Assembly: GCF_964204865.1 (NCBI RefSeq)
Contig: NC_135250.1
Coordinates: forward strand, 32,541,395-32,605,394
Reading direction: 5' to 3'
DNA: 64,000 nucleotides
DNA from: Styela clava
Lineage: Eukaryota; Chordata; Ascidiacea; Stolidobranchia; Styelidae
Below the pieces are notes generated by a model, which was not told the origin of the DNA, searched no databases, and was given only the letters and a program-made list of their open reading frames with translations. Shown in pieces: positions 1-64,000 of the stretch (position 1 is its first letter; each line of letters begins with the position of its first letter). Both the position numbers and the translations under genes were made by a program.

Positions 1-3000
1 CGCCTACTAAGTCCAAAAGCCCTAGTAGGATCTCAGACCCCTCAATACGGCCAACAGAACAACTTGTTGCCGGTCGGCATGCCAGGTACGATTTTCATCT
101 TTTGGTCACGGAGTGGATGGAATTGTTGTTATGGTGTAAAACACTTTTCTCCGCAGCTCGATTTCAAGTTTTTACAACTTAAATTCTATGAAGCTCCCAC
201 TCAAATTTTTTATTTCACTTCAATTCATGGGAACACGTTTGTACGACATTTGGCATTGTCCTTGAGGACAGTGGTTCAGGCGGCAATGACTTTGTGCAAT
301 GCAATATTTCTATTCGATATTCAGCCACTCCTTTGGTGTTCTCATTTCCCCACCATAACCAATGGAAATGCTAAATCATTACCAAGCTAGGATCTTCCAA
401 TTTCTAAGCGATTGCTCGCACAATGTGCTGTTCGCAACGAAGGCGTTATAAACATCATGTTCAATAATGATTATTATCTTGAAATTATATTAAACCTAAA
501 TATTCAGGACGCCATTCGTGGACGGCCATGTCATCACCAACGTCATCGTTGCTGAGCAACCGACTACATCGGCTGAATTTGAGACTAAGCGCCCCAACTC
601 CGGGCGAGGAAGAATTGTGTCGCCATTGGATGCAAAATAGTGCAAAATATAGTCGACGTAATAATGAAGAACTAACACGCAGTTCTAATTTTCCCGCCAA
701 TGAGAAACGAAATTTAGCAAAAACACAAGAAAGGCCTAGAACAGTACAGGTTTGTATTTATTTTCTTGCATGCGCTAAGAATTTTTCAGTGCTGGTGTTG
801 GAGCAGTTCTTATGCTAACACCAATATCATTTCCAATCAGATTCTCAATATACTGTTCAACGAACGCGAAACATACGTTTAGGAACATATATGTTTATGT
901 AATAAGCCGCCCTGACTATGTTACAGCCTACTTCTAAACCAATGTCTTACGCTTTACACGCGCAGCTACACACCAGTGCTGAAAAATTTGGATTTTCTGT
1001 ATTTATGCAAATTGTAACGAGATAGCCGGAGCGGAACCAGTAGATATTTCCAAAAATAGCAACATCTTACATATCAATGACCACATGTACAATACTTTCC
1101 TCGGGGGGAATGCGTGTGAACGTCGTGTACAAAATTATTTATAGTAATTGTATTCTTCGAAGATTTTTTGAATCTCTGTATTTTTTCCAGACGCCTCCGA
1201 ATCATCCCTACAAAGATTTACTTTCCCAACGTTCAGCCGAGAAACGGAAAGTTGTTGTCAACGTTACGTCACCAAACCAAGAATGTGTGACTTCATCGGA
1301 TTCTGATCGAATCACTTCACCAACAACTTCACAAAGAAGCTCTGGAGGTCTGCGAAAACCTGTCAATAAGGTGTGTAATATGGCCCATCGTATTTTTTCA
1401 ATTAAAAATGTGTGCAGTGTTTTGAACTTGGTTGTATGTTGGAAATATGTTAGAATATTTCAAGCTTATGTCGAGTAGAGAGAGTACAAGAAGCCTGTAT
1501 CTGTAGTAATGAGGGAGTTTCTCTTTTTCGCCACCTTCTTTTTTAAATTTTTTCATTTGTTATAAAGGCCATGTCGGCCAACATAAACAAATGAGCAAAA
1601 CAACAACAAATGAATCTTTCTTGAAACAAAGTCAATCCTAATAAAAACCTCTATCTCGTGAAAACCTTTAACTTTTGTAATCTTTTTCAGTTCCCCCTCA
1701 GACGACCATCGGTATCTAGTTACGACCGAGGAGGAGAAAGTCGAGGTAATTCCCCTGCTGGATATAAAACCGACCTTTCTGGGAATCGTCAGAGTGAAGG
1801 CATGACCCAACCTCGTCCCCCGTCTGCAAGACCAAGTGAAGCTAGATGGCGCAACCGAATACGGACTTCTCACTCCCCCCTAAGTAACACCAGAACAAAT
1901 AGCGCAGGCAATCCCAGAGACCAACGGCGATGGTCCCTGAATGACACAATAATGAATCAGCAGAATGACTCAAAAGATGATGACTCGGCATATTCGTCAT
2001 CACGTGACATAACGGTTAATATAGAAAAAACACCAAACAATCCAAATACCCCAGTAGGAACCCCTCCTAGGTCGGCTCCGAACTTGCGGAACGATAATTT
2101 TCCTTCATCTACCTCAAAATTAGACGCCTCTAGGAGTTATGGTTCCAAAGTATTGGTTTCCGGACAAGATGGCCGATCAGTGCTTTATTATCATCATAAT
2201 AAAGCAAACCAACGACAATCAGAAGCTGAAGAAAGTCATATATTACGTCACAATACAGCAACTTATTGTCATCTCCTACCTTTACGTCATAAAGCAAGCT
2301 CACAACAGCGGCCGAAGACCCAACCTGCTATGGTAAGTTTCTATGTAGCATCGCCTGGAGCAGGCGATACATATAGTATCGCAATTCTTCACTTTCTAGT
2401 TTACAGATTAGTTTCGATTAGGAACAATATTTTCAAGCGAAGACTGTAAAAGTGGCATTTACAAGAGGGTGAAGCATTTATGATTACTGTATCTCCTGCT
2501 TTCATTGTCCAATTTTGTTTCAGAATTCTCAACGAGCCAGAGATTCTTTGAAACGGAAAGGGACCACAGACCAGCGACAACAATTAATAGAAAATGCGGA
2601 AACTAAACTGATGCAAAGGTAAGATATGGGGAGTCGGATAGATGGCTGAAGTTTTAAGCCCCAACCGAAACTTGAAGGTGTACTGAAGAAAAAGTTGCGA
2701 GATGCCACTAATTAGCTGAGAGTTGCATCAATAGAATGCGGTTGATAACGCGTGTGACCTTTCGAGTAAACACTGCCGTGGAAATGGATATGAGAAAAAA
2801 AATCCAGATATCGATCATATTATGTTTGTGTTTGTTAGAATTTTATTTAAATCACAATGCGAACTACTAGATTTGTGTAGCCTGTCTGTACCCCTGTCGG
2901 TGCTTTCTGTTTATCCATGTGTATCTCGCAATTTAACCAGTCAATAGATAGTTAAGTGATTCTAGCCTAATATCAAGTCTCAATTTTGGTCGGTTTGGAT

Positions 3001-3441
3001 CAGTGTCCACACGTAATGACCTGAACCGTTTGGTTCATAATTCTTACAAAACTCAATCAGCCGCCCAATCCTGGGTTGAATACGACCATCAACCAATTTC
3101 GGATAAGACCATTAAGCCAACTTAATATCTTGCTTAATACTGCTTGCGTTGATTTTACTTTTCAATTTTCTAGAATAATGCCGAACACGTCATTATCGAC
3201 AAAAGAAGACAAAACAAACTCAGTCGAGTACCATGTCGGACCAAAGTTTTATCCAATTTCCTTGGGAGATTATGATGCAATAAATAAACAAAGAAGGTCA
3301 ATCACGAGTAACCAAGAATCAGTAATGAATTACGTGGACCCGGAAGTAGGTCAAAGGATCGTACAGTGGTTAGCAGATATTGAACAAAGTCCTGAGGTCT
3401 ATTATGGATTTGAAACAGATATTTTAAAAACACATGAATGA
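1..3441 (+). CDS. 3' part of an unrecognised Ser/Pro-rich disordered protein
   Basis: Six exons join in one open frame, giving the last 503 residues and a stop: 1-85 (frame from base 1, 5' end outside the window), 508-749, 1191-1370, 1691-2332, 2524-2618 and 3174-3441. Every junction has GT-AG ends and matching phase, which is the main evidence that this is a real gene. The protein is rich in Ser, Pro, Arg, Asn and Thr, with no membrane segment, signal peptide or known domain, so most of it is probably disordered. The last exon (about 90 aa) looks more ordered, with a hydrophobic and acidic stretch around YVDPEVGQRIVQWLADIEQS that may be the conserved C-terminus. I do not recognise the family and assign no function. 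A possible ATTAAA polyadenylation signal lies at 3500-3505. The internal exon chain is more certain than the first exon. Confidence 0.72.
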
Positions 3442-6400
3442 CTTAATATAGACTTTTTTTAGTCAACGAATCTAAAACTTCAATTCTTGCCAAAATTTAA
3501 TTAAAAAACAAATATGTACAACTATTTCGGATAATCTGGTGGTTTTACAATCGTTTGTAATTCAACTGAAAAGTAGCTTCGAACTTTACCCTTGTGTTAT
3601 TCAAATGTGTTATATGGCCGAAAAATTCAAATGACAACATTATTTTTATTTACATTTTTACTGTTGTGATCTACCTCAGACTTCGTGCCTCTATAGCACG
3701 TAAATTCCATCGTATTTTGTCGTTCGAAATTTAAACAAAATGTATATTTATCGATTGTTAATGACTGGGTAGATATTAATGAATTCAGCTTTACTACAGA
3801 TGTTGAAAATTCAGTTCTCAGATCACGTCAAGCGCGCGATACTTTTTTTTTCAATTTATTCTATCCATCGACGTCATTCATTTAACCATTGAAACCATTA
3901 TAGGAGAAAGTTCTTTGGACTTGATTGGCAATGAAAGTTTTGTGTAGTTTCCCACAAAAAAGTTTTCTATTGGCAAATGTCGATGGATTGAAGTTCAAAT
4001 CTTTTATAATTGTTTAGGAAATTTTATAGCGACTCACATAAGTAAATAAACTTCTTGGTTTAATTGACTTATCTATTTTCATGTTCTATATTTGTCCAAA
4101 AAATTAGCGCAATGAAACCAGACTCAAAAGCTGTGAAAACTCGTTTTTTTAAATATTACACCAAACCTTTCTATCCAAACTTTCCTTTATTTCATCACAA
4201 TCATGCTGACAAAGATTTATGTTCTACATTATTTTTTCATCACTCTGTTTTCCCTACATTCCGTGTGTATTGGTTGCTTTATTTATTTACCGTTGTTTTT
4301 ACCTGAGTTACAGTTGACAGTGATATAAATGAACATGAACTGATAAACCAAGATAACCTATAAAGTTCATATCTTCATGGGGTTGGCTTTTTAGATAGAA
4401 ATGTTGGAAGGGCGCGGTGTCGAATAAATGTTCTATTCGCTTTGAAGTCTCTGAAGAAAATAATTGTGATGAACCCATTTTCGTACACTAGGCTTTTACT
4501 AGCCCCAACGTCAACTAAGAGTCTCAAAGCAGCAGAAATCAAAGAATGACTTTCTATTCAGAACATCATGCTATTTATTAAAGGACGAACAGTATGCGTT
4601 AGCAGGCTCTAATGCTTTGGTCGTATAAAGCGTTTCTAAATTTTAAGAAGCAAATTACCACATTCTCCTCAGCAAATACAATATAAAATCCCAATGAATG
4701 CGAAATAGAACAATTCATCTTTGAGACCATGTCTAACAACCATACGACTCGACTGACAAATAGGTATCTCTTCCTTCCAAATTGGCAAAGAAGTTAATCT
4801 ACAACTAAGTCATCAGGAGAGCATATGTCATCGTTCTTCGAATTGAGACTTTCAAAACTGGAAAGCGCATCCGGATGAGATGATTTCGAAACAGTTTCAG
4901 ACATTTCAGATTTATTGACTCTAAACCGGGAAATTAATTTCCAAATTCGAGACCCAGGTTGGTCGAGTCAAGGAACTGCGCTCACGATTCAAGTCAGGTT
5001 GCTGTTTATAAATCGAGCCCGAGTCATATTAAATTTCATTACTGAAAGAGAAATGTCACATTGGTACTTTCATCTTACGCTAAATCAAATTTTTCATAGT
5101 TAAACGAGTATTTAACCAGTACTGATTAAACATTTACCCCTGCATACACATGGCCGATCCTGAGTGATTATGCAACACATTGGAGAATTTTCCATTTCTA
5201 TTCAAAAATAATCTACGTGGTTAATCGTTTTTCAAAACTTGTTCGCTATTTTAGAGACGCAAAATTGCAGTTAAAATACACAACTTTCGTTTACCGAATC
5301 AACAACCACAGCAACTATGCAAAAATTTTAATAATTTGCGGTAATATTAATAAGTCTTGTTTGAAATCGACAAAGGATCGAAAGGCACATTGAGATCGAA
5401 ATTCTGTAGCCAGATTCGAAGACAATTTTACAGCGAATTCATTCTCATACGAGGGGTTATTGACAATTTTCAATTTTTTTTCCCAAGCAACAATCGAGTT
5501 CCTGTTCCTTTTTTTGACAAAAAAATATCCATGACCCGATATATGCAGCGGATATTAGGGTAACTTTGGGTAATACTGAGTGTAATACGCTGATTCGCAC
5601 AGAGAAAACGCCTCAATGAAAAAGTTGACCAAATTATAAAGTTTTGTTCATTTTCGCAACAAATATTATCGGGTACAAACACAGATATTTAGCGCGCGGT
5701 TCAAGAATGCGGCTGTGGCTCAAGGGAATACGCAAAATACATTCTGCGTAACAGTGAGAAACTTATTGAGGGCGCTAACTTTGGCAGATTGTCTAGTTCG
5801 TTTGCTTCAGATATTTATGAGTGGAGTAAATGGGGCGTTGTTTTAGGTTAAGTGTAAACATGCTGGTAATTCAGATTTAGAATAGCTGATGCGGAGGAAG
5901 GCTGTGGATTTATTCATTCTTTTATCGGTATCCAATAAGGGCTGATGTAGTACGCAAGGACTATTGAGAAGTTCGCTAATATTTTAGAAGTTTGATATCG
6001 GCCTTCTCCCCTGGCTCAAATAACCGTTGAATTTTGTGTAGCCAGAGTTTCACTGTAACTGTTAAGAACAAACTTAAAAGAACATGTTCTGAATTGCTAG
6101 TTATTCGGTTCGCCCATGTAAGAAATTTGGCAGTTTTGGGTTTGTCCGTTTGTCAAAATCTGTCAACTCAGTACAGAATCGGGTGGTAAATCTGAATAGG
6201 TCAAGATGTGTTTGTGCCTTTCGAAATAAATTGTAAAAATGATAATTCCATTTCATTTAAAAAAGTGAAAAAAATATTTGAACGGCAAATTTTCAATATT
6301 TTGTATTGGATGGAAGGCGAAAATAATGTTAAAAACTTTGAAACTAAAATAATAATGTACTGCCAAAACAAAATGACCCAAATATTAGTGAAGCGCGAAT

Positions 6401-8173
6401 CAATTGAAAGATTCAAAAACGCAACTAATAAAACTATAGCAAAATGCAACTATACACGCCGAGTTTTTTGCTGTAGAAAGCAAGTCTTTATCCTTCAAGT
6501 ACTCAAAATTCGTCGTGCGTTTTTCTTCTGGTCAATATCAAATCATGCATTTCAAACGGTTAGAAAACACGACGGATGTTCGTTTAGTTACTAAACTTTA
6601 GTCGATTCACTCAGCAGCCGACGCGTGCCTGAGAACATGCATGACACAATATCACAAAATAGGATTAAAGTTCAGAACCACCTGCCAACCATAGTGCGAT
6701 TTGAGTATTGGTAGCACCTGCACTCTTTGTTAGGATCAGAGCAGTAACCCCCCACTCATTCCCATTAATAGCGGAGTCAAGGAGGAAGTTGACCACGCCA
6801 TCATAGCACTATAAGGTTTCTATAATTAAAAACGAATAAGTCTCATTTAAGATGATACCATGATAGAACTGTAAACTTCTTCGCAACCCAAGTTACATTG
6901 CAACTATTATAAGTAAATATATTTTGTTAATAACGTGTATTCAAAAATCGTTATAGCAAGAACAATTATATTGAGCCCGCCAGACAATGTGTGTGATCAG
7001 TAGTTTATTTTCTCACCATACTAAATGCACACTTGATATGCATACATGTGTGAAAAAGTGGGAATTTTTTTTCGATCTAACAGCATTTTCGATGACAATG
7101 CACACTGATATGTGATTAAAAATCCCGAGCTTGACAAAGAGGCTCCGACTTTGATGCCATAGTTTTTGTGACCTTTACCGGGAAATTTCCATCTCGGTTC
7201 ACGCGTGCAATAATTTTATGAATTGCTTCAACATTTCTGAGAATAATTTTCGCGTTTCCTATAGCGGGTTCGTCGCTTTGTCATATGAAGTGTGATTCAT
7301 TCGAGTTTAAGCTAATTCATAGCTGTATAGTGAGAGATGCCCTGGCCGAGCAGAATGCTGAGTTGTGTACCGGAACCACTTCTATCGACTTGATTAAACA
7401 TAAGTCTTTCAAAAAATGTTTTATTTATATTTAAACCCAATTTCATTATTCATTGTAATGTATTTACTGAATTAGTTTAAATAAAGATGTTTGGAAGTGA
7501 AAATTCTGATCCTGACAGCAGGCGATTTTAATATAAAACCTATTACACATAGATGCGACGTGAGTGTAGGAATATTATCTCAACCGTAATTTTAGCTATA
7601 GAGGGGTTTCCCACATCAACTAAACTTGAGAATTTCAGGCGGGTTGATTAAATTGCGGTTTCTTGTTATTGAATCAGTGGCGTATCTACGTTAAATGACG
7701 CCAATATCAAGATTTAAAAATGCGCCTTGTTGCTCGTTGACTCATAGAATTTTTACCGACTATTGTTGAATTGAGATACTCGTTCTTATTTAAGTAAAAA
7801 TACGAGTTAAAATTATTTTCAAATTGGAAATGGTTCATTCATTTTACGATCCAAACTTCCCGCCCTTTTCAAACGGCACTCATGGCAGGAGCTCTTGCTG
7901 CCAAGCTCTAGATACGCTACTGTGATGGATGTAATTACCAATATGAAATTAAGACCTAAACAAAATATTTACGCTGACTCGTGTTCACTTGTTAGTCTAT
8001 TTTATACACTTGTTGGATTATAAACTCATGGCCTATCACAGTACCATGTTTCGCCATATAAGCAGGTCATATTACGGTCATCATTTGTCGTTTATCTTGT
8101 TAATTGTAATGAATCAATTATTATACGAGAATGACTTTATAATTCACAGAACGTAATCTAATAGTCAGTAACA
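3442..8173. other. Intergenic gap, no gene recognised
   Basis: This 4.7 kb AT-rich stretch separates the gene at the left edge from the first MYADM-like gene. It contains only short open frames with no recognisable domain and no splice-consistent partner. The longest is a 128-residue Lys/Asn/Phe/Ile-rich frame at 6208-6594. The left part may include the 3'UTR of the upstream gene. I see no transposon with clear ends here. Confidence 0.5.
8057..8062 (+). promoter_or_regulatory. Possible TATA box of MYADM-like gene 1
   Basis: TATAAG lies 112-117 bases upstream of the ATG at 8174, with no intervening ATG in frame with the coding sequence. The spacing would suit a short 5'UTR. It is a single weak motif in AT-rich DNA, so this is only a candidate. 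Confidence 0.25.
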
Positions 8174-11100
8174 ATGGAGAACGGACCGAAATATGCCATT
8201 TCAAAGGAAGGAATCATCAAACTGATAGTGATTGCATTCGGGTGCGTCACATTTGCATTATTGGCTGATGTTGGATATACCAACGGGACAAGGATGCGAT
8301 GGGTGTTTGCTGCTTTCATCATCTCATTCGCTATTTCCGTTCTTTTCTACATCTTCAGAATCACGGGTGAGAATGTTATGTGAAACATATCCCAGTTGAG
8401 AAACTCCATTTATTTCGCGAATAATCGATACCTGGTAGGGCGCGGTAAATTTGTCAATTATCCTAAGTTTCGTGTTCCACTCTTCCGAACTATGGGAGAG
8501 ATTAATTGTGGGGCAAAAGGTTAAAGTAAGCATCTGTAATAGGATCCTTGCAATTTTCTTTGGCAGGAGGGAAGTGTAACCACATTCATACAATTTGCGG
8601 GCAGTGGGTTCGATATTTGATTATCGAACACCCGTAAAACTACTTTTTACAGTAAAGATATATTTGCCATGGTACGGCACGCAGCTTTGTTGAGACGCAC
8701 CGACAAGAAACCATCTAATTCTAGATACTCGGGGGCTTATCTGAGCTCCTGGAAAATGTGAAAACTGACAAATCCTAATCGATAATAAGGCCAAAGTAAC
8801 ATCAAAGAGGCCCTGGTAAATGCTCTGCAAAAGTGATGAATCAAAATGCTTAGGACCAGAGTCAGACCGGTGAAGCACAGCTACACCTAGAACTTCAGAT
8901 TATCATAGTTATTGTTAAATATAAGTTAATTAAATGATTATTTTTCACTACATAACATACTACATATTTTAAAGGTTTGGCATCAAAGATCAGCACGTGC
9001 GGGCCATGCACGTTCGATGGCTTCGATTTCTTGTGGTCGTGGTTCTCAACCATATGGTGCCTTGCTGCAGCTGTTTCGTTCGCTTTAGCTTTTCCCAGAG
9101 TACACCCACAGTAAGTTGTTAGAGTTTATGAATAGTATTACCAATTCCCAGTTGAATGGCAATACATACTCGAAAGTGGGATGCCGGCTATCATTGGACT
9201 GCTGCTGCTGAGAATATATTGAAAAGTAATGTGTCAATGCATAACAGCGTTCACGGTGGAGAAATTAAATCATTATAGATTAGGTGATATATCCACGACA
9301 TACTTAATAGGAGTTCAATGAATTTGGTCAACGTGCATGTAGCCACCCATCTGCGAATATTACTTTTTCCGCAAGTACCTGCATTCATTCAGACAATACG
9401 AATATTCCTCAAAAATTAGGGATGAATTTACAGTCTGACATGGATTACTGCAGTCAATTTAATTTTGTTTTTACAATTATTATTTATCCAATTTTCACAA
9501 GTATAAAATAATCTACTCCGTTGAGTGGATACAACATTGACTCATTGCGTTTATCCACCTCTCTCACAGATCAAGATGGCACAGTGAACTTATCGCCGCT
9601 GTCATATTTGCGTTTCTAACCGGGATCGCTTACGCCGTAGAAGCCTACATATTGAAGGATAAAGCACCAGCTAATGTTGGTGAGTGGAAGCGTTTATATG
9701 TTAAACTTTGACCTTTAGAGAGTGATTAACTATGACTGATAAAGCAGAATGTATCACTAGTGAAATATGGATAATTTGATGCAGAAATCGGTCATTTTTT
9801 CCACAACAAATCCTATTGTGAAATCAATTGTATTTACGCAGTAAAAGATTTGTAAACATTTGATAACATGCATTGGCGTCAACGCTTTCTATTCCTTAAT
9901 AATTATAGTTTTCATGAACAACCACGAACACGCGGGGAAAAAAAAACCTTGGTGGTTAATTCAGGCGTATATATATGTGCTAAAGTTCGTTATAAGAGGT
10001 ATAAAAAGTGAATATTTACAACATGATATTTCTTTACCGAGCGATTCCCAACAAGATTCATTCAATTTTGTTAAAAAGTTCTCCATTCCCGGTTTAATAT
10101 CGTTTTTATTACCAAACTGACTAAGCGACACCGAAACCTTAGGAGTTCCCTCTTGGATATATCTTATTTGGTACAAATGATAAATCAGAAAAATGACGAT
10201 TTACGGCATGATTACCATGTGTATTTTATCCACTGATTCCCAGGTTACATCGCAACTAGAAACGGTTGGTTGAAGACAGTGATCGTCGCACTGGGGGCTG
10301 CTGCATTTGGTTTGCTCGTCGACTCTGGATACAGCTGGTGCGGACGAAACGGACCGTAAGTGCTGGATTAAATTAATTAAATGTGAAAACTAAGCATGAC
10401 GCGTTACTCACATCTGATAAAGCATTCTTCAGAATGGTTGCCGTTCCCAGGGTCGTAATAAACTAAATACAACCATTATCAGTGCAGCAACGTTTGATTC
10501 CAATTCTGGACAATTACACGTTTGAATAGACTTTGCATTGCTGCCCTCTCCTTTATGGACAAAAATGAATTACTACACGTGGCCATCCGAATCTGGATTA
10601 TTTTATTTCACCCCGGTCAATCTCCGCAAAACCACATTTTTGGATTTGGAACAAAACTTTGACAAATACGACACTTTTTTGTTATTATGAACAAACTTCC
10701 ACTGATGAAAGGAGTTTGGGTAAATTTGTGAGGAACCAAAATCTTTACGGCTCAGAATTACCTAGACAATTCGGCGAGTTCAGTTCTGATGATTCATTAA
10801 TCGAGATATTCTCTTCCGCAGGTGCAACGCTGGAGTTACTTTCGCATTGGCTGCCTACATCGTCGGATGGGGAATCACCGTCATTATTTGGTTGCTGCAT
10901 ATCTCCGGGCTTGTACAAGGGTGAGTGTCTTGAACTTTTGACCTAGGATAGCAGGAAAGTCTAGACGAAGTTTGCGCATACTAACAGCGGCTTTCAACCT
11001 ATTTCGACATATTCATATTGGATCTCTTTATTTTTCCTCACTTTTCACAAAAACTATGTTTCCGATATATATCCATGACTAAAAGAATGCCGTGTCTCTT

Positions 11101-11601
11101 CTACCCGCTAAACTTTTCTGCTGCCCTTGGTGAGTTTCTGATATTAATTCCCTAACTTCAAAAGCAATTCGGGTTGCTTTACATGAAAATAAATACCTGG
11201 AGGTTGAATAGGAGTGAAATGTTTGCATTATTAAATAAATTACTAAACTAAGCAACAAACTCCTCCCTAATGCATGCTGCCGGGAACGACTGACCTGCCC
11301 CTGCTTCTACCAATCCGAAATATAAGTTTTGCCAACAATCGCCTCGCACGTCATTACCAAAATATGTTTCATTTCTTTTAGAAATCGTCAGAGCAACTTA
11401 AACAAGTTCGAATTCATTTGGTCAATAGTTTGTGTTCTGCTGTTCTGGAGTGCTTCGGTGTGTTTTGCAGTTTACATGGTTTGCAGAGGAAATGATTTCC
11501 AGAAATATCGGCAGTGTCACCTCAGATTAGCAGGAGTTATCATTGGATTCGTAACCGGTGTGCTGTACATTATCGATGCGGTGTTTCTAAAGCGTGCCTA
11601 A
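8174..11601 (+). CDS. MYADM-like: MYADM-like double-MARVEL membrane protein, copy 1
   Basis: Six exons (8174-8366, 8975-9110, 9570-9679, 10244-10355, 10822-10920, 11382-11601) give 289 aa, close to the 322 aa of human MYADM. The product has eight hydrophobic segments in two four-helix MARVEL repeats, roughly residues 14-33, 42-61, 81-103, 115-135 and then 155-175, 188-212, 224-246, 263-285. The second repeat opens with GYIATRNGWLKT, close to the GYMATVPGLLK that opens the second MARVEL repeat of MYADM. AYAVEAY near the end of repeat 1 matches the AYATEVAW position of the human protein. MARVEL proteins sit in cholesterol-rich membrane domains and act in membrane organisation and traffic; MYADM itself is linked to lipid rafts and cell spreading. 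The start codon has a good context (aacaATGG) and aligns with the start of copy 2. MYADM is a better fit than MAL or plasmolipin because of the doubled domain. Confidence 0.9.
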
Positions 11602-12235
11602 GATAACATGCATGGACTTGAATTGCTTTGGCTTGAATTCTCGTCCTCGATCATTTTTCAATCTAGATCTTTTACGTTAATATCTATTCATTCTATGTTA
11701 TTTGAAAATTTGTTCTGTCGTACATTATTGAATCCGGCAAATTAGTCACTGAAGAATTTGAATTACGAAGTGTTCCCAAAACAAATTTAGCAACGTTGTT
11801 TATATCATAAAGAATGACAAGTGTATTTTATGCATATTTTGTTCAAAAAATAGATAATTTGAAACCCATGTTATCAATACATTACTTGAAACAATCGCGT
11901 TGACTTTTTATAAAAATTAGAATAATATTTCAAACAAATTGAACGGAATGAAAATAGTCACCTGCGCTTCTACGTCCGGTTGATCTACAACAGCCTGTTA
12001 CGTGCTCATCATTTGTTGCATGATTTAATTATTTCGAAAAATTGACACCAAATTAAATGTATAAATGTATGATTTGATACGTAGATATTAAAAACTCTTT
12101 TAATAAAAACTATTTTAATACTTTTGTTGAAGATGCCAATAGACACAAAGTTCATGCGAGAGCTAGGACCATGGCTGTATCGTATTCTACGTTCGGCTTT
12201 GCCTGTATTTGGAATTTACATTAAGACGAGATAAC

Positions 12236-12241
12236 AATAAA
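12236..12241 (+). other. Candidate polyadenylation signal, MYADM-like gene 1
   Basis: AATAAA lies about 635 bases after the stop codon and is followed by a T-rich stretch. Another AATAAA occurs near 12103, so the true 3' end is not settled. Confidence 0.4.
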
Positions 12242-15216
12242 TGTAATTTGGCAATATTCCTTTATTATTTTTAAACCAACGCTTTGCTGTAGTTCCATCA
12301 AACAAACTTGAACTTGTTTAAAGATATAGTGAATACAAGTTTCTTTGTTGAGATTTTACGCAGTGATATGAAATGGCTTTTATAACCTGCATTCCGCCGG
12401 TTAAATTTCCCGGGGGAGATTTCATTGTACGTGATGACAGATACGAGTTAATATTCAAAGGACTATAAAGTGTGTTTAGAGTTGCCAACGGGCTCATTTA
12501 AACAACACTAAACAACATTTCAACAACAGCCATGAAAACTGCGCAATTTGCCATTGGTACTGTTGCACAAGTACTGCTGTACATTTTGAGAACCAGTATT
12601 TTTTTAAGTCTCAGCCTCAAGCATGACTCGAAAATTAGTCTGCAAGATGTTTATCAAACTGTGTTGAAAGCATTTTAATCAGCCATGATTTTCGCAATAC
12701 TACACCAAACGTTATATTCGTACCGTGAGCACTGTCCCGCCGCTTATTGTAAGTGGCCAACTCTTCTATAGATGGGCCTGACCCCTTTCTAATTATGATC
12801 ACCACGTGACTCGTGCGTTCAAGTGTTACTCAATGCGGTGACGACATGAGTCTGGCCACAAATGGTTGTCACCACAACTCATCTCCACACTCAACATTTC
12901 CCTGCGGATCTATATGCTTCGGATATGAGATTTTTATCGAGGGCGGGTAAATGATTGACAAGTTAAATTTTCGCTTTTTCTGAAAAGTAAAATCACTTTT
13001 ACAACCGATCCCGCCTAGCAACTGGGTGTAATAAATATTTAGGAAAGAATAATGAGACTGTTGTAAATAATCATAAATTTTATCGATATTAACGAGTTAC
13101 AAAAATCCACAGGATCGAAAGGCCGCAATTATATTTGTTCAATTATTAAGCTTCTCTTTGCGGATTGTTAGTCACGTAATCAAATAAATGTGGTGACATC
13201 ATAGCTGATGACATCACTACTTTACGATTGTTTCGAAATCGCTTATCAAACCAGATTATACATTCAACAACCGGGAATTATATCCAATCCAGGGTATCTA
13301 AAGAATGACCGACGCGCAAGTAATAACATGTCGAGGATGTCACTCGAGTAGGGCTTGGCATTTCCGAATACCTGATGATTTCAGAATCGAATCGAATCTC
13401 AAAAACTTGCATGTGACGACTTGTAATGGGTTCTTTATTCAAACAAATTACGGAAAACATAAAATCTAGCACTCAGACAAATCGCTGAGCTACTCTTGGC
13501 AATGGCACAACTTATGACAGTGTAATAAAGCGAGAAACTCTAGCCATTGTGAAGTGTTTTGGGGCCTGTGAGTGCGACATAAAGGCTAATAACACTGACT
13601 CTGGGCCATATTCGGAGAGAGGCAATGACGAATACACTCATAAACTGTTGATATAAATACCAACGAATTCAAAGGTATTTTGGGGCCGAATCGAAACTGA
13701 ATTGATGACCTAATATTCCTGGTTGATTGCAATGTCTTTGTTGTCTTATCAACGACGAATTGTTCTCTTTATAACATCATAAACGTCTCGCAGGCGAAAC
13801 AAGCAAACAGGGCGCGGCCGCTTGATATATTTGCTTTCACTTAAGAAGAATTTGATCAGAAGAATCCCAGAGCCGTCCACTGTGCATGGAGCACGTGTGG
13901 TCGATGAATAACTGACTAATGTGAGAATGTATCGTACATGGCTGTCACTGACTATGACGACATTAATTCAGACAAATATGACGGAAGCGAAATGTTTTAT
14001 AAATTTAAATTGTTTGTCATTTATCACGTGTGGCTTTCGATAAATATCACATATTTACATATGGCCGAACATAGAACAACGAAACGTAATGTTTTATTTG
14101 TCTTAGTAAATCATTAATTAGGGCACGAGATAGTATCAAGCCTCGGAACTGAAATGGTGTTTTGGGAATGCCGTCCAGCCCTGACAAGGCAGGGACGAAG
14201 TTCCAAGCAGTGTCAAGTGTGCGCAGTATTAGCTAGCAATACGTGGAATATATATATTTTGCTTGGTTACATCTAATTTTGTTTTAACTTCAGTTGTTGA
14301 GGCTAGTGTTATTTCCGATATTTGTTGGGCCCGACAGACTACTACATCGCCGCAGTAAAACCAAAATAACTTATCGCATCACATTTTTCAGAAATTAATT
14401 TTTTCTGATCTTCTGACGTTATGAAGGTGGGGAGGTGAAATATAAGCCTCTGATACAATTCCTTATGGAATCAAATAAAGAACAGCAGAAAAGTAACAAC
14501 TAGCTTTACACAAAAGTAGCCTGTATGAAAGTACTACTACAAAATAAGTACTAACCTCCGCCTCGTCAAAGAAGGTGGCACATCTCAGAATAAGCTGTAC
14601 GTAGCAAAGGAAACGCACGCGTTTTTCATCAATGATGGAGATCTGTGAAAAATAATATGAAAATCAAAATGCTTGCTTATAGGGTTCTTGTGAGCCCCCC
14701 CCCCCCCTCCTTTCAATGTAAAAAATGCATTTTCTGTATCATAAATAAAATTTTTCGGAGTTTGAAATGATTATTAGACCCCATGTCTGCTGAAACCCCA
14801 CGTTATTTGGCGTCCGGTAATGGTCTAGCTTGGCAATACGTAATTTCATTTTGACGAAGTACAATCTAGGAAAAATTGAGGAGCCTCAGAAACGTTGTGC
14901 CCCACAATTGAATTTTTGCGAGGCAGGGGGAGGAACAAGCATGTTTCACCCCCATTTTTAGACACCCCTGTATATTGCGAATACATACTAGAGATGTTGA
15001 CCTAACAGTCTAAATCTTACGTATCAAAGTTTTTAGTTTGGTTTGATATAATAAGGCCCTCGTCGATATTTCAGTTAAATCGAGGATTCACATTACCCAG
15101 TGATATGTAATTCTATGCCATTCCATACTTCATAAACTCGCAGAGTAGATGATAATGTTTGATGAGATACTGCACATTCATTTCCAGATTTTATCAATTG
15201 TCTAACAAAAAATAAG
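12242..15216. other. Intergenic gap between the two MYADM-like genes
   Basis: There is no recognisable gene here. A run of 13 C lies at 14695-14707. A sequence ending in ACACCCCTG near 14971 resembles one end of a hAT-type element, but no matching left end is visible. The phrase TTTTGGGGCC occurs near 13560 and again near 13680. Confidence 0.45.
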
Positions 15217-18200
15217 ATGGAGGACGGTCTAAAATACGTCATCAGTAAAGAAGGAATAATTAAATTCATCGTCATATTGTTCGGCTGCGTCACATTCGCG
15301 CTCCTAGCGGACACCGGTTATTATTATTCGACTGAAATGAAATGGGTTCTGGCTGCTTTCATCATTTCGTTTTCATTATCTGTGCTGTTCTACTTCTTCC
15401 GTCTTATAAGTAAGTCAAATTTTCAATTTTTTTTTGTCAAATCGGTTACGAAATATACAAATAGATTGTTCAACAGAATTTATGTTGTTGTTATATATAT
15501 GTTGAAATATCGCTTTTCATCGCAGTCAATGGCAAATTTTCAGTACTCGGTATGGAGTTGCTATAAGACCAGTATTTTTTATTTTTCTATGAACTCCGGG
15601 GCACAATATTTCATCAAAATTTTTCTGCTTATTTTAACTCGCCGGAACACTTTTATGGCATATGGGAACATTCTAATGCAGTTGTCCTCAAACTTTTTAA
15701 GCCCCCTTTCAGAATTTGTCTCGAACCCCACCGCAAAAATGACTTGCTGAAAATTAGCAGTTATAAATAACAGATAGTAAGACGAAAGTATGTCTTATTC
15801 AAAAAACACGTGGATGGAACGTCATTTCCAAAAAAGGCGAGCAAGATTAAATCTAACAAATATTTTTATTTAGCCTTACGCCCGATCAAAAATTTGTCTA
15901 CGCCCTCTTGTGTGACAAAATCCACCGTTTGAGAAGCACTGCTCTAATGACAAATGGGGACATTCAGATTTGATCTCCGTGCTCGTACATCTAAGCATTG
16001 CTATCCTGCTTTGAATTACCGAGAACAAAATACGTTAACGATCGCAAAATGATATATTTCAGAACTTGCACCGAAGATGAATTGCGGAGGTCCCTTCTCT
16101 TATGACGGATTTGATTTCCTCTGGGCCTGGTTTTCAACTATCTGGTGCCTCACTGCTTCCATCGTTTTCAGCATGCATTTTCCAAAATCAGAGTGAGTGA
16201 AATATCATCAAGAACGCGCCCGAATGTGGGTTTATGGTATCATCTTGTCTGTTGCGGTGACAGCGAAGTCTTTTCTCAGGCGATATATTGTTGTCTGCTT
16301 CAAAAATTTATGGCGTAAAGTCGTAAACAAAAAAAAATCCTATTTTCTCATCTTCATTCACGCAACTTAACGCGTATAAGTCATAACTCGCTTGAGTCCA
16401 TTTTCGCAGCACTAGCAATCCTGGATGAACTATTTGGGAAGCAAGTTGATGAAAAGGCCTAATATGTGTGTTTTTGTTTCATTCAGTTTCTACAAATACG
16501 GAGAAGCAATCGGGAGCATCATATTTGCCTACTTGACTGTCATAGCTTACGCTGTCGAAGCTTTCTTCCTGAGACTGTACGCTCCGGCTAACATAGGTAA
16601 GACTTCAATGCAGAAGAAGAACAAAGCTGGTATCTACCAGGAAGCAACTTCGAGAACCCCTGGCTCTTTCACTATGAGCGTTCCCACATTGCGTATACCG
16701 GAGAGACAGATCGGGGTATAGTTGTTGAACTGGTACCACTACTAGGTGTTTGCCGAAACCTTAATTTGAGCAAACATTCGTAGCCGATCAATGAGAATGT
16801 TGACGATACATATAAATTTACCATCGCGACGGAGGCGTCATTAAACACTGATTAACGCAAGACTTGAAGCATTTCACATTACTCTGGCAAAAAAAAAAAT
16901 TGCATAGAGTATATTCCCACTTTTTAGAAAATTATTCAGAAATTAAAATATCTTTTTTTATATACGGAATGTATAATAATACGCTCGATCCAACACAATA
17001 TAGAAACACCAAGGTTGACAAATTTGTACAAATGCTTCACGAGCAAACATATTTAATAACATATTTCAGACATAATATATATAATAATATACATAATAAA
17101 CATATTTCAGATTTATTAAGGAAATTGTCACATGCTGTAGGGATTTTGAGTAAAATTCATAAACTCCTCCCCACTCAAGTTCTGCGTATGATATACTTTG
17201 TACTCTTTCAGTCCCATATACAATATGATTTGGTGGCATGGGGATACTCGGCTACTAGCAAATTGTCAAAAATGATAGAAATTCTACAAAATAAAGCTGT
17301 GAGAATATTATCTAATTCTCCACCTCGCTCCAGTTGTACCCCTTTATTTGCTAAACTAAAAATACTCAAATTCAAAGACTTGTGTCTTTTTAAAGTTGCA
17401 AAAGTAATGTATCAATATTCATCAAATTTATTACCAAGAGCTTTTGATAATTATTTCACGGCACAGTCTCATGTAAATAGCCACCACACTCAATCATCAG
17501 CCCAATGATCTTTTTTTGTTTCAAGATGTAAATCAAAGCGGACACAAAGCGCTCTGAGATACACCGGGGTAAACATTTGGAATGACTCACCTCCTAGCAT
17601 CAAAGCCTCAACATATCCAAATTTCAAAACTCAGTTACGCAACTATTTACTATCCTTATATTTTTCATAAATGTGTGTTGCATTTCCCTATATCATAGTT
17701 TTATTTCAGTGTCTCCTAGACATGATTCTGTGATTGTTGGTCTTTAATATTTCTTCATGTACATTGAGATATTTTACTGTCATGCAGACGTCTTTTCTCG
17801 TTTCAGTACTGGTATTTATTCCTTTGGTATCGTACTCTTTCTAGTCCTTACTTAATATGTATTGTCCAATTTTTTCCCAGAAACGCTAACCAAAGTGTGC
17901 CTGAACAGCACCGCTTCGAAATAATATAGGGGGAAATCCCAATTCTATAAACAACAAGGTTTATTATTGCCTTGCAGCGTCATCTTGGGGCGATGCTGTT
18001 CTCGCATAAAAACGTTTCGCGCTGTGCTAATTTTGTAGCCATAAGTTTTAAGCTATTTAAGGTTGCCGCTGACAAGTAGACCGAATGGTCATTTCGCGGT
18101 TATCCCGTCATTCTGTACAAATTTTTTTTTATTTTTCTTGTTTTCATTTTGTTATATTTTATCGGAATGACAAATAAAAAACGATTTGATTGATTCTTTT

Positions 18201-19824
18201 TATGTTTTAGGTTTCGTCGCCACAAAGCCAGGCTGGATCAAGACAGCAATTGTCGTCTTCGGTGCAGCAACATTTGGTCTCATGGTCGAATCGGGGTACA
18301 ACTGGTGCTGGTGGGAGAAAAGGTATATAATATATCAATATAATCAAGGTGTATTTAGATGCAACTAGGTCCCAATGATGTTTTGTACAAAATCACTGTC
18401 AAATGGGATTAGTTTCTGGGATTGGGATGGGATTTTCACTCCAGTAAATGATACTGATATTTTACTCGCCATTGGTTCTCGGATTAAAAGGATCAAAAAT
18501 CGTACCGGTACCTTAGAACTTGACAAGTGCCCCATTGTAACGTGTTTAATCAACTTTAGTTAAGTAACCGATGACAATAAACTTATCCTGAAGCAAAAAT
18601 GCCGCAAGGATGCTATTGATCGCTCACTCCCTGAAACTGATATCAAATTCAACTAATGTCGAAAAGTAGAGCAGGCAAACAGCCCTTCCCAGATACCGGT
18701 CATGCCGTAATATCATCTCACTCACCTAACTCATTCCAGTAAAAATCCGCTATAGACTTCAGAAAATTCTTTTTGAAATGTTGTAAATAATAACATGGTA
18801 GCATCGCAACAAAGGATACTACTATTTCGTGCTTTCAGAACCGTTCCCTGATTTTTATAACTGTCTACTACTGCGGCTGCAATACAACTCGAATAATTGC
18901 ATTCCTAGATCTTTAGCGTGGATCAAGAGCGCCACCTTACGAATGTTCAAGTTATTTTGCAAACTTCGATATCTTTTATTAATTAATTAAGCTTATTCAA
19001 CCAGGTAGATATACAACTTTTTATTATGCACTCATATAAGACGATCGTTTGGCTTACGCCAGGTTACTAGGCTGGTTTGGGTATAGTCAATATTGTTCCA
19101 CAGACAAGGATCGTTCAGAAAATTCAAATTCAGAAAAGTAAGAAACGAAGTCTCCTGATTATCTCAAAAATATAAATTCCTAACCCTCTACTTTTTCTCG
19201 TAGTTGCGATGCGGGAACAACGTACGCATTGGTCGTCTTCTGTGTGGCTTGGAGCGTCACTACGTTAATGTGGATAGGACATATGGCGGCTCCTAAAGGA
19301 AGGTAAACCTTGTAAAATTTTCTTATTTAGTTTATTGTCTCAAATAGCCGAAAAATAATAAATAATGAGAATTATACAACATGTCGCCAAGCATTCCAGA
19401 TGTTTTAATTTCCAGCTCAGGGATGATTGCGTACATGGTGCAGTAAGGGGGAAACGGTACTTAACAGTTTGAAAATTCTAGCCCATCACTATTTCCCATA
19501 AAATTTGACCCACGCAGAGTTATTGGATGCGTCATGACAAGAGTATCTCCAGCACGAAGCACCAATTGTCAAGTCTAATGCCAACCAACTGTCATCTTTT
19601 ACAGCATCGAAGGATCGCCCGCTTTTCAAAAAGTCGAATTTGTTTGGGCAATTATCGGAATCCTGTTTTTCCTGAGTGGAGCGTCGTGTTTTGCAGCGTA
19701 CATGGATTGCAGTGGCAATGATTTCGACAATCTTCCAAAATGCCAGAAGAGACTCACTGGCGTCATAGCAGGATTTCTTGTTGGAGTTCTTTACCTGGTA
19801 GAAGCGGTCATGCTGAAGCCGTAG
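15217..19824 (+). CDS. MYADM-like: MYADM-like double-MARVEL membrane protein, copy 2
   Basis: Six exons (15217-15409, 16063-16192, 16487-16596, 18211-18322, 19204-19302, 19605-19824) give 287 aa. Exons 1, 3, 4, 5 and 6 have exactly the same lengths (193, 110, 112, 99, 220) and phases as copy 1; only exon 2 differs (130 against 136). Shared blocks include DGFDFLW.WFSTIWCL, AYAVEAF/Y, the G(Y/F)(I/V)AT start of repeat 2 and the GVLYL/I(V/I)(E/D)AV end, so this is a tandem duplicate. Eight membrane segments in two MARVEL repeats are again predicted. Intron 3 is enlarged to about 1.6 kb by a LINE fragment. The first exon's frame stays open well into intron 1, to 15750, which looks accidental because copy 1 splices at the same place. 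The cell role is presumably membrane organisation, by family. Confidence 0.9.
16870..18195 (+). mobile_element. 5'-truncated non-LTR retrotransposon (CR1/Jockey-like) in MYADM-like 2, intron 3
   Basis: The + strand encodes the region after the reverse transcriptase core that is typical of CR1/Jockey-type LINEs: about 17110-17460 with HISDLLRKLSHAVGILSKI, a QVLRMIYFVLFQSHIQYDLV block and an LQNKAVRILSN block. After a TGA at 17506-17508 the same frame resumes with a RYTGVNIWNDSPPSIK block and ends at a TAA near 17670. A roughly 500-base 3'UTR follows, then AATAAAAAACGATTTGATTG, the short-repeat tail common in these elements. The catalytic core is missing, as expected of a 5'-truncated dead copy. 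It is in the same orientation as the host gene. The exact 5' boundary is uncertain. Confidence 0.8.
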
Positions 19825-20163
19825 TAACTTGAAATATTGAAAATACAACCACTCGCACAAATCCTCCAAAATATAAGACAAAGGAACTAGGCCTGCATAT
19901 GCCGAGCACCGACAGAACCAGCCATTTTTTTCATAAGCGTTTCTGTCACGACTAGTTAGTTACTTGTTTCATATATCTGTTCTCTACTAATGAGTTTTTA
20001 GATTGATAATTTGCATCTGCACTCACTCCAATTTGCTTTATTTTATGACGAGGTATGACATGTTTTTGCCAGGTACCGGTAGCCAATTTTGAAATAATTT
20101 CGTGTTTGTATCGAATTATAGCGTAGGGCATTTTTTTCTGCTGTGAATTGGTCTTTTTGAAAA

Positions 20164-20169
20164 AATAAA
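20164..20169 (+). other. Candidate polyadenylation signal, MYADM-like gene 2
   Basis: AATAAA lies 340 bases after the stop codon; a second one lies near 20235. Either could end the transcript. Confidence 0.4.
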
Positions 20170-20239
20170 CTCGTTTATTTCAAATCCTAGTGTGTAATTA
20201 TCCATTCCTTTGGGTTGAAATTTCACAACCTACCGCAAT

Positions 20240-21142
20240 AAATTTAATGCATTATGTTATATTTGTTGTTTTCTATTGAGGTTTACTGATAACGTTGCGC
20301 GCACAGGCGCAAAAATAAACGGAAGCTCAATTCATCATCAATAAGTTTAGAACCGATTAAGAAATCAGGTGACTACATGTACTCCCATTTCGACTTTAAA
20401 ATACTTTCTATAACTTCTAATTTGCCTTAAAATATTATTTATCATCTGATGACTTGAATTCGGGAACTCCTTGGAACATTTTCAACCCAATAGAAGCTTC
20501 AACTACAGGGTATATTTCGACATTCCACACAGTTTTTTTTTTTTCAATTATAGCATGCACATGATTAGAAAGTTTTGAAAACTCTGCCATGCGCTTTCTC
20601 AACTTCACAAGTTTTCACCCAGACTACTCTACCCTACCCCACATCTTCATTCATCCAACTTGGCATTCGGCGACTCCACAGCTAGAATAGGCGCGAAGAT
20701 ATTTTACTCCTGTGAACTAATTCGATATCCTATTTGGCAATCCTCATAAAACCATTCACGGCGAGGCAAAATGTCTTTTATCTATTTTTCTTTCCTACTA
20801 GCCGTTTCTCTTCTGATCTCATATTTTCTCGGTGTATGTTTGTTTTAAATAACTCAACAATTTTGGGTGAGCGGACACCTACCACTTCTTTTATCAATAC
20901 CTTTCAATCTAAAATTTGTACGTTTTGAACCTTACTGAAGGTTTCGATTGCTCTTCCGATTTCATAAACAGCTTGATTTCTTTTGTTATTATCAATTATT
21001 AAGTCTTTTATGCCGATTACGTAGTCAAAATGAACCTATACTTTAACCATAGAAGTCGACACCTAAGAACAGAAATGTTCTGTACAAGCAGCCTACTCAC
21101 AACACACTGAAAATCAGAAGTCATTTTCGCATTATTTTGATT
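20240..21142. other. Gap between convergent MYADM-like 2 and RPS18
   Basis: The two genes point toward each other, so this stretch holds only their 3' ends and AT-rich spacer. I see no gene or element with defined ends. Confidence 0.45.
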
Positions 21143-21148
21143 TTTATT
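21143..21148 (-). other. Polyadenylation signal of RPS18
   Basis: On the minus strand AATAAA lies about 17 bases after the TAA stop. Such a very short 3'UTR is typical of ribosomal protein genes. Confidence 0.6.
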
Positions 21149-21164
21149 GTCAATATAACATACT

Positions 21165-26561
<5,397 letters not shown>

Positions 26562-26588
26562 GACCACAGGCAGCTACGAAACTTCTCC

Positions 26589-26596
26589 AAAAAGAA
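26589..26596 (-). promoter_or_regulatory. Possible 5' TOP tract of RPS18
   Basis: On the minus strand a pyrimidine run TTCTTTTT lies about 28-35 bases upstream of the ATG. Ribosomal protein mRNAs normally begin with C followed by pyrimidines (the TOP motif, a target of growth-dependent translational control). The C at 26594 followed by five T would fit a cap site with a 5'UTR of about 33 nt. This is inferred from position alone. Confidence 0.4.
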
Positions 26597-26863
26597 CGGT
26601 ATAGCAAAATCATTCAACCAAATCAAAAACGGGTGGTGGCAGAAGACGTAATTATTAAATCCGGAAATATACAGAAATTTGAAATAGGAATATATTTTGT
26701 TGTAAAACTCGCGACAATAATAACCAGTAATGTAATATTCAGAAAAACAGTGAAAATCTTCCGATTCCTACTTTAAAAAAATTTGAATATAAATAATCTT
26801 CGAGTAGTATCCTAATTATCGATTTCCGGCTCTTTTTTTATTCTGGATCCCCGACCTGCCTAC

Positions 26864-27220
26864 CAGGATAGGATAGGATAGGATTTACATATTTATCCCG
26901 GGGGAGAGGAAAGCCGATAAGACGGCTTATCCATATGGCGAACCACGGCCTCTCGTCCGGTTACCATTCCAAGTCGGGTATGGGATTAGTTTTACTGTAT
27001 TGTTTGTTTTCGGAAGCATGAACTTGGTGGTGGAGGAAGCCGTAACCGACCAGCGGTTACGTGAACCACCCAACGACGGCGAGGAGTCCAGCAATCCTCT
27101 CGCACATAACCATCCCTGCATGGGATTCAAACCTGCGAACCCACGCAGAGTAGTTAGAGGTGCGGTGGCGAGCGTATTCCTAACGCTTAGCCCGTTGAGC
27201 CACACCGCCGCGCCGGAATG
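26864..27220 (-). repeat. tRNA-derived SINE, fullest copy
   Basis: Read on the minus strand, the element starts with a tRNA-like head: GGTGTGGCTCAACGGGC resembles an A box and GGTTTGAATCC a B box. A roughly 200-base body follows with the phrases GAGGATTGCTGGACTCCTCG and GGTCGGTTACGGCTTCCTCC, then CTAATCCCATACCCGACTTG. It ends in a short tandem tail of CCTAT units at 26866-26885. Five other copies in the window share the body, which shows a dispersed family. An overlapping 92-residue open frame is not a gene. Confidence 0.8.
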
Positions 27221-27229
27221 GTGGATGTA

Positions 27230-30200
27230 ATCAATTTGCCATAAAATTAATCGGTGTTTAAATTGAATTTTCCATCATCGGGGTGTTCATAATCAAGGAC
27301 AATTATTTACGGCCTTTACAATTAAATTATCTTGGAAAAATTGGAATTTGGGAAAATGAGATTTTATCGCTTCAACTCAATTCTAGGTTTGACTTGAAAC
27401 TCATACACGCAAGAATTTCGAATTTTGATTTGTAATTACAAGAGTTTGTCTGGTATAATGATAATTTTGAATCGCCAAGGCTCATATCGGTTGAATTTGA
27501 TCATTTTTATCAATTAGTGAAGAATGATTCAACAATCACAATTTGTGCAGTTGCGTATACACTTCTTTCGCTTAGGTATATTTGTGAGTTTTTAATTGTG
27601 TTTCAATAAGTTAGTTGTAATTAAAATGACCTAATTGTCACCAAGTCTTCCTAAGAGCTTTATTTTTGCCCCAATATTGAAAATTAATCACGGAAAAGCT
27701 GCGATAGACTAGGCTAAAATTATTTATCAGTTACTGTAAGCCGCACGCGGTTGAATTTATTTTTGTATAAAAAACCATGGGTTTTGGACAGGCGAATCAA
27801 TTTGTGAGCGCCAACTCTTCAATACAATTCTGAAAAAAGTCAAAAAGTTTACATTACTTAAGTATAGGACCTGATTTTGATGAACCATCAATAATTTTCC
27901 ACGTGCGCTTCGCATATATTTGTTTATCTTCACCCTTTCTGGAGAATAGATTGGCAACGCATAGGCTAAATGGCACACGTGGCTCGTCGGTGTGCCCAAT
28001 GACATTAAACAACATGATAGGCATCTCTGACGTCACTCCATAAGACTATACGCAAAAGATTGTATTTCATGATACGCTTCAATGCACATAGTAATCGTCG
28101 CCTTTCGAGACCGTTTCCCGTTCGCTTTTGCTACTCGGCGCCTTCTTTACGTGTAGTATCTGCCCTTTTGCGCCTGTGACGAAAGAAAATAATTATTATA
28201 TCTAAGAAGTTTTGCTCACTTGGAAAGCTGGAATGACAGACAAGCTAGCTGTAAAGAGTAATTCTGGACATCATAGACGTTTTTATTTTATCAGAGAAGA
28301 TTACAAACGCTATAGTGTAAAGATTTGTGTGGAACATTTTGCAGATAATGACAAAGTTCAAAGTTACTAGTTTTAATGTTTGTACTTAAACATTGAAATT
28401 TTATTTAAAGACGGTGTCTTACAAAACAACAAGACTGTTTATACTTCTCTTAACGGTGCTGTGATACAATTCCATAACACAAAGTTTGCACCCATCGAAC
28501 TTGCTTTAGTAGGTGAATTTATTAGACATATTACATATTCAGTTTATCGTAGGTAACATTGATGGTACATAATGCCTCGTAGATATGTTTGTGTCTAAAT
28601 TTAGAAATTTAGCTCATAGCCCACTAATTAGTATTATCGTCTATGCAGGAGGTTGCAGGGCTGAATTCAACTTGCAGCCTTACCGATCACCTGATGATGC
28701 TCATTTAGTTTGGCTCGAGCAAGTCTTCTTGAAAGACTTGTGTGAATGGAAACTACCTATATCTTTTGCCTTCCTCCAATTTTAGAAGACAAATTTAATC
28801 TGAGGAATTTTGCATATAGTTCTCATTGATTGTTGGCTGTTTATATTTCCTATTAATTGTGAATTCTGATTATAACAAAGAGTTGAAAAAATTTTTACGT
28901 AATTTACTGGCACCTTTTTCTTGTCAATACTCCAAGCTGAGGTAATAAACAAGACAATACATTTATGTCACCTGGAAGCAAAATATGCACATAAAAGTTT
29001 GACACATTGAGATAATACATCGCGACAGCAAATACAAGTTACAATACAAGTCATACAATATGCCGCATCGCATTTTGGAAATTGTAAAAAGGGCCGCAAA
29101 CAGTTTTTGATAATGTATACTTAAAAGATAGTTTTAGTTTGTGACATATATTGTGATGCAATTAAACAGTTGGATTAAGTTCTATTATTTTCTCTAATTT
29201 TAAATGCAATTACATATTAATATTTGCATTCCACTATTATTGCAAGTTACTGTATTTATCACAAAAAAATCATAAAATTCTATGTACAACCATCAAAATC
29301 ATTTTTGAACAAGCTTTGGATAAGGAAAGAATAATACATACACTAAGAATGACTTAATCTAAATATATGGACGTAAAATTAACAAAAATACTATAGTATA
29401 AACTCAATGTTTACTCAATTACATTTGCCCTGACGTTTGGCATCTTTTTTGTGTCACCAGCATACTAAGGCCAGGCTGAAATGATTTTATAGTACCAACT
29501 CTTATAGTAACTAACGAGGTCACATGATCATGGGAGAATATGGATCTGTGAGAATGTTTAATTAATTCCAGTAATGCAAGAAAGCGTAAAGATCAGTAAA
29601 CGAACAAATGACAGATTTTTTTGACAAGAAATTTTGCGCCACATTGCGTGGCATTGAGTTGCTTGAATTATTGTTTATATTGATTTTTAGTAAACTAAGT
29701 CGTTGTATAATTATATTAATATACAAACACATGGAAATTTTCTGTTCGAAGTTGGTCTTTGAGTTTGTCATATTGACTGCTGAGTTTATTGTGTTATTTC
29801 ATTGTACTGATGGAAATATGACAAAACAAAAACAATGTGCTTCGGAATTTTGAGAAATGCAGAAATATTGTAAATCCCATTTTTCTTCGAAAATGCCACC
29901 TTCTTCATGTACTTTGCGTTTAATTTACCCACTCAAATGTTTTATTCAAGTATTCTTTTGCTAGCTTGATGTGTAAATTTTTAATTGGGTCAAAATGTGA
30001 AAAAAAAAAAAATTTCCCAAAACTACTTTCAGTAAATTGTTTTTTGCGCAAATAATCAATTTCACTTTAAAAAATTGGAAAAATCTTTTACATTTAGATA
30101 AAAAAAAAACTTTCAAAAAACTATTACAATTATTGTTTAGCGTTCGAGGGCCGCACTGGGAGTTCTCTGGGGCCGCGAGTTTGACATCCCTGGTCTATAT

Positions 30201-31234
30201 TTAAGTTGTCCAAAATATTGAACAGTATTTTAGCATGAATCATGATTATACCCTTCCCTGAATTTCTTCTATAGTACTACTAAAATTTGATGGAACCAAT
30301 TCTAACACAGGTGTAGTGAGTGACCCATAATCTACATTTCCAAAGCTGTTTTAATTATGTCTGGCGTGTTTTGTGCCTTTTTACAAGTAAGACCCATACA
30401 CAACTCTACCGGGGGAGTCAAATGTCTTTGCATGCCTCCATAGGTTGTTCTTCTATTGCAAACATTTATGGAGTACTCTAATTGTAATTCTTGGAATCAC
30501 ACTGTCACTGATATTTTGCCAGACTTCTGATATCTCCCCGTCTGCTACAGTTGTCCTGTGAATAAATAATGGGAAATTGAGGTTAGACGAATAGTTGAAA
30601 GTTTTGCTTTATGTCGACTTAATTTCTTGATTGATATTCTTACTATTTTTGCTATTGCCTCTTGTGCTGCAGGAATCTCACAATGCTTAAACAGGTTTGT
30701 CCACAACATTCACATCTGAAGAAAGAGAGGATATTTATTAATTTTCGTTAAGAATAAATAAAGCAGTCTATATGATTTAGAATGGAAAAGCTAATAAATC
30801 CAATATCTCATGTTAAATGTAAAAAATGTTTTACTGAATTTGGTATATAAACCAACTAATGAAGGGGTTTAGTCCAAAAATTACAGGCATTCGTGGCTTC
30901 ATATACTTGAGAGATCATACTATACAATATAGACCGGTATGGGTGAAATGTTAGGTGAACTTATTAACCCTTTGAATCAATACGCAAATAGAAGTGATTG
31001 AGCAATAGTATGTTACAGCAATCCGTATATATCCTCATTGGTTAGAAAAATCTAAATGGAGGTGCATGAACTATTTGAAATCATAAGGGGTAGGTAAATA
31101 TGCAATTTCGGCAAATGGGCAACTACGTACCGTACTGAATTAATAACTTTGTAGTATTTGAAAAAGCTGGCTTTCCCACATGCACTTAACAGTGCGATGC
31201 CCGGGTGTGATATACAACAATAGTATTTATCTTA
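27230..31234. other. Gap with decayed transposon remnants
   Basis: I recognise no gene. The right part ends in a hAT-type terminus, GAGTTTGACATCCCTG, at about 30178-30193, preceded by GGGCCGC phrases typical of hAT ends; its left end is not found. A short frame at 28585-28785 with YRSPDDAHLVWLEQVFLKDL and a fragment near 28320 with KICVEHFADND loosely resemble pieces of a THAP-type transposase, but are too broken to call. Confidence 0.4.
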
Positions 31235-32628
31235 CCTTTTTCCAGTGGCGGCGCGTGGACATTTTGACAACCGGGGCAAGCTACTGCGGGACCAAGTCAC
31301 CCCCATCTACGGGGACAGGATGAGCGCTGTAAGTTCTCCCATCATTTTATGAGTATAAAAACCATTCCATCGGAAACAACCAATCGGCAAAAACGACAAT
31401 TTTTAACGATAAGAAAGTGTCTTTAAAACCGGTCCAAGTCAAGGGATTAATAAATATAGACATAGTTTATTTTGAAACCTCTTTCAGAAGGAAAGGCAAT
31501 ATTTACCCAGATAAATACAATGACATATTAACAGAAACTTCGGGAAAGCAGACAAAACCTAAAATAAGGTTTAAAACGTTACTATGAAGAAAGGAAAGGT
31601 AATGCAAAGATAAGGACATGCGTCGCTCACTCATAGATATATATGCTGCTAGACTTCTACTGCTTGAACATATATGCAACACGCCGCAGTTTCTTGGAAG
31701 CAAAATGCTCAATAACGCGCTGATTAAAGTCATGCATCCCAGAAATAACGTCTCTGTGAATGGATAAAACAGCCAAGGAATTTAATCTATCTTGCTTCAT
31801 TGTGTTTCTGAGATACGTTTTAATACGCTTCAGCGTGCTGAATGTTCGCTCTGCGTCGGCGGAAGAAAGAGGCGTCATCAAAATGATGTCCAGAAATTTT
31901 GCAGACGCCGCAAAGGTAGTTACTAGAGTGTTATTTATGAGGAACCCATAGAGCGCGCAAGTTGATGTGATGTTCAAAAAAGTTTGATTGGTGTATATAC
32001 ATCGCAATTCATTTTCCAATTTACCCACGTTTATCATGGGGTAAAAGTTGGAGACAGTAGCCAACAAATGGAGTGGAAATTGACGTGCAAATTTTGAAAA
32101 ATTTTTGGGGTTCATCAAAGAGAACGCGGCAAGGTGTTCAGTGCGCAGACGATCGCCTATTTGATTCACCAGAATGTCACAGCATTCCTTTGCAGACAAA
32201 ATCAAACGCTGCGTTATTTGCCCGCGGCGTAAAGAAGCACTCCATGTGTCGTCGTATTTTATTGTTTCCCGGATACGAGATAGAGCATCGCAGAAGTCTG
32301 AAATACACGACTGCATAGACGCTCCATCCATTAGCCTTGACTGCAATGCGCCGTATAATACATCCACGTGATAGAATATTGTGGAGAAAAAGGCGAGAAA
32401 AAATGAAAACTCACCATCTTCTAGCACAGTGATTCCCAAAGTGGGCGATATCGCCCCCCGGGGGGCGAAAAAGTCCAAGGGGGCGATTTCGCGAAACCTG
32501 TTTTATGTTCGGCGCACTTAATTCTGTACTCTGTGTGCATTCGCAGGCTTGAATCATGTGGGCGATTATCACACGCGAAAGGATTGCTGGACTCGTCTTC
32601 GCAGTAAGGTACGGTAGTTTGCGTATCC

Positions 32629-33895
32629 CAGTGGTCGGCAAAATACGGCCGGAGTAAAATAATCTGGCCCGGGACGATTCACTGAATGGACCTTTCCCCG
32701 ACCTTTGACCGTGGAAAATTCTTCCCATACTTTACCACTTTAATAAAATTTTCGGTGCTTATTTTAAGAATGGTTTCGCGAGTTGTTGCCTGTAAAATGG
32801 GGTATTTGTTTCAAACTATCATTCTAATACACACCATTCAACAATCTGTTTTTTAAAAGTACCGATAAAGAATTTAGCCTAGTCTATCACAGCTATTTCT
32901 ACACTAATTTGTGATTGCTGTATTTGAACTGAAACTCATAGGAAGACAAAGTAATCATTGACTTATTTGATTTAAATTTCCGAAAAACAACTAAAAACTA
33001 ACGAATATGATTCAAAAACGCGAAAATGAGGTAACGTTCACGACCCCGCCTGAAAATCTGTCTGAGTGAGCGTGTCTGAGAGCCTGAGCGGATGCGAAAG
33101 GGGGCATTGATACGTTTTTTGCATCTTGCTGATTGGCCAATGTCACGAAGTAAACAAGGAAGTCTATGCCCGGGGAAACATCCAAACGGCGGTTTTGACG
33201 ATGAAATTTTTTTATTTATAATCTACGCTCGAGGATTAAATTACATTTTTTTACGTAACAGAATTTATCGTGACACACGTTTGAACTAAATTTTATTATA
33301 TCCTAAAAATTCCATTGAACAGCTAGCTACTAGTTTAACGAGCCTACAATTTAATTATAATTAGACAAATGGAAACACGAAGAAAAGTTGATGCTGAGGC
33401 AGGGGTTCAATAGCGCAGTCAATATTCGAATATATTGCAAAGCAATAAGGAAATCAAATTCATATTCTATTCGAGAGATTCATCACTGCTTACTCTTTGT
33501 AAGAATGTATCTTCTTAAAGAAAATCTTTATCAAAATTTCACAAATCATGCGAAAATATTCACTTCGATGTTTGGAAGTACATATTTGTGCGAACAAATA
33601 TTTTCGAAAATGAACATTACAAAGAACAAGCAAAGAACTGGGATTAGTGATGCCCATTTAGAAAATGTTTCAATCTTGGCGTCGTAAAGCTATCCAGCGT
33701 GATGCAGCAACAAGACAGTGTCACATTAAATGTCATTGTAATATTTTTTTAATAAGACGACTGAGTCGAGTTCACGAATTGTCGCAGTTTTTGCGCGCTG
33801 TTCCGTTTTTGACTTTCAAAAAATATATGCGACCCGCAAAAGACTAGCAACCCTGAATTTTGTCCTGCGAGCGACATAAAATTTGCCGACCCCTG
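32629..33895 (+). mobile_element. hAT element C, innermost, inside the SINE
   Basis: The left end is CAGTGGTCGGCAAAATACGG and the right end reads, inverted, CAGGGGTCGGCAAATTTTAT: 12 of the first 13 bases agree. Candidate target-site duplications GCGTATCC (32621-32628) and CCGTTGCC (33898-33905) agree at only 5 of 8 bases. The SINE consensus has ACGTAACC there, so both may be mutated copies. It holds a deleted transposase remnant. Confidence 0.72.
33369..33687 (+). pseudogene. Internally deleted hAT transposase of element C
   Basis: A start METRRKVDAE at 33369 matches the first residues of GTF2IRD2/EPM2AIP1-type hAT proteins (K-R-K-V-D near the N-terminus). After a stop, a second frame gives the C-terminal hATC block FTSMFGSTYLCEQIFSKMN followed by NKQRTGISDAHLENV, ending at 33687. 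The zinc finger and catalytic core between them are gone. It cannot encode a working enzyme. Confidence 0.75.
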
Positions 33896-36534
33896 GGCCG
33901 TTGCCGATAGTCGGTCACGGCTTCTTCCACATCCGAGTCCATAAATCCAAAAACAAATGGCTGGTTTAATTATGGACCGGTGATCAGACTGGTGGCCGTA
34001 GTAGAATGAGGAATCGGGATGAATTTTACCGAAGGATTTTGGTGCAGGTCATCAGGCTGTACGAATGAATGAGATGTACGAAAATCATTATTATAAGTTT
34101 GGGAACATTAACTTTGTTTTCATTATTTTAATGTGAAATGGGGTGAATTTAGGAAGTGAATTGCTATAAGGCAGGAGTACACGGCGGTTTTTGAGGAGGT
34201 AGAACCCTGGATTCTTTCATTTCCGACCTATTATATGGTGAAAAAGAGATTTTCAGTCGTGTTACTATTGCTATCAAAACAACGAAATCGCCTTTCCACC
34301 AGTAAACGGGGTAATTTTAGATATAATAAAAAACTCGCTGAAGAACACCAAGCTCATCTATCTCATAAAACACTATAAACTATGATTTGTCTTCTTATTT
34401 GGTCTGTAATATATTCGTTTCTGACTTTACATTTTTTTGTATTGCCGGGGGGCGATGAAGTTGTATAAACTACTTTAGGGGGGCGATGGTCAAAAAAGTT
34501 TGGGAACCACTGTTCTAGCAGACGCTTTAGACCTGCCGCCTCCCTCACAGAGCGTTCGTCCCAAACCGGAGAGCTCTGAATGCCATTGAAACACTCAATG
34601 AGCTCAGACCTAATTTCGGACACGCCCTGCACCACGCGTGATTGGAAGTTTCAACGTGTTGGTGCACAAGCTGGGAGACGGCGGCTACATATCTGGCGAA
34701 TGAGGTCAGAGCGGACGAGAGGGGTATCAAGACACATATTTTTAATAACGAGGTTAAATTGGTGTGCATAACAAAGTAAAAAATGAGCATGAGGAAAATC
34801 TTCTTTTATATAAACTTGAGCACCATGTTTCGACCCACTCATGACTGCCGCGCCGTCATAAGTTTGAGCTATCAATTTTGACTTCGCGTTGTAAGGCTGT
34901 AACACTTCTTTCAGTACAGCCGATATCCCGCAAGCCGTGCGATCAACGATTGGTACAAAGCTGTGAAATCTCTCGGTAGGTTTACCATCTTTCACAAACC
35001 GAAAAATCACAGCCAGTTGGGAAACGCACGTGATGTCAGTTGTCTCGTCAGACTGAATCGAAAGGAACTGGCAATTCTCAATTTCCAGAGCCAAATGTTG
35101 TAAATAAATTTTATACATTGAGTCGAGCAAATCATTTTGGATATCCTTAGATGTCCCTTTCGAAACAGTTGCGGCATCAAGATGATCTCTCAATACTGTA
35201 TCTAGGGATGTGGTGTATTCCACCATATCCAAAAATACCCCTCTATTAGAAGAGCCAGCCCGTTCATCGTGCCCACGGAGGGACAGCTCGTGACAACCAA
35301 TGAACTTCAAAACATCTATCAATCGACCGAGAACATGGCGGTTTTTCTCGACGTTTTGGTTGTGCCGACGAATAGAAACCGCGCGTCCTTCATCCAACTG
35401 TGCTGCAATATTAACATTTCCGAATGTTCGGTATTTTACTGCATTGTCCAGATGCTCCATAGAAGATTGATGATCCCTGGCACGCTCGGAAAGATGTTTA
35501 AGATCTCTAAAACCAAATTTACACCAACGTGAGTCACGGGCGGTATCAAAAAGTAGGCAATAAAAACAAAAAAGTGCATTTTTGTCCTCGCTGTAACACA
35601 ACCATTCGTGTTTTTTATACCAAGCTTCTGCGCAGAATGTACGCCGACGCTTTCCTCCGTCATGGGATTGTTCCAGTGAACAATTTTTTGGTTGATAAGG
35701 CCCAAGACGTTGTACCTCTAATTTTTGTTCCAGCGGCAGCTGCGAAAACGGAGTGCGAAGTAGTGCATCAACCTTATTCATTATGAGGTCTAAGGCTAAA
35801 AAAATGCGAAGCCGGGAAGAAGTGAGGAGCTCAAAAGGAATGTGGAAAATCGAAAGCAAATGGACTAAAAGTCTCTAACTGATTCAAATAGCGAAACAAG
35901 CGACAAAAACGAAGGCGAGGAAACTATCAACTCTTCAAGCAACCAACGAACGAGAAGGAATGCGTGAATATGTCAACACGTTGTTGTAAGAAACGTCGGC
36001 ATTGTGTCGTCATAATTTCGGGGCTAGCCCCGATCGGCCCCGATGATTTAGTAAAAGAAACAGAAAACAAACGAGACAAACGCGGCGAGTGGAAGATAAA
36101 AGAGAGAATACGATATACAATGAGCAACCGGGGCAAAATCGGCGTCGCCCCGTCGACGTTCGGCGAAGGCTTTGCGAGCGAAAAATGAACCATGTCGGGA
36201 GAATATGGCTAGTGTAGACAGTCTGTGCAACCGATATTGAGGTATTTTTCGAATATTTTTTATTAAACTGAAAAAACAACCGGGGCATTGCCCCGGTTGG
36301 CCCTATTGACGCGCCGCCACTGCCTTTTTTCGATTTCTTTTTAACTCAACTTTCCAAAATATCATTAAAATCGACAACAACTGTCAAAGCAGGCACGAAC
36401 ACCATTCGTGCTATGCCTTGAAAGCAGCACACATCCGCTCGTTCTCGTCTCGTCAAGTATGTGCATTGGAGCGTGTTATCGAATACGATCTTCGGCCAAA
36501 AATGCCGGAGTTGCGCATCATGTTGTTTAATGTC

Positions 36535-36705
36535 ATTGGTGTGCCGCATCGTGCCAGGCGTTGGGATGTTCTTGCCACCGCGCTTTTGATTACCCTGCGT
36601 GGGTTCGAATCCTCTGTTGTCATAACGTCTATGCATCTGAAAATAAATAGGCGAACTGACAAACCAATCCCATTCCCGACATGTCCTAGTAAACGGATGA
36701 AATGC
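36535..36705 (+). repeat. tRNA-type SINE copy, + strand
   Basis: It has the head with GTGGGTTCGAATCCTC, a better B box than the copy at 26864-27220, then CCAATCCCATTCCCGACATG from the body. A block of roughly 100 bases in the middle is missing. Similarity to the copy at 26864-27220 sets the limits, which are approximate. Confidence 0.65.
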
Positions 36706-36814
36706 AGGCCGTATATATGCTTAAGTCGGTCCCCATTTACTTTGGCTTAATAAAGACCGGCATGAATACTTAAATATGATCGAATGATAGTGGGGGTGTG
36801 ATAACTTAGAATAG

Positions 36815-36935
36815 GATTTTCATATTTGTCCCATGTGAGAGGAAATTCGATAAGAAGACTCAATCATATGACGAACCATAGCCAGCGGTTTCGTTAACGC
36901 CACGGCGGCGCGAAGTCCAGCAACTATCTCGGAAA
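36815..36935 (-). repeat. tRNA-type SINE fragment, - strand
   Basis: It matches the 3' half of the family: ATAGGATTTTCATATTTGTC, then the ACGAACCATAG and GTCCAGCAACTATCTC phrases. The tRNA head is absent. Confidence 0.6.
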
Positions 36936-37700
36936 TAATTATTCATTTGATTGGCCCCCCTAATAAACATCATTTTGTACACGACTTGCCTCTAGCACAA
37001 AATTGTCGCAAGAGTTCTGGTAGGTTACATAGTAAACCATTAACATTCACCAATTCTTGGATTGACGATCATATACGGTTATGGTGCCTAAAATAAGCAC
37101 ATGCTCTAAGAAAAAAAAATTTCAATGTTGCCTCAGTGTTCAATGAAATAACTAGAGTTGGTCATGCGATACAAATCTCAATCTTGAAATACATTTTTGC
37201 TTCTTTTTCAAGTAGCGACTTGAAACTCCTCATAAATTTTTGTACGTATGAGAACTATTTACAGTGTAAAAGTGCCTTAATGTGGTTGAAAGCTGATCCA
37301 AAAATATAAAACTATCAGAGTGGAATTCCCTCCAAACTCTTTAGATCCGGAAAATAATTTGCCGCATCGTCCTAAGCGTTTTTGGTGATTCATATGCGTG
37401 TTTTTGTACTCTGATCTCATAAAATCGAGTTTAATAAAAAAGACCCTGGTAGAAGTGCTGCATAAGTGAAACCCAAAACTACAACAGCACCAACAGAAGC
37501 TTATAAGATTTGTTTCAGAAGTTTCTTATAGATACAAACATTGATTAAATATCTGTGACCCACTCTCTTCTGCGATAAAAATATAATTTTTGACCCATTC
37601 ATTGGAAAAGGTTCGCCATCCCTGACCTAGAGCCTAGCACTGATTCTCAATGAGGACTCCTAGAAACAAAGATCCAAAAACATTGTATCGACATGAACTG

Positions 37701-37706
37701 TTTATT
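37701..37706 (-). other. Candidate polyadenylation signal of the MYSM1-like gene
   Basis: This is the first clear AATAAA on the minus strand after the stop, which would give a 3'UTR of about 470 nt. Confidence 0.35.
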
Positions 37707-38179
37707 TCAATCGGTACTTAATAACAGTTTTAGTTTCAGTAGCCTTCGGCACTTCAGTGCTCACCCATAGCACAACACAAAAATCAGTTTCTTTGTGACA
37801 ATATAAACTGTTACAAAAAAGGCCGGACTTCCTCTGCAGTCTGCTGGAATTTACCCAGCTCCTATTCACCGATAAACTGTTAAAATCGACAAACAGACAC
37901 TACAAGAAATAAACTATTACATTTTTAATAAAATCACACTTTTGCAGATAAAAATATTGCTATATTACTTCATTTCGAAAAATAGTGCAACAATATCACA
38001 ATATATGCATGGCATCACCATTGCCAAGAGACTTCAAGTCAACCCTGTCAGGAAAACAGCAAGGCCTGTGCCCTAAGATTCCCAGGATATAAATCCGAAC
38101 TGTTTTCTTACGCTCAAATCGCATCTACACCTTAACGAAAAATCTTCAAATTAAACAATAATTTCAGAACCTCCTAAAT

Positions 38180-41100
38180 TCAAGTTATTTTTTCCAAACT
38201 TTTAGAATTTGCATCGAATAATAAAACTTTAAATTCATCTAAAATATTCTTCCAGGTAACTGATGACATATCCGATGCCGATTCGTTTTCTGAGGTCATA
38301 TTTGTGACATCATTATCGCATTGGCTAATAATGTCACAATGACTAATGACATCATAATCATCAAACGAATTCTCAGAAAATAACGAAAAATTCGAACTGA
38401 TAGCGTAGGAATCATTAGTCCCGTTATAAATTGAATTCAACTGTTCTGCATCACCGGCCATGAAAGGATCAGTTAAGGAAATAGATTTTGGCAAAGCGAC
38501 CAAACTATCATCATATTTGGTTTCGGCAATTTTGGTCCGCTGAGAAGTCTCATTGCTGTCACAATGTGTTATCACAAAGGATGAAAGAGATTTCATAATT
38601 TTTTCTAATTGCGTAATAGTTGATCCCTCGACTATCGGATCATGTAATTGCGCAATACGGCTCGATGGGTCTGCCGAAGCACTTTCAGTCAGTTCGGACA
38701 GAATATTGATCAGTAGACCTCTACTACCACCATTAGGAAGTGTGTCATCAACAGTAAATGGTATGCGAAATGGAGTTTCTGCAAGAAAAATATGATGAAA
38801 GACTTATTCTCAAATCGTATTGAAAAATATACCGTTCAAATACTCAAAGTGGACCTTGAAGTCTTGCCCGCCCCTTCCGATTATATTCATGATTGTTCGT
38901 GTTCGTATTCATTATTGATCGTGTATTTTTACTGCGATATGTACTTACATGTAGTGCAATATTCGAAAATAAATCAAAATCTATCCACTCATGCACAATA
39001 AGAGTCGTTGACATCAAAATGTCAGACAACCATTTAGCAGTGATATGCATTTATTCAGAACTAATAATTTACTCAGTGATTGATTATCTATGGCAGGGGT
39101 TCCCAAACCAGGGGTCGCGATTTCAAATTGGGTCAGAGTGATAAGTCGGTGGGTTCGCTGAGTTATGGTAGAGGGTGGATGTACAAAACATCTAAGATTT
39201 GACAAACCATGTTAAATTTAGCAGTTTGCACCATGGCTTATTGTAAAACAGGCCCATAGGCATCGCTATATGCTTATGCTATAGAAAATGTAGGTGCTTA
39301 TTGTGACATCACTGTTTGGTTTTAGCTTACTTTACTTAATACCATCACACGACCAATCTCAAAAGTCTAGTGAAAGAAGCCTCAGAAGTTCATTAGAAAT
39401 ATATATATATTGACCTGGGGTCGCACTGGACACTTGAAAGTTGTCTTTGGGGTCGTCCTGAAAAAAGCTTGGGAACCCCTGGCCTATGGAGTACTGAGTG
39501 GTCATTTGATTATCCTGAACCATATATATCCCATCTTCATACTAGTGGGACCTGCTAAGAGGGTGGTTGGGCTCAGGACACACTGATTGCCACTTCCAAG
39601 TGAGTGAATAGGAATCCAACTAGCTAATGAACCTGAGATAATAGTTCAACACAGCGAAGCAACTGACCTGGCATGTCGGTACCTCCTTTCTCAATATGCA
39701 CAATATTAACTTCAGATTTAACTTTATATCTGTGGTGGCTGGAGATAATCAAGCCAAGGAACACTGAGCCATGATTCGAGAACATCGTTTGTTGCTCAAA
39801 CTGGAAAAGCAAATGTTTACGTTAAAAACCATCTGATAAGTTCACATTTGTTATCCGAGCATATTGATTAAAATTTGCAAATCAGGGTTCAACATGAAAT
39901 TACAGTTGCCCCCACTAGAGCCAAGTAGGAAGTTGCAGAATAAAGGGTGTGTCAATCAGTAACGGGGTTAAAGTTAAAACAGATGAATAATGGAGTAAGA
40001 GTAACTGTAACCTTACTATAGGCCAACCCTATACAAAGCCCATTCTGCCAATAACTTGCAGACACATAAAATAATAATAGGTACATACATGCTGGAGATA
40101 TAAAATATTGGAGGGAACTATTTCAGATGGGCACGGAATCATTAACACTGAACCACAGATTCAAAGTCCATCGACATCGAAGAAATTCTATGAATATAAA
40201 AACTGCTGAGCACGACTTCATCAGCAAATCTGCTGTTAAGAGCAAGAGTTCAGGAGCTTTGTTGCATGGGTTCAAATTCCCTCCCTTATCCGTCATGAAC
40301 TTTGAATACTAATGCTACATAACAGACGTACATCCCATGGCTTGTGTCACGAGAAAAGAGGCAACAACTTGAGAAATTGCATGGGTACAAAAAGAGTTAT
40401 AAAGCCAATGACACTGTCCATGTCAGCACAAACATTTCACTGGTTTTATAACTGTTCGTAACCATAGACAGGACTGGTAACGGCATATTACTGGGTTGAC
40501 ATTCCATTGGATAAATATATAATTGCACCTATCCATAGCTATAACCAAACACAAATATTGCTGACTATTTCAACCCTTCATCCACACAGGATAATAAGGC
40601 CAAATTACAAACCTGTGTCTTGATGTCGGTCTCTGATGGATGGGAAGGAAACGTAGGGTGGGAGTGGTACCAACCAATCACTGTGAGACCTCTAGTGGTT
40701 ATGTGATCATTTGCAACAGCCTGCGAAACTGCAAAGCAACAATCAAAGAGTGAGAAAAATGGTATTCATGATGCGGGAACCTATGAAGGTATGCAAACAT
40801 ATTCCTAATGATTAATACAGCGAGGGAATTATTGGGTTGCACACCAAAACACGCCCTAGAATTTTAAAATTTTCAACGCTTTCACTATGTGAGGATTGCC
40901 GGCATTGCCCACTCCAGTGAGGTGATGGGCATGAATTTTCGACCCAAAATGTAGTTGAAGCCAGCACTCTCACCACATCACAATATCAAGAAATTGAGCC
41001 TTCATACTTAAATGATTTATCTATCCCAACAAACCAAACCTACCTGAGTTCATCTCACAATGCCTCGCAGAACTTGAACTTTTACATGGTTGAGCGCACA

Positions 41101-44100
41101 CAATATGAACTTTGATTCTTCCCTTATCGTCATTGGTGATATAGCCTCCAAGCAGCCCCATAACTTCATGTCTTGATAAATGCGAATGAGCATCCACAAC
41201 AATCAATGCCGATGCATGGACTGTGACATCATAAGGGCAATCCTAGCATAAGAATAAATACAAAGATTTATGGCGAGCAAACGTATGTCACCATATTTTG
41301 GGGTATGTTTTCATATTTATCTTGAGATGAGGAACGGCTTAATCATATTGCAGACCATGGCCTCTCACACGGCCAACAGTTCAATATGGTGAACTAGTCG
41401 TTTATTTCAGATGCAGGGACTTGATGGTAGAGGAAGCTGTAACCGACCAGCGTTACGAATGCATGGACAACACAAACATTGAACGAGTATTTTTTATACC
41501 GCAACCTTTCTTATTCATATAGCCAGGCATTGTTTCTAATTTACATCAGGGTTGAGTACATAGAATAAGTAGAGGAAGTTGAGTCATGCAATGCACAAGG
41601 AAATTAAGTCTAATTTTCATATGAGATTGTGGCAGCTTTGTCCTTCAAGCATGCGTAAAGGTTTATTGAGACAACTTGCCACTGTTGCAAAGTATGTATG
41701 GGCTCTTGGAGTTGAATTCTGTATATTATTTTCATCATATTATGGACCATAACTCACTACGCCAACTTATATGTCCTACAACATTATCGGACATCCAGAC
41801 AAGGTGTATCATGATTTAGTACAATGATAGACAGCTAAATCGGCTTGCAAATACCACACAGTAACCTTGCAACCAAACAAGGTTCGCTGTATGCTAGGCC
41901 AATGTCCCACGAACATTTCAGCCATAGCTATATTGATTTTAATGGGAATAGATGTCATAAAAAAGAACCACATGGGGCATAAGAACCTTCAGGTTAGATG
42001 AGAATATTTGTATATAATTGACATATTCCAACAGTGCTGGCTGTACAGACAATAACGCCATTTCGGTGAATTAATTGCTAGTAAGATATCTCCAGATGTG
42101 ATATTCATTTTTTTTGAGGAGAGCTGGGCCCCAACCAAGTAGTGGTTAGTATTATGTCACTCTTACATTAAGATCTTAATAATACCCAGAAGCCAGTCGA
42201 ATATCAATGAATGAATACTGGAGCAGCAAAGACTAGAGTAACAAGAAGAGATAACTTACGACTTCATATTCGTATTCTTTGCATTTTATCAATTTGAATT
42301 TGTTAACATTTGACTTGGGTTGCGGCTCTTCCTTGCTTTGTGGGATCACAATTTGATTGTTATTCGCATGATCGATCGTGTATCCACCAATCAGATTGTC
42401 TGTGGCAGGGATGATGGAGGCGGGCCTTTTGCGACTTCTCTAAAAAAAAAATTTTTATTGGCAAATAAGGGAAAGGTTCAAAAATTTGTCCAGTTTGATG
42501 GGAAGGCAAAAATACAGCTTAATCATATGGCAAGCCATGACATCTTGTCCTGTTAACCAGTTATTTATTTAGGATGTACAAACTTGAAGCTGTAAGCCGT
42601 AACCGTTGGTTGCTTGAACCACCCTATGACGAGGACAAGTCCAGCAATCCTAACAGACATAATTATTCAAACTTGCGAACCCATAGAGAGTCATCACCAG
42701 TGCAAAGGCAAGCATATTTCTGAAGCTTAGCATGATGCGGCATCATTTTCATAGGCAAGGTCAATCATTTCCACACATTATTCGATTTAATGGTCATATA
42801 TTTAACATATATTTTTAATTTTTAGAAAAATTAGAATATTTTAGAAAAAAGTCACAATATTTCCAAAAGATGATATACTTATGTACTTTCTGAATTTCCT
42901 AAATTCATCTCATTAAATATGCAGACTCTTCAGTGTGTTCTATGTAATCTAATTCGGAATAAAATTGATATACCATAATCCAAAAATATAAATATATTTT
43001 CAGAATGTATTTAGAATAGCATATTACTTGGTTTTGGCTTACATAATGAAAATATGCTCTGCTGAACTCAGATCCAATTTGAGAAAACCTAAACATAGCC
43101 ATATGAGATAATATCAATCGGTATAACTGCATTAGCACTATAGTTTGGTGGCCGTTTAATTTATTTGGTTATGCAAGATTGGGCATAGCTTATGGTTGGT
43201 GGATATGTATCCCCCGTTGTTTGTTATTATAGAAAACCCCTCGAATAAAAAATTACCACTCACTCCACTCATTCTTTGCTCTAAGGCCCGTTTGAGTTTG
43301 AAATCTGTATCCAGAGCTGTATGGTTGTTGATTGATTGAGGCCGATCTCTTGGCTTCTGTCTTTTCTTTTGCTTTTTCCACCAGACCAGGTCACTCCCAT
43401 AGTTTATTGCACCGACTGATTCAAGGTATCTGTGTGAACAAAATTGTTAGAAAAGTTGAAATTCTAAACATACTTCAAATTATCTGCCCTAAGCCAAGAA
43501 AATTCAGATCTGGGGTGGAATTGCTCCATGGAAGATAAACCCTGGCTTAAGTGGCAGACACATGGGTTATCAAGTCTGCATTGTTAAAAAGTTCAGCAAT
43601 CAAGAGAAATCAAAAATTCTGCCTGTTTTTGCCTCATTCGGATAAACTGTCAGTTGGTTTGAACGAGGTACATGATGCTTGTATTCAGGTCTGCATTGTA
43701 TGAACGGAAATCGGTTTACAAGATTATTTAGGGCAATTCAGGGCAATAAAAACAAATCAATTATTGAGTGAGCCAACGATGTTTGAACAGGAAAATAAAA
43801 AGAATTATGATCATTTATATTCCAGAAATTATAGCTGGTTTTTAATGTTGAACAAATTTGAAAGTGAATGAAGATTGCTCTGAACAAAGATCTAAACGAG
43901 CATGACTAAGCATTTTTACAGGGTCAGGATACGTCCCTAATTCATGTCTTACTTGAATGAAGAAGCCTAGACAGACCCAAGACCTACTATACCAATGTTG
44001 GTATTATTGTGGGTGACAAGTCAAAACTGAATTACAAACAAAAAATTAATTTTACATATGGCCTGTAGAATTAATGCAGTGGTAATGCTAGGATATAAAA

Positions 44101-47100
44101 CTAGTAATGCAAACGACCTACATACTATTTGAGTCAATATTTAAAAGGGATAAGGGGTTTCATAAATTATTATGGCAAACAATGAAAACTGACATAAAAT
44201 AGGTCAATTGTTGGGCTGGGTTTCCATTTAAAGGACTCACAGTAAGTTATTCCACAAACAAAGATATTCTAAGACTGCTCTTAAAACTTTATGATCACAA
44301 TGACTGATTCATGTATGGCCAATGAAAATTACAAAACCCAAGTTATAACGGTTTTCCAGAAGCTTGAACACTCTTTTCATACTACCTACTTTAGATACTA
44401 CCCAATCAGATTTAATCTGAATCATTCGACATGAGAATACACATGGACTGCGATACGTGCCACCCGGAACGAAACCAATGATGAAGGTCAAGATAATGTA
44501 AATGTTTTGATTAAATAAAACGTGCATATACTGGTAACTCATGGATATGTAAATATTCACTTCTGCATACAACTCCCTATGAAATGCTTCAAGCCCTTAT
44601 ATTGAAGATGGCCCCATGCAAACAGCCATACATACCAAGCTTCTAGATTTGGGACATCACAACATTGGTTCAGCTGTTTTACTCTTTCTATATATTTGGC
44701 AAAACTTAGTTTTGGATTCTAAACTCATTAATTACCATGAAATAATTATTTTCCTGAATACGTGCCTGCTATGACTTATGGGAGGCCGACACCCATTAGG
44801 TACATATTGAAACCAACAGCAGATAGGAATACTTGATGATGAACCTGTGATCAGGTATGTGGTCAAAACAAGACAAGTTTGGATTTGTCAATGTAAACTT
44901 CTGCATCGTAATGCATGATAGTAATCCTAACCACAATGCCTTAATAATGGATCATGGGTTTGAATTTGTTTAAATTATTTCAAATTATTACTGTTGATAT
45001 GGATGGAAATATAACAAAGGATACAACCTACATTATCAAACCTCAGTCTTCATATTTATACCTTCAGGGCGGGGTCATATATTTTATAATGCATTATTGG
45101 CGCATAATTGGCCATGCATAGATGCATAAGGTGGGAAACATGGGAGTGAATCAGCATCCTGTGCAAAGTCCAACAAGTGAAATGATTTCAGTCTGCAAAA
45201 TGCAAAGACAGCAATTCCGATACTGCAATGCAAGCATTTCAACCTTTCAGAGAACAAAAAAAAACCAGTGAGAGTAAATTTGAATACAAAACATGCCAAA
45301 ATGGCCATATTATTCATAGATGAGAATAATGCTTCAAAGCTTTACCACATGTGCACTAAACAAGAATTTAGACAAGTAGCTACTCTAGAGCCACTACCAT
45401 TAGGAGGTCCAAAATATTTTGGGTTTACTAATTTAATACACTCTGAGTGCGTTGGTGGGCATATAGATCGAAATGGATATCTTCAACCTTTCATACTAAT
45501 ATCTTCAAGTCCGACGCTATGACAATGGTTTTTAAAGTATGGGTCGCAACCCAAACATGGGTCTATAAATGAGTCGCAACAAGGTCGTCAATGTAAGGGC
45601 TATCCAAGAGAAAGTGGCTGAATATTTGAGCTGGTCCAATATCCCAATTTACCCTCTTAAGTTTGGTATTTAAAACAATGAAATATAAAGAAAGAACTGT
45701 CTTGAGTTCATTGTTACATCACAATTTATATACCAGTCTCGTGTCTTGTTCTATGGGTGTCAGTAACCATGCACCAAGCCAGTAACCAGGCTTGTTGTTG
45801 AGTTGACTGCGCAGAATGACATCATTTTAAAGCAAAAATGGATCCCTTTATTGGTAATGTGAATCCTAATAGAGAAAATGTGGCTTCAGCTCAAGCTTCA
45901 TCAACTGCGAACGAAGCACTGTGATCACATTTGATGAGTGAAAGGTTGCGAGAGAGAATGAAGGCTTAGGCAGGATGTCAGATGATTGGAAACAAAGTAA
46001 TGACTTTTCTGTACCATTCACGACTGCGTAGCTATACAAGCAGGGATTTTCAGCACTGAAGGTTCGCCTAAATTCCAGTGCTGACTGCCTGACTTGCACA
46101 TTTAGCTCAGTAAACTAGAGCGGTGTATAGAGATATAATGAAGGACTGTGTCAATGGACTGTTTCTGATAAATCGTTGTCTGTATTTGAGTCTAAAGAGT
46201 ACTAACACCGAAAATAGATTTTTGTTAAGAACTGGGTCACGAGTATTCATAAATCTCAAATTTGGATCGCGCTCAAAAAAGTTTGAGAACCACTGCGCAA
46301 TAAGTTATAACAGCCTGAACACTGCACCAAACACCTAACTTAGTCATTTGACAAAGAATTCAGCAGAATTAAGAATGATACCAGGGATGACAATTCTGAG
46401 TGAAAATAACGGTAGGTGGTAACTGGTAACAAAGTGTTGGATCACAAATAAAAAGAAAACTATATCAATAGGGTTTTCAGGCCAGTTGGATATTATACAA
46501 GTAGTAAAATAAAGAATGAAAAAAAAAAGTAAACCTTGAATAAATCCCCTAATCGTAACAACTTTGTTCTATTCCCAGTTAGTTAATAAATCAGTTCCAT
46601 ATTTCGTAAACATTTCTGATGTTTATCAGCTAATTTTGAATTTGTAGTCTATGTTTGACGTTTGACGCTTTACTATGATAAGCAAATATTTGAAGCAGTT
46701 TGTAGTTTCAAAACAATGATACTGCCACATTCAATGATTGGCTGAGAGGTGGGTGGCGTTTCGTGGGGTGGGAACTTTCTGCTGCATTGCAGTTTAAGTT
46801 ATAAGGATTCATGTCAATATCAACTCAGAACGAATACATGTCTTAAAAATAGTCTTATATTAATAAGGAGTTTGTTGTTCTGTTCCAGGGCCAAGAATAA
46901 GTCGATAAAGCTAATACAATGAACAGCAACATTAGCCAGCATAGCATGGCAGGAATATATCACACATCAACAATTGGTATTAAATATTGCATATGGCCCA
47001 AACTAAAATATTCAGATAGATATTTCTCATTTAAAACTTGTGATTTTCATCGGTGTTTAGTTTTAGATGACATTCTGAAAATATTTTCGATATTTAAAAT

Positions 47101-49985
47101 TCAGTAACTTTAAATAAAAAGTTTGATGTTCAATCTTAGTTAGTAGGTAATACTATGGGTAATTCTCCTTAGACTGAAACGCTCCAATATGCATCCCATG
47201 GATATCTATTCCTAATAGCCAAATGCTATGAGTTCCAATTTTTCAATTGATTTCTTTCAACTATTTTAGACGCATTAAATTTATTAAAGCAGAACCATGA
47301 AATAAGTTTCCTTGGTAAAACTTGATATCCGAATTCACATAATAGTTTCCTCAAATGGTATTTAATAGCGTTGCGTTTGCAGCAGCTTAAATCCAGCAAT
47401 ATTAATTAAAAGATAAGTTCTAGTGTGTATACCGTCCCAAGTGCAACGACAGACTAGTTGGATCTCTCGGGAATAATTGGAATTAACAAATCTTCCTATG
47501 AAGTTTATTTGAAATGGGTTTGCTTCAAACAAGCCACTGAGCAAGCGACTGAATATAGTCATTCAATAGAATAATATCTTGCTAGATAATTCAATTCAAT
47601 GCATGGATCTAGTATATAAATCACAAAAAACAAACCTGTGTATGCGTCCGATATTATTGACGTTGCCACAACCTTTCTTGAGAATGGGACGTAGCATGAC
47701 TTTGTTGACATGAGATGGCTTGTTCTGAATCCTGTGAGAAATTTAACATGTTGTTCAACTCAGATGAATACGCAATGCGAGAGAGTGGGAATGGCAGGTA
47801 ACCAACAACCAACCATATATAAGTTGAACTACCTTTATTCCATTCTGGGATCACAAAACTATGGACTAAGTGACAATGTCAAAAATTATTATCCAGATTT
47901 CCTAATTTTCCATCTTTTTTTTTTTCATTCTTGTACTGTTGATAGTGATAACTGATAACGAATAAATTCAAATTTCCTTAGGACTAACACTCCTAGGTAC
48001 TACTTGCGTTTTTGTGGTCAAAAATCCGTTTTTTTTTTCAGAGTTCAGAGCTGGAGTTGGAATCAGAAGCCAGAGTCGAAATTTATGTTAAGTTGGGGTA
48101 ATTTTTTGAATAGTTTGGAGTTTCGTCCACTCGGCAGCCCTGATCATCTAGTTTCAAGGTAAATTTCAATACAAAAGAATAACGCCCTGGTAGACTTCAA
48201 TCCATGGATTCATTCAAAACTTTCAACAACTCACCATAACTTCAGGATAGCGTTCCTGATATTAAGATATTTTCCCGGACAATATTTTGTTTGGCCGCTA
48301 AAAAATTCAGGAAACACTTCTCGCTCTTCCTCACTGATGACATCGAGTGGTAGTTCTCGCTCCCTCTTGGGGGGTAAAAATATATCACCAGAATCATCAT
48401 AGTAGGTGACATCTGTCAAAATAATATTATCAGGAAGGAATAAACAAGAGCTCAAATATACAAAAATAGGGGCATAGGCCTCATGCTATCACCACAAGCT
48501 CATACTATCACCGCAATATACAGTTTACTTAGAAACAGAAAAATTTGGGGAAAACAACTGGATAAAGCAAATCTAGCTATTTTTTACTATTGAAAATTTG
48601 AAACAGGACAATGGAAACCATTTTTGTCTCATCAACAACAACTTAACAAAACAAAATAGATTTACTACGTTGATGAAGGTTTGCAACCGATCCCTCAGTT
48701 AACTTAAAAGTTGGCAATAAACCAAGGTTCAGTCTAGATTTAAATCTTGGAATCTAGCTCCAACTCAGATTAAATAGTTTCGACATTTCGTTTCAAATTC
48801 TCTAAAAGACATTCATTAAGATTGACATATGAAGACAAGGCATCCCGATAAATCTAGATTGAACGAAATTAAAAATCAATATCTTTTTGATTTTAAAATA
48901 TTTTCAAATATTCGAATTCTCCTAATTTTTTTCAAATAGAATTCAGATTAACGAGACAAGAAAAATTCAGTAGGCTATTTCAACTACAATCATAGAAATC
49001 AGAGAAAACTCAAATTCATGATAAACAAGAATAAAAGTATGACTACTCGTTCATCTGTGTTCGAGGATGTCAAGAATCAAACAGAGCGATTGGGAAATAT
49101 ATTTCCTGTATTTAACAACAGTGTAACATTAGGTCAGAGCAACAAAGGCGCAGAATACAAAGAATTTACAGCAAGAATGAAACAAGATCTTCGTCAAAGT
49201 GTTTTCCAGACAACTGAACCTTCCCCCTCCTAACAATTTCAATGCAAATCAGTCTTTTAATCTGATTATCCAACACTTTATGATTTGAGATAACGGAAGA
49301 AAATGTCAGCGGCGTCTCAGTCACTTTTATTAATCCATAACAATTGAATTACAGAACAAGATTTCTCTCTAAATTTAACCGGTTAGGCCCAATTGTGAGG
49401 AAAAACAAGATTAATATAAAAATTCAAAATACAACATCTCCCTACCAATGTTCGCCTCTCCTTCTGTTGCCGACATTCCAGAACTATCTGATGACACTGG
49501 TTCCCGCAACATTGGATCAAGTTCTAAATGCCTGAATAAAATATATTTCTTTTAAAATGCTGATGCATAGAACAGGGCTACATTCTCACAATGTGCACCA
49601 TTGAGAACCACCATTAGATTAAGAAGTTGTCTCACCCAGGTCCGTCCTGTGCATCACTCGCGTTGTTACTTCCTGGTACGTTTGACCTCTTGTACTCATT
49701 AGCTGACCTCCACCATCTAGTGAGATCGTTCTCATGAACTAACTCAGTTGATTTTCCTATTTTGTCAGTTTTAGTTCGTTTGAATGGAAGGTTTGTGTCA
49801 TCATAACGTGAATTTCCACCATTGGGAGAAATTTTGATTGTTTCTTGATGAAGAATTGTTTTGTTGGTTACTGATGAATCAATTGTGACATCATCATAAG
49901 CACAATTTCCGAATGTGGCATCATCATTTTCTATATCGACTAGTTCATCTTCGTTTGTGCTCGCTACGATGATTGTTGAGTCCAT
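38180..49985 (-). CDS. MYSM1: MYSM1-like histone H2A deubiquitinase (SWIRM + JAMM/MPN)
   Basis: Ten minus-strand exons join in phase to 700 aa: 49636-49985, 49446-49531, 48235-48412, 47636-47731, 43264-43429, 42260-42439, 41044-41242, 40613-40728, 39668-39800, 38180-38778. Residues about 168-250 form a SWIRM domain (EEEREVFPEFFSG, KYLNIRNAIL, VMLRPILKKGCGNVN, NIGRIHRYLESVGAINYG), closely matching human MYSM1. Residues about 362-510 form the MPN+ domain: catalytic Glu378 in RHEVMGLLGG and zinc ligands His440, His442 and Asp453 in GWYHSHPTFPSHPSETD, so the zinc protease site looks intact. MYSM1 removes ubiquitin from histone H2A in chromatin and opens transcription. The family usually has a SANT domain ahead of SWIRM (human protein 828 aa); here the first 165 residues are acidic and disordered with no SANT. 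The Ser/Asp/Asn-rich C-terminal 190 residues follow the MPN. MPND is less likely because of the SWIRM domain. The start at 49985 is the only in-frame ATG of exon 1 that fits. Confidence 0.93.
39094..39481. mobile_element. Short hAT-type element in the last MYSM1 intron
   Basis: The ends are CAGGGGTTCCCAAACC and, inverted, CAGGGGTTCCCAAGCT. Flanks ATCTATGG (39086-39093) and GCCTATGG (39482-39489) agree at 6 of 8 bases, fitting a decayed 8-bp duplication. GGGGTCGC phrases lie inside both ends. There is no coding capacity (388 bp). Confidence 0.8.
41305..41460 (-). repeat. tRNA-type SINE fragment in MYSM1 intron 6
   Basis: It matches the SINE body and 3' part (CATATTTATCTTGAGATGAG, ACCATGGCCTCTCACACGG, GGAAGCTGTAACCGACCAGC). 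The tRNA head is missing. It is in the same direction as MYSM1. Confidence 0.65.
42475..42735 (-). repeat. tRNA-type SINE copy just upstream of MYSM1 exon 6
   Basis: It matches nearly the whole family with divergence: AATCATATGGCAAGCCATGA, AAGCCGTAACCGTTGGTTGC, ACAAGTCCAGCAATCCTAAC and the head near 42660-42735. Its 3' end lies only about 35 bases from the splice acceptor at 42440. Confidence 0.7.
45523..46295. mobile_element. hAT-type element in MYSM1 intron 4
   Basis: The left end is CAATGGTTTTTAAAGTATGG and the right end, inverted, is CAGTGGTTCTCAAACTTTTT, with GGTCGC/GATCGC phrases inside. Flanks CGCTATGA (45515-45522) and CGCAATAA (46296-46303) agree at 6 of 8 bases. It is 773 bp with no transposase. 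Confidence 0.72.
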
Positions 49986-50010
49986 TGCATTGTGGGAAAT
50001 GCTATTGCAT
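49964..50010 (-). promoter_or_regulatory. Two upstream ATGs before the MYSM1 start
   Basis: On the minus strand an ATG-CAA-TAG mini-frame lies at 50002-50010. A second frame, MQWTQQSS then stop, spans 49990-49964 and overlaps the main ATG at 49985 in another frame. If transcription starts upstream of them, they would reduce main-frame initiation. The transcription start is unknown. Confidence 0.45.
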
Positions 50011-50098
50011 TGTGGGTAACTATCTTGGCTGACACATTATGAGATCACATAACTTTACTATAACTAGAATTATGAGTAACTTAGAATTATGGGTAATC
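49982..50098 (-). promoter_or_regulatory. Four-fold repeated promoter motif of MYSM1
   Basis: On the minus strand TTTCCCACAATGCAATGG and GTTACCCACAATGCAATAGC lie next to the start codon. GATTACCCATAATTCT and AAGTTACTCATAATTCTA lie 60-95 bases further upstream. All four share T(T/A)(C/A)C(C/T)CA(C/T)AAT. The two proximal ones contain CCCANNATGC, the core of ZNF143/Staf-type sites found in many animal promoters; that reading is inference. Confidence 0.45.
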
Positions 50099-51901
50099 TG
50101 AAACTAATTAATTACAACAGTGATAATTATAAATCATGAAACAATGAACAAACACACAACACTACAAAAAGAAAAAAAGGCAGGAAATGCAAAAGTTATT
50201 ATTTACAGTAGAGCCAGGGGGACATGGATGGTGTTTTTATATATAAAACTATAACAAACTGACACAAAGAACAATCTGTTATATTGTCACAGATGAGTGA
50301 AATCTTTAACAACCCTATGGATAACTCTTCCGCCAGATAGGTACACAAAAAGTGTAGAGATTGATATGACGTGCAAGGGGTCTCCATTATTAGTTTATCC
50401 AGTCGAAACAAAAATCAAAAAGAATGTTGAGATATCTTAATAAAAGTGAACAATGAACATTCCCAAATCAGAAATTTTCGAACCAATAAATGGCAAAGGA
50501 CAATCATTCTGTATACATGCCAATGATTAACATCAGCATGTGATTTGAGACTAACGACACCTATCTACAGCATTCAGTTGAAATGCATTTCAAAATTGAT
50601 TGAAAAATTTAAGGTTGAAATATTTGGAGAATCAGAAATTTTCAAATCATTACAGGAAAGGCCTTATATACATGCTGAGGCTCAATAACAGTGTGATTTG
50701 AGAGCATTAATAATACCAGTGGGTAATAAAATGCCCAAAGTAGTCACAATTCTGGGATCCTCATCTGGTAAAATATTCAATATTCCAAAGCTCAATGTTA
50801 AACAGGTATGTTCTGGTGCTGAGGTTGTAATGTTTATTATTCAACCCCCTCCAACATGTGAACCCATCCGTCAATATTTACATCCATATCTATCAAGACA
50901 CGTTGGTCTCGTTTGAGCACAGTAAACAAGTACACACCTCCAACACACCTCACCATGAGGCTGTACTGACATGATGTCAAACAAAAGGTTATGATTATTA
51001 GCTCACAAATCAATGTAATGTTGGCCTGCTTTTCAGCAAAACCAGTGAATATGAATTTTGTACAACAGGTATTTATTAACTACAGAATAACAATTTTGGT
51101 TCCCAAATCCTTAATGGAAAATATAACTTTTGAATGAGTAGTCCAGGGTTGTGAAAGTGTTCTGTGTTGTATCATAGCCAAATATAACAATTCCCAAGGT
51201 ATGAAATGATATTGAGCTGAATGGACGAGAAGAATATTGGGTAATTCGTGAAAAATGAAAACAAAAAATTGAACAAGCATGAATTAATAAAGCACCTTAA
51301 ACCAAAATTAACCCATTTTCAGCTAGAGGGTAATAAATTTCAATGTTTTGTGATATTTGTCAGATTGTCACAAATCATAACTTCACAATCATTGGTTTTA
51401 CTTTACATAGAAAATGTTAAAATTCTATCATTATTATTATGAGGAATTTTATTTAGAATATTGGAACCATATTTTTTCCTAAAGTGGCCAAATGTTGACA
51501 ATTATCCTGAAAATGGGTCAAGAGAAAAAACAACTAATAAGGAAATTAAAAAACAAACAATAATTATAGGCTCGTTACAGACTACAAGGACAAAGTGTTA
51601 GTATTCTGGTCAACAGGGGGGAGGGGTCATGAGTTCAATAAAAATAACAAATCTGTTGATTTGTTGGGAATGAATTATAACAGATTTATGCAAATTCCAT
51701 ATTAAACAAGCCTGAAGCATGAAATCTCATGCCATACTAGCACAGAGTTTAAGTAAGAAATAATCTGTGATCCCTAATCTACATTACAAGTCAGGGTCGG
51801 CATCTAATCAAAAAGGAACTATATTATACCACAATAATACAGGTTAGATATGCAGCTGCTTCAAAAACATATAGGTAGGAAATTTCGTAGCATGCGCCAT
51901 T
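50099..51901. other. Gap between NDRG and MYSM1
   Basis: I see only short frames without domains. No exon encoding a SANT domain was found on the minus strand here. Confidence 0.5.
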
Positions 51902-51907
51902 TTTATT
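51902..51907 (-). other. Candidate polyadenylation signal of NDRG
   Basis: AATAAA on the minus strand lies about 125 bases after the stop codon. Confidence 0.45.
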
Positions 51908-52031
51908 TAATGAGTCCGCTACAAATTAATGAAGTTAATTGTCCATCCTCCGAAACGAGCGACACTAGCAAAACACGAACATTAATAAATCCCAACAGTC
52001 AGTCTGAATACAATAGTACGTATGTTACAGT

Positions 52032-53450
52032 TCAGCAGACGCCCTCAGTAACAAGCCTTGCCTTGTCAGACGTCTTGGCTATGATGTCATCTCCCGCTGC
52101 CACCTCTTCAATGATCGGTTTCTGCAGTGGAGTGTCTCCTGCCGCTACGTCCTTCCCCATGGAGCCGCCAGAGAGAGTACGGATGCGATTCTGTGTGTCT
52201 CGATCCTGTGATCCAGTGGAACAGCCAGAATATGTACGAGATCGTGCGAGACGTGACATGATGACAGATGGGATGTAGCCAAGACCTGTTGATGGAGAAA
52301 ATAAAATTACACGAGATAAAGAAAAGTCAGGCACGACATATAGGGCCACTGATATTAAAAAATAGGGATTCAAAAAATACAAGATTAAAAACTTGTTTTG
52401 AGGATATTATAAGGAGGAGATATCTGCCATTTGAATTAGGATGATAAACATAATTTATGAAAGAGGTGGGACAGTAATTTTCACTCAAATTCAATGTCAA
52501 TTCGAACCTTGCAGGAAGTAAGTGATGGCTTCCGCAACCTTGAATGTCTGTTCTTCGAGGATCATCCCGCCCGCATCAGCCATCTTCAAGAATGTTGTTT
52601 TTCTTGGGTTGAGTCGAGAGTTGAGTTCCACGACCTCCTCAACAAATGGAGACATATCACCCACTAGGAGGAGTGTGGAGCACGGAATTGAATGCTTTTC
52701 GCCCTCTTCAGTAGTGGGTCCGACAGTGCGAAACACGTTGATTTCAGTGCGACGTTCGTACTCCTTCAGCAACAGTTGAACGTTGTTTGCGTTCATGTTG
52801 TTCTGCAGATGTTTGCGATGAGCCTCGACTAATTCATGGTTGGCGCGTTCAACTTCCTCTTTTGAGAAATGGTAATTCAGTAGCTGCTCGTGGAGGGGAG
52901 TTGCCCAGTTGGTGATCTTACTGCCCAGCCATGAAAGATTTCCAACAGCTCCTCTAGTGGCATTGACAGCAATCAGGCCATCAACAAGAGTGGGATTCTT
53001 CATAGCGAAGCGAGTTAGAACATTTGCTCCAAGTCCGCATCCAATGCAGATGGCCTCCTTGATGGAAAACTTGGTGAAAACCTTGGCGACCATATCGGAA
53101 AGATTCTCGATGGATGGATAAGCAAATCCCGTCTCCTTACTGAGATCGGGAGCGTTTTCTTGCATCCCTGGTGCATCAATGTGATAGACGCAGAAACGAT
53201 TGCGAATGGATTCCATGTGCTCTGAGTTGAACAAAGAGCTGAAGTTGGATACATGATTCATCCCGATGTCATGGAAAGTGATAAAAGGCTTTCCGGTTGA
53301 GCGATCACCTTGAATGGTGACATGTACATCAACAGAGTGTGATGCGCCATTGTAAATATACGAGCATTCCACAACAACCGTTTCACCGGCCGTTGACTTC
53401 TCAAACAGCAGAGGTTTGGCTTCGGATATGTTAATTTCTTGAAGCTCCAT
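52032..53450 (-). CDS. NDRG: NDRG family protein (N-myc downstream-regulated)
   Basis: Two minus-strand exons, 52508-53450 and 52032-52285, give 398 aa. The split falls inside ITYFLQG-LGYIPS, exactly where other NDRG proteins read YFVQGMGYMPS. Family signatures are present: VHVTIQGD, ITFHDIGMNHVSNF, VYHIDAPGMQENAP, YPSIENLSDM, LLVGDMSPFVEEVVELNS and KTTFLKMADAGGM. The fold is alpha/beta-hydrolase, but the nucleophile elbow reads IGCGLGANV with no Ser, so it should lack hydrolase activity, as is known for NDRGs. These proteins are cytoplasmic scaffolds in stress response, differentiation and trafficking. The Ser/Arg-rich tail (SRLARSRTYSG, RIRTLSGG) resembles the phosphorylated tail of NDRGs; the NDRG1 decapeptide repeats are absent. 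The N-terminus MELQEINISEAKPLL aligns with other family starts. I cannot assign a particular vertebrate paralogue. Confidence 0.96.
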
Positions 53451-55489
53451 GTCTGCTTTGGGGCTATAGTAATTCTTGACAGACTAGGTTTAGGCTGATA
53501 TGAGTCTAGAAACCGAAAGTTTGAAGACTGGAATATCTTTAAAAATTCTAACTCACCACTATTTTGTCTAGTGAAAGTACCTGTGAAATTTTTCAAATAG
53601 ACGACTGGTTATCAATTGTTGCATCAATCTATTCTCACTCAGTATTATATACTTTTGTATTGTAATGGCCTGAATCGGTAACCAAGTTGAATAATTAGAA
53701 TATCAAACTTTCCGGACACAATCCAAGCCCTATACTGCATTTTCCATTCACACACAATATTTATGAGCTTAAAATTGTGTAGTCAAACTTTGGTGTGTAA
53801 ACAGTTAAACACCGAGATAATTTAATTATGATGATAGCTGGGACGAATCACAATAGCCCTAAGCGAAAGCCTGCTTGGGCCGGGGATAAACACTCAGGCA
53901 AAGTACACTCCAGACATGGTCTGTGTGTGTATTCAACTTGCCAGACAACAAGAATGACGGAAATAAAACCTGGGTAAACAGAATGTTCCGCGTCGTTTGC
54001 TTCAATAGGAACCAAAACATCGGGTTTCAAATTTCGAGTGTGATTATGATGTCACCTTTTATTGGCGGCTGGTTGGGCAACATTGAAATTAATTAAGTTT
54101 GAAATACATTAAAAACTATATCTCATTTCACAAACAGTTTCATTGTAAGATTTTGCCAAATTAAGTCCTTGTCATATTTCCTTATACAGCAAATAATGAC
54201 TTTTGTAAACAGCTGATAAAAAACTTTTGGCAACCAAAATCATAAACGCAAGTTATAATCACCAGTAGTGAGGTCTTGCTATATGCTTCGAGAAAGCTTG
54301 GATGCCCAAGCGAAATACCCTGCAATTTTCCAAATTGGTATAACATACAAATCCAGACCGATTTATTATAGACACCTGTGTAACTTTGTGAAATTACTCT
54401 GTAGTATTCTCACTGCTGAATTATGTTTGTCGAAACTACATTAGCATCTCCTATTCATTGCTGAACATTCATTAAATATATTATATTAAAATGTAGCAAA
54501 GAATCCAACCAGACACTGTACAATATGGTTACATTTGCTCAATTTACACTTCATTGGTGATTCAGACAAAGAATATGGCAACACTCATCTATCGACGTCA
54601 TCACTTTTTGTTAAATCAAAACCAAAACACAGAGTCGAGTTTCAAATCAACACAAAGAAATGTCTGAAGAACAGACGACACAGGAAGATTTTTCATGTTG
54701 TTCATATCCAGGCCTGTTGTTTATCAGATTAGCAAAATAAAAAACTCTTGCCAATGTACAAATGTATAACAAATAAATACAGAGAAATGTATTACATTCT
54801 TTGTCATAATCTAATGAAAAGTTTAAGGATTAATTTGAATATGATAGATCTTGTGGAAATGAGTCATTGTTAGAAAGTAATAAATAATTTAGATCGTGAT
54901 TATGATATAATAGACATGATATGATAGTATGATTAATTTTGGTAGGAAGCCAAATCTGCAATTTCTATAATAGAGATAACGAAATTTCTAAGCTATTATT
55001 ATGAGATATAAAGATATTTATATTCTTTATTAAATGTGTCCATTTATCAAGTAACTACAGGGACAGCTGATTTGTCAAAAACGATTGATCTCTACAAATT
55101 TCTTTGCCGAAAATTTAAAAATAGGAGAGAGCTTTTATGAAAAGTGATTCAATTGGTTCTCTTCTTTTGCAGTTTTCAGAAATTGAACGCTCTCTGAGAC
55201 TTCAGTTGCTCAAAATGACAAATTTTGAAATAAAATTATTCGTTTTGGACATCTCCGCCTATTATCCCCTTTGTGATGTATCTGAGCACAACCCTGAATA
55301 TGACTAGAATGAGCAATGAAGCGAAGTAATTGATTTCATGCCCTGATAACCAAGCAATGTCCTGCTGTTTCTATTGAGTTTAATTAGGAAACTCAGCATG
55401 TTGGAGGATAATCTAGGTTTCCACTGGGAAGCTTTAATGCAATAACACATGGGTCCTGAAAGAACTCGATATTCAATATGGAATATAAA

Positions 55490-56191
55490 CAGGGCTGCCA
55501 TCGATATGAACCCAAAAATAAGGACGTCGGTGAAACATGATAATAAGATAACAAAGAACGTACTTGCATCGCAAAAAAACTAAGGAAGATAAATGAACAA
55601 GCTTTTTATGTGAAACTACATAGCACCTCATACACTAAAGCACAGCACTACAACGGATTTTATTTATGATGAAGAATTCCATATAAAGACATTTTGTCCC
55701 GATTTTCTCCATTATTCTGTGTGTTTATTCTAATGTTTTGTGTGTTAATTGTTTGTTTTGTGTATTTTTTTTAGGGGAGATCGAAATAAACTTATACTTA
55801 TAATAAACAAAATGTGTTCATGCCAGTGTGACCCATGTCTAATCATACTTTGCCCTAGAATTGCTCCAGCAGTTCTTCATTCTTAGAAACGACCTATTCC
55901 ATCTCACTTCTATTTCGATTCAAGTTAACACAAACTAATCCGGAAAGCTAAGATTTTGTCATTGTGACTGTAATTACGTCATGAAAGCCCGTAGCAATGA
56001 ATGAGGTTCTAATATCATCTCTAGTATATAAATCATTGGAACTGACCAATCTATGTGCCTGGTATAAGAACCTCTACCCCTAGAACAATAAAAATAAGGA
56101 CACATGTCAAAATAATGACTTTTCTTAGAAATAAGGACTAAATAATTTTCTAAGACGAATCCTTCAAAATAAGGACAATATGGCAGCCCTG
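55490..56191. mobile_element. 702-bp hAT-type element
   Basis: The ends are CAGGGCTGCCATCGATATG and, inverted, CAGGGCTGCCATATTGTCC, with AAATAAGGAC inside both. Flanks AATATAAA (55482-55489) and AAAATAAA (56192-56199) agree at 7 of 8 bases. There is no coding capacity. Around 55770-55810 an AATAAACTTATACTTATAAT phrase looks like the 3' tail of a retroelement, perhaps a further insertion. Confidence 0.8.
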
Positions 56192-56575
56192 AAAATAAAT
56201 GAAACTCTCAAGGGTTGATATGTAACTCTGATGATCTGAATATTCATTTATAGGTTTATAGAAAAACAGCTTGGACAGGACTAACCAAGATTATCAGAGA
56301 TTACTGGCTCAGCCTCGTGGTCTCAAATGACATAGCATATTTATAAGAGGAACAAATGAACTAGCGCTGTACCAATCAGTCAATGCAATAATACCCCATG
56401 CTATCATATAAAATAACGAATGTATCTGAACAGCAACGCACTCTGACACTGCAGTTCCACAAATGGAACATCTTGTTAGAACATTAACAATGACAAATAT
56501 TTTCGCTGTCAGTCCAGCAGTCTGAGTTTTTCCCAACGAAATGTTTTAATTCAATTTCCATGGATGCAGGGATGA

Positions 56576-56620
56576 CAAGCCAGTACCTTTTAGCACATCT
56601 TATACTGCAGTACTGGCTTG
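56576..56620. repeat. 11-bp perfect inverted repeat
   Basis: CAAGCCAGTAC and GTACTGGCTTG are separated by 23 bases. No larger element is visible around it. Confidence 0.5.
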
Positions 56621-59600
56621 CTCTGTCTGTCTGTGGGGTGAGATTGGTTATTACAATATTTTTCTATTGCACTATTTTATCCCAGACGTGGGATATAACT
56701 AATACTGTAATATGGTGTACCGGTAATAGACTAATAACAGTAATGACAGACACCATTCTGCCAGTATTAATAATTTACTGACTTTCATTTTTGAGATTCA
56801 CTTTATATAGGTATGTTACAAAAAAATTAAACTTCATCCGATTTAAATAAAAACTGCACCAGTGGATAGATCTAAGTGAAAATAAGAAAACAATACCAAG
56901 TTTGTGAAAAATGGTCAAGAATTAACGGAAATATCTGCATTTAAGTACCGCCAGATAGGCCAATTTTTTCCATAAGGATTGTATTGCGCCGACTCAAAAA
57001 CTGTGACCGCGAGAATGTCAGACCGATAAACAACAGAATGTATCTCGGCTATTTTTGGAGGTAATCGAAAAAAATTTTGAATGAAAAGTTATTGTGAATA
57101 GAAGAACCTAATGCAAAAAAGTTTACAAATTCTTTTTAACGATATTAGCTGCTTTTCAATTAATTATGTACGAGAAAGTTTCTGAACTTTACATAACCTC
57201 TGGTCGGCAACGACTTTCCCAATACGCAAGTTCCCGCATACGCGGCAATTAACTGATTTAGCGTTTTTCATATCCGACCTTAATGAACGATTAATTATCA
57301 TTTAATATTCCTTAACTCGTAGGAGATTTACCGCGCTTAGTGAAACGCAAAACGAGAGAAATCGCTGCGAGGGAAAATGTCGGCATTCAGTCGATAACTG
57401 ATGCGCGTTGACAGACGCGTGCTAAGATCATACTTCTCGTGCCTTGAATTAATTTGTACCGTTTCGTAAACGTATGCGAATTGACTTTTTTCAATAAGAA
57501 CTTTAATAAATATGAAAAAAAAAACACATATCAATCTTTAATTTTTCGATGTGCGTCACATCTAAGAAAATTCAGATTACTTTAGGATTTTATTCTGGCA
57601 ACGATCATTGAGGCCGTCGGAAGATCGTCGCAAATCAACCCTGGAGTTGAGCATATTAGTTTGACAGTGCCTCGTTGCGGGTAATAATTAACGATGTTCT
57701 GATTGAACAAACTTCATAAAAATTGGTAAGTATCAAGTTAGGAATGACATACATGCGTCCATATATATTTTATTGGTGTCCATAGACAATATCATTAATT
57801 TGCAGTACGTATAACTTTAGCGTAATTTTTAAAAGCCCCGAATGTTGGGAAATTTATGCGCTAATGAAAAAATTCAAATACCAAATCATAGTTGCGCATT
57901 TTATCTAAGTTATGTCCAAATTTCATGGAATTCCAAACAACAGCAGGCAGTCCGTAGTCGTTTTTATGAGCGGTATTCTGACACGGCGTTACGGTACTTA
58001 GCAGACGTGGTGCGTACATTTTTTGGCGCGAAAAAGCGCGTTTTGTAACATTCCTACTTTATAGCTATATACAGATATATTTTTTACTTCACATATTGAT
58101 TCTTGCAGGACAAAAACAAACATCAGAATCTTAAAGCTGTAAAGAATTATATTGTTATACAGACTGACAGATCAGTAGATACTGCCAGTACTGCAGCTAT
58201 ACGGTACTGCAGTACTGCTATAAGTACGATATATCTGTATTTCAATATTTGGAATACAAGCATAGGATATCTGGATACGGTCTGTGAGTGGGTTTGATTT
58301 TACCTGAACGCTTCTGTCAAAAACTTCATTCCATCCAGTTACGTCGTTCACATCGCTAGACCCCGTTTTTGTATATTTCAGTACCGTACCGGTACCGGTA
58401 TTTGCTCGACAAAATCTGAAAAAAATAAACCTAGTCTCCATGCTTACAGTACCCTAACCCTTTTCAACTGCAAACATAAAAGATAACAATACTGTAACAC
58501 GGTATGTCAGTATGTCCTTTTATCAATTACTTTATATTCGAATAAATATGCACGACACTCGACCGCTTAAGTTCGAACCAACGATTGCCTGTGGATGTAA
58601 AACAATGTAAAACAAACAAACGCGCACGAGAACGACGCAGCTCGCATTTAAGCTGCAGCAAACGTAGAGGGATGTCGGAAAACAACTCTCGAGAACAATG
58701 AAATATATTTGTGCAAATAAAACCCACGCAGATAATATGTTCAGTGACATTTTTTTAGATTTTTCCGATTAAATGCAAATATTTTAAAAACTTGATTATC
58801 TAAAATATCTATCAAAATGTAATGAAATGTTTTGAAAAATTCCTCCCAAAAGTTGCACTTGATTTACAAAAAATATATTTAAACATGACGTCAATTTTCT
58901 CGCGTAGGAAACGCGACTATTATGACTGAGATTATTTTTTTGAGACAGACGAGGATGCAAATAGGTACCTATTGCTCTCTACTGGCATATAGCGGCATCA
59001 CATATTTCTGTTTATCAAATTTTCAAAATATTGAGCGTTTTGTCTGAGTTCGTTCAATTCAAGGTCGCGATTACGAGGCATCAAAACAATTATATTGCTA
59101 AGGAAGTTATTGCTGGTATCTACTGACAAGCTAAGAATATACTTGATACTTCACTTGATTTTACCTATTATTTCTGTTTCCATTACATTTGAACCCACGT
59201 ACATTTGAACCCACGACGATTGCACCTTCATACTATTGCAAAAGGTTGTTACAGCTTACGGGGCATATTTTTTTCCAGTATTTTGTTTTTCGTTGTAGAA
59301 TAACCTAAGCAATGCATTTGAGCGTAACAAATCGACGTCCCCCAAACAATCAAACTTCTAAATCCAAAATCATGCATGGCTCTGGCTAGAATATTCTGGG
59401 CTCACCCGGAACGTTGGTGTCCTGCGGCTCATTGTTTCACAATAAAAAGATTTAGTAGTGTTATTGTTCTACAATTATGAAGCAATTTTGTAATCAAATA
59501 ACATTTATTCGATCCGACAAAAGGCCAGAAGTCATAATTTTTTTTATATAGCCTACTGCTAGTAATGTTCAGCAAAATATCTCGAAATAGAATAGTAATT

Positions 59601-62600
59601 GTGAATTGTATAATATCCGATTATAGTGTCTATTTATTTTGCTAATCCACGTAATGGGAAGCCATATTTACTGTTAATGCATTCATAAAAACGAAACGAA
59701 TCGATTCGAACCCTCCGAAAGCGACCGGATAAAAATGTTAACATAAACAATGCGAAGAGTTATGCAAAAGGTAACGGGATTTTGATTTTCAAATTAATTT
59801 ATTTTGTCATTCGAATAAGCTTTACATCACATATATACACCATCACAGAAACAGAAAGTAGGATGTGCAGATCCAGTATCCGTCCTACTCGACTACAAAA
59901 ACAATTTTAATCCAAAACCCGTGTGATCTACTCTCAGTATTTTAAAGTAGATTTAACGAAATACCTAAAAAAAAATCGATTGTAAATTTAACAATACATT
60001 TGGTGTAAATCCCGAATACAATTACCTCGAAATGCTTCTAAACCCATTTCATTTTTCTCAACGTTATGTTAATACGGATTCCATTAATCCTTTGTTTTTA
60101 CAACATCGGCTCAATAACAAGATGAGATGCGTTTGTTGGGTTAAGGTTTTGAGGGATGTAGTTGTTAGTAGCAACGGGTGTGTCCATGTTTGGCAGAGTC
60201 TGGGTCAGTGACAGATGGAAATAGCCGGAGCCAACATAGCGTGGTTGCAACAACAAATGGACTTGCCAAAATCAATTATAGTTTACAGAGAGATTCCCCG
60301 TGGGAAGCCGCACTCGAATTGTTCATCGCATTGACAATTCTCATTGGTTGAGCGATAGCAGAGATGCTGGAATATGGAATAAGAGACGAGTTGAAAGCCC
60401 CTCACCCATCGATATGACGTACCAACATGGCAATTTTTATTGAATAACCTTAAGATATTAGAATCTATGCGAAGAGAAAATTTAGAGAGGAATAGCTGAA
60501 TAATTAGTCTTCTTGATAACTGAATTGTTTTTATCGCGTCACACGAAGATGGACGAACCAGTTGACCACGAGTTGTTACAAGATCTCTCTCTGAATATTT
60601 GCCGAGGATTAAAATTGTCAAATTTCAAGTGCAGGAAAGCTTTTGGCAGCTGCGAATAATTGCGGTGCTTCACGAAACAATATTGAAAAACATATAGAGT
60701 TTTCTATGATTTAAAGGTAAATCATAATTAAACCACTATTTCTATTATTCCCAACGAGAACAAAGCAGTTGAAAAATGCCAGTATATTTGCTTATTACTT
60801 TAAAGAAAGTCAAGTGAAAAAAGATACATTTACAGTTAGAGTTATTTCTCCTTGTTACCACATCAAACGGAAAATTGCACTTTCAAATGCGACAGATCTG
60901 ATTATTCTGAAAGATGGGACAATATGTTTCGTAGAAATCATTTGAGAGTAGAAATGCTTGATTTAAAGCTTGACCAGTGAAAAGAGAATAGTTGCTACAG
61001 GCCAAGCTGGGAAAAATATCGCCTTATTGACTGGGATACATGCGAGCAGTTGACTTAAAACTTCCCGTATTAGATCGGCCAGTAAAACACCATGATCAAA
61101 CTTTCTTGGAAAAACATTTATTGCTGAAATTCGGAAATTCGTAAAATATTGGAATGAAGAGCCTCGGGCTGACTTAAAGTATGAATTATCGAAGAGTATC
61201 AAAACGAGGAAACGTTTCATACAAAATCAGTAAAAATGTTGAAAAACGATTTTGACGGACATCGTTAGTTCAAGTGTTGTAAAGTTCTCATACCGCGTTG
61301 CTTGGATACGTTCGTTACCATGGTGACATGTAACTTAATTTAGCGAGCTCTTAAATTATCTCCGCGTCGGAGAAACATTTTTAATTTGACATTGTTATGT
61401 TTGCAAACTTGTTCTACAACACAAAGCCCTCAGTTGAGAAAGTGCAGGCCATACTATTAGGAATATTCAGAGAAATTAGTTACAATTCGAAGTTATTCAA
61501 ACAAACATTACAATACATAAGGACACATATGAGACGAAGGTGACTAGTGTTCAAGTAGCTCGAGCTATACATATGCCAAACTCGACGAAGAATGGTTTTA
61601 TACTGAGACAGTCGGGCAGGAAATATTGACAATTACAACAAAATAGACAATAATATTACTTTATGTTTTTGCAGCATTGAAGTGAGAAATCCCATTCGGA
61701 TTCAATTTGACGATACGCACTTTCAGATCTGAGATTTACTGTCAATCATGCTCGGCCCGAGTTAGTTGAAGAAGCAATATTTTTCATTATCGCCTTTGTT
61801 TGACGATTCGTGTGGATAGGGATTAAGCGTTGTCAACTTTAATGAGATGAAAGCTTTTTCCACTCGAAGTTTTATACGCGAATATCTTTAAAATATATTA
61901 CGCTTCCGCTATATTCATGACATTCTTATTATTAATTTTGGACTTTTCTCTTGTGAACGAGAAAGTTAAAACACATATTGTCAGTCTAAGCTCTAAACAA
62001 GGCAGTGAACAAGCAACGATATAGTCATTTATTTTAAATTTGAAGAGAACCATTGTTTTCGTCACTTTGAAAGAATATTAATATTCATATGATGAATTTG
62101 GGAACACTCATTGATTGGATCTATAGGAACACCGAATTTTGCTGACAACAAAAAGTCTTTTATATTTTTCGCGAGGTCCCGACCCATTTATTGTTTCTCC
62201 CGCCCGATCTGTGTTTCCCATTGTTTGTCACCTTGTAAAGTAATACGAGGCTGGAAGGTTGTGTGTTGTAACAATGGAAACAAGAATTCTCATTATGATA
62301 AACAATGGGGGCGATAATAATAAGGCGGGATTTATTAGATGGGTTTCGCAGGAGTCCGCGCGTGTTGCGAGTTTCGCGATAGATAGTAATTATTCGTTTT
62401 CTATGAACGAAAGCAACAATTGTGATTTTAATGCTAAAGTGAGATTTAGTTTAAATGTAATAAATATCATGCGGTGGTAGAGTGGTGCGTTTGAAACTCC
62501 GAACCGGAAATATGTTCATGTCGACATTGCTAAAATAAGCGATTACCGCCCAAGTCGCCCCAACAGCGTTATAGAAGTATAAACACTGCGAGGAAAGAGG

Positions 62601-63895
62601 TAGCGTTTTAAAATTATATCATTCATTATTCATGCGAGTTTTCAACGACACCTAGAACTATAGGTTGATAGTTTATTTAGACAGAATTGAATATTTTACA
62701 AATCCACTCTCATCCATTCCTCTGCTTCTCGGATTTATATTTTAGAAAGGAAAGCGACTATTGGTTCACTCTGTCATTTATTCCGCTCAAAAAACATGAC
62801 ATAAGTTTTAGGAAAATGCAGAAGGTATGTGCAAGAACCTTCGTATGAGGTAGATGGTACGAACATTTTCGAAAACGGCGCTTTATGCTAGGCAGGGATG
62901 GGAAGGAAAAATGTGCGAGAATAGGGTGTCGCATTTATCATTCACTACCGTTTGGTGGAGGATTTAGTGATAATTTGCTCTTTGGCTATTTACTTTGCTA
63001 GGAGGTTAATGGATAGTATTCACGAACTGATTTATTCGAGACAAGTGAAATTTCTCGATATCTAGGTGATGTATATTCGACCAGATTTCCCATGGCCAAG
63101 CATGAAAAGCCACTTCTCTGGCTGACTGTTGTTGCGCATTGCCGAAGAAGAGAAATTTAACAAAAAAAAATGTTCCGTATGTTTAAATCCGGCAGATTCG
63201 AACCATATTATTTCTGGCGCTCAGTAGTAATCGCTCAATTCCGCGATTCAAACCATAGTTAGCTCATTACTTTACAGCGGTCGCTTTTGCAGAGCCTTTT
63301 TTCGCGGGAAAAGGTGGATGTACATCATGGGATAATTTGCTCTTTTATTCCCAACAGATCTTATTGTAGTATCAATGCAGGCAGGAACATATGGCATAGA
63401 TTGATCAGAAGAGGCGAAAAAATAAACACAAGGTAAGATCAAGTAGTTTTGATTTCAAGAAATAAACCACCGCCGCCAAGTGTGGCCGCACATAAAACAC
63501 ATGTTTGCTTCTGTGTACTTGTATTTTGACTGACTAGGCTTCGATTAAACGAGGGATTGTATTTAATCCAAGATGTAAGGTTTAATTCAGTAGCGAATCG
63601 CATCCAAAATACAAGGCAATTGTGCTGTTGGCCCGTCGAAATGAAATGACTGATTTTAGGTCCACTTGATCATCTAATCCTCACGTATTCCGCCAAACCA
63701 AAACAGTGTATGGAAGAAATGTTCGTTGGTGGCCATATACACATTTTCCTGGAACAATGATATTTATGAGCGTATGTTCATATTTAGTTCTCCAGTGCAA
63801 TATGAGGCTATTTCAGATTTCAACATAGTCAGACTAAATCTTTAAAATAGTTTTCACTCCGATTTTCTTTTTTTCAGAAATCTTTCCAACGCAAA

Positions 63896-63978
63896 ATGTC
63901 AATTCTAAAGCCGGAAGACAAACACCAAAACATCAGGGCGAGTGTTCTGGCACCGAAGGAGCCGTATCATATACCAGG
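63896..63978 (+). CDS. First coding exon of a gene running off the right edge, possibly FAM166/CIMIP2-like
   Basis: A strong acceptor (TTTCTTTTTTTCAG) ends at 63877, an ATG follows at 63896, and a good donor GTAAGT starts at 63979. The 27 complete codons are followed by GG, so residue 28 is Gly. The product begins MSILKPEDKHQN and ends APKEPYHIPG. Proteins of the UPF0605/FAM166 (CIMIP2) group, which are inner proteins of ciliary microtubules, start with a similar PHYIPGYTG motif, and the splice would fall within it. The resemblance rests on four or five residues, so the identity is a guess; that this is a real exon is more secure. Confidence 0.35.
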
Positions 63979-64000
63979 GTAAGTGGAATTTATTTCCCCA

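Follow-up and report, generated by a model that had tools for sequence, protein, structure and literature searches.

Nested elements at the locus

The window, a stretch of 64,000 nucleotides of the Styela clava genome (C1:32541395-32605394; the genome searched comprises 376.6 Mb in 379 contigs), contains four transposable elements lying one within another (Table 1): the hAT element A, the non-autonomous hAT composite B inside the transposase gene of A, a SINE inside B and, splitting this SINE into two halves, the hAT-like remnant C.

Table 1. Positions of the nested elements and of their parts, counted from the first nucleotide of the window.
Feature	Position	Strand	Evidence
Element A (hAT, split by B)	31243..36322	-	14-bp perfect TIRs; other left-end places
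Left target-site duplication of A, CCTTTTTC	31235..31242		7/8 match to 36323-36330
Right target-site duplication of A, CCTTTTTT	36323..36330		7/8 match to CCTTTTTC
A transposase, N-terminal part, DUF4371, stop-terminated	34651..35874	-	PF14291, 1.8e-17
A transposase, C-terminal part, hAT dimerisation	31657..32502	-	PF05699, 1.3e-8
Element B (non-autonomous hAT composite with SINE and C)	32427..34512	+	Other end-to-end places; duplications
Left target-site duplication of B, TTCTAGCA	32419..32426		Perfect 8-bp match to the right one
Right target-site duplication of B, TTCTAGCA	34513..34520		Perfect 8-bp match to the left one
Apparently old SINE, left part	32527..32628	+	Alignment to uninterrupted SINE 27003-27152 (minus)
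Apparently old SINE, right part	33896..33957	+	Alignment to uninterrupted SINE 27003-27152 (minus)
Element C (hAT-like remnant between the SINE halves)	32629..33895	+	Inverted ends; junctions recurring in other B copies
108-aa open frame in C	33361..33687	+	Weak match to PF05699

Element A possesses the features of a hAT transposon, namely an 8-bp duplication, short terminal inverted repeats (TIRs) and a transposase with a dimerisation domain. Its matching ends and 7/8 target-site duplication, both described in an earlier interpretation made from the letters alone (hereafter the sequence-only reading), were confirmed: the TIRs, at 31243 and 36322, are 100% identical over 14 bp and are flanked by CCTTTTTC and CCTTTTTT. 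A is like other DUF4371 hATs in combining DUF4371, the hAT dimerisation domain and 8-bp duplications, and shows no notable difference from them; we take this group to be the zinc-finger MYM-type-like one. The left end of A was recovered at 39 other places with 98-99% identity (best 40 of 905 candidates scored), and the best 20 of these 39 constitute the A sample. Of the other copies that were read at both ends, most measure about 3.0-3.1 kb, and the duplication, compared in 11 such copies, is perfect in eight, 7/8 in one and unmatched by a simple reading in two. Another A copy, L048, carries a stop-free frame of 711 aa, relative to which the transposase of the window copy shows a 19-codon gap near 34712 and one stop. 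Judged from this comparison, the damage to the window transposase is therefore due to B plus other lesions, and not to B alone.

B splits the A transposase with a perfect 8-bp duplication and the reading frame continues in phase across it, as had been claimed: B and one duplication together add 2094 bp, which is divisible by three, and the transposase halves on either side of B align in one frame to the 711-aa frame of L048. The stop-to-stop frame of the C-terminal half extends into B from 32427 onward. Among the 20 fetched A copies, 12 run uninterrupted through the B site with an overlap of exactly 8 bp, as expected from a duplication, four (L045, L046, L050 and L058) are likewise contiguous there apart from small gaps, three (L041, L042 and L054) have lost the site by deletion, and the match to one (L047) stops short of it. 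None of the 20 carries B at the window site, and the sole B-related match among them lies at another position, in L045. At this locus A thus preceded B, and this is the sole step of the nest order that belongs to the window locus.

The SINE was confirmed within B, its two halves aligning with another copy, the uninterrupted SINE at 27003-27152 of the minus strand (115/165 identities). The family of this uninterrupted copy was found at 39 other places with 99% identity over all, or all but one, of the query bases (best 40 of 1721 candidates scored). Identity between the B-borne SINE and the window copy of this present-day, 99%-alike family is only about 70%, so that the former is, on the alignment, old or derives from a distant subfamily. 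When the joined halves were used as a query, all 40 scored matches (best 40 of 754 candidates) ended at query positions 92-94, i.e., at the junction, and at least some of these are B copies that the B query had recovered before; no equally good uninterrupted SINE of the old subfamily was present among these best 40 of 754. By eye, the copy around 27003-27200 has what we take to be a B-box-like motif (GGTTTGAATCC) and a tRNA-like head, and the ARAGORN and Rfam scans of the window returned no matches. Another SINE relative, with weak similarity (25/31, E 0.013) to the B-borne SINE, lies at 42551-42720 on the minus strand.

Element C is bounded by inverted ends with 16-bp arms of 94% identity (32627-32642 and 33882-33897), which pass C by 2 bp. 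Its open frame matches the hAT dimerisation family weakly: the E-value is 0.13, and the score of 12.5 bits falls short of the curated cut-off (21.4). The claim that C splits the SINE stands insofar as the same SINE halves align across the C site; the duplication that should accompany it is invisible in the window copy, where GCGTATCC faces GGCCGTTG. This duplication, imperfect in the B family, is inferred through one diverged relative of the B composite, L059, in which GCGTAACC directly follows the right end of C and matches the left flank of C in B at 7/8 positions. L059 is 73% identical to the B composite (685/938 columns) and has the right parts of C, of the SINE and of B in common with it. 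Since the right part of B is among these, the nesting of C in the SINE is probably older than the split between the B and L059 families. The relative itself (3612-4581 of L059, minus strand) lies close to an A fragment, and contains a 113-aa frame that by eye resembles the dimerisation-like frame of C.

B, the SINE and C as a composite family

The B query (best 40 of 5398 candidates scored) recovered, together with the window copy, 27 end-to-end colinear places with the SINE and C inside, at 91-96% identity; because the query itself includes the SINE and C and the fetched B copies are those that matched it best, the sample favours complete copies. Window B was aligned with 29 other copies. It shares the left SINE|C junction with 28 of them, some of which show point changes there, and the remaining copy (L038) is without the left part; every one of the 30 rows has the right junction. 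Taking all reads together, the left junction was found in 38 of the 39 B left ends read (the window, L010-L037, the second copy in L060, and L062-L069). The one exception, L061, has lost it by a deletion of query positions 177-472 and keeps the start of the SINE, the right part of C and the right junction. The right junction was found in all 32 copies read there (the window, L010-L038, the second copy in L060, and L061).

The same association extends across the genome: a 34-base query for the left SINE|C junction, allowing up to 3 mismatches, had hits at 239 places, and its reversed control at none; the B left end (33 bases, with up to 3 mismatches) occurs at 422 places, again with a control of zero. 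Left ends thus outnumber junctions, and eight of the surplus, picked because no near-exact junction was among the matches listed nearby, were read: in all eight, part of the SINE is present and C follows it at the usual position; these are diverged junctions, several of them with small gaps. B copies free of cargo may exist among the remaining left ends beyond the 39 read.

The left end was readable in 29 B copies, the window copy included; 28 of these have duplications matching at 7-8 of 8 positions (L032, 2/8), and the right flank has TA at positions 4-5 in all 29. The flanks vary from copy to copy, and the B copies are therefore independent insertions of one packaged element. B shows what characterizes a composite MITE: one and the same SINE position, many copies, and independent sites.

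Several structural variants were observed among the copies. L060 contains, at 1197-5358, two B composites arranged head to head, about 97% and 92-95% identical to the window copy, with both SINE|C junctions kept in both. In its left end, at 32459-32460 and just downstream, window B is without a 21-bp stretch found in the 28 aligned left-ended copies and without an 11-bp stretch found in many copies. The number of C/G-rich subterminal repeats differs among B copies.

Divergence and order of insertion

Compared with 28 other copies, window B differs by a median of 5.8% in the right part of B and 5.7% in C, 5.5 and 7.1% in the left and right parts of the SINE, respectively, and 3.2% in the left end of B. 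Because the SINE and C are about as divergent as the right part of B (about 6%) and share their position among copies, they were in B long before B reached A; a later entry would leave both agreements unexplained. In the A sample, the mean pairwise difference is 1.65 and 2.16% for the two parts compared; as the sample consists of the best matches to the left end of window A, the family as a whole may be older than these values suggest. The A trees are star-like and the B tree has deep supported splits; within the sample, A looks like a young burst. The window copy of A has 23 private changes in 2794 positions (0.82%) and that of B 14 in 2082 (0.67%), with tree end branches of 0.0127 and 0.0070 (two parts) for A and 0.0115 for B. 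These counts agree with B entering after A, but the values lie too close together to establish the order, for which the nesting is the evidence.

The sequence-only reading had proposed a strict order of activity, A, then B, then the SINE, then C, with each element inserted in turn at the window locus. The physical nesting, the matched ends and the duplications are compatible with such a stepwise history, but the SINE and C occupy the same positions in 38 of 39 B left ends (deleted in the 39th) and at 239 places, the window SINE and C differ from those of other B copies by about 6%, just as the right part of B does, and the junctions are shared by unrelated loci with different duplications. The strict order is contradicted by these observations and the likelihood of four successive local insertions, already refuted by the shared junctions, is practically nil. 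The finding that the sequence-only reading had itself set against its order, namely that B or C always occurs together with the SINE as one composite family, is indeed what the B left ends read and the genome-wide junctions display. An insert within B may predate the movement of B, and thus an order in which the SINE and C arrived after B had entered A does not follow from the nest. A jump of the SINE into B after B had reached A was rejected as well, its position and divergence being common to other B copies.

The constancy of the interior could also be accounted for if C and the SINE were native parts of the B ancestor rather than inserts, as the B copies read carry both and the diverged relative L059 (about 73% identity) has the same right parts of C, of the SINE and of B. 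An uninterrupted SINE from a dispersed family nevertheless aligns across the C site, C has inverted ends of its own, and in L059 an 8-bp stretch matching the left flank of C at 7 positions directly follows the right end of C, all of which makes a native interior very unlikely.

Taking into account the anatomy, the duplications, the B-free A copies, the shared junctions and the relative divergence, B[SINE[C]] is in all likelihood an old package copied as a unit, with A arriving at this locus and one packaged B then entering A. The SINE would have entered an old, non-autonomous, hAT-type B once, in an ancestor, and a second hAT-like element, C, would then have entered that SINE in B, likewise once and in an ancestor, after which the package would have multiplied as a single unit, reaching no fewer than 239 places. 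The DUF4371 hAT family A would separately have spread in a recent, star-like burst, with one copy landing at the window locus, and one packaged B would later have entered the transposase gene of that copy, generating the fresh TTCTAGCA duplication. The four-layer nest is real; its outer step, B into A, is alone local, and its inner two layers came ready-made.

As with DNA transposons in general, the transposase that moves B would recognise its ends and carry whatever sits between them. In 30 B copies no long frame was found, the longest one free of stops measuring 87-140 aa, and B was thus presumably mobilised in trans, and its TA-centred 8-bp duplications point towards a Buster-like hAT transposase acting on the B ends. 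It appears very improbable that the dimerisation-like frame of C or the internal promoter of the SINE aids the spread of the composite or damps its transposase; were either the case, it would explain the zero cargo-free B among the 39 left ends.

Related systems and other features of the window

The closest precedent is MER6/MER6A of mammals, described as a MITE, i.e., a non-autonomous DNA transposon, that took in a SINE, the composite then multiplying as a unit (PMC6887750). MER6 resembles the B composite in that a SINE cargo multiplied with a non-autonomous DNA transposon, and differs from it in being a Tc1/Mariner element with a V-domain SINE, whereas B is a hAT with a SINE split by a hAT-like remnant. 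In view of this comparison, we regard the B composite as a further example of a MER6-type SINE-carrying transposon, the hAT carrier being the difference. Elements of the Buster group of hATs, e.g., the Mar MITE of Drosophila, have 8-bp duplications with the consensus nnnTAnnn (PMC3517528), and this central TA is shared by B (positions 4-5 in 29/29 right flanks), which differs in being without a transposase frame of its own in 30 copies. No description of the B[SINE[C]] composite was found in the literature searched, and it may well be present in a repeat database. The composite adds a hAT with a SINE and a hAT-like remnant inside, present at no fewer than 239 places, to the DNA transposons that spread SINE sequence. 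It also offers a clean case in which nesting, taken by itself, leads to an incorrect order of insertion, since an insert lying further in can have travelled with its carrier.

Outside the nest, two further open frames were observed in the window. The frame at 16852-17508 (plus strand, 218 aa) by eye resembles the terminal part of a non-LTR reverse transcriptase, and its only Pfam match was a weak one, below the cut-off, to another family. The frame at 52497-53483 (minus strand, 328 aa) belongs to the Ndr (NDRG) family (PF03096, 1.7e-82).
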